Shown: positions 1 through 64,000 of the stretch, in pieces
How the letters are laid out: each line of letters begins with the position of its first letter
How positions within the stretch are numbered: position 1 is the first letter of the stretch
Origin: Hyphomicrobiales bacterium
GTDB lineage: Bacteria > Pseudomonadota > Alphaproteobacteria > Rhizobiales > Rhizobiaceae
Length of the DNA: 64,000 nt
Direction: 5' to 3'
Assembly (NCBI GenBank): GCA_900470285.1
Contig: UCAG01000003.1
Coordinates: 372,001 to 436,000, forward strand
Made by a program: the position numbers and the translations under genes
Notes under the pieces: generated by a model
The model's input: only the letters and a program-made list of their open reading frames with translations
What the model was told of the DNA's origin: nothing
The model's database searches: none

Positions 1-970
1 AGTCGTCTTCGAAGTCCGGTAGTTCCGCTTTAACCGCAGCACTTGCCACCCATGAGCCGTTTTTCGGCTCGCCTGTGGATTTGAGAAATGCCTTGCGCAG
101 AATATCCTGCATTTGTGCCGGTGTGGTCTGCGGTTTGATCATCCGCAATTGCAGCACCACATCCTGCGCACGGGCAGCAGGTTTGCGCAGGTTCATCACC
201 GCATCCAGCACATCTTCAGAAAACTCGGCCACCGGCCAGAGATCGGAGAGAATATCAGCTTCAGTGTCTTGCCGTTCGAAGCCGAAATGACGGTAGAAAA
301 CATCCTGACGGGTTTCAGCAACGCCGGTCTGCCGTATAAATCCATGCAAGGCATGGCGCTTGGACACCGCTTCATCCAGCAGGTTTTCCAGCCCCATTTC
401 ACCGGCGGTTTCCAGCACCGTAGCAAAAGCTTCAGCCAGACCCGCATGGGCAGAGGTGGAGGCAACTTCGAGCAATTGCCGCCGCGCTTCGCCCACCAGT
501 GCCGTCTGCATCATATCGTCGAGCATTTCAAAATGACCGGCAATATTCGCTTCGAGCGGAAACTGGTGGAGGATGGATTCACAAAAAGCATGAATGGTTT
601 GGATTTTCAAACCGCCCGGTGTTTCCAAAGCGCGGGCAAACAAACGCCGTGCAATTTCAAGGCGGATTGCATCGGGCTCACGCTTTTCCAGATCTTTGAG
701 CTTTTTGCTCAAGCCTTCATCATCCAGCACTGCCCACTCCGACAAGCGCTGGAAAACACGGTTCTGCATCACTGCTGCTGCGGCTTTGGTATAGGTCAGA
801 CAAAGGATTTTGGATGGGTCTGTGCCCTCCAGCAGCAGCCGGATCACTCGCTCTGTCAGCACATGAGTTTTGCCGGAACCGGCATTGGCTGATACCCAGA
901 CGGAATCGTAAGGGTTCGCAGCCTTGGCCTGTGCATCAATGGTTTCCTGCGGGATGATTTTAGGTTTCAT
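1..970 (-). CDS. addA: AddA, helicase-nuclease subunit of AddAB (5' part only)
   Basis: This is the first ~323 codons of the AddA subunit of the AddAB enzyme, which resects double-strand breaks for recombination. The gene runs off the left edge. The translated start (MKPKIIPQETIDAQ) is followed by a UvrD/Rep-type Q motif region and a Walker A motif, SANAGSGKTHVL, near residues 28-39. Motif Ia (LCLTYTKAAA) follows. The start codon at 970 overlaps the addB stop in a TAATG junction, so the two subunits are probably translationally coupled. The C-terminal nuclease domain lies outside the window. Identification rests on the helicase motifs and on the adjacent addB. Confidence 0.93.
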   Translation of the reverse strand, partial: MKPKIIPQETIDAQAKAANPYDSVWVSANAGSGKTHVLTERVIRLLLEGTDPSKILCLTYTKAAAAVMQNRVFQRLSEWAVLDDEGLSKKLKDLEKREPDAIRLEIARRLFARALETPGGLKIQTIHAFCESILHQFPLEANIAGHFEMLDDMMQTALVGEARRQLLEVASTSAHAGLAEAFATVLETAGEMGLENLLDEAVSKRHALHGFIRQTGVAETRQDVFYRHFGFERQDTEADILSDLWPVAEFSEDVLDAVMNLRKPAARAQDVVLQLRMIKPQTTPAQMQDILRKAFLKSTGEPKNGSWVASAAVKAELPDFEDD

Positions 971-3900
971 TATGCATCTCCGCCTTCGTCAGCACCACCC
1001 GCAGACCATTCCAGAACACGCGCCAGATGATCATAATCACCCGTCAGATCACTTTCACGGAACGGCAAGGCACGGGAACGATAACCCTGCTCCTCGCGAT
1101 TATATTCCGTCAGTAATTCACCGAGACGCGCCCACGATTCCTCACCCAGCTCCACAGCGGTTTTCACGCTGGCACCGCGATTAGTACTGAGAATAGATTC
1201 CGGCTTGAGCCTTCCGCCGCCCTGCAAACGTACATAAAGCAAGTCCTGCGCATCGCTCTGGCCGATTTCTTTAAAGGCACCACGCCTAAGCAAAGCCGCT
1301 TCCAGTGCCAGCTGTGGGGACAACAGCACATAAGCCTGACGCACCGATGGTGTGGAACCAGTCTTATAGTCGATCACTACCGTCGTGCCGTCACGCATCA
1401 CATCAATACGGTCAGCACGGCCAGACAATGTTACGGCCAGCGGCTCGACAACCGCTTTTGCCGATGAAATCTCCGCATGGCGCTCACGCACATAAGGCGC
1501 GCGCTCGCGCTCCCAGTGCAAGAACTCCGGTATCAGCGCGGTAAAACGCGGCCACCACACGGCTTCTATCTCCGGCGGCAGATCAGCATCGGTAAAAGCA
1601 CCCCGCCCGATTTCCAGTAATTCTTCTTCTGCCTGCTGTGACAGAGGATCAATATCGCGGCGGGTAAATTCACCGAGAATATCATGAAACAGTGTTCCGC
1701 GTTCAGCCGCAGCCGGATCGCGGATCAGCGGTTCCAATGCACGCAGACGCAGGATTTTTTTGGCATAGATCGCATAAGGATCGCGGCGCAGTGTTTCAAT
1801 TTCCGTCACCGAGAAATGTTTCGGTCGCGCATCCACCGGCGGCTTCGGTTCCGGACGCGAGACAAACGGCACATCGGGGCTAACATCAAGCAGACGCGCC
1901 CAATACAGATATTTGCCGCCGCGCTCACGCATGGCGTCCGTTACCGCTTTACCCGTCACCGTTTCCAATCGCAGTAACCAGCGCGACGGCACAGTCGGTG
2001 CATTTTCAGAGCGCTGCGAGCGGGAGAAAATCACCTGCTCCATCCCCGTTGCCATGGCAAAATCATGCGCGGCAAGGCCGGTACGCACTTCCGGCGGATC
2101 AAGCGCGATCATGCCTTTCATCGGGCGCGACATAAACGGATCATTGCGGGTTTTCGCTGGCCAGATCCCCTCATTCAGCCCGCCAACAATCACCGTATCA
2201 ACCGTCTGAAGGCGTGCTTCCAGCGCACCCCAGATAAAGACACGCGGATGGCCACCTGGATGCGGCTTGACCGTTTCATTGGCCAGCAGCGCTTCAAACA
2301 TATCCGGCCATTCTTCCGGCAGAAAATCCAGTCCTGTATCAGCGGCAATCAGCTGACGCAGAAATGCACTGAACTGCTCGCCCTGTTGTCCCTGATAGAG
2401 CAGATGTACCGTATCATCGATATCCCGTGCCAGATTTTCCAGTGCCTCAACACTCGCCCGCATGATCTGCGGCACCTCAATCCGCGCCTGAATGCGGATG
2501 AGATCGGTCAGCGGTGCCACAGCCGCAGTCATTGCCGCACAGAAAGTCTGCAACTGAAGCAGCTCTGCTGCCGCAATATTATCCTGCCAGGCCGGTTCAT
2601 AAGGCTTGGCAGAGGCTTCCATCATTTTTTGTTCAAGGAAGCCCGGCAGATCGGCAATATCCGCCCTGCCCGTACCGCCGCGTAACGCAACCAGTTCCAG
2701 CATTTCCGCGGCACGACGCAGATCACCACGCTTTTGCCCCAGCCGCACCAGCGGATGCTTGGCCAATGCCAGCAGTGCCACCGGATCACCCGGTTCAAAT
2801 ACACAGGTAATCAACAGGCGCAGCAGAATAACCGCTTCCGTATCGCGCAGGAGTTTACCACCGGAATCATCCGCATCAATGCCGAAACGAGTAAGCTCCA
2901 GCACCACACGCCGTGCCAGATTACGATCAACCGTCACCAAAGCTGCGGTTTTATCCGGTGCTTCAATCGCATCCCGCAAGGCTAGTGCTACTGCCAGCGC
3001 TTCTTCACGCTCATTGGGGGTTTCGATCAATGCCACATTCTGCATCGCTTCACGCACAGCCTGTGCATCGAGCTTTAAATGCCCCCATAGGTCAGTGGTC
3101 TCAGCCGGACGCAGTGCCTCACTGACAATGTGCTCGCGCATACGCTTTGCAGGATTTTCAATATCCAGATGCCGAACATCGTCACGGCGGCATTGCATCT
3201 GATCCAAAAGCTTGCGCAACCCATATTGCGGATGGCCATAGGTGGACGGATTATTCAGCCCGTCGGCAAGCAAGGTCCACGCTTTCTCATCCAGATCACG
3301 GTCCAGCCCCGGAAATACCACGGCACCTTTTGGCAGGCGGGCAATCGTTGCTACCAGTTTTGCCGTTGCCGGAATAGAACCGGTGGAACCGGCCACAATC
3401 ACTGGGCCTTGCGGCGGATTTTTCTGCATCCGCTGCGTTTCAAATTCAATCAGCCAGTTGCGGTGCTGCGAAGCATTGGAACGGTTGCGCTCAGCCAGAA
3501 CATCCGGCCAGATTTTGGTGATAATTTCCAGAAATTGCAGTGTCACCCGCCACCAGTCGGCAAGCTCTTCCGGTGCAATCAGACCAAGCTCGCTCCAGCT
3601 TGCCCCTTCTGTCTCCACCTGATCCATCAGCCGCACCAGATCGCGCGCCAGCCAGATAGCATCAGCAGTGGTTGCCGGAATGGCAATATCCTCTGCACCG
3701 AACATAGCACGAATATGCGATGGCAGACTTTCGCGCCACGGGCGGATCAGTTGCGCCAGCAACAGCAAACGTTCCGGCTCACTCATCGGCGGCGCAAGCT
3801 GGAGAAATTCTTCTGCAGCACTGTCAAACAGCGCGGCACTTTCTTCCACGTCCCCGAGCGGGCGGATAGACGGCAAAAGAGCGGCATTAGCCGGATTCCG

Positions 3901-4098
3901 GTCAACCAGCAAAGCACGCAGAGCGCGCGCTGCACGACGTGTCGGCACATAGATTACCGCGTCTGCCAGAGCCAGCGGATTGCCTGCATCAGCGCCAAAG
4001 CCTTCGATCAGCTCACCATTCAGCAAAGCATCGGCAAAACGCGGCAGAAATGGTGTTCCCGATGCAATCGAATAAAGACGCGGACGCCGCTCGCTCAT
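970..4098 (-). CDS. addB: AddB, double-strand break repair subunit (alphaproteobacterial type)
   Basis: This 1042-residue protein is the second subunit of the AddAB helicase-nuclease. The N-terminal two thirds resemble a degenerate UvrD-like helicase; around residue 240 I see VAGSTGSIPATAK where an active subunit would have a clear Walker A. The C-terminal part carries a PD-(D/E)XK nuclease signature: AERGTLFHDILGEF with the leading His, then LSGRADRIDV and VVIDYKTG. The last ~100 residues have no cysteine cluster of the kind that holds an iron-sulfur centre in Bacillus AddB, as expected for the alphaproteobacterial branch. It is co-transcribed with the nucleotidyltransferase upstream (32 bp gap) and addA downstream (1 bp overlap). 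Confidence 0.95.
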   Translation of the reverse strand: MSERRPRLYSIASGTPFLPRFADALLNGELIEGFGADAGNPLALADAVIYVPTRRAARALRALLVDRNPANAALLPSIRPLGDVEESAALFDSAAEEFLQLAPPMSEPERLLLLAQLIRPWRESLPSHIRAMFGAEDIAIPATTADAIWLARDLVRLMDQVETEGASWSELGLIAPEELADWWRVTLQFLEIITKIWPDVLAERNRSNASQHRNWLIEFETQRMQKNPPQGPVIVAGSTGSIPATAKLVATIARLPKGAVVFPGLDRDLDEKAWTLLADGLNNPSTYGHPQYGLRKLLDQMQCRRDDVRHLDIENPAKRMREHIVSEALRPAETTDLWGHLKLDAQAVREAMQNVALIETPNEREEALAVALALRDAIEAPDKTAALVTVDRNLARRVVLELTRFGIDADDSGGKLLRDTEAVILLRLLITCVFEPGDPVALLALAKHPLVRLGQKRGDLRRAAEMLELVALRGGTGRADIADLPGFLEQKMMEASAKPYEPAWQDNIAAAELLQLQTFCAAMTAAVAPLTDLIRIQARIEVPQIMRASVEALENLARDIDDTVHLLYQGQQGEQFSAFLRQLIAADTGLDFLPEEWPDMFEALLANETVKPHPGGHPRVFIWGALEARLQTVDTVIVGGLNEGIWPAKTRNDPFMSRPMKGMIALDPPEVRTGLAAHDFAMATGMEQVIFSRSQRSENAPTVPSRWLLRLETVTGKAVTDAMRERGGKYLYWARLLDVSPDVPFVSRPEPKPPVDARPKHFSVTEIETLRRDPYAIYAKKILRLRALEPLIRDPAAAERGTLFHDILGEFTRRDIDPLSQQAEEELLEIGRGAFTDADLPPEIEAVWWPRFTALIPEFLHWERERAPYVRERHAEISSAKAVVEPLAVTLSGRADRIDVMRDGTTVVIDYKTGSTPSVRQAYVLLSPQLALEAALLRRGAFKEIGQSDAQDLLYVRLQGGGRLKPESILSTNRGASVKTAVELGEESWARLGELLTEYNREEQGYRSRALPFRESDLTGDYDHLARVLEWSAGGADEGGDA

Positions 4099-4130
4099 AG
4101 ACCCGTCTCCCTAAAACTGAATATTCTGCT

Positions 4131-4871
4131 TTACGCGAGTGTCAAAAGGGCAGCTTCTGCCTCGCCTATCGCTTCCGGCGTACCAACCGTCAGCCAATGC
4201 CCCTGCATGACCATACCGTAAAGCCGGTTTGCGGCAATGGCGGCGTTAAAATAGCTGTTGAGCGAAGAAACACTGATCTCTTTACCGGCAAAGAGCTGCG
4301 GATTAACCAGTGCCGCACCGGCATAAATATAATCGGAACGCTCATCCACAGGCACACGGCGCAATGTGCTGTTTTCATTGAGATGAAAATCCCCGCGCCC
4401 TTCATGGCCGGTGGAGTGATGCCGGTCTGCCAGCATCAGCAGAATATCCATTCTGCTTTCATCCCAGCTTTGCGCAAGACGCTTCAGATTGGAATTCTGG
4501 CTATCCACCCAAAATGTATCGGCATTGAGGATATAAAATGTCTTATCGCCGAGCTCCGGCAGAGCTTTGACAATACCGCCTGCGGAATCGAGCAGCAGTT
4601 CGCGCTCATCGGAAATGGTGATCGCAATGTCATCACGGGTTTTCAGATGCTCTTCCATCTGATCGGCCAGATAATGCACATTAACCACTGCCTTTTTAAC
4701 ACCGGCCTCAACCAACGCATCCAGCCCGCGATCAATCAAGGTGCGTCCTGCAACTTCGATCAGCGGCTTTGGCTTGGTCAGGGTCAGCGGGCGCATCCGC
4801 GTACCCAAGCCACCCGCCAGTACCATGGCTGTATCAGGGGCGAATGCTTCTGAGTTCTTCTTATCCGGCAT
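4131..4871 (-). CDS. Sugar-phosphate nucleotidyltransferase, MurU-like
   Basis: This 246-residue protein belongs to the nucleotidyltransferase family that makes NDP-sugars from sugar 1-phosphates. The signature near residues 17-39 is MVLAGGLGTRMRPLTLTKPK, containing the GGxGTRxRPLT loop and the catalytic Lys-Pro-Lys. I chose the ATG at 4871 (MPDKKNSE), 5 bp after the preceding stop; the in-frame upstream extension would overlap that gene. The preceding gene encodes an APH-like sugar kinase fused to TsaE. In Pseudomonas putida an AmgK kinase and a MurU uridylyltransferase form a MurNAc salvage pathway, so a similar role is plausible here. The exact sugar and nucleotide cannot be read from the sequence. 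Confidence 0.85.
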   Translation of the reverse strand: MPDKKNSEAFAPDTAMVLAGGLGTRMRPLTLTKPKPLIEVAGRTLIDRGLDALVEAGVKKAVVNVHYLADQMEEHLKTRDDIAITISDERELLLDSAGGIVKALPELGDKTFYILNADTFWVDSQNSNLKRLAQSWDESRMDILLMLADRHHSTGHEGRGDFHLNENSTLRRVPVDERSDYIYAGAALVNPQLFAGKEISVSSLNSYFNAAIAANRLYGMVMQGHWLTVGTPEAIGEAEAALLTLA

Positions 4872-4876
4872 GGGTA

Positions 4877-6403
4877 TTAATCCTGCAAAAGACCATTGTC
4901 CTGATACCATTTGCGCACCGGTGCGAGCGACGGATGCTGCAAGGCACGGGCTGCATAGGCCTGAATGCGCGGCAGATGCTGCAAATAAGCAGGCTTACCA
5001 TCGCGTTTGAACAGACGCACAAAAATGCCGAGAATTTTGGTGTTACGCTGCGCAGCCATAATCGCATAGGCCGAACGGAAGGCCTCTTGGTCAAAAGCCT
5101 TGGCCAGCTTGCGACGTTCATCACAATAGGCCGCTACAATCTGATCCTGCAGATCATCCGCAATTGTCACACGCGCATCCATTGCCAGTGACGCCAGATC
5201 ATAGGCCGACGGGCCGATCATCGCATCCTGAAAATCAATGATGCCAAGGCGATCAATGCCTTCAGCTTTCTCCTGCCAGAGAATATTCGGTGAATGATAA
5301 TCGCGCATCAGCAGATTATATTCTGCATGCTCAAGGTTTTTGAACACGCTGTCCCATGCCTGTTCAAAGCTTTGTGCCTGATCTGCACTGGCAGGCTCAC
5401 CTTGGCAGTAAGGCAGATACCAGACCGGCAGCAATTCTGCTTCAATCAGCATCGCATCACGGTCAAACATATGCAGATGATGCGTGCGGTCTTCATTGAT
5501 TGTAATATCCTGCGGCCAGTCATGCTGATGCAAATGCGCCAGCATTCGTGCGGCGGCCTCATAGCGCTCAGCCAATGGCTTACCTTCGCTATCCAGCACA
5601 CCTTCCGTGCCCAGATGTTCCATCAGCAGAAAGCCACGATCGAGATTGATGGCGCGCATTTCCGGAACGCGAAAGCCCTTCTCAGACAGCAACCGGTTCA
5701 TCGCAACGAAAGCATCCATATTCTCCGCCAGATGGGCAATCTGTCGATACGGGCGTCCGCCTTTGACCGGCGGATCATAAGGCATTGCCGGTGCATTCAT
5801 CAGGATTTCAGTGCCGCTGTCACTGGTAATCAGTTCATAGCCGCGCGGAGATGCATCACCCAGCAAATAACGGCGGCTAGCATGATGACGACCTGATTTT
5901 TCGAGAAAACTACGAATACCGAGCGAGCGGGAAATACGGCGTGCCGCTTTGGCTGTTACTTCCATGGTCAATCGGCGGCCATCACCGTCATGATCAATAC
6001 TGATCGCAATAGTTGGTGCAGGCAAAACGCCCTCGCCCTGCTGTGGCCATTCCACCAGCACAGCGCCGCTTTCCAGCGCCTCATCAAGCCCCAGCTCGTC
6101 CAGTTCTTCCGGTGAGGACAGGCGGTAGAGATCTGTGTGCGCTATGGGCAACCGTAATTCAGGATAGGATTGTACCAGCGTAAATGTCGGACTCGGTACT
6201 TCATAGAAATCATCATTGGCTATGGTGCGTATAATTGCCCGTGCTAAAGTGGACTTGCCTGCACCCAGATCGCCTTTTAAGGTGACAAGATCACCCTTGG
6301 TGAGAGCCAGTGCAATATCTTCCGCAAAACGGACCATCGCCGCTTCATTTTCCAGCACCAGCTCTACCGTATAGAGAGTGCTGCTATCCTGTTCATCAGC
6401 CAT
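4877..6403 (-). CDS. tsaE: TsaE-phosphotransferase fusion (t6A ATPase plus APH/AmgK-like kinase)
   Basis: This 508-residue protein has two domains. Residues ~10-150 are TsaE, the ATPase that drives the TsaBDE complex making tRNA t6A37, with Walker A GDLGAGKST at 44-52 and the family stretch SPTFTLVQSYP. Residues ~170-508 are an aminoglycoside-phosphotransferase-fold kinase with a Brenner-type loop (MRDYHSPNILW) and the metal site IDFQDAMIGPSAYDLA. TsaE alone is ~150 residues, so the fusion is clear, and it is known in Rhizobiales annotations. The start at 6403 (MADEQDS) has GGAAG upstream; an in-frame ATG at 6448 is poorer. The kinase half probably phosphorylates an amino sugar, given the adjacent nucleotidyltransferase. 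That function is inferred. Confidence 0.9.
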   Translation of the reverse strand: MADEQDSSTLYTVELVLENEAAMVRFAEDIALALTKGDLVTLKGDLGAGKSTLARAIIRTIANDDFYEVPSPTFTLVQSYPELRLPIAHTDLYRLSSPEELDELGLDEALESGAVLVEWPQQGEGVLPAPTIAISIDHDGDGRRLTMEVTAKAARRISRSLGIRSFLEKSGRHHASRRYLLGDASPRGYELITSDSGTEILMNAPAMPYDPPVKGGRPYRQIAHLAENMDAFVAMNRLLSEKGFRVPEMRAINLDRGFLLMEHLGTEGVLDSEGKPLAERYEAAARMLAHLHQHDWPQDITINEDRTHHLHMFDRDAMLIEAELLPVWYLPYCQGEPASADQAQSFEQAWDSVFKNLEHAEYNLLMRDYHSPNILWQEKAEGIDRLGIIDFQDAMIGPSAYDLASLAMDARVTIADDLQDQIVAAYCDERRKLAKAFDQEAFRSAYAIMAAQRNTKILGIFVRLFKRDGKPAYLQHLPRIQAYAARALQHPSLAPVRKWYQDNGLLQD

Positions 6404-6491
6404 GCCAGCTTCCGTTATTAAAGCACTATGCCCGTCAACTCCGGACATGATGAGAATAATGATATTCAGAGGAAAAGACAGTCTGATCCGG

Positions 6492-9107
6492 TTATTCCGC
6501 TGCCGCGCGATACAGGCGTGCATCCAGCGGGAAACGAACAAGCACAGTTGTGCCTGAAGACGGTGCTGTGCGGATATCAACCGTGCCGCCATGCAGCTCC
6601 ACAAAGCTTTTCACCAGTGACAGACCCAGCCCTGCACCACGACGACGACCGCCATTGCTGTGTGACTGGAAGCGCTTGAAGACCGTGTCCAGCACTTCCT
6701 TAGGCATGCCTGGCCCGTTGTCCTGTACGCTAAACAGAATATGATCGCCGTCAAGACGCGCATTCAAACCGATAGCCGAACCTTCCGGTGCATAATTGGC
6801 TGCATTGCTCAGCAGATTAAACAGCACCTGATGCACACGATTGGCATCCCCCCTGAAACTGGTGACGGCATCTTCAATATTAATCTGCAGCGCAATATTA
6901 TGTTCACGCAGACGGTCCGCCACACGCTCACCGGCAGCTGCAACCGCCTCACGGACCGGTACATCGCTGACATCCAGCTCCATAATACCGGCATCAACGG
7001 TCGCCAGATCCAGAATATCATTCACAATGGTCAGCAGAGTCAGGGAAGATGTGCTGATATGTTCAACATATTCGCGCTGACGGTTGTTCAACTCACCGAA
7101 GCCCGGCGTCTGCAACAATTCGGTAAAGCCGATAATATTGGTCAGCGGCGAACGCAGCTCATAGGATACATGCTGGACGAAATCATTCTTGATCTGATCA
7201 GCCAGTTCCAGCGCTTCGTTTTTGTCTTTCAGCGCACGTTCCACATGCACCGTATCCGACACATCGACAAAGGTCAGCATCATCTGACCTTTTGGCAGCG
7301 GTACCACGGCATAAGAAAGAATTGTGCCGGTGGACAGTTCCGCCTGCCCCTGCGTGCCTTCACGCTTGTCAGCAATACCGGTGACTGCCGAGACAAATTC
7401 GTCCCAATAGCGGTCATCGGCCAGTTCTTTACATTGCTTGCGGATAACTGAAATATGCGTGCCTTCAACGGCAATTGTCGGCGGGATCGACCACAATTCG
7501 GCAAAGGCAGGATTGGACAGGCGGATACGCCCGTCAGCGCCGAACACGGCCACGCCTTCGGCCAGATGATCCAGCGTTTCACCCTGCACTTTCATCAAAG
7601 TATTATAACGGCTTTCGAGATCAAATTTCTCGGTCATATTCTCAAAGAACCATGTCACGCCGCCCTGCGGATGCGGATTGGCAACCACACGCAAGGTGCG
7701 GCTGTCCGGCAGATGCCACCAATGCTCCTGCGGATCAACAGCACGATAGGCCGATAGCATAGATTCTTTCCAGCGCCGCCATTCCGGCTGTTCCGGTAAT
7801 TTTCCGTCACTGCGTAAACCATCAAACAGCATGGCATTGCTCGGGTGGCTTTCCAGATAGGCAATATCCAGCGACCACAATTTGGCAAAAGCCTGATTGA
7901 AGAATTGCAGCTTCATTTCAGGATCAAAAATCGCCACAGCTGTTGAAAGCTGATCCAGCGTTTCCGCGTGACTGCGGAGTGTGCGCTGCAATTCTGCCCG
8001 CACCTGCTCCAGATCGCTCATATTGGCTGCAAAACCGGCAGAACCGGCTGAACAGGAAACCTCCGCCACATCCAGCATATGACGATCACCGGCAATTACA
8101 GTGGCCAGCCGGTCACGGAAAGTGGCAATGGATGTGCCCTGTTGTGCTGCCTGCATCATAACCGGTTGATGGCTCAGATTAGCCGCGGACGGATCGGCTG
8201 ACAGAACGCGCTCGCGCTCAATCTTCTGACGCGCCTGTTCGCCCAGCAATTCACGCCCTTCCTGCAACACCTGATCGAGATCATTTGCACCGACAGCCTG
8301 TACATAAGCATTATTCGCCCAGTTCAGCCGTCCTTCCACATCGCGTGTCCAGACAGTCTGATCCAGACGGTTCAGAAGTGCATGGAGCATTGTCAGCGTG
8401 TCGGACAGCTCATTATTCTGCACCTGCAATTGTGCCGCTCTGGCCTGAACACCGTCTACATTAATGAAGCGGGTAATGGCATAGGCACCGGTTGTCTGCC
8501 CCTGCACCTCCAGCATCGTGCCGTTATTGGTCTCAACCAGAAAATCAAAAGAGCGGCCATATTCGCGCAGCGATAAAATCGCGCGTTCCAGCGCCACTAC
8601 GGAATCGGTACGCAACCAGCGTCCGAAACTTAAAAAAGCCGCCGGATCCTGCGGTACTCCGCTGGCCACCGGTAACTGACCCAGCACTTCTGTCTGCGTA
8701 TTATGTTGTGGTGTCCCGCGTTTTGCCGGTTCTGCCCCTGCCCAAACCACAATACGCTGATCTTTCAGGTTAAGCAGGGTTTCACTACGTGTTACCGCAT
8801 GGCTGAGATCAGCAACACGAGCACGCAAAGCACTGTTCTCGCGATTTACACGGTTACGGCTGCGAATGATCCAGCTGACCGACAAAAGTGCGGCACCTGT
8901 TACCCCTACAACAATGGCAAATTGCACCACTTCATTCGGGCCTAATGTGCTGCCGCCCGGCATCGGAATCCGCCCGATATCATAGCTTTGTGCCAGTGCC
9001 TGACCGGATACCAAAACAGAAGAAAATGCGGCTGTCGCTGCCAGAGCTTTGCGAAAATGACGGCTTATAACAGAGCCAATATTTCGAAATGAACTGACAC
9101 CTGACAT
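6492..9107 (-). CDS. divL: DivL-like PAS sensor kinase with Tyr in the H-box
   Basis: This 871-residue membrane protein has two hydrophobic segments (about residues 20-40 and 60-82), a coiled region, several PAS-like domains (roughly 160-640) and a C-terminal kinase core. The dimerization box reads HVSYELRSPLTNI, so Tyr (near residue 649) replaces the phosphoacceptor His. That substitution is the hallmark of Caulobacter DivL (Tyr550), which binds DivK and controls CckA and so CtrA. The ATP-binding domain keeps its N box (NLLSNAANYA), G1 (DNGPGMP) and G2 (GAGLGLSLV). The neighbours tsaE and ahcY match the rhizobial divL locus. It follows an ahcY terminator, so it probably has its own promoter in 9108-9240. 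Confidence 0.9.
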   Translation of the reverse strand: MSGVSSFRNIGSVISRHFRKALAATAAFSSVLVSGQALAQSYDIGRIPMPGGSTLGPNEVVQFAIVVGVTGAALLSVSWIIRSRNRVNRENSALRARVADLSHAVTRSETLLNLKDQRIVVWAGAEPAKRGTPQHNTQTEVLGQLPVASGVPQDPAAFLSFGRWLRTDSVVALERAILSLREYGRSFDFLVETNNGTMLEVQGQTTGAYAITRFINVDGVQARAAQLQVQNNELSDTLTMLHALLNRLDQTVWTRDVEGRLNWANNAYVQAVGANDLDQVLQEGRELLGEQARQKIERERVLSADPSAANLSHQPVMMQAAQQGTSIATFRDRLATVIAGDRHMLDVAEVSCSAGSAGFAANMSDLEQVRAELQRTLRSHAETLDQLSTAVAIFDPEMKLQFFNQAFAKLWSLDIAYLESHPSNAMLFDGLRSDGKLPEQPEWRRWKESMLSAYRAVDPQEHWWHLPDSRTLRVVANPHPQGGVTWFFENMTEKFDLESRYNTLMKVQGETLDHLAEGVAVFGADGRIRLSNPAFAELWSIPPTIAVEGTHISVIRKQCKELADDRYWDEFVSAVTGIADKREGTQGQAELSTGTILSYAVVPLPKGQMMLTFVDVSDTVHVERALKDKNEALELADQIKNDFVQHVSYELRSPLTNIIGFTELLQTPGFGELNNRQREYVEHISTSSLTLLTIVNDILDLATVDAGIMELDVSDVPVREAVAAAGERVADRLREHNIALQINIEDAVTSFRGDANRVHQVLFNLLSNAANYAPEGSAIGLNARLDGDHILFSVQDNGPGMPKEVLDTVFKRFQSHSNGGRRRGAGLGLSLVKSFVELHGGTVDIRTAPSSGTTVLVRFPLDARLYRAAAE

Positions 9108-9239
9108 GCCTTAAAATTCTCCGCCGCAGCATTTGCTGCTTCATAACTGTTTAAAAATCAGAGGCAGAATTTTCTGCCATTATCTTCGAATCATAGCACA
9201 ATACAGCTACAGGGAATCTGTTTGAAGCGCTGCGGGCGC

Positions 9240-9276
9240 AAAAATAAAGGCCGGAAGAATGTCAATCCTTCCGGCC
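9240..9276 (-). terminator. Intrinsic terminator of ahcY
   Basis: Read on the minus strand, GGCCGGAAG (arms at 9249-9257 and 9268-9276) forms a 9-bp stem with an ~10-nt loop, followed by TTTATTTTT. It lies 31 bp beyond the ahcY stop and separates ahcY from divL. Confidence 0.85.
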
Positions 9277-9306
9277 ACAATATGTTGTATGTTAATTAAA
9301 CTATAG

Positions 9307-10707
9307 TTAATACCTGTAGTGATCCGATTTAAACGGTCCCTGTGGTGTCACACCAATATATGCAGCCTGTTCCTCAGAAAGCACAGTCAGCTTCACGCCA
9401 AGCTTGGCCAGATGCAGCCGCGCAACCTTTTCATCGAGGTGTTTCGGCAGCACATAAACTTCGTTTTTATAAGTCTCGCCACGGGTGAACAACTCGATCT
9501 GACCCAGTACCTGATTGGTGAAAGAGGCCGACATAACAAAACTCGGATGGCCGGTCGCATTGCCGAGATTGAGCAGACGACCTTCAGATAACAGGATCAG
9601 ACGTTTATCATCCGGGAAGGTGATCATATCCACCTGCGGCTTGATATTCGTCCATTTCAGATTGCGCAGCGCACCTACCTGAATTTCATTATCAAAATGG
9701 CCGATATTGCCGACAATCACCATATCTTTCATCTTGCGCATATGCTCGATGGTGATGACGTCTTTATTGCCGGTTGTAGTAATGACAATATCCGCATCCG
9801 CTGCGGCATCATCCAAAGTCACCACTTCAAAACCGTCCATTGCCGCCTGCAGGGCGCAGATCGGATCAACTTCCGTGACCTTGACACGGGCACCGGCACC
9901 AAGCAGCGATTGTGCTGAGCCTTTACCCACATCGCCATAACCGCAGACAATTGCCACTTTACCGGCCATCATCACATCGGTACCGCGTCGGATACCGTCT
10001 ACCAGTGACTCTTTACAGCCGTATTTATTGTCGAATTTCGACTTGGTCACACTATCATTGACGTTAATCGCAGGGAAAGGCAGCTGACCGGCACGCTGCA
10101 ACTGGTAAAGACGGTTTACGCCGGTAGTCGTTTCTTCCGTCACACCTTTCAGCGCCGCGCGCTGGCGGGTGAAAAAGCCCGGAGTTTCAGCCATACGTTT
10201 TTTGATCTGAGCGAAGAGAATTTCCTCTTCTTCACTGCCAGGATTAGACAAAACATCTTCACCGGCCTCAGCGCGTGCACCGATCAGAATATACATAGTA
10301 GCGTCGCCGCCATCATCGAGGATCAGATTGGAAGGCTCACCATCCGGCCATTGGAAGATTTTGTCCGTATAGGTCCAGTATTCCTCCAGTGTTTCACCCT
10401 TGATTGCGAAAACCGGCGTGCCTTCAGCCGCAATCGCCGCCGCTGCATGATCCTGTGTCGAGAAAATATTGCAGGATGCCCAGCGTACTTCCGCACCCAA
10501 AGCCTGCAGTGTTTCAATCAGTACGGCTGTCTGGATTGTCATATGAAGGGAGCCGGAAATCCGTGCGCCTTTCAATATCTGTTTCGGCCCGAATTCCTCA
10601 CGCGATGCCATCAAACCCGGCATTTCTGTTTCCGCAATGACAATTTCCTTGCGTCCCCAGTCAGCCAGACCGATATCCTTGATGATATATTCTCCCGATA
10701 CAGACAT
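9307..10707 (-). CDS. ahcY: Adenosylhomocysteinase (SAH hydrolase)
   Basis: AhcY reversibly splits S-adenosylhomocysteine into adenosine and homocysteine, relieving product inhibition of methyltransferases. The 466-residue protein (start at ATG 10707, [18 protein letters not shown], with GGAG upstream) has the usual length. The N-terminal substrate domain contains HMTIQTAVL and STQDHAAAA, the central region has the NAD site [11 protein letters not shown], and the C-terminus ends in the conserved KSDHYRY. It sits downstream of ptsH but is separated from it by a strong terminator. I looked for a SAH riboswitch in 10708-10833 and saw no recognisable fold. Confidence 0.97.
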
Positions 10708-10833
10708 CTGCACTCCGCTTTCAGCTGTTACAACTTCAATAAAATATGTGTAGCAGATCAGAGAAAGCGGCTCAAACAAAAATATAAGGCAATCTTTATA
10801 TCTTTATGTTGGATGAAAAAATCGCTGAAAATA

Positions 10834-10860
10834 AAAAACACCGGTGTGACCGGTGTTTTT
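10834..10860 (-). terminator. Intrinsic terminator after ptsH
   Basis: A perfect 12-bp inverted repeat with arms AAAAACACCGGT (10834-10845) and ACCGGTGTTTTT (10849-10860) and a 3-nt loop. The flanking A and T runs make it effective in either direction. It closes the chvI-chvG-hprK-EIIA-ptsH region. Confidence 0.9.
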
Positions 10861-10880
10861 AAAACGGAGAGTAAGCATCT

Positions 10881-11192
10881 TTAGCATTCTTCGCCGAATT
10901 TATCGCCGACAAGCTGCTCCAGCGCATCAAGCACGGCTGTTGCTTCAACGCCGCAGGCGCTGACATCAATGCAACATCCCGGTGATGCGGCAAGCATCAT
11001 CAACCCCATAATCGATGTGCCGCCAACACTCATTCCGTCTTTTTCAACACGGACATGAGCATCAAAACTATCCACCAATTGCACGAATTTTGCCGAAGCC
11101 CGCGCATGCAGACCCCGCTTATTCACGATTGTAAATTTGCGGGTCTCTGCCTTATCAGGCTCATAACATCCGCTGACAGCAACCTGAGCCAT
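10881..11192 (-). CDS. ptsH: HPr, phosphocarrier of the regulatory PTS
   Basis: This 103-residue HPr-family protein carries the phosphorylated His in KRGLHARASAKF (His29) and the regulatory Ser in GGTSIMGLMMLAA (Ser60, equivalent to Ser46 of the classic HPr), the target of HprK. The N-terminus is ~13 residues longer than E. coli HPr. Together with EIIA-Man and HprK upstream it forms the incomplete PTS of Rhizobiales, which has no sugar permease and is thought to link carbon and nitrogen state to regulators. The gene follows EIIA by 53 bp containing a short triplicated palindrome. Confidence 0.95.
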   Translation of the reverse strand: MAQVAVSGCYEPDKAETRKFTIVNKRGLHARASAKFVQLVDSFDAHVRVEKDGMSVGGTSIMGLMMLAASPGCCIDVSACGVEATAVLDALEQLVGDKFGEEC

Positions 11193-11204
11193 ATTTATTT
11201 TTCC

Positions 11205-11269
11205 CGTCAGGACCTAATCTGATTATTCGTCAGTACCTGACTTTGTTATTTGCTCGTCAGTACCTGACT
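11205..11269 (-). repeat. Triplicated short palindrome at the EIIA 3' end
   Basis: The 15-mer CGTCAGTACCTGACT, containing the palindrome GTCAG-GTA-CTGAC on the minus strand, occurs at 11255-11269 inside the last EIIA codons (SQVLTSK) and again at 11228-11242 in the gap before ptsH. A degenerate third copy (CGTCAGGACCTAATCT) lies at 11205-11220. The offsets are 27 and 23 bp. It looks like a local tandem duplication of a small hairpin between two co-transcribed genes. Confidence 0.8.
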
Positions 11270-11647
11270 GGCAACATTAATATATTTACGGCCTGCATCC
11301 TGCGCTTCACGCAATGATGCTTCCATATCACCGGACTGACGCACACTGGTCAATTTAATCAGCATCGGCAGATTAACACCGGCAATGACCTCAACCCTGC
11401 CCGCATCAAGCACTGAAATTGCCAGATTGGAAGGCGTTCCGCCGAACATATCCGTCAGAATGATAACACCCTGCCCCTGATCAGCCTTATCAACCGCCGC
11501 GACAATATCCTCACGGCGTTTTTCCATATCATCATCGGCACCGATACTAACGGTTTCGAAATTTTCCTGAGGGCCGACAACATGCTCAACAGCATGGTGA
11601 AACTCTTCGGCCAGCCTTCCGTGCGTAACAAGCACGAGTCCGATCAT
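11246..11647 (-). CDS. PTS EIIA component, mannose family
   Basis: This 133-residue EIIA-Man domain protein starts MIGLVLVTHGRLAEEF, where His9 is the expected phosphorylation site receiving phosphate from HPr. The conserved LTDMFGGTPSNLA stretch follows. No EIIB, EIIC or EIID genes are nearby, so it is most likely a regulatory EIIA rather than a sugar transporter part. It lies between hprK and ptsH. The 285 bp upstream contain a terminator at the hprK end, so EIIA and ptsH probably start from a separate promoter. Confidence 0.93.
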   Translation of the reverse strand: MIGLVLVTHGRLAEEFHHAVEHVVGPQENFETVSIGADDDMEKRREDIVAAVDKADQGQGVIILTDMFGGTPSNLAISVLDAGRVEVIAGVNLPMLIKLTSVRQSGDMEASLREAQDAGRKYINVASQVLTSK

Positions 11648-11842
11648 TATTAAACTGCTCCTGCTGGTCGCTTTTCCATTGTCGCACTCACAATATAAAA
11701 GCTTGTAAGCTCAATCCGAACCAAAAGTTCAGACATTTACCCCTAAGATATAAATTGTGTGGCCGATATTATCTGAATTCAGGCTCAGATTTTCAATATT
11801 GGCCAGACCTTCTATGTTGGCACCGAGAATAATGAGTGCAAG

Positions 11843-11868
11843 CAAAAAATAAAGCCCCCCACGGCTTT
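11843..11868 (-). terminator. Terminator-like hairpin after hprK
   Basis: On the minus strand AAAGCC (11868-11863) pairs with GGCTTT (11856-11851) across a G-rich 6-nt loop, followed by ATTTTTT. It lies 65 bp past the hprK stop, in a 285-bp gap (11648-11932) that has no open frame I trust. A short RNA ending here is possible but unsupported. Confidence 0.65.
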
Positions 11869-11932
11869 CGTCGGTTATGCCGCACTGAAACACAGATTTT
11901 ATTATAAACCAGCCGTTAAAAAATAATAGATT

Positions 11933-12415
11933 TCAGGCAGTTTCACGACTGCCCCAGCGTTTCATAAATAAAGTTGCTTCTATCGCTCTGGCACATTGCA
12001 GCGAATCGCAATCCCCTGCCAGTTCCGGCAATACCAGCACAGGAACCATAATTCCTGCCAGTTCGCGCTTATCATCTGCCGGATAACGAGGCGCTTTATC
12101 TGCACTCACCAGCTCTACCAGCAAGCTGATCTCTGCCTGTGGCTGATAAGGCACTTCAAATAAACCGGCCCCGCGAATTTCAACAGCACCGGCAATCGCT
12201 GAAGGCGTGGAAGCAATAAGTTTCCCCTCTTCCGCACTGATCGTTGTCTGATCGTCAGAAATCAATGTGCCGACACGGCCTGTCTGCTGCGCACGCTCTA
12301 TCAGAGTGAGCGCCAGCGATGATTTTCCTGAACCGGAAGCACCGCATATTAAAATGCCAAAGGAACCAAGAACCAGAGATGTGGCGTGAAACACAAAACT
12401 TTCAGAATTGCTCAT
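11933..12415 (-). CDS. hprK: HprK, HPr serine kinase (short alphaproteobacterial form)
   Basis: This 160-residue protein corresponds to the catalytic C-terminal half of HPr kinase/phosphorylase, the usual form in alphaproteobacteria. Walker A is GASGSGKS at residues 25-32, followed by SDDQTT and the nucleotide-binding region GAVEIRGAGLFEVPY that resembles the HprK signature. It would phosphorylate the Ser60-equivalent site of HPr. The start at ATG 12415 (MSNSES) is 16 bp after the chvG stop; longer in-frame extensions overlap chvG. The gene lies directly downstream of chvI-chvG, linking the two-component system with the regulatory PTS. Confidence 0.95.
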   Translation of the reverse strand: MSNSESFVFHATSLVLGSFGILICGASGSGKSSLALTLIERAQQTGRVGTLISDDQTTISAEEGKLIASTPSAIAGAVEIRGAGLFEVPYQPQAEISLLVELVSADKAPRYPADDKRELAGIMVPVLVLPELAGDCDSLQCARAIEATLFMKRWGSRETA

Positions 12416-12431
12416 GCGTTTCTCCGCCCTG

Positions 12432-14276
12432 TTATCCGTTTTCCGTATTCTGTGCTGCCTGTGCACGCTGACGTCTGGTGTTTTCCTGTAATTCCGCCGG
12501 CAGATCAATCAGAAACCGTGCGCCCAGCCAATGCTCTGCATCTTCAGGATCAGGAATATTAGAAGCCGTCAGTGTACCACCATGTGCTTCAATAATCTGC
12601 CGGCTGATTGAAAGCCCCAGACCTGAATTCTGGCCAAAAGCCTCAGAAGACGGGCGATCCGTATAGAAACGCTCGAAAATACGCTCAATATTTTCAGCGC
12701 CGATACCCGGACCATTATCTTCAACGACAACCTGAATTTTTGACCCTTTATGATTCAGATAAATTCTGATTTCACCATTATCTTCCGGCACAAAGGTACG
12801 GGCATTTTCAATCAGGTTGGAGACAACCTGACCAAGGCGCAGATCATGTCCCGGCAAGTAGAAGCCTTTTGTCCCTGCGGGAAGCTTACCAATATCCAGC
12901 AGAATTTTTGTACCCACTTTATTACGGCGCACTTCTCTCGCAGCTGCGACAATATTATTGAGCAGTGCCTGCATATCCACCCGATCCGTATGTTCTCGGG
13001 CAAGTTCGGCATCCAGACGCGATGCATCGGAAATATCGGTAATCAAACGATCAAGACGCCGTACATCATGCTGGATCACGTCAAGAAGGCGTTTCTTAGC
13101 ACTATCGGTTTTCGCCAGAGGCAGAGTTTCAACTGCACTGCGCAAGGAAGTCAGCGGATTTTTCAACTCGTGACTGACATCGGCCGCAAAACTTTCAATC
13201 GCCTCAATACGTGCATAAAGCGCATCGGTCATATCGCGGATCGACGTAGAAAGATGGCCGACTTCATCCTGACGGTCAGAGAAATCCGGAATTTCAACAC
13301 GGCCTTTAATACCGTGGCGCACACGATCCGCCGCTTCAGACAATTTTCGCAGCGGATTGGCGATCGTTGAAGCCAGAAACAGCGACAGGATCACCATCAC
13401 CAGCGACACAACAACAAAAACACGCAGGATCGCATTGCGTTCACCGCGGACAATCTTGTCAATATCACCGCCTTCGGTCGACATCAGCAAGACACCGAGA
13501 ACCGCACGATAACGCTGGATAGGCACAGCAACAGACACAACCAGTTCGCCTTTTTCATTCCGGCGCTGTGCTTTACCGGAAGAACCGGTCAAAGCTGTAA
13601 TCACTTCCGGATAGACCGAGCCGTTACCGCCCGGCGGCTCCTGATAGAGCGGCAGACTGTTGCGGTTAATCAGATTGTTAAACCATGAGCTGATCTGCTC
13701 ACCAAAACTTTGGTCATCCTCATCCAGCAGCGGCAAATCATAGCTCAGCACCTGACCGCGCGAATAGAGATGACGCGAGTCCAAAAGAATATTGGCGTTG
13801 TTGTCGTAAATACGTGCACGGGTACTGGTCGGAGAAATCAATGTCCGCAGCAACGGTGCAACTTTTTCCGGATTGATCGGAAACTCCCAGTTATCCGGGG
13901 AGTCCGGTGACGGGGTAATGCTCTGACCAGCCTGCAATTCCAGCAGCTTATCCGGATCGATCATAATCGAATTGGTATCAACACTTGCCGATGAGGCAAT
14001 GGAGGCCGCAATAATTTTACCTTGCGTCAGAAGACTTTCAATCTTTGCATCCACCAACCCGTCGCGAAACTGGTTCAGATACATGATCCCCGAAACCAGC
14101 ACCGCAAGCGCCGCCAGATTAAGAAACAGAATACGCTTGGTCAGGCTGGAGAAAACATAATTGCCTAATGTACGGCGCAGTGGTGAAAACAGGCGGCGCC
14201 ACACAAGCGAGCGCTGTCGGCGCGCAAGACGTTCCTGGCGACGCAATGTCGTTCTGTTTTCCGTTTCAGCGACCAT
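12432..14276 (-). CDS. chvG: ChvG/BvrS sensor histidine kinase
   Basis: This 614-residue membrane kinase is orthologous to BvrS of Brucella and ChvG of Agrobacterium (ExoS in Sinorhizobium), which control outer-membrane composition, acid response and host interaction. TM1 lies near residues 48-67, a long periplasmic sensor domain spans ~70-282, and TM2 lies near 283-305. HAMP follows, then the H-box FAADVSHELKNPLTSL with His369. The ATPase core has NLIENARTF, DNGPGIG and GLGLSI. The first ~35 residues are strongly basic, as usual for the family. It follows chvI by 130 bp. Confidence 0.96.
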   Translation of the reverse strand: MVAETENRTTLRRQERLARRQRSLVWRRLFSPLRRTLGNYVFSSLTKRILFLNLAALAVLVSGIMYLNQFRDGLVDAKIESLLTQGKIIAASIASSASVDTNSIMIDPDKLLELQAGQSITPSPDSPDNWEFPINPEKVAPLLRTLISPTSTRARIYDNNANILLDSRHLYSRGQVLSYDLPLLDEDDQSFGEQISSWFNNLINRNSLPLYQEPPGGNGSVYPEVITALTGSSGKAQRRNEKGELVVSVAVPIQRYRAVLGVLLMSTEGGDIDKIVRGERNAILRVFVVVSLVMVILSLFLASTIANPLRKLSEAADRVRHGIKGRVEIPDFSDRQDEVGHLSTSIRDMTDALYARIEAIESFAADVSHELKNPLTSLRSAVETLPLAKTDSAKKRLLDVIQHDVRRLDRLITDISDASRLDAELAREHTDRVDMQALLNNIVAAAREVRRNKVGTKILLDIGKLPAGTKGFYLPGHDLRLGQVVSNLIENARTFVPEDNGEIRIYLNHKGSKIQVVVEDNGPGIGAENIERIFERFYTDRPSSEAFGQNSGLGLSISRQIIEAHGGTLTASNIPDPEDAEHWLGARFLIDLPAELQENTRRQRAQAAQNTENG

Positions 14277-14363
14277 TGAGGGCGATCAGTTCCTTCAGCG
14301 AATTAAGACGGAGCGATTATGCAATGCATTATAACCGCTCCGTGCTTTTATATCAGCTATGTT

Positions 14364-14416
14364 TGCGAGGCTTTTACGCCTCGTGCTTTCTTATATTGCG
14401 AGGCTTTTACGCCTCG
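14364..14416 (-). repeat. Tandemly duplicated hairpin at the chvI stop codon
   Basis: TGCGAGGCTTTTACGCCTCG occurs at 14397-14416, covering the last codons and stop of chvI (FREA, TAA), and again at 14364-14383, 33 bp away. Each copy is a stem (GCGAGGC/GCCTCG) with a TTTTAC loop. The spacer CGTGCTTT..TATAT is also partly repeated upstream near 14341, so the unit looks like a ~33-bp tandem duplication in the chvI-chvG gap. Confidence 0.85.
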
Positions 14417-15126
14417 CGGAAGCGATAGCCAACGCCGTAAAGCGTCTCAATCATTTCAAAATCATCGTCAACAACTTTGAATTTCTTACGCAGACGCTTG
14501 ATATGGCTATCAATCGTGCGGTCATCCACATAGACCTGTTCATCGTAAGCAGCATCCATCAGCGCATCGCGGCTTTTCACAACGCCCGGGCGTTGTGCCA
14601 GCGAATGCAGGATAAGGAATTCAGTCACTGTCAATGTAACCGGTTCGCCTTTCCATGTGCAGGTATGGCGTTCCTGATCCATTTCCAGCTGACCGCGCTG
14701 CAATGACTTTGTCGGCTGACCCGGATTTTTAACCGCACCTTCACGAGCCGCCACACGGCGCAGCACCGCTTTAACACGCTCTACCAACAGACGCTGCGAG
14801 AACGGCTTGGTGATAAAATCATCCGCACCCATTTTCAGGCCGAACAATTCGTCGATCTCATCATCTTTCGAAGTCAGGAAAATCACCGGCAGATCAGATT
14901 TCTGACGCAGGCGGCGGAGCAGTTCCATACCATCCATACGCGGCATTTTAATATCAAAGATTGCAAGATTTGGTGGACGCGCCATCAGACCATCCAGTGC
15001 GGACGCACCATCTGTATAGGTCTCGACCCGATAGCCTTCCGACTCCAGAGCAATGGAAACAGAAGTCAGGATATTGCGGTCATCATCTACGAGCGCAATG
15101 GTCTGTGTTACCGGAACTTCCCTCAT
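14407..15126 (-). CDS. chvI: ChvI/BvrR response regulator
   Basis: This 239-residue OmpR-type regulator is partner of ChvG. The receiver domain begins [12 protein letters not shown] (acidic pocket), with the phosphoacceptor Asp58 in [11 protein letters not shown] and the conserved Lys in ITKPF. The C-terminal winged helix (about 135-239) ends [14 protein letters not shown]...[14 protein letters not shown] start at ATG 15126 (MREVPVTQ), preceded by GAGGAG; the TTG six codons upstream is less likely. It is divergent from pckA, a gene reported to be under ChvG/ChvI influence in Agrobacterium. A palindrome at its stop codon is duplicated downstream. Confidence 0.97.
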
Positions 15127-15437
15127 CAGGTCGCTTCTCCTCAATCAAATTCGACTATTCAACATATATAGCACGTCTTTTAAGCAGCACAAATTAAGTA
15201 CAAAGTAAGGCAGCAGGGATTTTTCTGATGCTTCGCCTGCAATTTATTCCTGCCAAGAACACCTTGCATATGTGGATAGCGGCAAAATAAATTGCCATAA
15301 AAACGATTTAAAAAAAATTTAAAAAATTTTAAACGATTAAAGATTTGAAATTGTCTCGCTAATCTGGTTGTGACTTTCCCTTAGCGCGGAGAGAAAATGC
15401 GCTGTCGACCAACCAATGAAAACTGCGAGTGAAAATT
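15127..15437. promoter_or_regulatory. Divergent promoter region chvI / pckA
   Basis: This 311-bp intergenic region serves both chvI and pckA. It contains a very A+T-rich core at 15290-15350. Within it TTAA-N7-TTAA at 15308-15322 matches the CtrA recognition sequence, although low complexity makes a chance match likely. No open frame of note is present. The pckA transcript probably begins somewhere in 15340-15400, but I cannot identify -35/-10 elements with confidence. Confidence 0.5.
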
Positions 15438-17048
15438 ATGATCGAGACTGGCAATCGCAATCCAGCTGCTTCCATTGCAACGACGGGGCTAAAAGACCTC
15501 GCCGCGGTCTATTATAATTTTGGGCCCGCCCAGCTTTATGAAGAGTCGATCCGCCGCAATGAATCGACCGTAACTGCTCAGGGCGCATTGATGGCCGTTA
15601 CCGGTCAGCACACAGGCCGCAGCCCTAAAGACAAATTTGTTGTGCGTGATGCAACCACCGAAGACCAGATCTGGTGGGATAACAACAAGCCGATGAGCCC
15701 TGAAAACTTCGCCAAGCTGCATGCCGATTTCATCGCGCATGCCAAAGGTAAAGAACTGTTTGTTCAGGACCTGATCGGCGGTGCAGACACTGAGCACAAT
15801 ATCAAAGTCCGCGTTGTTACCGAATTTGCCTGGCACTCGCTGTTCATCCGCAACCTGCTGATCCGTCCTGAAATTGCTGCCCTGCAGAGCTTCATGCCGG
15901 AAATGACCATTATTGATCTGCCGTCCTTCCGTGCAGATCCTGAAAAATACGGCTGCCGCACAGAAACCGTGATCGCCTGCGATCTGGTGAATAAAGTTGT
16001 GCTGATCGGCGGTACTTCCTATGCTGGTGAAATGAAGAAGTCGGTCTTTACCGCTCTGAACTACATTCTGCCTGCAAAAGGCATTATGCCGATGCATTGC
16101 TCGGCCAATGAAGCACCAAACGGTGATACCGCGATTTTCTTCGGTCTGTCCGGCACCGGTAAAACCACCCTCTCCGCTGATCCGACCCGTACACTGATCG
16201 GTGATGATGAGCACGGCTGGAGCGAAAACGGTATCTTCAATTTTGAAGGTGGCTGCTACGCCAAGACCATCCGTCTCTCGGCAGAAGCTGAACCGGAAAT
16301 CTATTCCACAACACAGCGTTTCGGCACTGTACTGGAAAATGTTGTTCTTGATGAAAACCGTCAGCCGGATTTCAATGATGGTTCGCGCACAGAAAATACC
16401 CGTGCAGCCTATCCGCTGGATTTCATTTCCAATGCATCCAAAACCGGTACTGCCGGCCAGCCGAAAAACGTCATCATGCTTACCGCTGATGCGTTTGGCG
16501 TGATGCCTCCGATTGCCAAGCTGACCCCTGCTCAGGCTATGTATCACTTCCTGTCCGGTTACACTGCTAAGGTCGCCGGTACAGAAAAAGGTGTGACCGA
16601 GCCGGAAGCAACCTTCTCCACCTGCTTTGGCGCACCTTTCATGCCGCGTCATCCTTCGGAATACGGCGATCTGCTGCGTAAGCTGATTGCTGAGCACAAA
16701 GTTGACTGCTGGCTGGTTAATACCGGCTGGACCGGCGGTGCTTACGGCACAGGCAACCGTATGCCGATCAAGGCAACCCGCGCCCTGCTCTCCGCAGCGC
16801 TGGATGGTTCGCTCAATGGTGCAGAATTCCGCACAGACCCTAACTTTGGTTTTGAAGTGCCGGTTGCAGTTCCGGGTGTTGATTCAAGCATTCTCGACCC
16901 GCGTTCAACATGGGCTGACAAAGCTGCCTATGATGCACAGGCTAAAAAGCTTGCTAATATGTTCATCACCAATTTCGGCAAGTTTGAAAACCATGTAGAT
17001 GCTGAAGTCCGTTCTGCTGCGCCGGTTCTGGCTGTTGCTGCTGAGTAA
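15438..17048 (+). CDS. pckA: Phosphoenolpyruvate carboxykinase (ATP)
   Basis: PckA converts oxaloacetate and ATP to PEP, the first step of gluconeogenesis from organic acids. The 536-residue product from ATG 15438 matches rhizobial PckA length; an in-frame GTG three codons upstream is the alternative. Visible motifs include [11 protein letters not shown] near residue 60, the kinase-1a loop [15 protein letters not shown], the metal site GDDEHGW and the conserved [12 protein letters not shown]. Expression is probably catabolite- or ChvI-controlled given the divergent chvI, but that is inference. Confidence 0.96.
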
Positions 17049-17074
17049 ATAAGTCTGCATTTCTGAAATTAAGA

Positions 17075-17104
17075 ACGGTGCCTTTCAGGCACCGTTTTTT
17101 ATTT
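17075..17104 (+). terminator. Intrinsic terminator of pckA
   Basis: Stem ACGGTGCC (17075-17082) / GGCACCGT (17088-17095) with a TTTCA loop and a following T-tract to 17104. It lies 27 bp past the pckA stop. Confidence 0.93.
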
Positions 17105-17144
17105 CTGCACTTATCTTCGCAGTTTCAGGATAATCCGTTATAAA

Positions 17145-17591
17145 ATGGCCATGACTGAACAAAACAAACATCTTATCCGCATTACAAACCGGATCAGCAT
17201 TCATGAAAACCTGCTGGAGGAGAGTTTTATCCGCTCTTCCGGGCCAGGCGGGCAGAATGTGAATAAGGTTTCAACAGCCGTACAGTTGCGCTTTGCAGCC
17301 ATGCAAGCGGGCTTGCCGGAAGATGTTTATATGCGCCTCATGAGCCTTGCAGGGCAGCGTGCCAATAAAGACGGTGAGATTGTGATTGAAGCGAGCCGCT
17401 TCCGCAGCCAGGAAAAAAACCGCGAAGATGCCCGCAACCGAATGATTGCGTTGATCATCGAGGCTGCCAAACCGCCGCCGCCGCCTCGCAAAAAGACCAA
17501 GCCGACCAAAGGTTCTGTTGAACGGCGCCTGAAAGCCAAATCCGGTCGTTCTGATGTCAAGAAAATGCGCCAGCGCGTCAATAACGACTAG
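17145..17591 (+). CDS. arfB: ArfB, peptidyl-tRNA hydrolase for ribosome rescue
   Basis: This 148-residue protein has the release-factor-type GGQ motif in SSGPGGQNVNKVST (Gly35-Gly36-Gln37) and a basic C-terminal tail (PPPPRKKTKPTKGSVERRLKAKSGRSDVKKMRQR) that in ArfB/YaeJ enters the mRNA channel of stalled ribosomes. Length matches ArfB, not a full release factor. A second ATG two codons in is an alternative start. The TAG stop at 17589-17591 is the first triplet of a dispersed palindromic element (TAGAGCATAG). Confidence 0.95.
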   Translation: MAMTEQNKHLIRITNRISIHENLLEESFIRSSGPGGQNVNKVSTAVQLRFAAMQAGLPEDVYMRLMSLAGQRANKDGEIVIEASRFRSQEKNREDARNRMIALIIEAAKPPPPPRKKTKPTKGSVERRLKAKSGRSDVKKMRQRVNND

Positions 17592-17695
17592 AGCATAGTT
17601 CCTTAAATCTGGATCAGCTTAAGGTAACATTATACTCTGGTTTAAAAAATTTTAGAGCCCTCTTTGTCCGACAAAGAGGGCGCACAGCGCTCTAA
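17588..17695. repeat. Dispersed palindromic element (CTAGAGCAT type) plus hairpin
   Basis: CTAGAGCATAGTTCCTTAA near 17588-17606 pairs imperfectly with TTAAGGTAAC and the following ATACTC (17619-17637). A second, perfect hairpin, GCCCTCTTTGTC / GACAAAGAGGGC, is centred near 17669, flanked by AGAGCC and GCGCTCTA. There is no T-tract, so it looks like a repeat element rather than a simple terminator. The left end supplies the arfB stop codon. Confidence 0.7.
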
Positions 17696-17797
17696 TATTG
17701 CTCAAACCCTGTTATTTTAAACAACCGTCTTTCTTAATCCATATATCTGCCTATATTCTTTAAGCGGATGATATCTGACACTCAAAGGAGAAACGGA

Positions 17798-18247
17798 ATG
17801 GGCATATTTGATTTTGTGAAATCGGTTGGTACCAAACTTGGCTTTGGTGACGACGAACCGAAAGCAGAAGATCTGAAAAAAGAACTGGATTCCCATAATC
17901 TCGGCACCGGCGATGTGCAGGTTTCTGTGCAGGGGGACAAGGCTGTACTATCCGGCAATGTCAAAGATCAGTCCGCTTTTGAAAAAGCGATTATTGCTGT
18001 CGGTAACTCCCTCGGTGTTTCCAAAGTGGAAGCTTCAGAACTGAAAGTTGACGGCGCTGCTGAAGGTGCAGCACCGGTTTTCTACACCGTGAAAAAGGGC
18101 GACAATCTCTGGAAAATCGCTGAAGCCCAGTATGGCAAAGGCCACGGCGATAAAAACCCGAAAATCTTTGAAGCCAATAAGCCAATGCTGACCTCACCGG
18201 ACAAAATCTATCCGGGTCAGGTTCTGCGCATTCCGCCACTGGCATAA
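17798..18247 (+). CDS. BON-LysM domain protein (Kbp/YgaU-like)
   Basis: This 149-residue soluble protein starts at ATG 17798 behind a strong AAAGGAG. Residues ~25-85 form a BON domain and ~95-147 a LysM domain (FYTVKKGDNLWKIAEAQYG ... IYPGQVLRIPPL). The arrangement and length match E. coli Kbp (YgaU), a cytoplasmic K+-binding protein. No signal peptide is visible, which fits a cytoplasmic location despite the LysM domain. The in-frame extension to 17768 lacks a ribosome site. It is a single-gene unit ended by a bidirectional terminator. Confidence 0.9.
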   Translation: MGIFDFVKSVGTKLGFGDDEPKAEDLKKELDSHNLGTGDVQVSVQGDKAVLSGNVKDQSAFEKAIIAVGNSLGVSKVEASELKVDGAAEGAAPVFYTVKKGDNLWKIAEAQYGKGHGDKNPKIFEANKPMLTSPDKIYPGQVLRIPPLA

Positions 18248-18264
18248 AATAATAGTTCTCAATA

Positions 18265-18300
18265 AAAAAGCCCCGCCTGTTATCTGCAGCGGGGCTTTTT
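18265..18300. terminator. Bidirectional terminator between the BON-LysM gene and coaA
   Basis: Perfect 12-bp arms AAAAAGCCCCGC (18265-18276) and GCGGGGCTTTTT (18289-18300) with a 12-nt loop. Convergent genes lie on both sides. Confidence 0.95.
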
Positions 18301-18313
18301 CCTTAGCTGAAAC

Positions 18314-19279
18314 TCAGATTTTGCGCAGAGCGACTTCTTCAATCATATGATTTTCGCCTTTACGCAGGATCAGATCGGCGCGTGGTCGTGTCGGCAGAAT
18401 ATTCTCAAACAGGTTTTTGAGATTGATATTCGTCCACAGCCCTTCGGCAATCGACAGTGCCGCCTCTTCCGACAATTGCGAATAGCGATGGAAGAAGCTC
18501 TGCGGATCACGGAACGCCGTTTCACGCAGTTTCATGAAGCGGTTAATATACCATTTGTGGATCAGCACCGGATCGGCATCGATATAAATCGAGAAATCAA
18601 AGAAATCCGAGACAAACGGCACGGCTTTGCCGTCTGCCGGCAGATCACGCACCTGCAACACATTAATGCCTTCGAAAATCAGAATGTCCGGCCGGTCAAT
18701 GGTCACATGCTTACCGGCAACAACGTCATAAGTCAGATGCGAATAGACAGGCGCCTGAACATGGCTCATGCCAGCCTTCATCGAAGACAGGAAATTCAAA
18801 ATAGCACCGGCATCATAACTGTCAGGAAAACCTTTACGCTCCATCCGGCCTTCGGCACGCAGCACTTCATTGGGATAGAGAAAGCCATCTGTCGTTACCA
18901 GCTCGACTTTAGGGCTTGATGGCCAGCGGCTCAGCAATTCCTTCAGAATACGCGCTGTGGTCGATTTTCCGACCGCTACAGAACCGGCAATCCCAATGAT
19001 AAACGGTGTTTTGACCGTATCATCCTTCATCAGAAACTGTTTGCGCTGTTTGTAGAGCGATTGCAGCGCTTCGACATGTGTCGACAGCAAACGCGACAAA
19101 GCCAGATAAATCCGACGCACTTCATCCAGATCCACCGGATCGTTCAGCGAGCGCAGGCGCTTCACTTCATCCAGCGTCAAGGTCAGCGGCGTATCGGCAC
19201 GAAACTCTGCCCATTCCGCAGCGGTAAAAACCTGATAAGGCGAGTAATGCTTCTTTTTAAAAAGATCCATGGAGTGCAT
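18314..19279 (-). CDS. coaA: Pantothenate kinase, type I
   Basis: CoaA phosphorylates pantothenate, the first committed step of coenzyme A synthesis. The 321-residue protein has the P-loop GSVAVGKST at residues 99-107 and the family segments [21 protein letters not shown] and [12 protein letters not shown]. An ATG three codons downstream ([12 protein letters not shown]) is an alternative start. It follows hisE, the typical rhizobial position at the end of the his cluster. Confidence 0.96.
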
Positions 19280-19321
19280 TTCGATCTCTGAATAGACTGG
19301 ATTGCGAATGAAGACTTCCGG

Positions 19322-19645
19322 TTATTCCGGTTTTCGCGCAGCTTTTTCCTGAAGGCCGGTCTGAGACGTGCGATTGTCCAGTTCCTGCATCACCGATTCC
19401 AGAGAGACACCTGCAATTTTCCACACCACCATCAAATGATAGAGCAGATCGGCACTCTCCGAGATAACAGCTTTTTCATCCTGCATCATCGCCGCAATAA
19501 CAGTTTCAACCGCTTCTTCACCCAGTTTCTGGGCCGCCTTATGCTGACCTTTGGCAATCAGTGAGGCCGTATAAGATGAACCGTCTGTGGCAGCAGCGCG
19601 TTTTGCAACAATCTGCTCAAGCTCAGCAAGGGTGAAATTTGTCAT
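19322..19645 (-). CDS. hisE: Phosphoribosyl-ATP diphosphatase
   Basis: HisE hydrolyses phosphoribosyl-ATP to phosphoribosyl-AMP, step 2 of histidine synthesis. The 107-residue MazG-like protein shows the [14 protein letters not shown] helix and the [12 protein letters not shown] helix that carry the metal-binding acidic residues. HisE is separate from HisI here, as in other alphaproteobacteria; hisI is not in the window. It is downstream of hisF by 256 bp that contain palindromic repeats, so expression may be partly separate. Confidence 0.95.
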
Positions 19646-19814
19646 GCTGCACTCCCGTTTCAGTGCAATTTATGGAATGCGCGATAAGAATCCCGCACAG
19701 CAATGCCAGTGGTCTTTAAAGCAAATGAGGGATGAAAAGCACCCCTCATAGCATAAAACAACTTAATTTTACCAAAGAAACAGAGGTTTTCAGTTTGAAA
19801 AAGCTCTGAATATT

Positions 19815-19921
19815 TATAGCATTTCCAGCAAAAGTGGGAACCGGTTTTGCGTCGGATAATGGGTAAAAACAAATAGTTACAGCGATTCCAACGATTCAGT
19901 CTTAACTGGAACCGCTGTAAC
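19815..19921. repeat. Palindromic element and long hairpin at the hisF 3' end
   Basis: Two inverted repeats are present. GCAAAA/TTTTGC with loop GTGGGAACCGG (19828-19850) belongs to the dispersed CCGGT-loop family. A 15-bp stem, GTTACAGCGATTCCA (19876-19890) with TGGAACCGCTGTAAC (19907-19921), overlaps the last hisF codons and stop. On the minus strand it is followed by TATTTGTTTTT, so it could end the hisF transcript. The rest of the gap to hisE holds no credible gene. Confidence 0.75.
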
Positions 19922-20705
19922 TCTGAACATCATCCAGACGCATAGCAATACCGTGGCTTGCCATATAACGTTTGGCTTCTTCAATGGTGTAAGTACCAAA
20001 ATGGAAAATAGACGCTGCCAATACCGCACTGGCATGGCCTTCCTTTACACCGGCCACCAGATCATCCAATGAGCCGACACCACCCGAGGCAATCACCGGA
20101 ACACTCACAGCATCCGCCACCGCGCGGGTCAGCGCCAGATCATAACCAACTTTAGTGCCGTCACGATCCATCGAGGTCAGCAGGATTTCCCCTGCTCCGC
20201 GATCAACCACTGTGCGGGCAAACTCAATCGCATCCAGACCCGTTGCATTGCGGCCGCCATGGGTGAAAATCTCCCAGCGATCCGCCTCTCCTGCACCCGA
20301 TACTTTCTTGGCATCAACGGCGACAACGATGCATTGATTCCCGAATTTATCGGCTGCTTCTGCAATCAAATCAGGATTTTGTACCGCAGCAGTATTGATT
20401 GAAACTTTGTCAGCACCGGCCAGCAAGAGTTTGCGGATATCAGCAACTGCACGTACACCACCACCAACAGTCAGCGGCATGAAACATTGCTCAGCGGTAC
20501 GCGCGATCACATCGAAAATCGTCTCACGATTGTCGGAGGATGCAGTAATATCGAGAAAGCATAATTCGTCAGCGCCCGCTGCATCATAGGCTTTTGCAGC
20601 TTCGACCGGATCTCCGGCATCAATCAGATCAACAAAGTTGACACCCTTGACGACGCGCCCGTCTTTAACGTCCAAACAAGGAATAACGCGTGCTTTTAAA
20701 GTCAT
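19902..20705 (-). CDS. hisF: Imidazole glycerol phosphate synthase, cyclase subunit
   Basis: HisF takes ammonia from HisH and converts PRFAR to imidazole glycerol phosphate and AICAR. The 267-residue (beta/alpha)8 barrel begins [21 protein letters not shown] with the catalytic Asp of CLDV; the second catalytic Asp is in [15 protein letters not shown]. Phosphate-binding [10 protein letters not shown] and [10 protein letters not shown] are visible. Its ATG overlaps the hisA stop in an ATGA junction. The C-terminal residues YSGSS and stop fold into a long hairpin. Confidence 0.97.
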
Positions 20706-21445
20706 TGTGCGGCCTCCTTCGCGGCACGTAACAATGCCAGCGCTTCAGCCGGATCAATGCGGCCATCATAAAGCGCACGACCGGAAATCGCACCTTCTAG
20801 CTTGCGGGCGTCGGCTTGCGTCATACGATGAATATCATCCATCGAGGCAAGACCGCCGGAAGCAATTACCGGAATAGACACGGCTTCTGCCAAGCCCAGA
20901 GTTGAAGGCCAGTTGATGCCCGCCAGAATACCGTCGCGGTCAATATCCGTATAGATAATCGCTGCGACCCCTGCCCCTTCAAATTTCTGCGCCAGTTCAA
21001 TCACGCCGAGTTCTGAAGCCTCTGCCCAGCCCTCAACCGCGACATAACCGCCTTTGGCATCAATACCAACAGCCACTTTGCCCGGAAATTCTTTACAGGC
21101 TTCAATCACCAGCTGCGGGTCACGCACGGCAACAGTGCCGAGAATGACGCGTGACAGGCCTTTATTTAGCCATGCCTCAATATGCTCCAGCGTGCGGATA
21201 CCGCCGCCGAGCTGCACCGGATTTTTGGTTGCTTTGAGAATAGCCTCAACCGCTGCACCATTGACACTGGAACCGGCAAAAGCGCCGTTCAGATCAACCA
21301 CATGGAGCCACTCAAATCCCTGATCTTCAAAGGCTTTAGCCTGAGCCGCAGGATCAGTGTTATAAACCGTGGACTGGTTCATATCACCCAGTTTCAGGCG
21401 AACGCATTCACCGTCTTTCAGGTCAATTGCCGGAAAAAGTATCAT
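20702..21445 (-). CDS. hisA: ProFAR isomerase
   Basis: HisA carries out the Amadori isomerization of ProFAR to PRFAR. The 247-residue barrel starts [17 protein letters not shown] (catalytic Asp in AIDLKDG) and carries YTDIDRDG with the second Asp, and [10 protein letters not shown]. The start at 21445 overlaps the hisH stop by four bases (ATGA), favouring it over the ATG three codons upstream. It also overlaps hisF downstream by four bases, a tightly coupled run. Confidence 0.97.
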
Positions 21446-22092
21446 GGCTTCCACTTCAGGAAATTAGTAATGAGTTTAAGGCCGAGACGCTGGCTTTTTT
21501 CCGGATGGAACTGCGTCCCGACAATATTATCGCGTGCAATTGCCGCCGTGACTGATCCGCCATAACTGGTGGTTGCCAGCACATCAGCGCTGTTTTTCAC
21601 ATCAAACATATAGGAATGCACGAAATAGGCATGCAAACCATGCTCCCCAGTCACAATATCATTGAAAACCGGATGATCATGCTTGAGCTCAATCGTATTC
21701 CAGCCGATCTGCGGGATTTTCAAAGCCGGATCAGACGGTTTCATCTCGCGCACATCGCCTTCAATCCAGTTCAGGCCATTGGTTGTGCTTTTTTCCAGGC
21801 CCCGTGTTGAAAGAAGCTGCATCCCAACGCAAACGCCGAGAAACGGCCGCGCTTTATGCTGCACTGCCTCATCCAGAGCATCGACCATACCGGTAACGGC
21901 ATCCAGTCCTCGGCGGCAATCGGCATAGGCACCGACACCCGGCAGCACAATATGATCTGCGGCCAGCACAGTTTTGGCATCACTGGTCACGTCCACATGA
22001 ATGGGGCTGCCCATATCCGATACCGCACGTTCAAAAGCCTTGGCTACCGATTTGAGATTTCCGGAACCATAATCAATAATGGCAACACGCAT
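21442..22092 (-). CDS. hisH: Imidazole glycerol phosphate synthase, glutamine amidotransferase subunit
   Basis: HisH hydrolyses glutamine and channels ammonia to HisF. The 216-residue class I amidotransferase begins [16 protein letters not shown]; the nucleophile Cys lies in [13 protein letters not shown] and the His-Glu pair in [11 protein letters not shown]. The start at 22092 lies one base after the DUF2628 gene stop. The eight-codon upstream extension would overlap that gene and is unlikely. Confidence 0.97.
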
Positions 22093-22093
22093 G

Positions 22094-22618
22094 TCACGAC
22101 CTTCCGTGATATTCAACCAGACCGATCATAGCGCCGTCTGCTGCTGCAGGAACCGTACGACCGGTTATTGTGCCCGACACAGCCTGATGATCAGAAGGCA
22201 CAGAGACAGGCTCCGCTTTTTCCGCAGGTTTTGAGGCACCATAAAAATAAAGAGTTTCCGCATCACTCAGGTCATTGGCGCTGATCAGTGCCACTTCCTC
22301 ATAACCCTTGCGTCTGAGCGCTGTGAGATACCAGTTACGCCCTTCCAGCGCAACAAACAGCGACAGCAAAAGTGACAGGCCGGAAACGACAAAAGCCGAG
22401 GAAAGATACGAGCCTAAAACACTGAACGCCCCCCAGCCGATCAAGGCAACCATCAGCGCATGCCACCACAGGCGATGTGTCAGCAGCCAGAGAAAAGGCA
22501 GGATCAGTGCAAAGACAGTAAACTCATCGCGCACAAAAATCGTGTGATCACCGCTGACAGCTTTAACCGGTTTCAGTTTGACTGCATCCGTTGGTTCCAG
22601 AACGATATAGCTGGCCAT
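22094..22618 (-). CDS. DUF2628 membrane protein in the his cluster
   Basis: This 174-residue protein has an N-terminal soluble stretch (1-35), two or three membrane segments between about 36 and 92 (FALILPFLWLLTH, ALMVALIGWGAFSVLG, AFVVSGLSLLLSLFVAL) and a cytoplasmic tail. The NWYLTALRRKGYEEVALI segment after the helices is typical of DUF2628. It sits between hisB and hisH with gaps of 1-2 bp, as in other Rhizobiales, so it is co-transcribed with histidine genes. Its function is unknown and no catalytic motif is visible. Confidence 0.85.
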   Translation of the reverse strand: MASYIVLEPTDAVKLKPVKAVSGDHTIFVRDEFTVFALILPFLWLLTHRLWWHALMVALIGWGAFSVLGSYLSSAFVVSGLSLLLSLFVALEGRNWYLTALRRKGYEEVALISANDLSDAETLYFYGASKPAEKAEPVSVPSDHQAVSGTITGRTVPAAADGAMIGLVEYHGRS

Positions 22619-22620
22619 AA

Positions 22621-23223
22621 TCAGCCTTTCAGCGTACCTTTTGTCGAAGGAATGGCATCTTTCTGCCGCGGATCGGTTTCAATCGCCATACGCAATGCGC
22701 GCGCCACAGCCTTGAAACAGGTTTCGGCAATATGATGGTTATTGATACCATAGCGCATATTCACATGCAGTGTAATGCCCGCATTCTGCGCCAGCGCCTG
22801 AAAGAATTCCCGCACCAGTTCTGTATCGAAAGTACCGATTTTTGATGCATTGAAGGCCACATTCCACACCAGAAACGGACGACCGGATACATCCAGCGCC
22901 GCAGAGGTCAGTGTCTCGTCCATAGCGAGATCAATCGAGGCATAGCGAACAATACCGCGGCGCTCACCCAGAGCTTCCGCAATGGCTTTACCGATCGCAA
23001 TACCGGTATCTTCAACCGTATGATGGTCATCAATATGTGTGTCACCCTTGGTGGTGATTTTCATATCAATCAGCGAATGTCGCGATAATTGCTCCAGCAT
23101 ATGATCGAAAAAGCCAACGCCGGTCGAAATATCGAAGCGGCCCGTACCATCAAGGAAAACTTCAGCTTCAATGCTGGTTTCTTTGGTGCTGCGGCTGACT
23201 TTTGCTGTACGCTGATTGCTCAT
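22621..23223 (-). CDS. hisB: Imidazoleglycerol-phosphate dehydratase
   Basis: HisB dehydrates imidazole glycerol phosphate to imidazole acetol phosphate. The 200-residue monofunctional form has the manganese-binding motifs [27 protein letters not shown] and [14 protein letters not shown]. The phosphatase domain found in enterobacterial HisB is absent, as usual in alphaproteobacteria. It is the first gene of the cluster here; the 265 bp upstream contain palindromic repeats and the divergent promoter shared with hslV. Confidence 0.97.
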
Positions 23224-23261
23224 ATTGATAACCCGATCTTGTTCTTCTCCAAGGTTGTTCT

Positions 23262-23362
23262 AGAGCACATCCCGAAAAGTGTGAAGCGGTTTTCGGGTAA
23301 GATGTGCTTTAATTCTAACAAGCAGAGCATTTCCAAAAATTCTAATAATTACAAATGCTCTG
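23262..23362. repeat. Dispersed palindromic element between hisB and hslV
   Basis: A nested cruciform has outer arms AGCACATC (23264-23271) / GATGTGCT (23301-23308) and inner arms CCCGAAAA (23271-23278) / TTTTCGGG (23290-23297) around GTGTGAAGCGG. A second hairpin, CAGAGCATTT (23323-23332) / AAATGCTCTG (23353-23362), follows. It starts with CTAGAGC, like the other copies in the window. The element fills much of the divergent promoter region. Confidence 0.8.
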
Positions 23363-23488
23363 TACAGTGCTTGAGTTTTGCCAAATGCTTTGATCATACA
23401 GGATGTATTATTGTCCGTTGTAATTTACGTATGAGAACATAAATACAGCAGATCAATTTGATGAATACCAATCAGCGGAGTTGCGCAA

Positions 23489-24046
23489 ATGATTGAACAT
23501 AATCCGAATACAATTTACGGCACCACCATTGTCACAGTGCGCAAGGGCAATAAAGTGGTGATCGCCGGTGACGGACAGGTGTCCCTCGGTCAGACCATTA
23601 TGAAGGGCAATGCCCGCAAAGTGCGCCGTATCGGCAAGGGTGGCAGCGTGATTACCGGTTTTGCCGGTGCGACAGCCGATGCTTTCACCCTGCTTGAGCG
23701 ACTGGAAGCCAAGCTGGAACAATATCCGGATCAGCTGATGCGCGCATCCGTAGAACTGGCCAAAGACTGGCGTACAGACCGCTATTTGCGCAAGCTGGAA
23801 GCGATGATGCTTGTTGCTGACAAAAACATCACGCTGGCGATTACCGGTCTTGGTGACGTTCTGGAACCGGAAAACGGCGTTATGGCCATCGGTTCCGGCG
23901 GCAATTATGCCCTGTCAGCAGCACGTGCATTGATTGACACAGATATGGATGCAGAGACCATTGCCCGCAAAGCAATGACCATTGCCGCTGAAATTTGTGT
24001 CTACACAAACAGCAATTTCACCGTAGAAAGTCTTGATTGCGCGTAA
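23489..24046 (+). CDS. hslV: HslV, protease subunit of HslUV
   Basis: HslV is the threonine peptidase of the HslUV (ClpQY) protease. The 185-residue protein starts [20 protein letters not shown]; after removal of an 11-residue propeptide the catalytic Thr is the first Thr of TTIV. The conserved [12 protein letters not shown] and [15 protein letters not shown] are present. GGAG precedes the start. A DUF2585 gene separates it from hslU, so the protease pair is split by a third gene. Confidence 0.97.
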
Positions 24047-24103
24047 GAAGCTGCCAATTATGCGAAAACTAAATTTAATTCTGTTTTTCGCTAAAGGTAT
24101 ATT

Positions 24104-24703
24104 GTGAACGCATCACCCATCTTATCCAAAGCAACCGGCTCATCGTGGCAATGGGGTAAAATCCTGCTCATCATCGGGATAACAACAGCCATACAGGCGG
24201 TTATCCTTTATATGATGGGGCGTGTGCCGGTCTGCGAATGCGGAACAATCCGTCTCTTCGTGAATGAAGTGAACAGCAATGAAAATTCCCAGCAATTCTT
24301 TGACTGGTATACGCTGTCCCACATCATTCACGGGTTTCTTTTTTACGGATTGTTCTGGCTGATTGCACCAAAAGCACCGCTGCATGTGCGGTTGCTGCTG
24401 GCGCTTGGATTAGAAATCGGCTGGGAGCTGGTTGAGAATTCGAATTTCATTATTGATCGTTACCGTGCCAATACATCTTCCGTAGATTATTTCGGCGACA
24501 GTATCCTCAATTCCGTATTCGATACGCTCTCCATGGTTCTGGGCTTTTTTCTGGCAGCCCGGCTTCCTATATGGGTGATAGTCGCCACGGCAGTGTTTTT
24601 CGAAATTCTTGCCCTTATCGTTATTCGAGACAACCTCATTCTTAATGTTATCATGCTGCTGCATCCGTTCGACTTTATCCGGCAGTGGCAAAGCGGATCC
24701 TGA
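24104..24703 (+). CDS. DUF2585 (UPF0314) membrane protein between hslV and hslU
   Basis: This 199-residue inner-membrane protein has hydrophobic segments near 18-38, 73-90, 95-110, 138-155 and 157-190, and conserved polar stretches [24 protein letters not shown] and [20 protein letters not shown]. It starts at GTG 24104, behind AAAGG. The family (DUF2585, formerly UPF0314) is known in Rhizobiales with hslUV and has no established role. The acidic/aromatic [10 protein letters not shown] helix could be catalytic. Co-transcription with hslV and hslU (57 bp and 5 bp gaps) is likely. Confidence 0.85.
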
Positions 24704-24708
24704 TAAAT

Positions 24709-26016
24709 ATGACCACATTTTCTCCCCGTGAAATCGTCTCTGAGCTTGATCGCTTCATTATCGGTCAGAATGCTGCCAAACGCGCTGTAGCTATTGCCCT
24801 GCGTAACCGCTGGCGCCGTCAGCAGCTGCAAGGTCAGATGCGTGAAGAAGTCATGCCGAAGAACATCCTGATGATCGGGCCAACAGGTGTCGGTAAAACG
24901 GAGATTTCACGCCGTCTTGCCAAACTGGCCGGCGCACCTTTCATCAAGGTTGAGGCAACCAAATTCACCGAAGTCGGCTATGTCGGCCGCGATGTGGAAC
25001 AGATCATTCGTGATCTGGTGGAAATCGCCATTGGTCTTGTTCGCGAGAAAAAACGCGAAGAAGTGAAAGCCAAAGCCCATATCAATGCGGAAGAACGCGT
25101 ACTGGATGCACTGGTCGGCAAAACAGCCAGCCCTGCAACCCGTGACAGTTTCCGCAAAAAACTGCGTGAAGGCGAACTCGACGACAAAGAGATCGAGATT
25201 GAAATTGCCGATACCAGCTCGGGTATGCCGGGCTTTGAAATTCCGGGCATGCCGGGTGCCAATATCGGTATGATCAATTTGAGCGATATGCTTGGTAAAG
25301 CGATGGGTGGTCGTACAAAGCCGCGCAAAACGAGCGTCAAAGAATCCTATGCGCTGCTGATCAATGACGAATCCGACAAGCTGCTGGATCAGGATCAGGT
25401 GACACAGGAAGCGCTGGAAGCAACCCAGAATGATGGTATCGTTTTCCTTGATGAGATCGACAAAATCGCATCGCGTGAAGGCGGCACAGGGGCAGGGGTT
25501 TCCCGCGAGGGCGTGCAGCGCGATTTGCTGCCGCTCGTCGAAGGTACAACCGTTGCAACCAAATACGGACCGGTTAAAACCGACCATATCCTGTTTATCG
25601 CCTCCGGTGCGTTCCATGTAGCCAAGCCATCGGATCTCTTGCCGGAATTGCAGGGTCGTCTGCCAATCCGTGTTGAGCTTAATGCCCTGACACGCGAAGA
25701 TTTCCGCTCGATCCTGACGGAAACCGAAGTCAGTCTGCTGAAACAATATGTGGCGCTTATGGCCACAGAAGAAGTGACACTGGAAATCACTGATGACGCA
25801 ATTGATGCGCTTGCTGATATTGCCGTTGATCTCAATTCCACCATTGAGAATATCGGTGCGCGTCGCCTGCAGACAGTGATGGAAAAAGTGCTGGATGATA
25901 TTTCATTCAACGCGCCGGATAAAAGCGGCTCTGTCTTTACCGTTGATGCAGCCTATGTGCGCAACAGCATCGGTGATCTGGCCAAGAATATCGACCTGTC
26001 ACGCTTCATCCTGTAA
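24709..26016 (+). CDS. hslU: HslU, ATPase subunit of HslUV
   Basis: HslU unfolds substrates and feeds them to HslV. The 435-residue AAA+ protein has Walker A GPTGVGKT at residues 57-64, Walker [12 protein letters not shown], the I-domain between them (including the low-complexity [14 protein letters not shown]) and sensor [13 protein letters not shown]. The C-terminus ends DLSRFIL, the tail that docks into HslV. ATG 24709 ([16 protein letters not shown]) is chosen because the upstream extension overlaps the preceding gene. Confidence 0.97.
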
Positions 26017-26080
26017 TGCGGGAATATGTTTAGCATAAGCATTGTGTGACATTCACACATCATATGCAGTTAAGTTTTTG

Positions 26081-26118
26081 AAACCCTCTCGACTTGTGCG
26101 CGAGGGTTTCATATTTTC
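26081..26118 (+). terminator. Probable terminator of hslU
   Basis: AAACCCTC (26081-26088) pairs with GAGGGTTT (26102-26109), followed by CATATTTTC. The T-tract is weak, so efficiency is uncertain. Confidence 0.7.
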
Positions 26119-26196
26119 TGCCGAAGTTAAAATGCCGTACTTTCCTGAAATTCCCATTCAGCAGGACAAGCAAATGCGAACGGAGCAAAAATACCT

Positions 26197-27165
26197 ATGA
26201 ACCTCGGCAACAATTTTAAACGGATAGCAATTGCTGCCGGAACAGGTTTTTTTGCACTTACACTCTTCTCTACAGCACAGGCAGCAACAGTTGTGCCGGC
26301 AGGCAATCGTAATGCGGAACAGCCGCAAATTCCGGGTGCTTCTGCTAAGCGTACAAAAAAACTGAATACGACCTATGAAGCGAAATATCAGAAGATTTAT
26401 ACGCTTCTGAAAACCGACCGTAATCTGCGTTCAAAAATCAAATCAACAGCCGCCGCCTATAATATCGATCCGGTCCATATTGCCGGTGCGATCATTGGCG
26501 AGCATACCTATAATGTTGATGCCTATGATCAGTTGCAGACCTATTATGTCAAAGCCATTTCCTATGTGAAACAGGGGGTCAGCTTTGAGTATAAAGGCGA
26601 AGCTGTCGGCGATTTTATCAAGCGCCCGGAATTTGCAAAATGCTCCGGCCTGTCCGACAGCTATTCCCTGTGGACCTGCCGTGAAAATATCTGGGATACA
26701 CAATTCCGCGGTAAGACCGTCGACGGCAAATCCTATCCGAATAACCGTTTTGCTGCAGTGTTCTTTCAGCCTTTCTATGCCGGACAGACCTTTGGTCTTG
26801 GTCAGATCAGCCCGCTGACCGCGCTGCAAATGTCAGATATGGTCAATCGCGTTTCCGGCTTGCCAAAGCTTAATGCAGAGAATGGCACACAGGTCTATAA
26901 AACCATTATGGATCCTGATCTGAGCCTTGCCTACATGGCGGCAACGATCAAACACTCCATCACCGCATATAATAAATATGCCGATTTTGATATTTCGAAA
27001 AATCCGGGCATTACCGCAACTCTGTATAATACCGGCGGAGCAGACAGCCGCGCCCGTGCTCTGGCTGCCATCAATGCAGGCAAACAAAACAAGCAATTGC
27101 CGCAGGAAAACTACTATGGCTGGCTGGTTAATTCCAAAATGGATGATCTGCGATCATTATTTTAA
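26197..27165 (+). CDS. DUF1402 periplasmic protein, lysozyme-like fold
   Basis: This 322-residue exported protein has a Sec signal peptide with cleavage near AQA-A (residue 29). The mature part contains AGAIIGEHTYNVDAYD, where the Glu is placed like the catalytic Glu of lytic transglycosylases, then GQTFGLGQISPLTALQM, similar to the G-Q-P-TA motif of that fold, and later SLAYMAATIKHSITAYN. It corresponds to DUF1402, common in Rhizobiales near hslUV. Peptidoglycan cleavage is plausible but unproven. It is a single transcription unit followed by a strong hairpin. Confidence 0.85.
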   Translation: MNLGNNFKRIAIAAGTGFFALTLFSTAQAATVVPAGNRNAEQPQIPGASAKRTKKLNTTYEAKYQKIYTLLKTDRNLRSKIKSTAAAYNIDPVHIAGAIIGEHTYNVDAYDQLQTYYVKAISYVKQGVSFEYKGEAVGDFIKRPEFAKCSGLSDSYSLWTCRENIWDTQFRGKTVDGKSYPNNRFAAVFFQPFYAGQTFGLGQISPLTALQMSDMVNRVSGLPKLNAENGTQVYKTIMDPDLSLAYMAATIKHSITAYNKYADFDISKNPGITATLYNTGGADSRARALAAINAGKQNKQLPQENYYGWLVNSKMDDLRSLF

Positions 27166-27176
27166 ATTGAGGTTTC

Positions 27177-27230
27177 AGAGCGTGCGCGTTTAATTGTATC
27201 CACTGCGCACGCTCTGTTTCCTTGTTTTTA
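27177..27230 (+). terminator. Terminator hairpin after the DUF1402 gene
   Basis: Perfect 11-bp arms AGAGCGTGCGC (27177-27187) and GCGCACGCTCT (27205-27215) with a 17-nt loop, followed by GTTTCCTTGTTTTT. It begins 12 bp after the stop codon. Confidence 0.8.
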
Positions 27231-27231
27231 C

Positions 27232-27385
27232 GCATGTCGTTATCGGAAAACCGGTGTCCACTTTTCCGCGACATGCTCTAGAGCTGTTTACGTTCAGATT
27301 GGATCACAGCGCTCGCTCTAGATTTTTTATTTGATCGCATTATCACGGACGTCAAGTTGATCCAACTTGACTGTGAAATGCTCTA
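27232..27385. repeat. Composite palindromic element (CCGGT-loop hairpin plus 108-bp unit)
   Basis: The left part, 27232-27276, is a cruciform with outer arms GCATGTCG/CGACATGC and inner GGAAAA/TTTTCC around CCGGTGTCCAC. The right part, 27278-27385, runs from CTAGAG to TGCTCTA, contains the palindrome AAGTTGATCCAACTT, and is about 85% identical by eye to 54038-54148. Its right end supplies the TAG stop of the downstream Xre gene. Its size and structure recall the Bru-RS palindromic repeats of Brucella. Confidence 0.8.
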
Positions 27386-27760
27386 ACGCAGGCTGCGGTG
27401 TTTTTTATGAGCCAGCCGCAGCGTCGTGCTGAGACTTTCAATCATATTCCTGTCCAGAATGCGGATATGATTAGCCAAGAGATTTGCTAATTCTGTGGCT
27501 TCCGGCGACAGACCTGAAGTGTCGATTGTTACACGCGGATGAGAGATCATTGCCAGATTTTGCAATTCCTCTGCCTCATCCCAGATAATATTCAGATAAC
27601 CGATCATTCTTTGCAGCAAATCCCATGTCGGCTGGCCACGGCGTCCGTGCTCAAGCGCTGAAAGATAGGCAGCTGACACACGAATAGCTGCAGCCATTTC
27701 CTTCTGGCTGACACCGCGCTCCTCACGCAATTGCCGTAAACGCTGCCCAAATGGTGTCAT
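27383..27760 (-). CDS. Xre-family transcriptional regulator
   Basis: This 125-residue protein has an N-terminal HTH_XRE domain (residues ~5-62: FGQRLRQLREERGVSQKEMAAAIRVSAAYLSALEHGRRGQPTWDLL is the segment, helix 3 being SAAYLSALE). A C-terminal helical region follows. It overlaps the Smr gene by four bases (ATGA), so the two are coupled. Targets are unknown. The last codon is followed by a TAG that belongs to the dispersed element TAGAGCATTTC. Confidence 0.85.
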   Translation of the reverse strand: MTPFGQRLRQLREERGVSQKEMAAAIRVSAAYLSALEHGRRGQPTWDLLQRMIGYLNIIWDEAEELQNLAMISHPRVTIDTSGLSPEATELANLLANHIRILDRNMIESLSTTLRLAHKKHRSLR

Positions 27761-28500
27761 GATAGTGTCCGCTTTCCTGACGGGAAGGACTGACGCTCTG
27801 CGAGTTTCTCAGCCGGAGTTTTGCGCAGCCTGACATAGAGAGCACCTTGTCCGCCGTGATGGCGTACAGCATCCTCATAGGCGCTCACATAGAGACGAAA
27901 GAGGGGGGTGGAGAACCAATGCGGCACGGCCTGTTTTAACACGCCGTCACTGCCCATGGATGTGCCTTTACCGGTAATCACCAAGACAAAGCGCAGGCCT
28001 CTGTGCCAGGCATCTGAGAGGAACCCATATAGCAGATCATGCGCTTCGTGCTGGCGCATGCCATGCAGATCAATCCGTGCCTGAATTTCAACCCGACCTT
28101 TGGCAATCTTGCGAATGGTCGGCCGGTCGATATCGTGAAGCGGATTAATAACCACTTCCTGTTTTTTACGGTTTTGCAGGGATGTTTCACCGGCTGCCTT
28201 GGCAACAGAAGCTTTAACCGGTTCAGCCTCCACACGCTGCGGAATATTAATGCCATTCTCAATATCCCATAGATGCATATCCTCGATCACAAAGGCCTGT
28301 CGTGGTTTAACCGGACGCAAAGGACGGGTTGTGCGTGCAACTGTTTCCCAGAGAATACGGTCCTCGTTTTTGAGAAAGCCAGAATTTTGTTTTGGTAAAG
28401 CTTCAGCCTGATCGGGTTCTGCTTTCGGATTTTTTGGTATTTTCATGGTATTTTTATCCGAAATGCGCATGGCAGAGCGCTTATTCTTTGTGTGTTTCAT
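27757..28500 (-). CDS. Smr-domain DNA/RNA nuclease-like protein
   Basis: This 247-residue protein has a basic, disordered N-terminus and a C-terminal Smr domain (about 140-235) with the signature ARIDLHGMRQHEAHDLL and VLVITGKGT, ending in HHGGQGALYVRLRK. Smr domains (related to the MutS2 C-terminus and YdaL/SmrA) act as endonucleases. It lies between mltA and an Xre gene, the common rhizobial context. An ATG at residue 11 (MRISDKN) is an alternative start. Confidence 0.88.
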   Translation of the reverse strand: MKHTKNKRSAMRISDKNTMKIPKNPKAEPDQAEALPKQNSGFLKNEDRILWETVARTTRPLRPVKPRQAFVIEDMHLWDIENGINIPQRVEAEPVKASVAKAAGETSLQNRKKQEVVINPLHDIDRPTIRKIAKGRVEIQARIDLHGMRQHEAHDLLYGFLSDAWHRGLRFVLVITGKGTSMGSDGVLKQAVPHWFSTPLFRLYVSAYEDAVRHHGGQGALYVRLRKTPAEKLAERQSFPSGKRTLS

Positions 28501-28504
28501 ACTG

Positions 28505-29620
28505 CTAATCCGCCATAGTTTTTCGGGGAACCAGCATTATAAAATCAGCATCATGGCGTATTCCGCCGGCAAGCTCGCCAGCCGCATCGCCGGAACCGAA
28601 AAACAGATCGCCGCGGGCAGGACCAAGAATGGCTGATCCGGTATCCTGAGCAATCATCAAATGACGAAAAACCTCGCCATTTTCTAAATTCTTATGTGTG
28701 TTTATGAAAAACGGCGTGCCAAAGCAATGATATTTACGATCCACTGCCAGCGATCTTTGTGCCGTGAGGGGTACTTTGGCAGCCGCCACCGGCCCGGATA
28801 AAGGATCATCCACCGGTGCTTCGCGGAAGAAAATATAAGACCGGTTATGCCACAGAATTTCATCAACTCGGGCAGGGTGCTTTGCCAGCCATTGCCGGAT
28901 CGACTGCATAGTGACCTTTGCAGGCTCCAGTTCACCTTTATCAATCAGAACCCGTCCTGCACCGGTAAAAGCGTGGCCTGACTTAGCCGCATAGGTCAGA
29001 CGCATCTGACTGCCATCAGCAAAGTTCAGGCGCACAGCGCCTTGTACATGGGCGAAATAGGCATCCACTCTATCGGCTACATAGGCAATTTCCAGCCCCT
29101 GATCTGCCAGCGCACCCTGATCAATCGCCTGCCGGTCAAAATATTCGCTAATCTGCTCATGATCAAACCGGCCAAACGCCATGTCCTCAGGCAAATTTTT
29201 CGGACGGTTATCCGCATCCAGCTTGATGAGATCTGGCGGTTTTCTATAAAACGGCACCGAATATTGTGCAGTTTTTACACGGGAAGCAGTAATTTCCGGC
29301 TCGTAAAAACCGGTTACAAAGCCGTCTTTCCGGTCATGGGGAATGATTTTAACGGGATAAAAGCAGCTCTCAAAGAATGCACGCGCTGCCTGCCGGTCAA
29401 TTTGTTGTCCCGCCGCCAATGAACGGGCTTGCGTGAAAACAGGTAGAAGGTCTTCAAATTGCGGGCCGAGACTGCCGCTCTTATAAAGATGTGTTTCGGC
29501 ATAGATGGCGGATTTCAAAAAAGCATAAAAGGCTGCAGCGTGATCATCTTCTGCCCAGCCCGCACAATCTGTGAAATTGAAAAGCTCAGTGGAGCAGTGC
29601 GCAGCAGACAGATCTGACAT
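28505..29620 (-). CDS. mltA: MltA, membrane-bound lytic murein transglycosylase A family
   Basis: This 371-residue protein has the MltA domain (GFVTGFYEPEITASRVKTAQYSVPFY) and C-terminal 3D domain (GTPFFINTHKNL ... MIAQDTGSAILGPARGDLFFGSGDAAG), where the Asp of AQDTG is the catalytic acid. It would cleave glycan strands of peptidoglycan to anhydro-muropeptides. ATG 29620 with AGGAG nine bases upstream is the best start; the TTG five codons upstream gives no signal peptide either. I see no Sec signal or lipobox at the N-terminus (MSDLSAAHCSTELFNF), unlike enterobacterial MltA. Confidence 0.92.
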   Translation of the reverse strand: MSDLSAAHCSTELFNFTDCAGWAEDDHAAAFYAFLKSAIYAETHLYKSGSLGPQFEDLLPVFTQARSLAAGQQIDRQAARAFFESCFYPVKIIPHDRKDGFVTGFYEPEITASRVKTAQYSVPFYRKPPDLIKLDADNRPKNLPEDMAFGRFDHEQISEYFDRQAIDQGALADQGLEIAYVADRVDAYFAHVQGAVRLNFADGSQMRLTYAAKSGHAFTGAGRVLIDKGELEPAKVTMQSIRQWLAKHPARVDEILWHNRSYIFFREAPVDDPLSGPVAAAKVPLTAQRSLAVDRKYHCFGTPFFINTHKNLENGEVFRHLMIAQDTGSAILGPARGDLFFGSGDAAGELAGGIRHDADFIMLVPRKTMAD

Positions 29621-29680
29621 AACACTGCTCCTCAAAATATTTGAAGGTCTGACAATTACCGATGCTGTTTCAGCAGCAAA

Positions 29681-29790
29681 GATAGAGCATTTCCAGTTTT
29701 TGTATAATCAGAGGAAATGCTCTATCTCTTTGTTTTTACGCATTTCCCGACGCAAAACCGGTTCCTGATTTTGCGTCGGGAAATGCTTTA
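29681..29790. repeat. Paired palindromic element between tim44 and mltA
   Basis: Two perfect hairpins lie in tandem. The first has 14-bp arms GATAGAGCATTTCC (29681-29694) and GGAAATGCTCTATC (29713-29726). The second has 18-bp arms GCATTTCCCGACGCAAAA (29740-29757) and its complement (29769-29786) around CCGGTTCCTGA. The right end, TAAAGCATTT on the minus strand, contains the tim44 stop codon. There is no T-tract on either strand right after the second stem. Confidence 0.88.
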
Positions 29791-30492
29791 ATCTTCAGCT
29801 TCCGTTGCAACCAGTTTCCAGTTCGGATCACGGTTTGCAGTATTGCGGGCAAAAGTCCAGACATCGCGGATTTCCGCAACTGTTTCCAGATCGCCGTCGA
29901 TAATATTGCCCTGTTTGTCCTGTGTCGCAGAGATCATCTCGCTGACAATACGTACCGTAACTTGTGCATCTTTGCCCTTCATATCAGCCGCAACAATTTT
30001 CGCCTGATTGATGCCGACAAAGGTGGAATTCACTTTTTCACCACGGGTTTCACGCTCTTTAATCGCAGCATCAAAACCTTCATAAACATCTTTAGAAAGC
30101 AGGTTTTTCAAAGTTTTACGATCGCCGTCGGCAAAGGACAACACAATCATCTCATAGGCCATTTTGGCACCGTTGAGGAATTCTTTCGGATCAAAACCGG
30201 CATCCTGCGCGCGAATATTGCGCAGGCCGTTGTTCAGCTCTGAGCCTTCCGGCGCCATTGCATCGATTGTTGTAAAATCTTTTGCCTGATTTTCAATTGT
30301 CTGGCGTTGCGGCAGCGAAACAACATTATCTTTCTGCTGCGAAAGAGCGGCAGTATCATCCTGACGCGTTGTATAAGGGTCAAAAGGCGGCCGTTCATTA
30401 CCTGTGCGCTTGCCCAATACACTGCGCAATTGCAGGAAAATAATCACTGCAACAATGAAGAAAAAGAATGTGCCAAAACTGAAAAAATTCAT
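29788..30492 (-). CDS. Tim44-like domain protein
   Basis: This 234-residue protein has a single N-terminal membrane anchor (FFSFGTFFFFIVAVIIFLQL), a polar linker rich in Gln/Asp, and a C-terminal Tim44/TimA domain (about 95-234: GFDPKEFLNGAKMAYEMIVLSFADGD, ISATQDKQGNIIDGD, EIRDVWTFARNTANRDPNWKLVAT). Bacterial Tim44 homologues are inner-membrane proteins of unclear function, distantly related to the mitochondrial import factor. ATG 30492 is chosen; a TTG four codons upstream has a better GGAG and cannot be excluded. Confidence 0.88.
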   Translation of the reverse strand: MNFFSFGTFFFFIVAVIIFLQLRSVLGKRTGNERPPFDPYTTRQDDTAALSQQKDNVVSLPQRQTIENQAKDFTTIDAMAPEGSELNNGLRNIRAQDAGFDPKEFLNGAKMAYEMIVLSFADGDRKTLKNLLSKDVYEGFDAAIKERETRGEKVNSTFVGINQAKIVAADMKGKDAQVTVRIVSEMISATQDKQGNIIDGDLETVAEIRDVWTFARNTANRDPNWKLVATEAED

Positions 30493-30544
30493 ACCGCTCG
30501 CCAATTATCTCCGCAGTGATCTGCCGGAACTCACAATGAACATC

Positions 30545-30645
30545 TATAGCATTTCCAGTTTAAATTGAATCCTTGTAAATGCTCTAGTATTTTGCTTTTA
30601 CGCGTATCTTGTTCCGAAAACCGGTTCTCACTTTTCGGGATACGC
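30545..30645. repeat. Paired palindromic element upstream of tim44
   Basis: Same layout as the copy at 29681-29790. The first hairpin is TATAGCATTT...AAATGCTCTA (30545-30586). The second has outer arms GCGTATC (30602-30608) / GATACGC (30639-30645) and inner CCGAAAA (30614-30620) / TTTTCGG (30632-30638) around CCGGTTCTCAC. This copy is more decayed. Confidence 0.8.
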
Positions 30646-30959
30646 TCCAGCTATTCAGTCTCAGGTTTTGCCTGTACTGATAAATTATACAATATCTTTT
30701 TTACAGATCATATTCAGAATATGCTTTATCAAGCCTGATATTTATATCGCAAAAGCCTTCGATACGCCGTCATCAGTCATAAATCTGCTAAAAGATACCA
30801 TAAAAACGCTATGTTTTAAAAAAATATATAGTTCACCGCATTCCGGCATTCAAATGCCAAACCGGCATTCTTATCTGTATATCCTGTTTAAACTCATAAT
30901 CCGGCATATTTACGGTAAAATCCGCCCATGCCGCTCCAGTATCAAGAGGTCAATCACCC
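30646..30959. other. A+T-rich intergenic region upstream of fxsA
   Basis: These 314 bp hold no gene I trust. An open frame begins at 30668 but has no ribosome site and an unnatural composition. A short direct repeat CCGGCATTC occurs twice near 30844-30871. The fxsA promoter and the promoter of the divergent tim44 operon must lie here or in the adjoining repeat. Confidence 0.5.
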
Positions 30960-31511
30960 GTGACAAAAATGCTTGGTCCGATCAGCCTGCTGCTGTTTTT
31001 AGCCCTGCCATTTATAGAGATTGCCGGTTTTGTCATCGTCGGTTCAGAAATCGGTGTGCTGGCAACGCTTGGTTTGATTATCCTCAGTGCAGTTCTGGGT
31101 TTTGCATTATTACGCCGTCAGGGACTGAGCCTGCTTAACCAGATGAAAGCAGAAACTGCCGCAGGGCGCGCACCGCAACGTGAAATCATTCACGGAACGT
31201 TGCTGATTTTTGCCGGGATTTTGCTGATTATTCCGGGATTTTTGACCGATATTATCGGACTTTTGCTGTTTATTCCGTTTATACGCGATCTGATCTGGAA
31301 CCGTTTTTTGCGCAACCGTGTGGTGATGGCGACAGATTTTCAAACAGGCAGTGCCGGCTACCAGCCTTACGGACAAAGACATACGTCACAGGATGACGAT
31401 ATTATTGATCTCGACCCTGAGGATTATTCCAGTTCATCGGATGAGGATAAAAAGAGTAAGAACTCTCCATGGAACACAGATCCGAAAGAGATTGAAGACA
31501 ACAGAAAATGA
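30960..31511 (+). CDS. fxsA: FxsA family inner-membrane protein
   Basis: This 183-residue protein has three membrane segments (about 5-25, 28-50 and 78-105) with the family pattern FIEIAGFVIVGSEIGVLATL and LLIIPGFLTDIIGLLLFIPFIR, then a long acidic Ser-rich cytoplasmic tail. FxsA (suppressor of F exclusion of phage T7 in E. coli) has no assigned biochemical role. Start is GTG 30960 with AGAGG upstream; an ATG three codons later is possible. It is in the usual rhizobial position between the tim44 gene and secB. Confidence 0.9.
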   Translation: MTKMLGPISLLLFLALPFIEIAGFVIVGSEIGVLATLGLIILSAVLGFALLRRQGLSLLNQMKAETAAGRAPQREIIHGTLLIFAGILLIIPGFLTDIIGLLLFIPFIRDLIWNRFLRNRVVMATDFQTGSAGYQPYGQRHTSQDDDIIDLDPEDYSSSSDEDKKSKNSPWNTDPKEIEDNRK

Positions 31512-31835
31512 ATATGCAGCTTGAAAATCACAGAGCAGCATAATTTATTGCCGGTACTGCGTTTTTACGCCTGTCTTTTTAGTATTATCAAATAATGCGC
31601 CGCGTTATTGCCTGTAAAAGGTACATATGCTAGCCAAAAGACACATGTTTCGGATTGCTTTTGCAACAGCCATTGTTTTCTGAAATCAGGGGTTCAATTT
31701 TATGGTTCAATTGCTTCTTACGAAGTTTGTTTTACAATAAAATTGTATAAGCTTTCAAAGTGTTACAGCACAAGTCATGTGTTGTCATACTGTTCGACGG
31801 TCTGTCGATCATCGTTAACAAAAAGGTATATGATA
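31512..31835 (+). promoter_or_regulatory. fxsA-secB intergenic region
   Basis: The 324-bp gap contains the direct repeat GGTTCAATT (twice near 31692-31713) and an A+T-rich stretch, but no convincing gene. secB is preceded by AAAAAGG. A promoter is expected in 31730-31800; I cannot place it exactly. Confidence 0.4.
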
Positions 31836-32321
31836 ATGGCAGAGACGCCAAACGAAGCACAGAACGGTAACGGTAGTGCACAGCCATCCCTCAACATTCT
31901 GGCTCAGTATATCAAGGATTTTTCCTTTGAAAGCCCGAATGCACCACTTTCCCTGCGTCCGCGTGAAAATGCGCCAAACATCAGCATCAATGTTAATGTG
32001 AACGCAAATCCGATCGCCGAGGGTGATTTTGACGTTGTTCTGACCCTGACCGCACAGGCCGGTGAAGGCAAAGAAGTTCTGTTCAGCACAGAGCTGGTTT
32101 ATGGCGGTGTTTTCCGCATTCAGAACATTCCGCAGGAACATATGCTGCCGATCCTGTTCATCGAATGCCCGCGTTTGCTGTTCCCGTTTGCCCGTCAGAT
32201 CATTGCTGATGCAACACGCAATGGCGGCTTCCCGCCGCTGATGATCGACCCGATCGATTTCGCCACCATGTTCCAGCAGCGTATGGCTGAAGAACAGGCA
32301 AAAGCTCAGGTTAAAAACTAA
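31836..32321 (+). CDS. secB: SecB, protein-export chaperone
   Basis: SecB is a tetrameric cytosolic chaperone that holds preproteins unfolded and hands them to SecA. The 161-residue protein has the family core [38 protein letters not shown] and [36 protein letters not shown] 31836 gives [11 protein letters not shown]; an ATG two codons upstream is also possible. The terminator after it is strong. Confidence 0.97.
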
Positions 32322-32340
32322 GCTATCTGAAGAGTTTTTA

Positions 32341-32380
32341 AAAAGCCGCTGCGTCTCAGACACAGCGGCTTTTTTATTTT
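32341..32380. terminator. Bidirectional terminator between secB and dnaQ
   Basis: AGCCGCTG (32344-32351) pairs with CAGCGGCT (32363-32370), flanked by AAAA on the left and a T-tract to 32380 on the right. It serves convergent secB and dnaQ. Confidence 0.92.
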
Positions 32381-32390
32381 CGAACAGTCA

Positions 32391-33092
32391 TCAATTCAGA
32401 TATTTTTTCCAGATTGCCTTATCGCCCATTTTATCAATGAGCTTCTGATGCGCAGCAAGATCATCAGCAGTCAGGCGTGAGGGCAGGGGTTGAGGGCGCG
32501 CTTTCAGAACAATCTCAGCAACAGGTTCATTTCCGTTCTTGTCTTCATTGGCAGATTGCACACTCAAACCCAAGGATGTCTGACGGCCGCCGAGCAGCTC
32601 AATATAAACTTCCGCCAGCAATTCCGTATCGAGCAAGGCGCCGTGCAATTTACGATGCGCATTATCGACGCCATAGCGCTTACACAGTGCATCCAGCGTG
32701 TTTGGGCCCATCGGATGCTTGCGTCGCGCCAAAGCCAGTGTATCAATCACTACGTCGGTAGAAATCGGTGTCCGGTTAATGCGCTCCAGTTCGGCATTCA
32801 GAAAGCCGATATCGAACATCGCATTATGCGCGACCAGTTTAGCGCCTTCGATAAAGGTCAGAAATTTATCCGCAATTTCAGGAAAAGTCGGCTTATCCAG
32901 CAGGCTTTCATCGGTAATACCGTGTACGGCCAATGCATCCGGATGGACCTTTTTGCCCTGCGGATTGATATAGATATGGAATGTTTTTCCGGTGATGAAT
33001 TTATTCACCATCTCGATACAGCCGATTTCAATCACCCGGTCTTCATTTTTCTCAAGGCCGGTGGTTTCCGTATCGAAAACAATCTCGCGCAT
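32391..33092 (-). CDS. dnaQ: DNA polymerase III epsilon subunit (proofreading exonuclease)
   Basis: This 233-residue DEDDh exonuclease has ExoI FDTETTGLE (the two acidic residues), ExoII HNAMFDIGFLNAEL and ExoIII HRKLHGALLDTELLAEVY (His and Asp). The C-terminal ~50 residues are the linker and alpha-binding tail. It corrects errors made by DnaE. dnaQ, coaE, aroE, maf and ppsR run in one direction, the conserved rhizobial order next to the origin. It is 19 bp from coaE. Confidence 0.96.
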   Translation of the reverse strand: MREIVFDTETTGLEKNEDRVIEIGCIEMVNKFITGKTFHIYINPQGKKVHPDALAVHGITDESLLDKPTFPEIADKFLTFIEGAKLVAHNAMFDIGFLNAELERINRTPISTDVVIDTLALARRKHPMGPNTLDALCKRYGVDNAHRKLHGALLDTELLAEVYIELLGGRQTSLGLSVQSANEDKNGNEPVAEIVLKARPQPLPSRLTADDLAAHQKLIDKMGDKAIWKKYLN

Positions 33093-33111
33093 AGTTCGTC
33101 CTGTAAATTGC

Positions 33112-33702
33112 TTATGCAGATGGGTTTAGCAGCTTTTCTAAAATCTCTGACACTTGCTGACGGGCAAATTCTTTATCCTGCCCCGTATCAACAATAAAAT
33201 CGGCTTTTGCGCGTTTTTCAGCATCCGGCATCTGACGTGCCAAAATAGACTGAAATTTCTCTTCTGTCATATTCTCACGGGAAAGCACTCTTTCCCGTTG
33301 CATTTCATAAGGCGCACTAACCACAAGGATTTGATCCACACGGTTCGTTCCGCCGGTTTCAAACAGCAGCGGAATATCCAGAACCACCAGTTTGGCACCT
33401 TTGGCCTCAGCAGCGCGCAAAAACTGCTGTTCTTTTGCATGGACAAGCGGATGAACAATGTTCTCAAGCTTTTTAAGCTGATCCGGCTTGCCCAGAACGC
33501 TGGCCGACAGAATTTTACGATCAATTTGCCCATCAATAACAGCTTCTGGAAAAGCTTCTGCAATCAGCGGCACGGCTTCAGACTGATAAAGCTGGTGGAC
33601 TGTCGCATCGGCATCATAAACCGGCACACCTTTATCCGCAAAAATCTGTGCGGTTGTGGATTTTCCCATGCCGATTGAACCGGTCAGTCCCAGCTTGATC
33701 AT
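33112..33702 (-). CDS. coaE: Dephospho-CoA kinase
   Basis: CoaE phosphorylates the 3'-OH of dephospho-CoA, the last step of CoA synthesis. The 196-residue P-loop kinase begins [18 protein letters not shown], with GSIGMGKS at 8-15, then [13 protein letters not shown] and [13 protein letters not shown]. Start ATG 33702 is chosen; the five-codon extension begins with TTG inside the aroE end. With coaA at 18.3 kb, two CoA enzymes are in the window. Confidence 0.96.
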
Positions 33703-33713
33703 AAGTCTGCCTA

Positions 33714-34565
33714 TCAAGATTTTTGAACATCATCCAATATGATCTGGCGTAACTCATCTGTCACCTCAGGACGTACACCAAACCAATGTTCAAAGCCCGG
33801 CACCGCCTGATGCAGCAACATGCCAAGGCCGTCCACACAGCGTAAACCAGCCTGACGCGCCTGATATAAAAACGGTGTTTCCAAAGGAATATAGACAATA
33901 TCTGTTGCAACCGCACCGGCTTTGGCTGCAGAGAAATCAAGCGGAAAAGCTTCTGCCTCATCATGACCGCTCATACCCAGTGACGTTGTATTCACAATCA
34001 CATCGGCAGAGCTGACAAAACCCTGTGCCTTATCCCAACCGGCAGCTTCAATTTTTGAGCCAAAATGACCGGCCAGAACCTGCGCCCTCTCTATAGTGCG
34101 GTTCACCACGATAATCTTTTCAAAACCACGGTTCAGCAAAGCATAGAGAACAGCGCGACTGGCACCCCCGGCACCCAGCACTAAAGCAGTTTGGCCGCCT
34201 TTGTCCCAATCCGGCAATTGCGCATCAAGATTTGCAGCAAAACCATAGGCATCCGTATTACCGCCATTGAGCTTGTTTTCCGCATCTATCCACAGGGTAT
34301 TCACAGCCCCGATGGCCTCCGCTGCCGCATCACGTTTTTCACATAATGCAAAGGCAGTTTCCTTATGCGGAATGGTCACATTCCCGCCGCGTAAGCCTTG
34401 TTCTGCAAGGGTTTTAGCAAAATGCGGAAAGTTCTCGGGGCTGTTTTCAATTGCCTTGTAAGAACCGCTTAAACCATAGCGTTGCAGCCAGTAATTGTGG
34501 ATTAAAGGTGAGCGCGAATGTTTAATCGGAAAACCGGTTACAAAAGCCTGTTTCATCTCAGCCAT
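33714..34565 (-). CDS. aroE: Shikimate 5-dehydrogenase
   Basis: AroE reduces 3-dehydroshikimate with NADPH in aromatic amino acid synthesis. The 283-residue protein shows the substrate loop [14 protein letters not shown], the catalytic Lys in [11 protein letters not shown], Asp in GGNTDAYGF, and the NADP site [15 protein letters not shown] with NRT. Start ATG 34565 has AGAGGA upstream and overlaps the maf end by eight bases; an ATG three codons later is the alternative. Confidence 0.96.
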
Positions 34566-35157
34566 CAATAATTCCTCTGGCACGTAATTCTTTCAGCAAA
34601 GGCAGCAATGGCAGACCGACAATGGTGAAATAATCACCGTCAATTTTGTCAAAAAGCTGAATGCCTTCACCCTCAACCTGATAAGCACCAACACTGGAAA
34701 GCGCAATATCGCCGACACGCGCCAGATGACGACCGATAAAGCCTGGTTCCAGATGACGCATAGTCATATAAGCCACCGAAACATGACGCCATACGGTCTG
34801 GCCATTCTGAACCAGTACCACAGCACTGTTCAGCTGATGGGTTTTACCCGATAAAGCCAGAAGATGGCGGCGTGCGCCGTCCATATCCGCAGGTTTGTGA
34901 AAAATTTCATTGCCAAGCGACAATGTCTGATCACAACCGATAATCAGTGCATGCGGAAAACGTTCGCTCACTTCTTCCGCTTTGGTTTCCGCAAGGATCA
35001 GCGCCACGTCTTCCGGCGTTGCACCGGTTTCATATAGCGGTGCCTCCACCGCGCGCTCATCAATATTAGCTTTCTGCGATGTAAACTGAATGCCCGCATT
35101 TTTTAAAAGTGCTGCACGAAAAGGGCTTTGAGAAGCAAGGATCAAAGGCAGTGCCAT
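34558..35157 (-). CDS. maf: Maf family nucleotide pyrophosphatase
   Basis: Maf proteins hydrolyse non-canonical nucleoside triphosphates (house-cleaning). The 199-residue protein begins [22 protein letters not shown], the family SxSPxR motif, then IDERAVE, the conserved [11 protein letters not shown] and [19 protein letters not shown] 35157 has GGAG 8 bases upstream. It overlaps aroE. The gap to ppsR (111 bp) may hold a promoter. Confidence 0.94.
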
Positions 35158-35268
35158 ATTGAAAACTCCGTTCAAATATCAAAAAGATCACTGCCATATA
35201 CGCAGCTCAAAATACTTCTCTGAAGAATATCAGATATTTCACCGCACAGCACAGTGAAAAAATACCGA

Positions 35269-36099
35269 TCAATCATCTGTCCTGACACGGGGGCGCAAAG
35301 CCAGAATAGCTGCAGCGGTCTCTTCGATTGAGCGACGCGTAACATCAATCACCGGCCAGTTATTGCGCTCGCAAATATTGCGCGCATAAGCCAGTTCCTG
35401 TGCAATATTAATACGATCCGTATAGCTTTCCGTATCCAGCCCCGGAGATGTACCCAGCATCCGGTTCTGACGGATATGGGAAATACGCTCGGCGCTAGCA
35501 ATCAGTCCGACAACAAGCGGCTTTTTCACATGAAGCAGCGCTTCCGGCAGCGGTATGCCTAAAACCAACGGAATATTAGCCGTTTTGATCCCGCGATTGG
35601 CCAGATAAATGCTGGTTGGCGTTTTGGATGTACGTGAAATACCGATCAGAATAATGTCGGCTTCTTCCAGATCAGGCGGCAACTGCCCGTCATCATGTTC
35701 CATTGTGAAATTCAGAGCATCAATTCGGCGGAAATAATCAGCATCCAGCACATGTTGCGCACTGGCGCGGCGATGGGCAGGAGCACCAAGATAAGACTGA
35801 AAAGTCGCCAGCACCGGTTCCAGCACCGAAACACTCGGAATGCCCATCTGTGAACAGGCTTCATCAATTTTCAAAGCCAGTTTCTGATCCACCACTGTGT
35901 AGAGAACAATGCCTGGTTCGGCATCAATGTTTTCCAGAATTTTAGCCAGCTGTTTCTCGGTTCGGATCAGCGGATACATATGCTCAATCGCCCGCGCATG
36001 GCTGTATTGAGCGGCCGCCGCACGGCCTGCAGCAAGGAGAGTCTCTCCTGTTGCATCTGAAATCAGATGAAGATGAAAGTAAGAAAGAGTCTTTGTCAC
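35269..36099 (-). CDS. ppsR: Pyruvate, phosphate dikinase regulatory protein (DUF299/PSRP)
   Basis: This kinase/pyrophosphorylase inactivates and reactivates pyruvate phosphate dikinase or PEP synthase. Its ~276 residues include [14 protein letters not shown], the P-loop-like [22 protein letters not shown] and a C-terminal [19 protein letters not shown] start at GTG 36099 ([18 protein letters not shown]), where family similarity begins; an in-frame ATG at 36192 would add 31 residues of unlike composition. It is the homologue of RP001, the gene that flanks Caulobacter and Rickettsia origins opposite hemE, and here it stands in the same place. Confidence 0.9.
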
Positions 36100-36179
36100 A
36101 GATTTCTCACATCCCTGTTGATGGCTGTGTGTAAAAAGTACCGGCTCTGAGACGTCTTTCTCTGCCTGTTGATTTAAAC

Positions 36180-36522
36180 AGGATTCATCCACAGCGCGCC
36201 TGACTGTATATTCGTGACAATAAACACTGTGGGTAACAGGAGCAATTCAAAGATGGAAAGAATTCATTCAATGGTTGTCCACAGGATAGCATGAATGATA
36301 TTTTCAATAAGTATCAGTTTTTATTGATGAATTTTTGGTCGCATTGCTTTTTCCAGATCGATGGGCAATTTATCCACATCAGCCGGTTTTCATGATCAGC
36401 CTGTGGGAAAACTCAGGGAAACATTTAATCCCCGTTATCAACAGACTCTAAGAATCATAAGAATCCAAAAATCATCACTTTCTTTATGGGATAACCGGGG
36501 AAAACCGGTGTGGGTAAATCGC
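36180..36522. other. Probable chromosomal replication origin (oriC)
   Basis: The gap between ppsR and hemE carries a cluster of DnaA-box-like 9-mers: TTATCCACA (perfect) at 36370; one-mismatch boxes at 36185, 36228 (reverse), 36275, 36435 and 36509 (reverse); and a two-mismatch box at 36402 (reverse). An A+T-rich stretch lies at 36285-36350. Three GANTC (CcrM) sites occur within 22 bp at 36444, 36452 and 36461, and one more at 36182. The hemE side of the alphaproteobacterial origin is well established in Caulobacter and Sinorhizobium. ParAB with parS lies 7-10 kb away. Confidence 0.85.
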
Positions 36523-37548
36523 ATGACACGTAAAGTTCTGAACGTTCTCAAAGGTGAAACCGTCTTTCCACCACCAATCTGGATGATGAGACAAGCAGGA
36601 CGTTATCTCCCGGAATATCGTCAGACACGACAGCAGGCAGGAAGCTTTCTTGATCTGTGCTATAATCCTGAACTGGCAACTGAAGTGACACTTCAGCCTA
36701 TTCGCCGTTATGGCTTTGATGCAGCCATTCTCTTTTCAGATATTCTTGTCATCCCTCATGTTCTTGGACGTGACCTTCGCTTTGAAGAAGGAAGGGGACC
36801 TTTAATGACACCTGTGACAGTTGATGAAATCAAAGATCTCGACATTACAGGTAAAGCAGCCAAATTAAGCGCTGTTTATGAAACCGTCAGCCGTTTGCGC
36901 GAGCAATTGCCGAATGAAACCACGCTGCTCGGATTTTGCGGTGCCCCGTGGACTGTTGCCACCTATATGATCGCCGGTCACGGCACGCCGGATCAAGCAC
37001 CGGCACGTCTGTTTGCCTATCAGCACCGCGATGTTTTCATTAAACTGCTGACTGATCTTGCAGATATTTCTGCGGAATATCTGATTGAGCAGCTTAATTA
37101 CGGTGCCGATGCGGTTCAGATCTTCGATTCATGGTCCGGTGTGCTGGATGAAGATTGCTTTGAAGATTTCTGTATCAAGCCGGTTGCCCGCATTGTTAAA
37201 AAAGTTCGCGAAACCCATCCTGAAGCTGTGATTATCGGTTTTCCGAAAGGAGCAGGGATGCTCTATCGGGATTACCGCGCCAAAACCGGCGTAAATGCTC
37301 TTGGGCTGGACTGGTCTGTTCCTTTGAACTTCGCTCAAGAATTACAGCAACAAGGCACTGTACAAGGCAATCTGGACCCGCTGCGTGTGGTTGCCGGTGG
37401 TAAGGCTCTCGATGAAGGCGTGGATGTTATTCTCGAAAAACTGGGGCAGGGACCGCTGATCTTTAATCTTGGTCACGGAATTACACCTCAGGCGCCGCTC
37501 GAAAATGTCGCTCAAATGGTCAATCGTATCCGTCAGGCAGGTGCATAA
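36523..37548 (+). CDS. hemE: Uroporphyrinogen decarboxylase
   Basis: HemE decarboxylates uroporphyrinogen III to coproporphyrinogen III in heme synthesis. The 341-residue protein starts [12 protein letters not shown] at ATG 36523 and shows [17 protein letters not shown] with the catalytic Arg, [19 protein letters not shown] with the catalytic Asp, and [16 protein letters not shown]. The reading frame stays open to 36361, but those 54 extra codons translate DnaA boxes and are not conserved protein. It overlaps hemJ by one base (TAATG). Confidence 0.96.
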
Positions 37549-38078
37549 TGGATAAATCCGGCACAAATACAGGCAATCCTGCTGTGAGAGCAGTGATTGC
37601 TGTCGCTATCACTGCAATTGCAGCCTATGCGCTGTTTTTTGCGGCAACTGATGCAGTCTATCTCTGGATCAAAGCTTTTCATATTATTGCTGTGATCGCC
37701 TGGATGGCGGGCATGTTATATCTGCCTCGCCTTTTTGTGTATCACAGTCAGGAAAAGACCGGATCGCAGGCATCCGAAACTTTCAAAATCATGGAACGCC
37801 GGTTGCTGCGCTATATCATCAATCCGGCGATGATTGTGACCTGGGTTTTAGGCCTGTGGCTGGCATGGAAAATCTTTGAATTCCGTGGTGGCTGGTTGCA
37901 CGGCAAGATTTTGCTGGTTGTTTTGCTGTCCGGTTTGCATGGTTATCTTTCCAAGAGCGTGCGGATGTTCGCTCAGGACAAAAACACCAAATCAACCAAA
38001 CATTGGCGCATTGTGAATGAAATTCCGACAGTTCTGATGATTTTGATCGTCATTCTGGTTGTCGTAAAGCCGTTCTGA
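37548..38078 (+). CDS. hemJ: HemJ, protoporphyrinogen oxidase
   Basis: HemJ is the membrane protoporphyrinogen IX oxidase found in alphaproteobacteria. The 176-residue protein has four membrane segments (about 12-34, 42-62, 94-112, 152-172). The first conserved His is in WIKAFHIIAVIAWMAGMLYLPRLFVYH and a conserved Arg/Lys pair is in ERRLLRYIINPAMI; GLHGYLSK follows. It is coupled to hemE, so two heme steps are co-expressed. A hairpin follows at 38095. Confidence 0.95.
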   Translation: MDKSGTNTGNPAVRAVIAVAITAIAAYALFFAATDAVYLWIKAFHIIAVIAWMAGMLYLPRLFVYHSQEKTGSQASETFKIMERRLLRYIINPAMIVTWVLGLWLAWKIFEFRGGWLHGKILLVVLLSGLHGYLSKSVRMFAQDKNTKSTKHWRIVNEIPTVLMILIVILVVVKPF

Positions 38079-38094
38079 TCACCATATAAGATAA

Positions 38095-38131
38095 GAAATT
38101 ACGCTTTAAGCTCCGTTTACAGCGTAATTTC
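38095..38131 (+). terminator. Hairpin after hemJ
   Basis: Perfect 11-bp arms GAAATTACGCT (38095-38105) and AGCGTAATTTC (38121-38131) with a 15-nt loop, 16 bp past the stop. The T-tract is poor (CACTCTGTCTGACTATTTTT), so it may end or only stabilise the hemEJ transcript. Confidence 0.65.
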
Positions 38132-38185
38132 ACTCTGTCTGACTATTTTTATAGCGCTGCAAAGCAGCTTGGCTCTTGCTCAAAT

Positions 38186-38261
38186 CATCGGAACCGGTTA
38201 AGGAAAGACACCTTCCTTCAAGAATAGCAGGTTTCCGATGCCGGTCATGCCCCTCATGACC
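38186..38261 (+). promoter_or_regulatory. Structured 5' leader of rho
   Basis: CATCGGAACC (38186-38195) can pair with GGTTTCCGATG (38230-38240), enclosing AAGGAA/TTCCTT (38200-38218). A further hairpin GGTCATG/CATGACC (38243-38261) follows, 47 bp before rho. rho is autoregulated by its own leader in E. coli; a similar role here is inference. Confidence 0.45.
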
Positions 38262-38307
38262 ATTATGAGCGCACAACTGCATTTTTCTTTTTTCAATCTT
38301 TTATAAT

Positions 38308-39588
38308 ATGAGTTCCGCACCCATGCAGGAAATGAAACTACAAGATCTTAAGAACAAGACACCTGTCGATCTGCTCGCTCTCGCTGAAGAGCTGCAGGTT
38401 GAAAACGCCAGTGTTATGCGTAAACAGGAACTGATGTTCGCTATTCTGAAGAGCCTTGCCTCTCAGGAAGTCGAAATCATCGGTGAAGGTGTCGTCGAAT
38501 TATTGCCGGACGGCTTTGGCTTCTTGCGTTCCGCAAATGCCAACTATCTGCCTGGTCCGGATGATATTTACATTTCTCCTTCGCAGATCCGTCGTTTTTC
38601 GCTGAAAACCGGTGATACGGTTGAAGGCCCGATCCGCAGCCCGAAAGAAGGCGAACGTTATTTCGCGCTTCTCAAAGTCAATACAATCAATTTTGAGGAT
38701 CCGGAAAAGATCCGCCATAAAATCCATTTTGATAATCTGACACCGCTCTATCCGAATGAGCGTTTCAAAATGGAACTGGATATTCCGACCAATAAAGACA
38801 ATTCAGCCCGTGTAATCGATCTGGTTGCACCGCTTGGTAAAGGCCAGCGTGGTCTGATCGTGGCGCCGCCACGTACTGGTAAAACGGTTTTGCTGCAAAA
38901 TATTGCGCATTCGATTACTGCCAATCATCCGGAATGCTATCTGATCGTTCTGCTGATTGATGAGCGTCCTGAAGAAGTGACCGATATGCAGCGCTCGGTA
39001 AAGGGGGAAGTTGTATCTTCGACCTTCGATGAACCGGCATCCCGTCACGTTCAGGTTGCTGAAATGGTGATTGAAAAGGCAAAACGCCTTGTTGAGCATG
39101 GTCGTGATGTGGTCATTCTGCTTGACTCGATCACCCGTCTCGGCCGCGCTTACAACACTGTTATTCCTTCATCCGGTAAGGTTCTGACCGGTGGTGTGGA
39201 TGCGAATGCGCTACAGCGTCCGAAGCGCTTCTTCGGTGCGGCCCGTAATATCGAAGAAGGCGGCTCGCTGACCATCATCGCAACTGCGCTGATCGATACC
39301 GGCTCGCGTATGGACGAAGTTATTTTTGAAGAATTCAAGGGTACCGGTAACTCGGAAATCGTGCTTGACCGTAAGGTTGCTGATAAGCGCATCTTCCCTG
39401 CTATGGATATTCTCAAATCCGGTACACGTAAGGAAGATCTGCTGGTACCACGTCAGGATCTGCAGAAAATCTTTGTTCTGCGTCGTATTCTGGCGCCAAT
39501 GGGCACAACCGATGCAATTGAATTCCTGATCGACAAGCTGAAACAGACGAAGAATAATGCTGAATTCTTCGATTCAATGAATACGTAA
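38308..39588 (+). CDS. rho: Transcription termination factor Rho
   Basis: Rho is the hexameric RNA helicase that ends transcription. The protein has the N-terminal helical domain ([21 protein letters not shown]), the RNA-binding cold-shock domain with GFGFLRS, Walker [14 protein letters not shown], Walker [17 protein letters not shown], the Q-loop [14 protein letters not shown] and the R-loop KGTGNSE. Candidate starts are ATG 38308 (426 residues), 38323 (421, a usual rhizobial length) and 38332 (418); none has a strong ribosome site. It stands alone between a structured leader and a strong terminator. Confidence 0.96.
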
Positions 39589-39610
39589 TTTGTTTCATTA
39601 TGCTGATATT

Positions 39611-39645
39611 AAAAACGCCGCCTCAAAAGGCGGCGTTTTTGTTTT
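39611..39645. terminator. Bidirectional terminator between rho and the YyaL gene
   Basis: Perfect 13-bp arms AAAAACGCCGCCT (39611-39623) and AGGCGGCGTTTTT (39628-39640) with a CAAA loop and an extra TTTTT after a G. Convergent genes lie on both sides. Confidence 0.96.
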
Positions 39646-39650
39646 TATAA

Positions 39651-41675
39651 TTATAGTAATTTCTCCAGATCGGCTGCATTATAAACCGGCGGTAAACAGA
39701 CCTGATTGCGACAGAGAATAGCACAGGAGCGTTTGCCAGTCAGAGACAGGAAAGATGCCCACTGCGGCTGCTGTGAGGCTTGTTGATGGTTTAAAATGAT
39801 ATCTGTACGGCAAGGATCGGCATGTCGGGATGCGCAGCGGTATAATTCATCCTCTGTGTTCTCAACGATCAGCACCAGTTTAACCGGATCAAGCAGCTGG
39901 ACTGCAGCATTGAGAATACCGGCCTGACCATAAGCCATATGTTTGCCACGTCCTAAAGCACGCTCTGCCAGCTTATTGGTTTTGGTCAGCAGCGCCTCAT
40001 CTTCTGTTATCAGTGCCAGTCTCGTGCATGCTTCGATAATCTGGCTGGTGGAGCTTGGGATAGCTTCATCCTGATCACCATAAAGATAAAAAATCACATC
40101 ATCATTATCCAAAGCTGTCAGCCGGTAATCACCATTCTGATCGAGATGATGCTGATTAAGTGAGATCAGTAATGCTTTGGCATCATCAATATAGTTTTGC
40201 TGCGGATCAGCCTGATAAAGCGACAAGGCCGCATTGATGAGCGCGGCGTAATCAGAGGACAGGGCAGGGAGCTTAGATGCAGTATTTGACCATACATGAC
40301 TGACGGCTGTGCCTTGTTTCGGCATTAAGATTTGATAAGTGCTTTTTGCCAGTTCGAGCCAGTCAGTGCGATTAAAAACACGGGCAGCTTCAGCCAAAGC
40401 GCGAATGAAATAGGCATTCCAGTCGGTCAGACATTTTTCATCACGACCGGGTCTGGTTCGCTGATTTCTTATGCCAAGCAGTTTTGTCCGTAGTGGTTTT
40501 AAGATTTCATCTTCTTCCTGGTTGAAATTCAGCATATCCAGCCGATGAAGAATATTGCTGCCTTCCCAGTTTCCTGCAGGACTGACATTATATTTTTCAA
40601 TAAATTCAGGTGCATCTTCGCCGAGTATGCTCTCTATTTCTGACTGATCCCAGATATAGAATTTACCTTCAACACCTTCGCTATCAGCATCAAGGCCCGA
40701 GGCAAAACCGCCATCCGGCAAAGTCATTTCAGATGTAACCCACTGAATAATTTCTTCGATTCGATTCCGAAACAATAGATTTTGCGTAGTGCTCCATGCC
40801 CATAAGCATTGCCGGATTGTCTGCCCATTATCATAAAGCATTTTTTCAAAATGCGGCACGAGCCAGAAGGCATCAGTGCTGTAGCGCGCTAGACCACCGG
40901 CAAGATGATCATAAATACCGCCATTGAGCATTTTCTCAGTGCTGAGAATGAACAAATCATGATGCTGTTGTTGCTGGCTGGTTTTCCAGGATGTCCAAAG
41001 CATCGACATAAACGGGAAGTTTGGAAATTTAGGTTGTCCGCTGATGCCGCCATAAGTCGTATCAATACGTCTGGCTATTGTATCAGCATAGCGTTGGAAA
41101 GCGCTTTCATCATTCTCAGCGGCTTTAGCTTCTGGTGTTAAAACAGTCTGGAGATGCGTTTTGAGAGCCGTTACATTGCCGTTAATCCGTTCGCGGTTAT
41201 TTTCCCATAAAGTTCCGAGGCTTTGAAGAATATCCATAAAGCCGGGCAGTCGACCATTGGCATGTTTTGGAAAATATGTGCCACCCCAAAAAGCATCACC
41301 CTGAGGCGTTAGAAAAATTGTCAGTGGCCAGCCACCTTGTTCTCCCATGGCTGTGAGGGCTGACATATAAATCTGGTCAATATCCGGTCGTTCTTCACGA
41401 TCCACCTTAATATTGATGAAATGCTCGTTCATCAGCTGAGCAACTTGCTCATCCTCAAAACATTCATGCGCCATAACATGGCACCAGTGGCAGGCAGAAT
41501 ATCCGATGGAAAGCAAAATCGGCTTGTCATGAAGACGTGCCAGTTCGAGCGCTTCATTGTCCCAGAGCTGCCAGTTGACCGGATTATCGCTATGCTGTTT
41601 CAAATATGTACTGTTCGCTGTATGAAGGCGATTAGAACTGGCATTGTTTTGTGTTGGGCTTTGCGTCGGGCTCAT
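39651..41675 (-). CDS. YyaL/DUF255 thioredoxin-domain protein
   Basis: This 674-residue protein begins with a DUF255 thioredoxin-like domain (about 15-185: LKQHSDNPVNWQLWDNEAL, IGYSACHWCHVMAHECFED, GGWPLTIFLTPQGDAFWGGTYFP) containing a CxxC motif, Cys-His-Trp-Cys. A large alpha/alpha-barrel region similar to glycosidase or AGE folds follows (GGIYDHLAGGLARYSTDAFWLVPHFEKMLYDNG, LDADSEGVEGKFYIW). It corresponds to B. subtilis YyaL and mammalian SPATA20. The physiological role is not established. No signal peptide is visible. Confidence 0.9.
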   Translation of the reverse strand: MSPTQSPTQNNASSNRLHTANSTYLKQHSDNPVNWQLWDNEALELARLHDKPILLSIGYSACHWCHVMAHECFEDEQVAQLMNEHFINIKVDREERPDIDQIYMSALTAMGEQGGWPLTIFLTPQGDAFWGGTYFPKHANGRLPGFMDILQSLGTLWENNRERINGNVTALKTHLQTVLTPEAKAAENDESAFQRYADTIARRIDTTYGGISGQPKFPNFPFMSMLWTSWKTSQQQQHHDLFILSTEKMLNGGIYDHLAGGLARYSTDAFWLVPHFEKMLYDNGQTIRQCLWAWSTTQNLLFRNRIEEIIQWVTSEMTLPDGGFASGLDADSEGVEGKFYIWDQSEIESILGEDAPEFIEKYNVSPAGNWEGSNILHRLDMLNFNQEEDEILKPLRTKLLGIRNQRTRPGRDEKCLTDWNAYFIRALAEAARVFNRTDWLELAKSTYQILMPKQGTAVSHVWSNTASKLPALSSDYAALINAALSLYQADPQQNYIDDAKALLISLNQHHLDQNGDYRLTALDNDDVIFYLYGDQDEAIPSSTSQIIEACTRLALITEDEALLTKTNKLAERALGRGKHMAYGQAGILNAAVQLLDPVKLVLIVENTEDELYRCASRHADPCRTDIILNHQQASQQPQWASFLSLTGKRSCAILCRNQVCLPPVYNAADLEKLL

Positions 41676-41766
41676 GGCTTTGCCTTTCCGATATTCAAGC
41701 CGATACAGTAGTGCTTCAAACAGCTAAAGAACGGCAATTATTCTCTTAACTTGTAACGGATTTTCG

Positions 41767-43095
41767 ATGTCAGTGCAGCCATTTCATCATGATACTATTT
41801 TTGCGCTTTCAAGCGGGCGTTTGCCTTCCGGCGTAGCAATTATCAGATTATCAGGCCCACAATCTCGATTCATTACCGAAACTATTGTGGGGAAATTGCC
41901 CGAACCGCGCAAAGCGCATTTCAGTCTTTTAAAAAACAAAACAGGCGAAGTTCTGGATAGTGGTCTGACACTTTTCTTTGAAGGACCAAAAAGCTTTACC
42001 GGTGAAGACTGTGCGGAATTTCATATTCACGGTGGTGTTGCTGTGGTGGAAAAATTTCTGGAAAGCCTGTCAGAATTTGAAAAATGCCGTTTAGCTGAAG
42101 CCGGAGAATTTACACGTCGCGCATTTGCAAACGGCAAGATGGATTTAACAATGGCTGAAGGGCTGGCGGATTTGATTTCTGCTGAAACGGAAACACAAAG
42201 ACGATTAGCACAACAAGTTGCCTCCGGTGCGCAGCGCAATCTTTATATGGATTGGCGACAGAAACTCATTCAGGCGCGTGCATTTATTGAAGCAGAATTA
42301 GATTTTGCCGATGAGGGGGATGTTCCGGGTTCAGTATCCGATCGGGTCTGGAGTGAAATGCAAGATCTCAGAGGACGCATTGAAAAGCATATTGAAGACG
42401 GAAAACGCGGATCAATGCTGCGTGACGGTTTTCATATTGTTATTATTGGCGCACCGAATGCGGGAAAATCCAGCTTAATGAACTTATTAGCCGCGCGTGA
42501 TGTAGCAATCATTTCTGATGAAGCGGGCACAACGCGTGACCTGCTTGAAGTGAAATTGAATCTGAACGGCGTCGCGACTTACGTGACGGATACAGCCGGA
42601 ATTCGCGAAACAACAGGTAAAGTTGAGAAAATCGGTATTCAGCGCGCAATGGATAAAGCTGCGGAAGCTGATTTAATTTTATATATAGAGGATATATTCA
42701 ATCCTATTACCGTAAACATTTCTGAATTCCAGACGGATATTTGGACAATTGGTAACAAAGCTGATCTTAAACCTGAAGCCACATCAAGCTATAATTATCT
42801 AATTTCGACCAAAAACAATGAAGGCATTAACAAGCTTTTGGATAATTTAAGCACTTACATTACAGACAAGACAAGACTTCAAAACGATGTTGTGCCGACG
42901 CGCCGCAGACATATTGATTTATTAAATCAATGCAAATCTGAAATTGAAAAAGCTGCTAATTCAAAAACCCTGCCATTGGAATTAAGAGCTGAAAATCTAC
43001 GTATCGCCTCTCAACACCTTGGAAAAATTACCGGCGACGTAGACGTAGAGGATATTCTCGATCTCGTATTCTCTCAATTTTGCATCGGAAAATGA
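41767..43095 (+). CDS. mnmE: MnmE (TrmE), tRNA-modifying GTPase
   Basis: MnmE with MnmG installs the cmnm5 group on U34 of certain tRNAs. The 442-residue protein has the N-terminal tetrahydrofolate-binding domain (DTIFALSSGRLPSGVAIIRLSGP), the G1 motif GAPNAGKSSLMN, G3 DTAG, G4 NKAD, and the C-terminal FCIGK with its essential Cys. Codon use in the last third is more A+T-rich than in neighbouring genes. Its TGA stop lies within a parS-like site. Confidence 0.97.
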   Translation: MSVQPFHHDTIFALSSGRLPSGVAIIRLSGPQSRFITETIVGKLPEPRKAHFSLLKNKTGEVLDSGLTLFFEGPKSFTGEDCAEFHIHGGVAVVEKFLESLSEFEKCRLAEAGEFTRRAFANGKMDLTMAEGLADLISAETETQRRLAQQVASGAQRNLYMDWRQKLIQARAFIEAELDFADEGDVPGSVSDRVWSEMQDLRGRIEKHIEDGKRGSMLRDGFHIVIIGAPNAGKSSLMNLLAARDVAIISDEAGTTRDLLEVKLNLNGVATYVTDTAGIRETTGKVEKIGIQRAMDKAAEADLILYIEDIFNPITVNISEFQTDIWTIGNKADLKPEATSSYNYLISTKNNEGINKLLDNLSTYITDKTRLQNDVVPTRRRHIDLLNQCKSEIEKAANSKTLPLELRAENLRIASQHLGKITGDVDVEDILDLVFSQFCIGK

Positions 43096-43108
43096 TTCAC
43101 GTGAAACA
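43093..43108. promoter_or_regulatory. parS-like site 1
   Basis: TGATTCACGTGAAACA differs from the parS consensus TGTTTCACGTGAAACA at one base. Its first three bases are the mnmE stop codon. Confidence 0.8.
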
Positions 43109-43142
43109 AATTTCATGATATAGGCTGATTAACAATCAGAGA

Positions 43143-43158
43143 TGTTTCACGTGAAACA
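43143..43158. promoter_or_regulatory. parS site 2, perfect
   Basis: TGTTTCACGTGAAACA is an exact match to the bacterial parS consensus, in the mnmE-mnmG intergenic region. It is a perfect 16-bp palindrome. Confidence 0.95.
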
Positions 43159-43283
43159 TTCTGTGGAATCTAAAAACACAGTTTGACTCGGCTAGATTAT
43201 TCTGAGTCGACAGATTCCCATTTATGAAATTATTGTTCACTCTTGAGTTATGTGTTCCCTTTTCAGAGAGAACATGAGAATGA

Positions 43284-43299
43284 TGATTCACGTGAAACC
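43284..43299. promoter_or_regulatory. parS-like site 3
   Basis: TGATTCACGTGAAACC differs from consensus at two bases but keeps the core TTCACGTGAAAC. It lies 22 bp before the mnmG start and encodes SRET in the false upstream extension of that frame. Confidence 0.7.
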
Positions 43300-43320
43300 A
43301 AACAAGTTTTGGATATGATT

Positions 43321-45210
43321 ATGACAGGTTTTTACGACGTCATTGTTATTGGTGGTGGTCATGCCGGTACAGAAGCTGCCGCAGCATCAGCAAGAACAGG
43401 CGCTAAAACTGCTTTAGTAACGCATCATTTTGATACGATCGGTGTTATGTCCTGTAATCCTGCTATTGGCGGATTAGGAAAGGGACAGCTTGTTCGTGAA
43501 ATTGATGCGCTTGATGGCTTGATGGGCAAGGCGGCTGATCAGGCAGGTATTCAATTTCGTCTATTGAATCGTCGTAAAGGTCCTGCTGTTCGTGGCCCGC
43601 GCACTCAGGCGGATCGCAAATTATATCGCCTGGCTATTCAAAGCTTCATCAAAGAACAGCAAAACCTGACTGTCATTGAAGGCGGTGCAGCAGATATTAT
43701 CGTTGAAGATGGCACAGTAAAAGCTGTTCAACTGATGGATGGTACAATTATCAATTGTGCGTCTGTTGTGCTGACAAGCGGAACATTTCTCAATGGTTTG
43801 ATCCATATTGGCGAGAAAACAATCCCTGCCGGACGCATGGGTGAAAAACCGGCTCTTGGACTATCTGAACGTTTGATTGGTCTTGGCTTTGCTTTAGGCC
43901 GTTTAAAAACCGGTACGCCTTGCCGTATTGATGGTAAGACGATTGACTGGGCAAGTCTGGATAAACAATCCGCAGATGAAGATCCGGTTCCATTTTCAAT
44001 GATGACGGATAAGATTACAGTACCGCAAATTGATTGCGGTATTACGCGTACAACAGACGCTACCCATCAATTAATCCGCGATAATATTCATCGCTCGGCA
44101 ATGTATTCAGGGAATATTGAAGGTATTGGACCTCGCTATTGCCCGTCGATTGAGGATAAAATCGTCAAATTCGGTGATCGTGACGGCCATCAGATTTTTC
44201 TTGAACCGGAAGGTCTTGATGATGATACCGTTTATCCGAATGGTATTTCGACCAGCTTGCCGGAAGATGTTCAGCTCGATATTCTCAAGACAATACCAGG
44301 CTTGGAGAATGCTAAGATGCTACAACCGGGCTACGCTATTGAATATGATTTTATTGATCCGCGCGAATTACAACGTAGTCTTGAAACGCGTCGTGTTAAG
44401 GGACTGTTCCTGGCTGGCCAGATTAACGGCACAACCGGTTATGAAGAGGCCGGAGCACAAGGCTTACTCGCTGGTTTGAATGCTTCCAGACATGCCGGTG
44501 GTAGTGAACCCGTTATTCTTCAGCGTACAGAAGCTTATATCGGTGTGATGATTGATGATCTGACAGCGCGTGGTGTCAGTGAACCATATCGCATGTTTAC
44601 ATCACGTGCAGAATTCAGACTTTCACTTCGTGCAGATAATGCCGACAGTCGTTTGACGCCTTTGGGTGAAAACTGGGGACTTATTGGTTCTGCACGGCAA
44701 ACACGTTTCAATGAGAGAAAGCAGGAGTTGGATCAGGCGAGGGAGCTTGCTCAATCCTTGTCCATTACACCAAATGCTGCGGCTGGTTTTGGTTTGAATC
44801 TCAACAAAGATGGGATTCGCCGTACGCTTTATGATCTGCTTTCCTATCCGGATATTAATCTGGAGCGCCTCACAGAAGTCTGGCCTGAACTAACTGGTTT
44901 GTCTTCGGCGACAAAAGAAGCTTTGGAAATTGAAGCGCAATATTCTGTTTATCTGGATCGTCAGACAGCGGATATTGCCGTGATGGAACGTGAAGAGCAG
45001 TTGATTATACCACGGTCAATCCAGTTCTCGACAATTTCTGGTCTTTCCCTTGAATTGAAGCAAAAGCTTGAGAAGCGTCAGCCTTCAAATATTGCAGAAG
45101 CGCAAAGAATTGAGGGGATGACGCCTGCTGCGATCGCATTATTGATAACACATATCCGCAGACATGGTATTGCACAGGATATTTCGGGTGATTTGGCAAA
45201 ACCAGCATGA
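43321..45210 (+). CDS. mnmG: MnmG (GidA), FAD-dependent tRNA-modifying enzyme
   Basis: MnmG works with MnmE on tRNA wobble uridine. The 629-residue protein begins [20 protein letters not shown] (Rossmann fold) and shows [42 protein letters not shown] and the C-terminal helical domain. ATG 43321 is chosen because the family sequence starts here; the open frame extends to 43243 through a parS site. It overlaps rsmG by four bases (ATGA). Confidence 0.97.
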
Positions 45211-45839
45211 CAAAAGATAAATATTTTGATTCACTGAAACAAATATACCCATCTGTTTCACGTGAAACAGCCGATGATTTGATTGGTTTTGAAGCGCTGT
45301 TCAAAAAATGGTCCAAAGCAATCAATCTGGCTTCGCCAAATACACTGGAAACACTATGGGAACGTCACATTCTTGATAGTGTTCAGCTTTTTAAACTGGC
45401 ACCTCAAGCAAAACAGTGGCTTGATTTGGGATCAGGCGGAGGTTTCCCAGGAGTTGTTTTGGCAATCATGCTGAAAAAAACAGGCGGTTCAATAAGACTG
45501 GTTGAGAGTAACAGTAAGAAATCAGCATTTTTGAGAAATGCATTAGCTCAGTTCCAGACGCGCGCACAGGTTGTGAATGCCAGAATTGAAAGCTGTTATC
45601 AGCAAGTTCAGGTTCCGGAAATCATCACTGCCAGAGCCTTGGCTTCACTGGATAAGCTGTTTGAACTGACAGAACCGTGGATGACAAAAGGTGCTAAAGC
45701 GCTTTTTCAAAAAGGGCGGGACTATCAGCGTGAGATTGATGAAAGTCTGCTGAACTGGAAATTTGATTTTGTACGACATGGAAGCGCAATAGAAGCGGAT
45801 TCAGTCATTCTGGAAATCAGTAATTTACAACGCCGTTGA
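45207..45839 (+). CDS. rsmG: RsmG (GidB), 16S rRNA m7G527 methyltransferase
   Basis: RsmG methylates G527 of 16S rRNA. The 210-residue protein has the SAM-binding motif [18 protein letters not shown] and the downstream [15 protein letters not shown]. Codons 16-21 (SVSRET) are dictated by an embedded perfect parS site. It is coupled to mnmG and lies 54 bp upstream of parA, the standard alphaproteobacterial order. Confidence 0.96.
45254..45269. promoter_or_regulatory. parS site 4, perfect, inside rsmG
   Basis: TGTTTCACGTGAAACA is an exact consensus match located in the rsmG coding sequence, translated as VSRET. Intragenic parS with this peptide is known near gidB in several bacteria. Confidence 0.95.
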
Positions 45840-45893
45840 ATGGCAATGACATTGAATGAGCATTGAAAACGGAAGTTATTCGGGACAATTATT

Positions 45894-46694
45894 ATGAATA
45901 ACAGAACACGGATTATAACGATCGCGAACCAGAAAGGCGGCGTGGGAAAAACCACAACGGCTATTAATCTGGCGACTGCTTTGGCTGCAATCGGTGAAAA
46001 TGTATTGATTGTTGATCTCGATCCGCAGGGCAATGCCAGTACCGGACTTGGAGTTGACCGTAAAAATCGCCCATTGTCATCTTATGATGTGCTGACGCAG
46101 AATGCTTCTGTGCCGGATGCAGCAATTGCGACTGATGTACCAAATCTTTACTTGGTTGCATCTACGCTGGATTTGCTCGGTATTGAAATGGAAATTTCCC
46201 ATGCTCCGGATAGAACCAGACGTTTGCGTGATGCGCTGCGTTTTGATTCAGGTATTGCCGATCATTTCAGCTATATTCTGATTGATTGTCCGCCGTCGCT
46301 CAATCTTCTGACATTGAATGCAATGGCTGCCGCAGACTCTGTTCTGGTGCCATTGCAGTGTGAGTTTTTTGCTCTGGAAGGTCTGAGCCAATTGCTCGAA
46401 ACCGTCAATCAGGTACGTAACTCGCTTAATCCTGAATTGTCGATTCAGGGGGTTGTGTTGACCATGTATGACAGCCGAAACAATTTGGCTAATCAGGTTG
46501 TTGATGATGTGCGCGCATTTATGGGCGAAAAAGTTTATCGCACCGTTATTCCGCGTAACGTGCGGGTATCGGAAGCCCCGTCCCATGGCAAGCCTGCCAT
46601 TTTGTATGATCTGAAATGTGCAGGAAGTCAGGCCTATCTTCAACTTGCATCTGAAGTAATTCAGCGGGAACGCCAGCTTCGTACTGCAGCATGA
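45894..46694 (+). CDS. parA: ParA, chromosome-partitioning ATPase
   Basis: ParA drives segregation of the origin region by ATP-dependent DNA binding and release by ParB. The 266-residue Soj-type protein has the deviant Walker A NQKGGVGKTTTAINLA (residues 12-27), IVDLDPQGNASTG and ILIDCPPSLNLLTLNAM. There is no N-terminal HTH, which marks the small chromosomal ParA rather than a plasmid RepA/ParA of the repABC type. It is 51 bp upstream of parB. Confidence 0.97.
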   Translation: MNNRTRIITIANQKGGVGKTTTAINLATALAAIGENVLIVDLDPQGNASTGLGVDRKNRPLSSYDVLTQNASVPDAAIATDVPNLYLVASTLDLLGIEMEISHAPDRTRRLRDALRFDSGIADHFSYILIDCPPSLNLLTLNAMAAADSVLVPLQCEFFALEGLSQLLETVNQVRNSLNPELSIQGVVLTMYDSRNNLANQVVDDVRAFMGEKVYRTVIPRNVRVSEAPSHGKPAILYDLKCAGSQAYLQLASEVIQRERQLRTAA

Positions 46695-46745
46695 AACTGA
46701 CTATTCGATTCGACTATGTAACAATTTGCAGAAAGCATTCAACTG

Positions 46746-47624
46746 ATGAACGATGATCCTTCAAAAAAGCGTCTTGGTCGCGGTCTGGCAGCTCTGATTG
46801 GGGATATCGACCGGCCTGCAGAAGAACGCAAGGCACCTGTTCCGCTTGAACGTTATGTGCCTATTGAATTTGTAAGCCGTAACCCGCGTAACCCGCGCCG
46901 TATTTTTACAGAAGCTGAACTTGAAGATCTGGCACAATCCATTCGTGAGCATGGTATTGTGCAGCCGATTGTTGTGCGCCCGGCACCGGAAAATCGCGAA
47001 CATTTTGAGCTGATTGCCGGTGAACGTCGCTGGCGTGCAGCGCAGCGCGCAGGTCTGACTGAAATTCCGGTTATTATGCGCGATGTGGATGATCGTGTTG
47101 CTCTTGAGCTGGCGATCATTGAAAACGTACAGCGTGCTGATCTGAATCCTGTTGAAGAAGCAATGGGTTACCAGCTTCTGATTGATGAGCATGATTATAC
47201 GCAGGCTGATTTGGCGCAGGTTATTGGTAAAAGCCGTAGTCATGTTGCAAACACACTGCGTCTTCTTAAACTTCCAACAGAAGTACAAGGGTTAATCAAT
47301 GACGGTGCTTTAACTGCCGGTCATGCCCGCTCACTGATTACCATGGAAAATCCGCAGGCTGTTGCTGAACGTATTGTCAAAGAAGGCCTTTCTGTGCGTC
47401 AGGTTGAAGCTTTGTCTCAAGCTGAAAGCAAAGGTATTCCGGCCGTTAAACCGGAACGCGCACCGATTGAAAAAGACGCAGACACCCGTGCATTAGAAAA
47501 ATTACTTTCTGATGTAACTGGCATGAAAGTTGAAATTAATCACCGTGATCGGGGTGGTGAAGTTCGTATCCGCTATAGTTCTCTTGAACAATTGGATGAA
47601 ATTTGCCGTCGTTTACAAAGCTGA
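46746..47624 (+). CDS. parB: ParB, parS-binding CTPase
   Basis: ParB binds parS and slides onto flanking DNA as a CTP-dependent clamp. The 292-residue protein has the N-terminal ParA-contact region (KKRLGRGLAALIGD), the CTP-binding motifs IREHGIVQPIVVRP and GERRWRAAQRAG, the HTH QADLAQVIGKSRSHVANTLRLLKLP and a C-terminal dimerization domain (MKVEINHRDRGGEVRIRYSSLEQLDEICRRL). Candidate target sites flank it at 43-45 kb, 51.9 kb and 54.7 kb. Confidence 0.97.
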   Translation: MNDDPSKKRLGRGLAALIGDIDRPAEERKAPVPLERYVPIEFVSRNPRNPRRIFTEAELEDLAQSIREHGIVQPIVVRPAPENREHFELIAGERRWRAAQRAGLTEIPVIMRDVDDRVALELAIIENVQRADLNPVEEAMGYQLLIDEHDYTQADLAQVIGKSRSHVANTLRLLKLPTEVQGLINDGALTAGHARSLITMENPQAVAERIVKEGLSVRQVEALSQAESKGIPAVKPERAPIEKDADTRALEKLLSDVTGMKVEINHRDRGGEVRIRYSSLEQLDEICRRLQS

Positions 47625-47642
47625 TATACTGAAAATTAAAAG

Positions 47643-47670
47643 AAAAGCCGGTCTGAGTACCGGCTTTTTT
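47643..47670. terminator. Bidirectional terminator between parB and holA
   Basis: Arms AAAAGCCGGT (47643-47652) and ACCGGCTTTT (47659-47668) with a 6-nt loop and T-tract to 47670. It serves convergent parB and holA. Confidence 0.94.
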
Positions 47671-47682
47671 ATTATGATAAAA

Positions 47683-48729
47683 TCAACGTCTTTGTTTATT
47701 TCTTATTGCTTCTACAGTGAGAGCAATAAAAGTCTGTCTTATAATTGCAGTTGAAAGCGCCGAATTCTGACGGCTTTCCAGAACCGTGCGCTGAAGTCTG
47801 TCTGTCACGCGGTTGAGTGCTGCAACACTCCACAGCCCTAATGCTGTCTCTACGAGTTTTTTACGCGCGAAGAATATCGGTGGCTTTGCTGAATTAACTA
47901 CAAGGCCTGCCGGTACATTTCCTGTTTCCATAGCATAGCGAAGAGTTTGCAACTGGCTGAACTGGCGCATAGCACTATTCACCAGCAGGAAAGGATGTGT
48001 GCCGGTATTTACGACACGGTCAAAGGCGGTATTGAATTTTGGCAGGTCACCGATCAGTACAGCATCAATGACTTCATCCTGAGAAAGTGCAGCCACATCA
48101 CCGACAGATTCCCGCACATCATCAAGTTCAATACGCTGTTGACCACGTGCATAGAGGCAAAGCTTTTCAAGTTCTCCACGTGTTGCGAGACGATCACCGC
48201 CAAGGCTCAGGCGTAAAAACTGACGGGCATCATTGGAGATTTGTAAATGATTAGCTTGCAACACATCATCGATCAGTCCGTCAATGCCACGGGCATCGTC
48301 CGTATAGCAGGGAAGTGCCATGCCGGTTGCGCCATTTTCGACATTGGTGCGTAGGCCGGCACCCTTTTTCAGGTCGCCAGCCTCAATCAGAATATAAGTA
48401 TCCTGAGGTGGTTCAGAGATTAGTAGTTTAACGGCCTCGGCCAGACTTTTTTGTGCTGAAGCATTTTTAATCCAGATCAGACGATCGCCGCCAAACATTG
48501 AAATTGTTCGGGCTTCATCCATCAGGCGGGCAGGGTCCTTGTCAATCTCATCTGCCTCAATACGCAAGACAGCAAAAGGATCATCCAGAGGCAGACCGGT
48601 GAGCTTTGCATATTTAGCACCACGCTCACTGACCAGACCTTTATCCGGTCCATAGATCAGTATGACCGTTCCGGTTTGTGCCGTACGCGCGAGAAACCCG
48701 TCAACTTCATGTGCTTTTTTCTGTGCCAT
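47683..48729 (-). CDS. holA: DNA polymerase III delta subunit
   Basis: HolA is the clamp-loader subunit that opens the beta clamp. The 348-residue protein has the AAA+-like fold with VILIYGPDKGLVSERGA, DDPFAVLRIEADEI and the C-terminal collar domain (THPFLLVNSAMRQFSQLQTLR). In many Rhizobiales holA is the last gene of a leuS-lptE-holA run facing parB. Here the gene upstream is an ABC transporter ending in its own terminator, so holA starts from its own promoter in 48730-48780. Confidence 0.94.
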   Translation of the reverse strand: MAQKKAHEVDGFLARTAQTGTVILIYGPDKGLVSERGAKYAKLTGLPLDDPFAVLRIEADEIDKDPARLMDEARTISMFGGDRLIWIKNASAQKSLAEAVKLLISEPPQDTYILIEAGDLKKGAGLRTNVENGATGMALPCYTDDARGIDGLIDDVLQANHLQISNDARQFLRLSLGGDRLATRGELEKLCLYARGQQRIELDDVRESVGDVAALSQDEVIDAVLIGDLPKFNTAFDRVVNTGTHPFLLVNSAMRQFSQLQTLRYAMETGNVPAGLVVNSAKPPIFFARKKLVETALGLWSVAALNRVTDRLQRTVLESRQNSALSTAIIRQTFIALTVEAIRNKQRR

Positions 48730-48780
48730 AAGTCTGCTTACAACAAAGGTATGAAAAGGGAAATCAGTGTTTGTGTTTTC

Positions 48781-48811
48781 AAATAAAAATGCCGCGGGAT
48801 GAGCGCGGCAT
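48781..48811 (-). terminator. Terminator of the ABC importer operon
   Basis: ATGCCGCG (48789-48796) pairs with CGCGGCAT (48804-48811); on the minus strand it is followed by a TTTTATTT tract. It lies 25 bp beyond the ATPase gene stop. Confidence 0.88.
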
Positions 48812-48836
48812 TCTTAATTTCAGCGATGTTGAAGCA

Positions 48837-49631
48837 TTACTGGATCAGCAGGGCATCATCATCCAATGTTTCACCACGTACCTTTTTGAACATATCAATC
48901 AGGTCTTTAACGGTGAGGTTCTTACGTTCATCACCGGAAACATCAAGAATGATATTGCCGCCGTGCAGCATGATTGTACGTGTGCCGTAATCAAGTGCCT
49001 GCTGCATAGAGTGGGTCACCATCATCGTCGTCAGCTTGTTTTCGCTGACCAGTTTGGCTGTGAGCTTCATGATGAAATCTGCCATGCCCGGATCAAGCGC
49101 AGCAGTATGTTCATCGAGCAGCAGTACTTCTGAATCTGTCAGGGTTGCCATGATCAGAGACAGTGCCTGACGCTGGCCGCCTGAAAGCAGATCCATACGA
49201 TCCTGCACGCGGTTTTCCAGACCAAGATTAAGGCCTGCAATACGCTCACGGAACAGCTCGCGGCGCTTATGATTGAGCGCATGGGCGAGGCCGCGTTTTT
49301 GTCCGCGCATGGCAGCGAGGGCAAGGTTTTCTTCAATTGACAATGCACCACAGCTGCCTGTCAGCGGATCCTGAAATACACGGGCAACCATGGATGCACG
49401 GTCAGCAGTGGACTGTTTGGTGACATCTTTATTACCGATGAGGATTTTGCCTTCAGACGCCTGAACGTCACCGGCCAGCGCTCCAAGCAGGGTGGACTTG
49501 CCTGCACCATTGGAGCCGATCACCGTAACAAAGGTGCCTTCTTCAATTTTCAGATTGATGCCGGACAGTGCTTGTTTTTGCAGTGGTGTTCCGCGACCGA
49601 AGACAACACCAAGATTTGAAACTTCAATCAT
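48837..49631 (-). CDS. ABC transporter ATP-binding protein (TrpXYZ-like importer)
   Basis: This 264-residue ATPase has Walker A GSNGAGKSTLLGALAG, Q-loop ARVFQDP, signature LLSGGQRQALSLIMA and Walker B EVLLLDEHTAALDP with His at THSMQQAL. It overlaps the permease gene by four bases. With the BPD_transp_2 permease and the PF04392-type binding protein it forms a complete small-molecule importer. The best-known relatives are Gram-positive TrpXYZ/YtrB-like systems for aromatic amino acids. The substrate here is not determined by sequence. Confidence 0.92.
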   Translation of the reverse strand: MIEVSNLGVVFGRGTPLQKQALSGINLKIEEGTFVTVIGSNGAGKSTLLGALAGDVQASEGKILIGNKDVTKQSTADRASMVARVFQDPLTGSCGALSIEENLALAAMRGQKRGLAHALNHKRRELFRERIAGLNLGLENRVQDRMDLLSGGQRQALSLIMATLTDSEVLLLDEHTAALDPGMADFIMKLTAKLVSENKLTTMMVTHSMQQALDYGTRTIMLHGGNIILDVSGDERKNLTVKDLIDMFKKVRGETLDDDALLIQ

Positions 49632-50509
49632 TTGGATGCACCTCCGCGACGCAGGCGTGGCAGAACCAGTGCCAGTGTGACCAGTACAGCTGTTGCCAGA
49701 TTTAGGTCGGAAGCTTTCAGACCGATAAAATCACTGCCCAGAGCCAGCTGAATGGCAATACGATAAAGAATGGAACCGATGATACAGCCGACCAGTGCCC
49801 AGAGCAGGAAGCGGGTGCGGAACAGTGTTTCACCAATAATCACAGCGGCAAGACCAACAACAATTGTACCGACACCGGAGGTGACATCGGCAAAGCCGTT
49901 TGTCTGTGCAAATAATGCGCCGCCCAGAGCAACCAGAGCATTAGACATAGCCATGCCCAGATAAATCTGGCGATCGGTCTTCACACCCTGCGCACGAGCC
50001 ATGCGTGCATTGGTACCGGTTGCACGCATGGCAAGACCGATATTGCTTTCCAGAAAGCGCCAGACGAGCAGGGCGGCGATAATAACAAGCACGCCAACAA
50101 AAAGCGGACGCACATAATATTCAGGAACACCCAGCCCGTAAAAAGGTGAGATCATTGTATCCTGATTAATCAGAGCGACATTCGGCTTGCCCATCACACG
50201 CAGATTGACTGAGAAAAGCGCAGTCATGGTGAGAATGGAAGCCAGCAGATTAAGAATGCCAAAACGAAGATTCAAAGTCGCGGTGACCAGTCCGGCAACA
50301 GCACCGGCCATCATGGCAATCAGTGCAGCGAGCCAAGGGTTAACACCGGCAAGAATAAGAACAGCGGTAACAGCTGCGCCGAGCGGAAAGGAACCATCTA
50401 CAGTCAGGTCAGGAAAATCCAGCACACGGAATGACAGATAAACGCCGAGAGCTACAAATGAAAAGACCAGACCTAATTCGACCGCGCCCCAAAAAGCGAT
50501 CAGACTCAA
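49628..50509 (-). CDS. ABC transporter permease (LivH-like, BPD_transp_2)
   Basis: This ~293-residue protein has 8-9 membrane segments, including LGLVFSFVALGVYLSFRVL, LTVDGSFPLGAAVTAVLIL, LLASILTMTALFSVNLRVMG and VVGLAAVIIGETLF. I place the start at TTG 50509 (product MSLIAFWGAVELGLVF), which has AAGGAA 8 bases upstream and fits the membrane topology. The open frame continues 17 codons upstream to ATG 50560, which gives a cysteine-rich, unlikely leader. A 243-bp gap with two hairpins separates it from the binding-protein gene. Confidence 0.88.
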   Translation of the reverse strand: MSLIAFWGAVELGLVFSFVALGVYLSFRVLDFPDLTVDGSFPLGAAVTAVLILAGVNPWLAALIAMMAGAVAGLVTATLNLRFGILNLLASILTMTALFSVNLRVMGKPNVALINQDTMISPFYGLGVPEYYVRPLFVGVLVIIAALLVWRFLESNIGLAMRATGTNARMARAQGVKTDRQIYLGMAMSNALVALGGALFAQTNGFADVTSGVGTIVVGLAAVIIGETLFRTRFLLWALVGCIIGSILYRIAIQLALGSDFIGLKASDLNLATAVLVTLALVLPRLRRGGASK

Positions 50510-50670
50510 AATAATGTTCCTTCGGCTTGTGCAGACGGCCGGCACTTTCAAACACATCATTCACAGGGTTTCTGTTTCGATGATTTAAAATTACGGGGCA
50601 GCCTGCTTGTTGATATCTGAGTATCGTTTCACGGCTTCAGTGCAGTATGTGAAAGACACAAAGGAAAGTG

Positions 50671-50743
50671 TCCGGATATTCAGTTTTTAATTTCCGCTGA
50701 ATATCCGGATGATGAAAAACCGGTAAAGCAGCTTTACCGGTTT
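50671..50743 (-). terminator. Two successive hairpins between binding-protein and permease genes
   Basis: The first hairpin met by the transcript has arms AAACCGGTAAAGC (50717-50729) and GCTTTACCGGTTT (50731-50743); read on the minus strand it is followed by TTTTTC. The second has 13-bp arms TCCGGATATTCAG (50671-50683) and its complement at 50697-50709. They begin 10 bp after the binding-protein stop and should lower expression of permease and ATPase or protect the upstream mRNA. Confidence 0.82.
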
Positions 50744-50752
50744 AAATGCAGA

Positions 50753-51724
50753 TTATTCTTTGATGACTTTGCTGGCGCGATCGACAACAGCCTGAGGGAT
50801 TTCAATCCCCATTTTCTTAGCTGCAACCAGATTGACGACCAGATCGGTACCGGCAGCAACATTCACCGGAATGTCACCAGGCTTTTCGCCCTTCAGAATA
50901 CGGACAACGACTTCACCGGTCTGTTTGCCGACATCGTAATAGTTGAAACCGAGAGCAATGAAGGCACCGCGGCTGACGGAATCTGTGTCGGCAGTCATCA
51001 GAGGAATTTTGGCTTCTTCTGCAACGCTGACTGCACCTTCAAGCGCAGAAATAATGGTGTTGTCGGTCGGAATATAAATCAGGTCTGCTTTGCCGATCAG
51101 CGCGCGAGCGGCCCCCTGAACTTCAGCGGATTTGGTCGCAGCAGATTCAACCACTTCCAGACCACCTTCTTTGGCAGCAGCTTTCAGGCCTTCAAGAAGG
51201 GAGATCGAATTGGCTTCACCGGAATTATAAAGGAACCCGATGGTCTTTACATTCGGTGCAACTTCTTTGATCAGCTTGACGTGATCAGCAACCGGCGAAA
51301 GATCGGACAGGCCGGTGACATTGCCGCCTGGCTTTTCCATGCTTTTAACCAGCTGTGCGCCAACCGGATCAGATACTGCAGTGAAGACAACCGGAATATC
51401 GCGGGTACCGGAAACAACAGCCTGAGCTGAAGGTGTGGAGATCGGAACAATTACATCCGGTGCTTCACCGATGAACTGGCGTGCGATCTGTGCGGCAGTT
51501 GCAGGGTTACCCTGAGCTGACTGATAGGTGAATTTCAGATTTTCACCTTCTTTATAACCAGCAGCGGCCAGTGCATCTTTTACACCGTCACGGGCGGCAT
51601 CAAGAGCAGGATGTTCAACAATTGCTGTTACCGCAACGCTGACATCTTTTGCATTTGCCGGACCAGCAATCATAGTGGTGGCCATAGCTGCTGTTGAGAG
51701 CAAAGCCATAATAAGTGTACGCAT
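50753..51724 (-). CDS. ABC transporter substrate-binding protein (PF04392 family)
   Basis: This 323-residue periplasmic protein begins MRTLIMALLSTAAMATTMIAGPANA-K, a Sec signal peptide cleaved near residue 25. GGGAG precedes the start at 51724. The mature part is a two-lobed ABC_sub_bind fold (VTAIVEHPALDAARDGVKDAL, IPVVFTAVSDPVGAQLV, IGFLYNSGEANS, LIYIPTDNTIISALEG). No lipobox is seen. It is the first gene of the importer. The family is predicted to bind aromatic or similar amino acids; the ligand here is unknown. Confidence 0.92.
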   Translation of the reverse strand: MRTLIMALLSTAAMATTMIAGPANAKDVSVAVTAIVEHPALDAARDGVKDALAAAGYKEGENLKFTYQSAQGNPATAAQIARQFIGEAPDVIVPISTPSAQAVVSGTRDIPVVFTAVSDPVGAQLVKSMEKPGGNVTGLSDLSPVADHVKLIKEVAPNVKTIGFLYNSGEANSISLLEGLKAAAKEGGLEVVESAATKSAEVQGAARALIGKADLIYIPTDNTIISALEGAVSVAEEAKIPLMTADTDSVSRGAFIALGFNYYDVGKQTGEVVVRILKGEKPGDIPVNVAAGTDLVVNLVAAKKMGIEIPQAVVDRASKVIKE

Positions 51725-51865
51725 GAAAATCTCCCTCTGTTCCGCGTCCCGATCAAAACGAATAATCAGTTCTCTAAGAGAGGTCAACGCGCATCATATG
51801 GGATAGTGAAGAGGCAGACATTTTAGTGCTATTCTTACCGGCAGGCGTGGCGGTAAAAGCATAGT

Positions 51866-51881
51866 TGTTTCACGTGAATCA
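51866..51881. promoter_or_regulatory. parS-like site 5
   Basis: TGTTTCACGTGAATCA differs from the parS consensus at one base. It lies between the binding-protein gene and the HAD gene, about 5 kb from parB. Confidence 0.75.
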
Positions 51882-51935
51882 TCGTGGTTAGCAAAATCTT
51901 AATGTACAGTTTAAGAAATTTGGAAATTTTAGAAA

Positions 51936-52550
51936 TCAGAGCTGTGTCAATTCAGTTGTAAGACAGCTCTCATTTGTCCAGTGAATTGCATGCCAACCGC
52001 ACTCTTTGGCAGCAATGATATTGGCAAGCGTATCATCAATCAGAACGATCTCTTCTGGTCGTAGCTTTGAAAGTTTGGTGGCCTTTTTGAAAAATGAATG
52101 ATCCGGTTTTTTAACGCCGAGTGCGGCAGAATAATAAATCGTATCTGTAAGCTCATTTAGTTTCAGGGTTTGAGCAATATATTCCGCACGCAAATGTTCC
52201 TGATTGGTTGCAAGATAAACTTGCACACCAGCAGTGCGATAAAATTTCAGAGACTGTATCAGCTCCGCATTCAGGCGGGCATCATTCTTAAACCAGTAGA
52301 TAATGAAATCATCCGAGCTGAGATGGGGTGCTAACTCTGCAAGGACTGGTTTGAGTGCTGAAAGAATATCCAGTTTTTCGGTGACTATTTCATTCCAATG
52401 AGGTGTGAAAAATCTATTTTGTAACAGGGAGGATGACAGGCCGAGATCTGCTTCTAAATCTGTCGACCAGTGCTTTCCGTCCCGAGGGCGCCCATTAATC
52501 AGAACACCATCAACATCTACCATTAAAGCTTTTATCGCAAACCTGGACAT
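51936..52550 (-). CDS. HAD-superfamily hydrolase
   Basis: This 204-residue protein has HAD motif I (MVDVDGVLING, with the nucleophile and acid Asp), motif II (VYLATNQEH), motif III Lys (AALGVKKPDHSFF) and motif IV (EIVLIDDTLANI). The cap region is alpha-helical, as in the YihX/epoxide-hydrolase-like phosphatases. The substrate is unknown. The upstream gap has a dispersed palindromic element; the downstream gap has a parS-like site. Confidence 0.88.
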   Translation of the reverse strand: MSRFAIKALMVDVDGVLINGRPRDGKHWSTDLEADLGLSSSLLQNRFFTPHWNEIVTEKLDILSALKPVLAELAPHLSSDDFIIYWFKNDARLNAELIQSLKFYRTAGVQVYLATNQEHLRAEYIAQTLKLNELTDTIYYSAALGVKKPDHSFFKKATKLSKLRPEEIVLIDDTLANIIAAKECGWHAIHWTNESCLTTELTQL

Positions 52551-52563
52551 GAGTGCTCCCGGA

Positions 52564-52667
52564 GCATGTCCCGCTCAAATGGATAAATTTGAGCTATCGG
52601 GAACATGCGACAATTTGGAAAAACTAGAGCGAGCACAGTGGTCATAATTAAACGCGACACGCTTTAG
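52564..52667. repeat. Dispersed palindromic element with CTAGAGCGAGCAC unit
   Basis: The left part is a nested hairpin with outer arms GCATGT/ACATGC (52564-52608) and inner CTCAAAT/ATTTGAG. The right part, CTAGAGCGAGCAC...ACACGCTTTAG at 52624-52667, is closely similar to 58138-58181. Its right end, read as TAAAGCG on the minus strand, includes the stop codon of the FAD oxidoreductase. Confidence 0.78.
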
Positions 52668-53782
52668 TTGAGTTTGAGATATGTACTCAGTTCTTTTGCT
52701 GCAGCAGCACCGGCGCGATTGGCACCGATGGTTGATGCCGAAGGTCCATAGCCGACGAGATGAATCCGCGGGTCTTTCATGACCTGTGTTGCCAGTCTGC
52801 CGCCCATAACAATACCGCCATTGGCTTCGCGGATTTGTAATGGCGCCAGATGATCAAGAGAACTCCGAAAGCCGGTACACCATAAAATCACATCGGCTCT
52901 TTGTTCAGTGCCGTCAGCCCAGCGGATACCTGTTTCTGTTATCTCACTGAACATTGGCAGGCGGTTTAATGCGCCGCGTTCACGGGCTGCTCGCAAAGCA
53001 GGGGTAAGGGGAATACCGGTTACGGAAACCACAGAACCGGGGATCAGGCCACGACGGACACGATCTTCGACAATGGCAACTGCAGCACGGCCGTCTTCTT
53101 CAGTAAAAGGTGTTTCACGAAATTGCGGTTCACTGCGGGTTACCCATGTCGTTGTGGTGATCTGCGAAATTTCATCAAGCAGTTGCAAAGCGGAAATGCC
53201 ACCGCCGACAACAACAACATGTTTGCCGGCGAATGCTTCTGCAGTTTTGTAGTCACGCGTGTGAAGCTGCTGTCCTTTAAAAAGTTCAGCACCGGTATAA
53301 TGAGGGATGACCGGTGTCTCCCAAGTACCGGTGGCATTGATGATGCCGCGTGCCGTAAAAGTCTCGCGGTCGGTTTCTATACGAAAGCGATCAATACGTT
53401 CACAAACAACACTGACAGTTACAGGTCTGTAAACCGGCAAATGAAACTTCTTTTCATAGGCTGCGTAATATTGCGGTACAGCTACAGACGCTTTGACCTC
53501 GGATACTTCCGGCTCCAGTACATCAGAGAAAGACATGCCCGGAAGGTCATGAATCCGGTTCACGGTACTGAGGGTGAGGGAAGGCCAGCGATATTGCCAT
53601 GCACCACCGGCATTGGGTGACTTATCCAGAAGGAGAAAATTACTGCCTGCCTTCAGACCGGATTTTTGCAGGTGATAAGCGGAAGATAAACCAGCCTGTC
53701 CTGCGCCGATAATGACAATATCGGTTTTATAGGCCATGTGCAGATTGTTGGATGGGGATACCGCTTCTGAATGATCTGCCAT
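52664..53782 (-). CDS. Flavin-dependent NAD(P)H oxidoreductase (CzcO/FMO-like)
   Basis: This ~372-residue protein has an FAD Rossmann motif (DIVIIGAGQAGLSSAYHL), the FMO-type segment LFKGQQLHTRDYK and the NADP motif VVVGGGISALQLLDEI. A second nucleotide-binding region ends near VILWCTGFRSSLDHL. It resembles CzcO and related flavin monooxygenase-like proteins. Candidate starts are ATG 53782 (MADHSEAV) and ATG 53737 (MAYKTDIVIIGAG); neither has a strong ribosome site. The substrate is unknown. No operon partner is visible. Confidence 0.87.
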   Translation of the reverse strand: MADHSEAVSPSNNLHMAYKTDIVIIGAGQAGLSSAYHLQKSGLKAGSNFLLLDKSPNAGGAWQYRWPSLTLSTVNRIHDLPGMSFSDVLEPEVSEVKASVAVPQYYAAYEKKFHLPVYRPVTVSVVCERIDRFRIETDRETFTARGIINATGTWETPVIPHYTGAELFKGQQLHTRDYKTAEAFAGKHVVVVGGGISALQLLDEISQITTTTWVTRSEPQFRETPFTEEDGRAAVAIVEDRVRRGLIPGSVVSVTGIPLTPALRAARERGALNRLPMFSEITETGIRWADGTEQRADVILWCTGFRSSLDHLAPLQIREANGGIVMGGRLATQVMKDPRIHLVGYGPSASTIGANRAGAAAAKELSTYLKLN

Positions 53783-53883
53783 GACTGCAATTCGCCTGTA
53801 ATGAACCTGAAATAAGAATGTCTCATTCTTACTTAGGTTTTCGCGCAGCACATACAAGTTGCCTGAGGCAGCGAAGGGAGAGG

Positions 53884-53960
53884 TGGTGATCCCGACTGGA
53901 TTCGAACCAGTGGCCTCAAGATTAGGAATCTTGCGCTCTATCCTACTGAGCTACGGGACC
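53884..53960 (-). tRNA. tRNA-Arg (anticodon CCU)
   Basis: Read on the minus strand, the sequence folds as a 77-nt tRNA. The acceptor stem is GGTCCCG/CGGGATC with a G-U pair at position 2, the D arm contains AGCTCAGTAGGATAGAGC, the anticodon loop is TTCCTAA with anticodon CCT, and the T arm has the GGTTCGAATCC core. Discriminator A and CCA are encoded. It reads AGG. Confidence 0.96.
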
Positions 53961-54037
53961 AGATAGCTTATTGCACACATACTGATTTTTTGACTGTAAG
54001 CCAAGGGCAGGCAGGGCAGAAAATGCCGGAATAGTTG

Positions 54038-54148
54038 CTAGAGTGGTTTGCGTTCATGTTGGATCGCAGTGCTCACTCTAGATTCTCTAGTTTGTCGCAT
54101 TATCCCGGACTGTCCAAGTTGATCCAACTTGACTGTGAAATGCTCTAG
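54038..54148. repeat. Second copy of the 108-bp palindromic unit
   Basis: Runs from CTAGAG to TGCTCTAG, contains AAGTTGATCCAACTT near the right end, and is about 85% identical by eye to 27278-27385. Internal CTCTAG triplets divide it into two halves. It lies in the gap between tRNA-Arg and the M20 gene. Confidence 0.85.
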
Positions 54149-54154
54149 TGAATT

Positions 54155-54188
54155 AAAAAAGCGAAGAGGGGATTATGCCTCTTCGCTC
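54155..54188 (-). terminator. Intrinsic terminator of the M20 hydrolase gene
   Basis: AGCGAAGAGG (54160-54169) pairs with CCTCTTCGCT (54179-54188) around a 9-nt loop; the minus-strand transcript then reads TTTTTTAATT. It lies 31 bp past the stop. Confidence 0.93.
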
Positions 54189-54219
54189 TAAATTAAGCTG
54201 TTTAATTTGCAGTCTGAGA

Positions 54220-55416
54220 TCAGGCTGCGATTTTCTCAGCCGGTGTAAGCTGCGCATCTTTAAGACGATATTGTGCCAGCTCAACCCAGTAGCTCATGCC
54301 ATAGGGCAGGGCATCATCGTTGAAATCATAGGCCGGATGATGCAGGTTTGCGCTCTCGCCATTACCGAGGAAAATATAGCAACCCGGACGGGCTTCGAGC
54401 ATATAGGAGAAATCCTCACCGCCCATCATCGGTTCAACTTCACGGGTGATCGGACCATTGATGCTGACTTTATCGGCAACATCGGCTGCGATATCTGTCT
54501 GACCGGAATGGTTGAATGTCACCGGATAGTTGTTTTTAAAATCAAGATCGATCTTGATATTATTGAGCAGACCGAAGGCTTCACAATGGGCACGCATACG
54601 CTGCTCGGCAAAAGCACGACTGTGTTTTGTGAGACTGCGTACTGTGCCTGCGAGAACTGCTTTTTCCGGAATGATGTTATAAGCTTCACCGGCATTGAAC
54701 TTGGTCACTGAAACGACCAGTGAATCCAGCGGATTTGATCCACGTGAAACAATGCTCTGCAAAGCGGTGACCAGCTGCGAGCCGATAACAATCGGATCAA
54801 TATTGCGATGCGGCTGGGCAGCATGGCCGCCTTTACCATTGATGGTGATTGTGAACTCATCGGTCGCGGCCATGATCGGGCCTTTGCAAACGGCCAGTTC
54901 GCCGACAGTAATACCTGGCATATTATGCATGCCGTAAACTTCAACAATATTGAAGCGCTCCATCATACCGTCTTTGACCATGGCCAGACCACCGGCGCCG
55001 CCTTCTTCGGCAGGCTGGAAAATGACGATAACTTCACCGTAAAAATCACGGGTTTCACAGAGAATTTTTGCGGCACCGAGCAGCATGGATGTATGACCAT
55101 CATGACCGCAGGAATGTGCTTTACCCGGATTTTGCGAAACCCATTCCGGTGTGCCGGTTTCTGTCAGCGGCAATGCATCCATATCTGCACGCAGACCTAT
55201 TGCCTGCCCCGCACCTTTTTTGCCCTTAATGACGCCGACAACACCGGTGCGTCCGATACCGGTCACAACTTCATCACAGCCGAATTCACGCAATTTTTGT
55301 TCTACAAATGCCGCAGTTTCATGCACGTCATAGAGTAATTCCGGTTTGCTGTGTAAATGTCTGCGCCACAGGCTGACTTCCTGTTTTAATTGTGCGGCGC
55401 GATCTAAAAGCGGCAT
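54220..55416 (-). CDS. M20 family metal-dependent amidohydrolase (hippurate hydrolase/aminoacylase type)
   Basis: This 398-residue enzyme has the di-metal M20 motifs: GLRADMDALPL, SCGHDGHTSMLLGAA, the catalytic EE in VIFQPAEEGGAGG, VYGMHNMPG and the dimerization-domain GKGGHAAQPH. A final metal ligand lies in LHHPAYDFND. The family removes acyl groups from N-acyl amino acids. There is no signal peptide. It lies alone, with its own terminator. A weak parS-like sequence occurs within the coding region. Confidence 0.93.
   Translation of the reverse strand: MPLLDRAAQLKQEVSLWRRHLHSKPELLYDVHETAAFVEQKLREFGCDEVVTGIGRTGVVGVIKGKKGAGQAIGLRADMDALPLTETGTPEWVSQNPGKAHSCGHDGHTSMLLGAAKILCETRDFYGEVIVIFQPAEEGGAGGLAMVKDGMMERFNIVEVYGMHNMPGITVGELAVCKGPIMAATDEFTITINGKGGHAAQPHRNIDPIVIGSQLVTALQSIVSRGSNPLDSLVVSVTKFNAGEAYNIIPEKAVLAGTVRSLTKHSRAFAEQRMRAHCEAFGLLNNIKIDLDFKNNYPVTFNHSGQTDIAADVADKVSINGPITREVEPMMGGEDFSYMLEARPGCYIFLGNGESANLHHPAYDFNDDALPYGMSYWVELAQYRLKDAQLTPAEKIAA
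54736..54751. promoter_or_regulatory. Weak parS-like sequence 6, inside the M20 gene
   Basis: TGATCCACGTGAAACA differs from consensus at two bases, keeping CACGTGAAAC. It is inside a coding region 7 kb from parB and may be a chance match. Confidence 0.4.
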
Positions 55417-55793
55417 TTCTGTTCTCCGAACCTGTGTGCCTCTCCTCCGAGGCGGTGTGTGGATAACGTAACCCCGAGCAATGTTCCGCTACGGGATGAT
55501 GCAAGAAAGACAAAATTCTGTCTGAGGCAGTGTGGGTAAAACACAACGCTCCCAGATAACATAGTGTGTTTTACAAAATTTCGCCAATCGGTCTTTGCCT
55601 TTTATGCCCGGTCTGGAGTAGAAAAGTACAACCGAGTAAAAATGTGCAGGCATTTTTTCTGACGACCGGATTTTTGCCTTTTTATCCCGATTGAAGATCT
55701 GTTGAATTGAAGGCAGTTATCGATCTGCGGATAGAGCGCATGAAATTCGGATATCTGTCTATTGAATATTTCGCCTTGAAAGGTGGTCATCCC
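55417..55793. promoter_or_regulatory. Divergent upstream region with DnaA-box-like sequences
   Basis: The 377-bp gap between the M20 and D,D-carboxypeptidase genes includes a perfect reverse DnaA box TGTGGATAA at 55458-55466 and a one-mismatch box TGTGGGTAA at 55531-55539. TAAAACACA and TGTGTTTTA also occur as an inverted pair near 55537-55575. No credible gene is present; the open frame running into the carboxypeptidase gene from 55707 is only an N-terminal extension. Confidence 0.5.
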
Positions 55794-56912
55794 ATGATCC
55801 CGCGTATTTTAAAACAATCTGTTCTGGTCATGACTGTGTCATGCCTTGCTGTTTCTCAAAGCATGTCAGCGGCCGAAGCCAATCCTTATATGTCTGTCGA
55901 TGTGGCAACAGGCCAGGTGCTGGCGCATAATGAAGCTTTTAAGCGCTGGTATCCGGCATCGCTTACTAAAATGATGTCAGCCTATGTGGTTTTCCGCGCT
56001 TTGCGCTCCGGTCAGAAAACACTGGAATCGCCGGTGCGTATGTCTGTTGCCGCGACGAAAGAGCCGCCGAGCAAAATGGGCTATAAAGCCGGTTCGGTGA
56101 TGACACTCGACAGCGCTCTGAAAATCATGATGGTGAAGTCTGCCAATGACGTATCTGTTGCGGTGGCTGAATCCGTTGGCGGCAGCAAGGCTGGATTTGC
56201 AAAAATGATGAATGCCGAGGCGAAGCGCATCGGTATGTTCGGTTCTAATTTTGTTAATCCGCATGGTCTGCCGGATCCGAATAACTACTCGACTGCACGC
56301 GATATGGCTTTGTTGGCTGCACAGTTACGCCGTGAGTTTCCTGAATATGCCCATTACTTCAATACGGAAGCAATTGATCCGGGTGAGGGCAAAAAAGTTC
56401 AGGCGAATTACAATATTCTGCTTGGCCGCTTTAATGGCGCTGATGGTATGAAAACCGGCTTTATCTGTGCCTCCGGCTTTAATCTGGCTGGTTCAGCAAC
56501 ACGTAATGGCCGTACTATTGTTGCTATTGTGCTGGGCGCATCCAGACAGGAAGACCGTACCGTACAGGCTGCAGAATTACTGCAAAACGGTTTCTCAACC
56601 CGTGGCGGCGGTGGTGCCACACTGGCAAGCCTTGTGCCTTATGGGAGCAATAATAATCAGGCCACAGATTTGCGTGCGCAGATTTGCAGTCAGGAAGCGA
56701 TGTCCGACCGCTGGGATGGCCGTGATGTTGAAGGTCGTCTGAAAATTAATTCGCCTTACATCACAGCAATGACCCGTGAGCCGGTGGCTGTTCCGGTTGG
56801 CCTGATTGCCAAGGCACCAGATGTGAAGGCAGGCGGTGTGTTGCATATTTCGCAAGTGCCGATCCCGTTGCAGCGACCAATGCGTGGAAATATGACAACT
56901 GCAGTGAATTAA
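55794..56912 (+). CDS. D-alanyl-D-alanine carboxypeptidase (S11, DacA-type)
   Basis: This 372-residue penicillin-binding protein trims the terminal D-Ala of peptidoglycan stem peptides. The N-terminus is a signal peptide (ILKQSVLVMTVSCLAVSQSMSAAEA). Active-site motifs are SLTK (Ser56-Lys59), SAN (116-118) and KTG (220-222). The C-terminal half after residue 270 is variable and ends with a proline-rich segment. ATG 55794 (MIPRILK) has AAGGTGG upstream. It is followed after 3 bp by a CobW-type gene, so they are co-transcribed. Confidence 0.93.
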   Translation: MIPRILKQSVLVMTVSCLAVSQSMSAAEANPYMSVDVATGQVLAHNEAFKRWYPASLTKMMSAYVVFRALRSGQKTLESPVRMSVAATKEPPSKMGYKAGSVMTLDSALKIMMVKSANDVSVAVAESVGGSKAGFAKMMNAEAKRIGMFGSNFVNPHGLPDPNNYSTARDMALLAAQLRREFPEYAHYFNTEAIDPGEGKKVQANYNILLGRFNGADGMKTGFICASGFNLAGSATRNGRTIVAIVLGASRQEDRTVQAAELLQNGFSTRGGGGATLASLVPYGSNNNQATDLRAQICSQEAMSDRWDGRDVEGRLKINSPYITAMTREPVAVPVGLIAKAPDVKAGGVLHISQVPIPLQRPMRGNMTTAVN

Positions 56913-56915
56913 AAC

Positions 56916-58073
56916 ATGTCCTTCAAACCGATCAGTGTTTCTGTTCTCACGGGTTTTTTGGGAGCAGGAAAAACCACATTGCTTAACCGGCTGCTGAAAG
57001 ATCCTGCTCTGCAGGATACGGCAGTTATCATCAATGAATTTGGTGATGTCAGTATTGATCATTTGCTTGTTGAGCAAACGGCTGACGGGGTTATTCAGCT
57101 TGCCGATGGTTGCCTGTGCTGCACTGTTCGCGGTGAGTTGGTGGATACGCTGGCGGATCTGATTGAACGTGTGCAGATGGGCAAGATCAATGCTTTACAG
57201 CGCATTGTCATCGAGACAACCGGTCTGGCTGATCCCGTGCCGGTATTGCAGGCGCTGATGGGGCATCCGGTTTTGATGCAGGTTCTGAAGCTGGATGGTG
57301 TGATTACCGCAGTTGATGCTGTGAATGGTATGGCGACATTGGATGCCCATATTGAGGCGGTGAAACAGGTTGCTGTTGCCGACCGGATTGTTCTGACCAA
57401 ATCTGATCTTGCTGATGCAACACAGCTAGCAGCTTTAAGGACGCGGATCAGAAATCTTAATCCGGCAGCCGAAGTCTATGACAATGTTGCGGATGATATC
57501 GGTTATGCAGCATTGTTTGATTGCGGCTTATACAATCCAGCAGGCAAGACACCGGATGTGCAGAACTGGCTGAAAGCAGACAGTTACGACGATCATCATG
57601 ACCATCACGATCATGTTTGTGAGATACATGGCGCAGGCTGTTCCGGTCATCATCACGGTGAGCATGGACACCACCACCACGATGAGACAATCCGTTCATT
57701 CTCGCTGAAGCATGATGCGCCGGTACCTTTTGCAGCCATTGAAATGTTTCTGGATTTGCTGCGCTCTACCCACGGCGACAAATTACTGCGCATGAAAGGG
57801 ATTATCGCTGTTGCTGAAGATGCTGAACGACCGATGGTTATTCATGGTGTGCAGCAGATTTTACATCCGCCTGTGCGTCTGAAAAGCTGGCCGCAGGAAT
57901 TACAGGATAGCAAATACCAGACACGTCTGGTTCTGATTACCAAAGATCTGGATGAATCTTACGTGCGTGATTTGTTTGATGCGTTTTTAGGTAAGCCGCG
58001 TATTGATAAAGCTGATGCACAGGCGCTAACCGACAATCCGCTGGCTATTCCCGGTTTCTCTATGAAAGGCTGA
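56916..58073 (+). CDS. CobW/COG0523 family GTPase, putative metal chaperone
   Basis: This 385-residue G3E GTPase has Walker A GFLGAGKTTLLN (13-24), the metal-binding GCLCC (CxCC, Cys66-Cys69), ETTGLADP and TKSD guanine-specificity motif. A histidine/aspartate-rich loop at 227-255 (DDHHDHHDHVCEIHG, GHHHGEHGHHHHDE) is typical of members that bind Zn or Co. A CobW_C domain (about 260-385) ends the protein. No vitamin B12 genes are nearby, so zinc homeostasis is more likely than cobalamin synthesis. It follows a D,D-carboxypeptidase in the same operon. Confidence 0.92.
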   Translation: MSFKPISVSVLTGFLGAGKTTLLNRLLKDPALQDTAVIINEFGDVSIDHLLVEQTADGVIQLADGCLCCTVRGELVDTLADLIERVQMGKINALQRIVIETTGLADPVPVLQALMGHPVLMQVLKLDGVITAVDAVNGMATLDAHIEAVKQVAVADRIVLTKSDLADATQLAALRTRIRNLNPAAEVYDNVADDIGYAALFDCGLYNPAGKTPDVQNWLKADSYDDHHDHHDHVCEIHGAGCSGHHHGEHGHHHHDETIRSFSLKHDAPVPFAAIEMFLDLLRSTHGDKLLRMKGIIAVAEDAERPMVIHGVQQILHPPVRLKSWPQELQDSKYQTRLVLITKDLDESYVRDLFDAFLGKPRIDKADAQALTDNPLAIPGFSMKG

Positions 58074-58086
58074 TACAGTATGTCCT

Positions 58087-58181
58087 CCCAAAAGCGGACA
58101 CCGGTTTTGGGTAAAGATATGCGGCAATTAAATGAAACTAGAGCGAGCACCATGAATGCGATTAAACGCAACACGCTCTGG
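58087..58181. repeat. Dispersed palindromic element after the CobW gene
   Basis: The left hairpin, CCCAAAA (58087-58093) / TTTTGGG (58105-58111) around GCGGACACCGG, is of the CCGGT-loop family in opposite orientation. The right unit, CTAGAGCGAGCACCATG...ACACGCTCTGG at 58138-58181, matches 52624-52667. It lies between convergent CobW and tusA genes. Confidence 0.8.
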
Positions 58182-58183
58182 TT

Positions 58184-58417
58184 TCAGCCTTTTTGTATCA
58201 GAAAATGAAAAACCCGACCCTCATTCTGCTGTTCCAACAAAATATGCCCTTCTGACTGGCAGAAATGGGCAATATCAAGCGGGGAAAGCGGATCCGTGGT
58301 TTCAATCCTGACGCGGTCACCGGCAGACAGATCTTGTAATTTTTTACGGGTTTTCAAAACAGGTAAGGGGCATTGCAGCCCCTTAAAATCATAAAAAATT
58401 TCAGCTTCAGCGGTCAT
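58184..58417 (-). CDS. TusA/SirA-like sulfur carrier protein
   Basis: This 77-residue protein has the TusA signature FKGLQCPLPVLKTRK with Cys16 as the sulfur-carrying residue, then VRIETTDPLSPLDIAHFC. TusA-family proteins relay sulfur for tRNA thiolation or other pathways; the target here is not evident, since no tusBCD or mnmA is in the window. It is one base downstream of the L,D-transpeptidase gene, so both share a transcript. Confidence 0.9.
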   Translation of the reverse strand: MTAEAEIFYDFKGLQCPLPVLKTRKKLQDLSAGDRVRIETTDPLSPLDIAHFCQSEGHILLEQQNEGRVFHFLIQKG

Positions 58418-58418
58418 T

Positions 58419-59651
58419 TTATTGGCCGGTCAGCCGGTTCCAGAGAGATTTCTTCTCAGCACTTGCCGCAGGCATATCCGGTGTTACCTGAGGTACAGCA
58501 ACTGCTGCCGCTGCCGGATTATTGTTCGGCACCGGAACAGAAGCTGTTGCATTCTGATCCAGTACAGGCTGGGCTGCTGCCGGTATATTGGCTGCAACCG
58601 AGGTGGTTGCGGGTGCCGTTACAGGTGTCTGAGCCACTGCTGTCGGTGCTGTAGTATCCGGTGCGCCCGGTGTCTCGGAAGAGGCAGGGCTTAAAGATGG
58701 CGGCGTGCGGGATACTTTCTCACCACGTGCGCGGCGTGCACTCCAGTCAGATACCAGTTTCGCTTCCTGAACACCCATGATTGATGGCGCAGGCTGTTTT
58801 TTCGATGATTTATTCAGCGCGCTCGAAAAAGCTGCATCATAGGTTTTCTGATAGCTGGAATAAGCAGACTGGATAGAATCCGGCTGTGACATCGGCGGGC
58901 AGGCGGCAGAAGCGGAAAGCCCCTGCTGTCCCGGGAAATTCTGATTAAAGACGTAACGCTTGCCGCAGACATCGACTTTAGGCGGTACTTTTGTAATTTC
59001 GAACTGGTCATAGCCTTCTTTAAGCATGGTCCAGAATTGGTAATTCGGATCACTCTTATAACGTGCCATATTGGCGGCTGTCATACGGAACGGATAGGCC
59101 TGAACCTGAAAATCGCGCTGACCGCCCTTAAAGGCATCGCGTCCGAAAGCATAAATTTCGGACATGCTTTCGTCAGTCATGGAATAGCAACCGGCAGAAG
59201 AACAGGCACCATGCACCATCAAATGCTGACCGGTACGGCCATTGGCGCGATCATAAGCATTCGGGAAGCCGAGATTGAATGACAGATAATATTGGGAGTT
59301 CGGGTTCATCTGCGCAGCAGAGACCGAATAGAAACCTTCCGGTGCCTGACGGTCACCTTCTACATATTTAGGACCGAGCTTGCCTGACCATTTGCAGATC
59401 TCATAGGACGCAACCATGTCATAACGGCCATTGGTTTTCTGTTTCCAGACCTCCAGAACGCCTTCTTCCTTGAAGATACGCGCCATAACCGGCGATGTCT
59501 TGTTCATGCCCTTGGCTTTGATTTTAGCCAGAACTTTGGAAGGCAGCTCACGCTCTGCTTTTGCGCCGACACCATCAAAAACTGAACCCTGACAACCGGC
59601 AAGTGCTACGGTTGCGATCAGTGAAGCAAAAATTGCAGTTCTGAATTTCAT
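58419..59651 (-). CDS. YafK-type L,D-transpeptidase lipoprotein
   Basis: This 410-residue protein has a lipoprotein signal with lipobox VALAGC (Cys20) and a YkuD catalytic domain with HGACSSAGCYSM, whose last Cys (Cys155) is the nucleophile. EICKWSGKLGPK and EGFYSVSAAQMNPNSQYYLSFNLGFPN are typical of the YafK/ErfK_K type. Residues ~315-400 are a low-complexity Ala/Pro/Thr/Val linker. YafK (DpaA) in E. coli cleaves Braun's lipoprotein from peptidoglycan. Start ATG 59651 is favoured over GTG 59660. Confidence 0.9.
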   Translation of the reverse strand: MKFRTAIFASLIATVALAGCQGSVFDGVGAKAERELPSKVLAKIKAKGMNKTSPVMARIFKEEGVLEVWKQKTNGRYDMVASYEICKWSGKLGPKYVEGDRQAPEGFYSVSAAQMNPNSQYYLSFNLGFPNAYDRANGRTGQHLMVHGACSSAGCYSMTDESMSEIYAFGRDAFKGGQRDFQVQAYPFRMTAANMARYKSDPNYQFWTMLKEGYDQFEITKVPPKVDVCGKRYVFNQNFPGQQGLSASAACPPMSQPDSIQSAYSSYQKTYDAAFSSALNKSSKKQPAPSIMGVQEAKLVSDWSARRARGEKVSRTPPSLSPASSETPGAPDTTAPTAVAQTPVTAPATTSVAANIPAAAQPVLDQNATASVPVPNNNPAAAAVAVPQVTPDMPAASAEKKSLWNRLTGQ

Positions 59652-59867
59652 GAGAGTCACCGGTCAAATTAGGCAAGAGTTGGAACAAAATATCCTGAAA
59701 CAGCAAAAAGGCAAATTTTCAGCAGCAATCAGTTTGTCCCGCAGTATCGGTTAGTATGATTGATAAAGTGTTATTAAGTTAGCATCGGGCAATATTTACA
59801 GCAAATGAGCCGTCTTGACTATATGCCCTGGAGCAGTTCTGTGACGACTGAATTGCTGGAAATGCTT

Positions 59868-59900
59868 TTAAAACATAAAGGCCGCGCTGGTTGCGCGGCC
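59868..59900 (-). terminator. Intrinsic terminator of accA
   Basis: GGCCGCGC (59880-59887) pairs with GCGCGGCC (59893-59900) around TGGTT; the minus-strand transcript continues TTTATGTTTT. It lies 30 bp past the accA stop. Confidence 0.92.
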
Positions 59901-59930
59901 TGAATTTGGAATAAGCGGTTGAAATCTCCG

Positions 59931-60884
59931 TCAGAGATTACGACCCATGGCCAGATATTTCTGGCGGCGTTCCTGTTTCAGTGTTTCGCCGTCCACGCCT
60001 TCAAGAGATTTCAGGGCTGTTGCAATCACTTCACCTGCAGCATCGATAATCGCATTTTTACCGCGATGTGCGCCACCGAGAGGCTCAGGAATAATATTAT
60101 CAATGATTTTCAGCTCAAGCAGATCCTGTGCAGTGATGCGCATATTGGTGGCTGCATCTTTGGCGCGGGTCGAATCACGCCACAGAATTGAAGCAGCACC
60201 TTCCGGTGAAATCACCGAGTAGATTGCATGTTCAAGCATGTAAACGCGGTTGGCGACAGCGATAGCAATCGCACCACCGGAACCGCCTTCACCGATCACA
60301 ACCGTGATAACAGGTACGCGCAGTTTCAGGCTCATTTCCAGCGAGCGGGCAATAGCTTCCGCCTGACCGCGCTCTTCAGCGCTGACACCAGGATAGGCAC
60401 CGGCAGTATCGATGAATGTGATAACCGGCAGTTTGAAACGGTCAGCCAGTTCCATGATACGGATGGCTTTACGATAGCCTTCCGGACGCGGGGAGCCGAA
60501 ATTATGTTTCAGACGGGTTTTAGTGTCGTTGCCTTTTTCCTGTCCGAGCACAGCAACAGCCTGACCGTTAAAGCGCGCAAAACCGGCCTGAATGGCCTGA
60601 TCTTCAGCAAAGTTACGGTCACCGGCCAGCGGTGTGAATTCTGTAAACAGGCGGTCCACATAATCCAGACAATGCGGACGATCCGGATGACGGGCAATCT
60701 GCACTTTCTGCCAAGGGGTGAGTTTGCGGTAAATATCTTTCAGCGCGTCGCTAGAGCGCTTTTCAAGGCGCCGTATCTCATCACTCATCTCGACACTGCC
60801 GCTTTCCTGCGCCAGTTTTTTCAGTTCGAGGATCTGACCATCGAGATCTGCGACGGGTTTTTCGAAATCAAGGTAATTATACAT
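59931..60884 (-). CDS. accA: Acetyl-CoA carboxylase carboxyltransferase alpha subunit
   Basis: AccA with AccD transfers CO2 from carboxybiotin to acetyl-CoA, giving malonyl-CoA for fatty acid synthesis. The 317-residue protein starts MYNYLDFEKPVADLDGQI and shows HPDRPHCLDYVDRLF, GSPRPEGYRKAIRIM, FIDTAGAYPGVSAEERGQAEAIA and VIGEGGSGGAIAI, all conserved. accD is elsewhere. The gene lies downstream of xerD by 134 bp, the usual rhizobial order. Confidence 0.97.
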   Translation of the reverse strand: MYNYLDFEKPVADLDGQILELKKLAQESGSVEMSDEIRRLEKRSSDALKDIYRKLTPWQKVQIARHPDRPHCLDYVDRLFTEFTPLAGDRNFAEDQAIQAGFARFNGQAVAVLGQEKGNDTKTRLKHNFGSPRPEGYRKAIRIMELADRFKLPVITFIDTAGAYPGVSAEERGQAEAIARSLEMSLKLRVPVITVVIGEGGSGGAIAIAVANRVYMLEHAIYSVISPEGAASILWRDSTRAKDAATNMRITAQDLLELKIIDNIIPEPLGGAHRGKNAIIDAAGEVIATALKSLEGVDGETLKQERRQKYLAMGRNL

Positions 60885-61018
60885 ATGACCTGACTATTAC
60901 GCTCCGGAGATTAAAACCATCAGACATTAAGGTCTGAGAGAGGGTTTCATCTGTCCTATATAGATTGTCTGACAGAAAAATCTATCTGCCGAATATGTTT
61001 CTCTTAAACTTCATAACG

Positions 61019-61954
61019 TCAATCGGCAAGCGGATGATGCGTTGCAACGAGCTGATGCAGTCTTTCTTCCAGCACATGGGTATAAATTTGTGTCGTAGAA
61101 ATGTCCGAATGGCCTAATAATTGCTGTACTGCACGTAAATCCGCACCATTTTGCAAAAGATGGCTGGCAAAAGCGTGACGCAGCACATGGGGAGAAACGG
61201 CAGCGGCCGAAATTCCGGCGCGGGCGGCAAGGGACTTCAAATCGCGGGCAAAGACCTGTCGTGCCAGAAACCCGTTTTCCGAGCGGGCAGGAAACAGCCA
61301 GGGACTATTCTGCCATTCGGGCACCCTGTCGCGTAAATTGACGTAAACCTGCAAGACATTTTGTGCTTTTACAGATAACGGCACCATACGTTCTTTGGCA
61401 CCTTTACCACGTACCAGCAGAAAACGCTGATTGCTGCGGATGGTTTTCTCCGGCAGGCCGACAAGCTCGGTGACACGCATGCCGGTGGCATAGAGTAATT
61501 CCAGCAGCGCATGCAAACGCACGGCGTTGAAGTAGCCGCTCATATCTTCCTGGGGCTGCGCTTCTGTTTCAGCCTGCGCCAGTAGCTTTGAAACTGTGTC
61601 TTCGCTCATAATTTTTGGTAGCGCCTGATTTTTCTTCGGCGCATCGATGATACCGGTCGGATCGTCGATGCGCATGCCTTCAGTATAGAGAAAGCGGAAG
61701 AATTGCCGCAAAGAGGAGAGGCGGCGTGCCTGTGAAGTGGAAGCGAAGCCCTGAATATTCATCTCATCAAGGCAGGCTTTAATATCGACGGAATTGGCTG
61801 AAACCAGTCCGGTTTTGCGACCTGCCATAAATTCCGCAGCGGTTTCCAGATCGCGGCGATAGGATTCCAGCGTATTGTCTGCAGCCCCCCGTTCAGCACT
61901 CATCATTTCCAGAAACGAGTCGATTGCAGCATCTGTTGAGAGATTATTCTGCAT
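61019..61954 (-). CDS. xerD: XerD tyrosine recombinase
   Basis: XerD with XerC resolves chromosome dimers at dif. The 311-residue protein has the N-terminal SAM-like core-binding domain (1-105) and a catalytic domain with Arg160 ([12 protein letters not shown]), Lys in GKGAKER, His256-Arg259 ([12 protein letters not shown]), His282 (GHSDIS) and the nucleophile Tyr291 (TQIYTHV). Start ATG 61954 ([10 protein letters not shown]) has GGAGG upstream and lies inside the end of the preceding small gene, overlapping by 11 bp. No dif-like site is recognised nearby. Confidence 0.95.
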
Positions 61955-62171
61955 CTTCAGCCTCCGGTTCACCCTCTGTATAGGGCGATGGCACAGGGGC
62001 AGGACTGACGGGTGCTGTATCGCGCGGTTGCTGCACCATTTTATGTGCCGGCACGCGAACAACAATCTCTGACGTCACCGGACTGACAGTTTTCACAAGC
62101 ACCAGCATCAGCCCGTAAATACAGGCAGAAATCAGAGCCAGAATGATAATCAGGCGGGTGAGGGTTGGCAT
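61944..62171 (-). CDS. Small membrane protein upstream of xerD
   Basis: This 75-residue protein (ATG 62171, [15 protein letters not shown]) has one membrane helix (residues ~4-28) and a periplasmic-type tail with [13 protein letters not shown] followed by a Pro/Glu-rich end. A single-helix protein with a similar VRIP-type motif before xerD occurs in other Rhizobiales as I recall; it has no known function. The ribosome site is weak. It overlaps xerD, so translation is coupled. Confidence 0.7.
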
Positions 62172-62256
62172 AAAGGTAACAGTGCTTTCACAGTGGCAGA
62201 GATATTTGGTGCTATTGTGCCCTGATAATCTCAATAAAGCCTAACCAAATTCGATC

Positions 62257-62289
62257 TGAAAAAGAAAAGGCCCGGTAAAAACCGGGCCT
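62257..62289 (-). terminator. Intrinsic terminator of lpdA
   Basis: AGGCCCGGT (62268-62276) pairs with ACCGGGCCT (62281-62289); the minus-strand transcript continues TTTTCTTTTTC. It lies 36 bp past the lpdA stop. Confidence 0.94.
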
Positions 62290-62325
62290 CGTATTTTATG
62301 TAATCCGCAGATTACGTAGAACCAA

Positions 62326-63732
62326 TTACATATGAATTGGTTTGTCGTAAGTTGCCATTGCTGATTCACGAACAGCTTCCGACATGGTCGGATGTGCATG
62401 GCAGGTACGAGCCAGATCTTCGGAAGAGCCGCCAAACTCCATCAAAACGGTCAGTTCGTGGATCATTTCACCGGCATTGTAGCCGAGGATATGAGCGCCG
62501 AGAACTTTGTCAGTTGCTTTGTCAGCCAGAATTTTCACAAAACCGTCTGTGTGCTGCATTGCACGTGCACGGCCGTTGGCTGTGAACGGGAATTTGCCGA
62601 CTTTATATTCAATACCAGCAGCTTTCAGCTCTTCTTCGGTTTTACCGACAGAAGCAACTTCCGGCTGGGTGTAAACAACGCTCGGGATCACATCAAAATT
62701 GACGTGACCTTTCTGACCGGCGATGATTTCTGCAACTGCAACGCCTTCATCTTCGGCTTTGTGCGCCAGCATCGGGCCTTTAACCACGTCGCCGATCGCA
62801 TAAATGCCGGCTACATTTGTCTGCCAATGATCGTTGATCGCAACGCGGCCGCGTTCATCAAGAGCAACACCGGCTTCAGCCAGACCCAGACCATCAGTGT
62901 AAGGACGACGGCCGGTCGAAATCAGAACGGCTTCAGCTTCAAGGGTAACAGCATCGCCGCCTTTAACAGGTTCGAAAGTAACCTTGGCGCCATTGCCGGA
63001 TTTTTCAACAGCTGTCACTTTGGCGCTGAGTTTGAAATCAATGCCCTGTTTAGCCAGCATACGCTGGAACTGCTTGGAAACTTCGCCATCCATGCCGCCG
63101 AGGATCTTGTCGAGATACTCGACAACAGTCACTTTGGCACCCAGACGCGACCATACGGAGCCGAGTTCCAGACCGATAACGCCGCCGCCGACAACAACCA
63201 GAGTTTCAGGCACTTTGGTGAATTCCAGCGCGCCGGTTGAAGAAACAATGACTTTTTCGTCAATATCAACATTAACGCCCGGAATACCGGCAACATCGGA
63301 ACCGGTGGCGATGATAATGTTTTTGGTTTCTAGTTCTTTGACAGAACCGTCTTCAGCAGTGACAGAAACTTTGCCTGCAGCAACAACTTTACCAAAACCG
63401 GTGAAAGCTTCGATCTTGTTTTTCTTGAACAGGAATTCAACGCCGGTGGTGTTGGCTTTAACAGTTGTTACTTTGTGCGCCAGCATTTTTTCGAGGTTCA
63501 GCTTTGGTGCGCTGACTTCAACGCCGAGCGCGTCAAAAGAATGACCGGCTTCAGCAAAAACTTCAGAAGCGTGCAGCAATGCCTTTGAAGGGATACAGCC
63601 GACATTGAGGCAGGTGCCGCCGAAAGTGCTGCGTTTTTCAACAACGGCAACTTTCAGGCCGAGCTGGGCAGCTTTGATAGCTGCAACATAACCGCCAGGG
63701 CCGGTACCGATAACAACGACATCATAAGACAT
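62326..63732 (-). CDS. lpdA: Dihydrolipoyl dehydrogenase (E3)
   Basis: This 468-residue flavoprotein reoxidises dihydrolipoamide in 2-oxoacid dehydrogenase complexes. It has the FAD site VVVIGTGPGGYVAAIKA, the redox disulfide GGTCLNVGCIPSK (Cys41, Cys46), the NAD motif VVVGGGVIGLELGSVW, AIGDVVKGPMLAHKAEDEG, and the C-terminal catalytic dyad in TCHAHPTMSE. Given the rhizobial order it is probably the E3 of the 2-oxoglutarate dehydrogenase complex (sucAB upstream, outside the window). Confidence 0.96.
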   Translation of the reverse strand: MSYDVVVIGTGPGGYVAAIKAAQLGLKVAVVEKRSTFGGTCLNVGCIPSKALLHASEVFAEAGHSFDALGVEVSAPKLNLEKMLAHKVTTVKANTTGVEFLFKKNKIEAFTGFGKVVAAGKVSVTAEDGSVKELETKNIIIATGSDVAGIPGVNVDIDEKVIVSSTGALEFTKVPETLVVVGGGVIGLELGSVWSRLGAKVTVVEYLDKILGGMDGEVSKQFQRMLAKQGIDFKLSAKVTAVEKSGNGAKVTFEPVKGGDAVTLEAEAVLISTGRRPYTDGLGLAEAGVALDERGRVAINDHWQTNVAGIYAIGDVVKGPMLAHKAEDEGVAVAEIIAGQKGHVNFDVIPSVVYTQPEVASVGKTEEELKAAGIEYKVGKFPFTANGRARAMQHTDGFVKILADKATDKVLGAHILGYNAGEMIHELTVLMEFGGSSEDLARTCHAHPTMSEAVRESAMATYDKPIHM

Positions 63733-63804
63733 TGCTTAATCCTTTTAACTCTTTTTAAGTCCGCTCAGGCAGGGGATTTCTGCATGAAGACAAGGGTCGA
63801 TCTT

Positions 63805-64000
63805 TTACTCTTCGGGTGTGCAGGCTTTAAAGCGAAACACTTCCCAGTTCAGCGGTTCGGCCGGTTTGGCCGTTCCAAAATCATAACTGTCCAGCATACT
63901 GACGAAATCCGGCAGGAGGATCGCTGCGGCAGCCGGTTCATCATTGCGGGGCAGAAACTCTGCATCTGCACCATCTTTAAGCGCATATACTACGCCCTGC
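63805..64000 (-). CDS. Unidentified protein, C-terminal 64 residues only
   Basis: The frame is open from the right edge to TAA at 63805-63807. The visible product reads QGVVYALKDGADAEFL and ends ...LNWEVFRFKACTPEE. It is Ala/Pro/Asp-rich with normal codon use, which supports a real gene. I do not recognise the family. It is 72 bp upstream of lpdA on the same strand and could belong to the sucAB-lpdA operon. Confidence 0.65.
   Translation of the reverse strand, partial: QGVVYALKDGADAEFLPRNDEPAAAAILLPDFVSMLDSYDFGTAKPAEPLNWEVFRFKACTPEE

Follow-up and report, generated by a model that had tools for sequence, protein, structure and literature searches.

Two described chromosomal origins offer the closest comparison for the locus studied here: the experimentally identified Caulobacter crescentus origin and the Rickettsia prowazekii origin are both bounded by hemE and a COG1806 gene, as recounted in part of PMC1914354. 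The same account gives the C. crescentus origin, Cori, a length of ~400 bp, several DnaA boxes, an A+T content above that of its genome, five CtrA sites and one IHF site; the R. prowazekii gap is 384 bp. In the window, i.e. the whole 64,000-nucleotide stretch analysed, which comes from contig C10 (555,638 bases), one of 23 contigs in a 3.81-Mb draft genome, the same pair of genes bounds a gap at 36100-36522. We take this gap to be the main chromosome replication origin of Pseudochrobactrum or a near relative, with a probability of roughly 0.93. An origin had been called here in the initial annotation, and the call is borne out by the box cluster, the change in skew sign and the ppsR-gap-hemE layout. 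Its appeal to an established alphaproteobacterial position also holds, to the extent that PMC1914354 describes ppsR and hemE as boundary genes of the Caulobacter and Rickettsia origins. This origin is thus ordinary in kind and located where established knowledge expects it; the part worth following is a conserved GANTC block inside it.

The left boundary gene is of the ppsR type (the COG1806/RP001 homologue; 35269-36192, minus strand), matching PF03618 Kinase-PPPase at E 1.5e-89 and NF003742 over its cut-off. On the right is hemE (36523-37548, plus strand), matching PF01208 and, over cut-off, TIGR01464. These flanks confirm the earlier placement of the gap between the RP001 homologue and hemE, at 36180-36522. 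The gene-free gap is probably longer than that, because a GTG at 36099 fits the point where ppsR homologues start aligning; the longest ppsR frame opens at 36192, and the GTG is perhaps the true start. A+T content is 59.6% in 36100-36522 against 50.8% in the window, which serves here as the comparison in place of a genome average. An A+T-rich stretch had also been claimed, and one lies at 36290-36339 (78% A+T). A single terminator-like site was found on the minus strand at 36433-36416 (shuffle mean 0.3), and an Rfam scan of 35800-37000 gave no match at E <= 1.

DnaA boxes were scored as mismatches against TTATCCACA, and the seven boxes of the initial annotation (one perfect, five with one mismatch, one with two) were reproduced between 36185 and 36517. 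A search of the genus covered seven genomes including our own; hemE was found in six, the seventh being 61% complete, and the columns given here are those of the six aligned genomes. The perfect box TTATCCACA lies at 36370-36378 (plus strand) and is invariant in all nine columns, as are three with one mismatch, TCATCCACA at 36185-36193 (plus) and the two copies of TTACCCACA at 36228-36236 and 36509-36517 (both minus), and the weak two-mismatch box TTTCCCACA at 36402-36410 (minus). The remaining two, each with one mismatch, vary slightly: TTGTCCACA at 36275-36283 (plus; 8/9 columns invariant) has variants TTTTCCACA and TTATCCACA that are likewise boxes, and TTATCAACA at 36435-36443 (plus; 7/9 invariant), which abuts the first GANTC of the conserved block, has a variant TTATACACA that is also one mismatch away. 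Altogether 60 of the 63 box columns are invariant, against 80 of 120 in the freer segment 36241-36360. The same scan, run over 36091-36530, gave further two-mismatch matches at 36126 and 36128 (minus) and 36349 (plus).

The 64-kb window contains 32 words within one mismatch of TTATCCACA; six of these lie in the gap (6 per 343 bp, against 26 in the remaining 63,658 bp), and no other separate 400-bp cluster has more than two. When the gap was shuffled with dinucleotides preserved, such boxes averaged 0.14 (maximum 3), and six were reached in 0 of 5000 shuffles. A sample of 200 kb from contig C10 contained 48, making the gap ~70 times denser than sampled sequence of that contig; this density comparison, proposed with the original call, leaves that call standing. 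A cluster of three box-like words on another contig (C14) has its start inside a long coding frame and appears fortuitous.

The gap also coincides with a change in strand composition. Among sampled ten-kb stretches of contig C10, 15/16 to the left of the gap have negative GC skew (the exception is +0.006) and 9/9 to the right are positive, the stretch containing the gap (-0.036) being excluded from the count. The skew check that had been suggested therefore shows a sign change at the gap, on one sampled contig in place of the complete chromosome, and does not count against the origin. Within the window the cumulative skew minimum falls at 37027, ~0.5 kb to the right of the gap and so outside it. 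FtsK-orienting octamers are 4 forward and 7 reverse to the left on this contig and 5 and 0 to the right (Fisher p 0.034). The only DnaA (PF00308) match in the genome is on contig C10, ~142 kb from the gap.

Boxes of this kind are found at DnaA-regulated promoters and at titration sites as well as at origins. The gap might accordingly be just a region between divergent genes through which DnaA regulates or is titrated, with the chromosome starting elsewhere. We consider this very improbable: skew changes at the gap, the gap occupies the position established for such origins (in the account of PMC1914354), and no second cluster of more than three boxes occurs in the 200 kb of contig C10, in the window or in the 3-kb surroundings of the 14 perfect boxes of the genome. 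The gap sequence matched nothing in the plasmid collection. A repC-bearing second replicon lies on a different contig (C3), which we count in favour of the gap as chromosomal origin. Read as an origin, DnaA would bind the box cluster, the duplex would open at an unstable stretch nearby, and helicase would be loaded at the opened stretch, with forks departing both ways from a start site within the gap.

The repC region of contig C3 is 90.8% identical to plasmid records of Pseudochrobactrum algeriensis and 89.0% to one of Pseudochrobactrum sp. XF203, and by this identity the source genome is assigned to Pseudochrobactrum or a near relative. The locus itself (L102) carries repC (PF03428) and repB with 91% identity to ~430-kb Pseudochrobactrum plasmids; judged by these genes, it is a second, repABC-type replicon of the source genome.

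Cori resembles the gap in its hemE and COG1806 flanks, its size, its several DnaA boxes and its raised A+T content, and differs in the CtrA sites, and perhaps in the IHF site, that PMC1914354 reports for it. No strict CtrA site (TTAA-N7-TTAA) occurs in the gap, only three loose TTWW-N7-TTWW matches, and such loose matches are common in the window (1.2 per kb); we therefore do not file the gap with the CtrA-regulated, Caulobacter-type origins. For IHF, a degenerate consensus gave no match with at most one mismatch in the positions tested. The likeness to the R. prowazekii origin is one of layout, through the boundary genes.

The open frame that would extend hemE upstream to 36361 had been dismissed as a side effect of origin sequence, and rightly, in our view. 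The extension is open in the window and in 3/5 same-genus relatives, and 152 of the 162 columns in 36361-36522 are invariant in the genus, as might be expected of a genuine N-terminal extension. In the other two relatives (L100, L101) the frame is shifted and contains stops. At the family level, a stop in the hemE frame occurs within 162 nt upstream in 66/73 gaps, and the distance from the conserved block to hemE is spread over all three frames (26, 21 and 26). We give the protein-coding reading practically no credence and place the hemE start at 36523.

For the wider comparison, the best 80 hemE loci of a larger number were combined with five same-genus loci, giving 85. A ppsR gene is divergent from and adjacent to the hemE gap in 79 of them; for cross-genus counts the six same-genus rows (L016, L097-L101) were dropped, leaving 73 gaps. 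DnaA boxes are 28-fold denser in these 73 gaps (159 in 29.2 kb) than elsewhere in the same loci (120 in 617 kb); the corresponding factor for GANTC is about five, and GANTC enrichment has been reported for intergenic regions generally (PMC8116508, in part). None of the 79 gaps is without a box, and the median is two; only 11 have four or more, so that close matches are more numerous in this genus than in most related ones.

Judged by these alignments, family-wide conservation within the gap is highest not in any DnaA box but in a block at 36427-36466 (plus strand) built around a cluster of GANTC sites, a feature that the initial annotation overlooked in this role. GANTC starts in the gap at 36182, 36444, 36452 and 36461. 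Their count alone is unremarkable (4 against a shuffle mean of 1.8, reached by 174 of 2000 shuffles). The last three sites fall within 22 bp, as had been pointed out, and are the sole triple within 25 bp among the 84 sites of the window. The 17-base core of the block, ACAGACTCTAAGAATCA at 36441-36457, is found with at most four mismatches in 81/85 loci, and the remaining four are hemE copies away from ppsR. Among 43 non-redundant rows, which were chosen by the same four-mismatch rule on the core, ten columns are invariant. All 43 rows keep the first GANTC, whose free base is mostly C (37 rows; G in 5, T in 1), and 23/43 keep the second. In the block, adenines are fixed every third base. The commonest 8-base word shared by the family gaps, ACAGACTC (59/73), is likewise not a DnaA box.

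A 40-column profile of the block matches 213 of 247 sampled family genomes, with one match each (197/229 among those of good quality), and gives no match in the other 34; the filters of the large family, order and class searches were stricter, at the cost of weak matches. In a sample of the order, 5/150 genomes match, all from this family, and the 20 listed among the 145 misses belong to other families. In a sample of the class, 4/289 match: one is our own genome, and the other three are marginal (E 0.001-0.004). None of the eight neighbour proteins occurs within the ~3-kb loci of these three, which are probably chance. In all 34 family loci fetched, mostly best-scoring ones, the block lies between ppsR and hemE. 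The block could hence serve as a one-motif locator of chromosomal origins in a large family. A literature search found no paper on it among open-licence papers, in the portions available; older rhizobial origin mapping in subscription journals falls outside that scope, and we do not claim the block as unpublished.

Six of the 85 loci have no adjacent ppsR, and these show what the block accompanies. (i) In genomes G008 and G010, only one hemE was found, and it lies on a different contig (L043, L074), with no block in its 9-kb locus and no DnaA box in the 500 bp upstream. The origin loci of these genomes (L129 and L128, respectively) retain the block and two or one boxes between ppsR and hemJ; there ppsR, the gap, hemJ and rho are contiguous, hemE having departed. 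(ii) Genomes G007 and G009 have two hemE copies, and the block occurs only at the copy beside ppsR. The second copy (L038, L048), whose protein is ~69% identical to that of the window, may be a duplicate preceding relocation. (iii) Genomes G011 and G012 (L083, L088) have no ppsR match, and the block lies between maf and hemE; maf, aroE, coaE and hemE are in place, pointing to a possible loss of ppsR or an incomplete assembly. The block is thus kept at loci without hemE or without ppsR and is absent from other hemE copies, and it therefore follows the locus rather than either gene alone. As a locator it still works in both cases seen with hemE gone. Skew and FtsK octamers around the block in G008, G010 and G403 (single-contig) are too weak to mark an origin there.

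Duplex stability was calculated in 40-bp segments with nearest-neighbour energies. Over a 450-bp region, the weakest segment starts between -10 and +45 of the block in 64/73 loci. When the entire ~9-kb locus is considered, for the 69 loci exceeding 8 kb, the weakest segment is at the block in 60, as it is in L128 and L129, both without hemE. In our own window the block ranks 515 of 63,961 segments and is more stable than a stretch starting at 36297, where the weakest segment of the gap lies. That stretch falls within the A+T-rich 36290-36339, a poorly conserved part of the gap in the genus and the first alternative opening site. Set against each other, the family stability and the ranking in the window make the block a plausible opening site for the family and one of two candidates in the source genome. 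That the block, together with the T-rich bases to its right, constitutes the main opening element of the family is a suggestion to which we would give even odds.

A basal unwinding rule has been formulated (PMC8287927, in part) in which a box with at most two mismatches is followed, after a spacer of 0-16, by three or more NAN triplets on the opposite strand. The perfect box at 36370 has this arrangement: its spacer is 7 nt long, and four such triplets follow (to 36397). The boxes at 36185, 36275, 36236 (minus) and 36410 (minus) show it less well; the rule is a loose one. The fixed adenines of the block, every third base, recall the same system. As a canonical DnaA-trio the block was nonetheless rejected, because the box at 36435 is followed by its five NAN triplets on the box strand, and the 3'-to-5' loading described in part of PMC6669920, taken together with the usual strand convention for DnaA-trios, places them on the other. 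The 9-mer before the first GANTC is within two mismatches of a box in 4/43 family rows and within three in 17/43 (letter shuffles 0.6% and 3.4%), and by this measure it is only a degenerate box in the family.

At the E. coli origin, opening or re-firing is coupled to the cell cycle through GATC sites and Dam. There, the unstable opening repeats of oriC contain GATC sites and lie beside a DnaA box that points at them. The block would be comparable to these repeats in being unstable, in having a methylation site inside and in adjoining a DnaA box that points at it, with GANTC and CcrM in place of GATC and Dam; we claim no sequence homology. A conserved GANTC with a free middle base and a CcrM homologue in the genome are the marks of a CcrM-methylated control element, and both are present: contig C12 has a 383-aa ORF that aligns to 349/350 positions of the NCBIfam CcrM model (E 5.3e-193), with a score of 640.6 bits, under the cut-off of 830. 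Rickettsiales lack CcrM (PMC11514494, in part), and a GANTC block there would carry a different meaning. We infer that the block is part of an opening and methylation-control module. Methylation of its GANTC by CcrM might, less surely, couple opening or re-firing to the cell cycle. The methylation part of this proposal is limited by the Agrobacterium results given in the same source (PMC11514494), where CcrM acts mainly on the repABC origin and its overexpression changed ori2 and did not significantly change ori1.

A different role for the block within the origin has to be weighed here, that of a promoter of the hemE-hemJ operon, perhaps GcrA/CcrM-regulated, with no part in initiation. The block is A+T-rich, in most loci it precedes hemE by 63-117 bp, in G008 and G010, where hemE has left, it continues to precede hemJ, and GcrA uses GANTC near promoters (PMC8116508, in part). 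Against this role, neither the moved hemE of G008 and G010 nor the second copies in G007 and G009 have the block. No sigma-70-like promoter was found in 36050-36600 by a scan specific to that type, and the block is a single-copy element that in most loci is also the least stable site. We regard the promoter role as possible, if rather unlikely. Opening at the block leads to a more specific and tentative proposal, in which it would be a new single-copy, GANTC-anchored, unstable opening element at which CcrM methylation licenses or delays chromosome opening, kept when hemE leaves and marking the origin in most of the family's genomes. It makes testable whether CcrM acts directly on the chromosomal origin in this family or only via promoters (gcrA, repABC).

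Finally, some observations concern the family loci themselves. Many family gaps (e.g. L037, L069) contain in their left half a second shared element ~320-350 bp upstream of hemE, GACTGTATCAGATG followed by TTGTCCACAATTC, which the window lacks; ACTGTATCAGA occurs in 29 of the 73 gaps and TTGTCCACAAT in 32. One of the same-genus rows (L016, JAHREI010000001.1) is titled Bacillus subtilis strain SK6B4, and has a hemE 98% identical to that of the window within the same ppsR-origin-hemE locus. It is, on this similarity, very probably a mislabelled Pseudochrobactrum-like genome. L016 and L099, with contigs of identical length (1,126,282), are probably the same genome.
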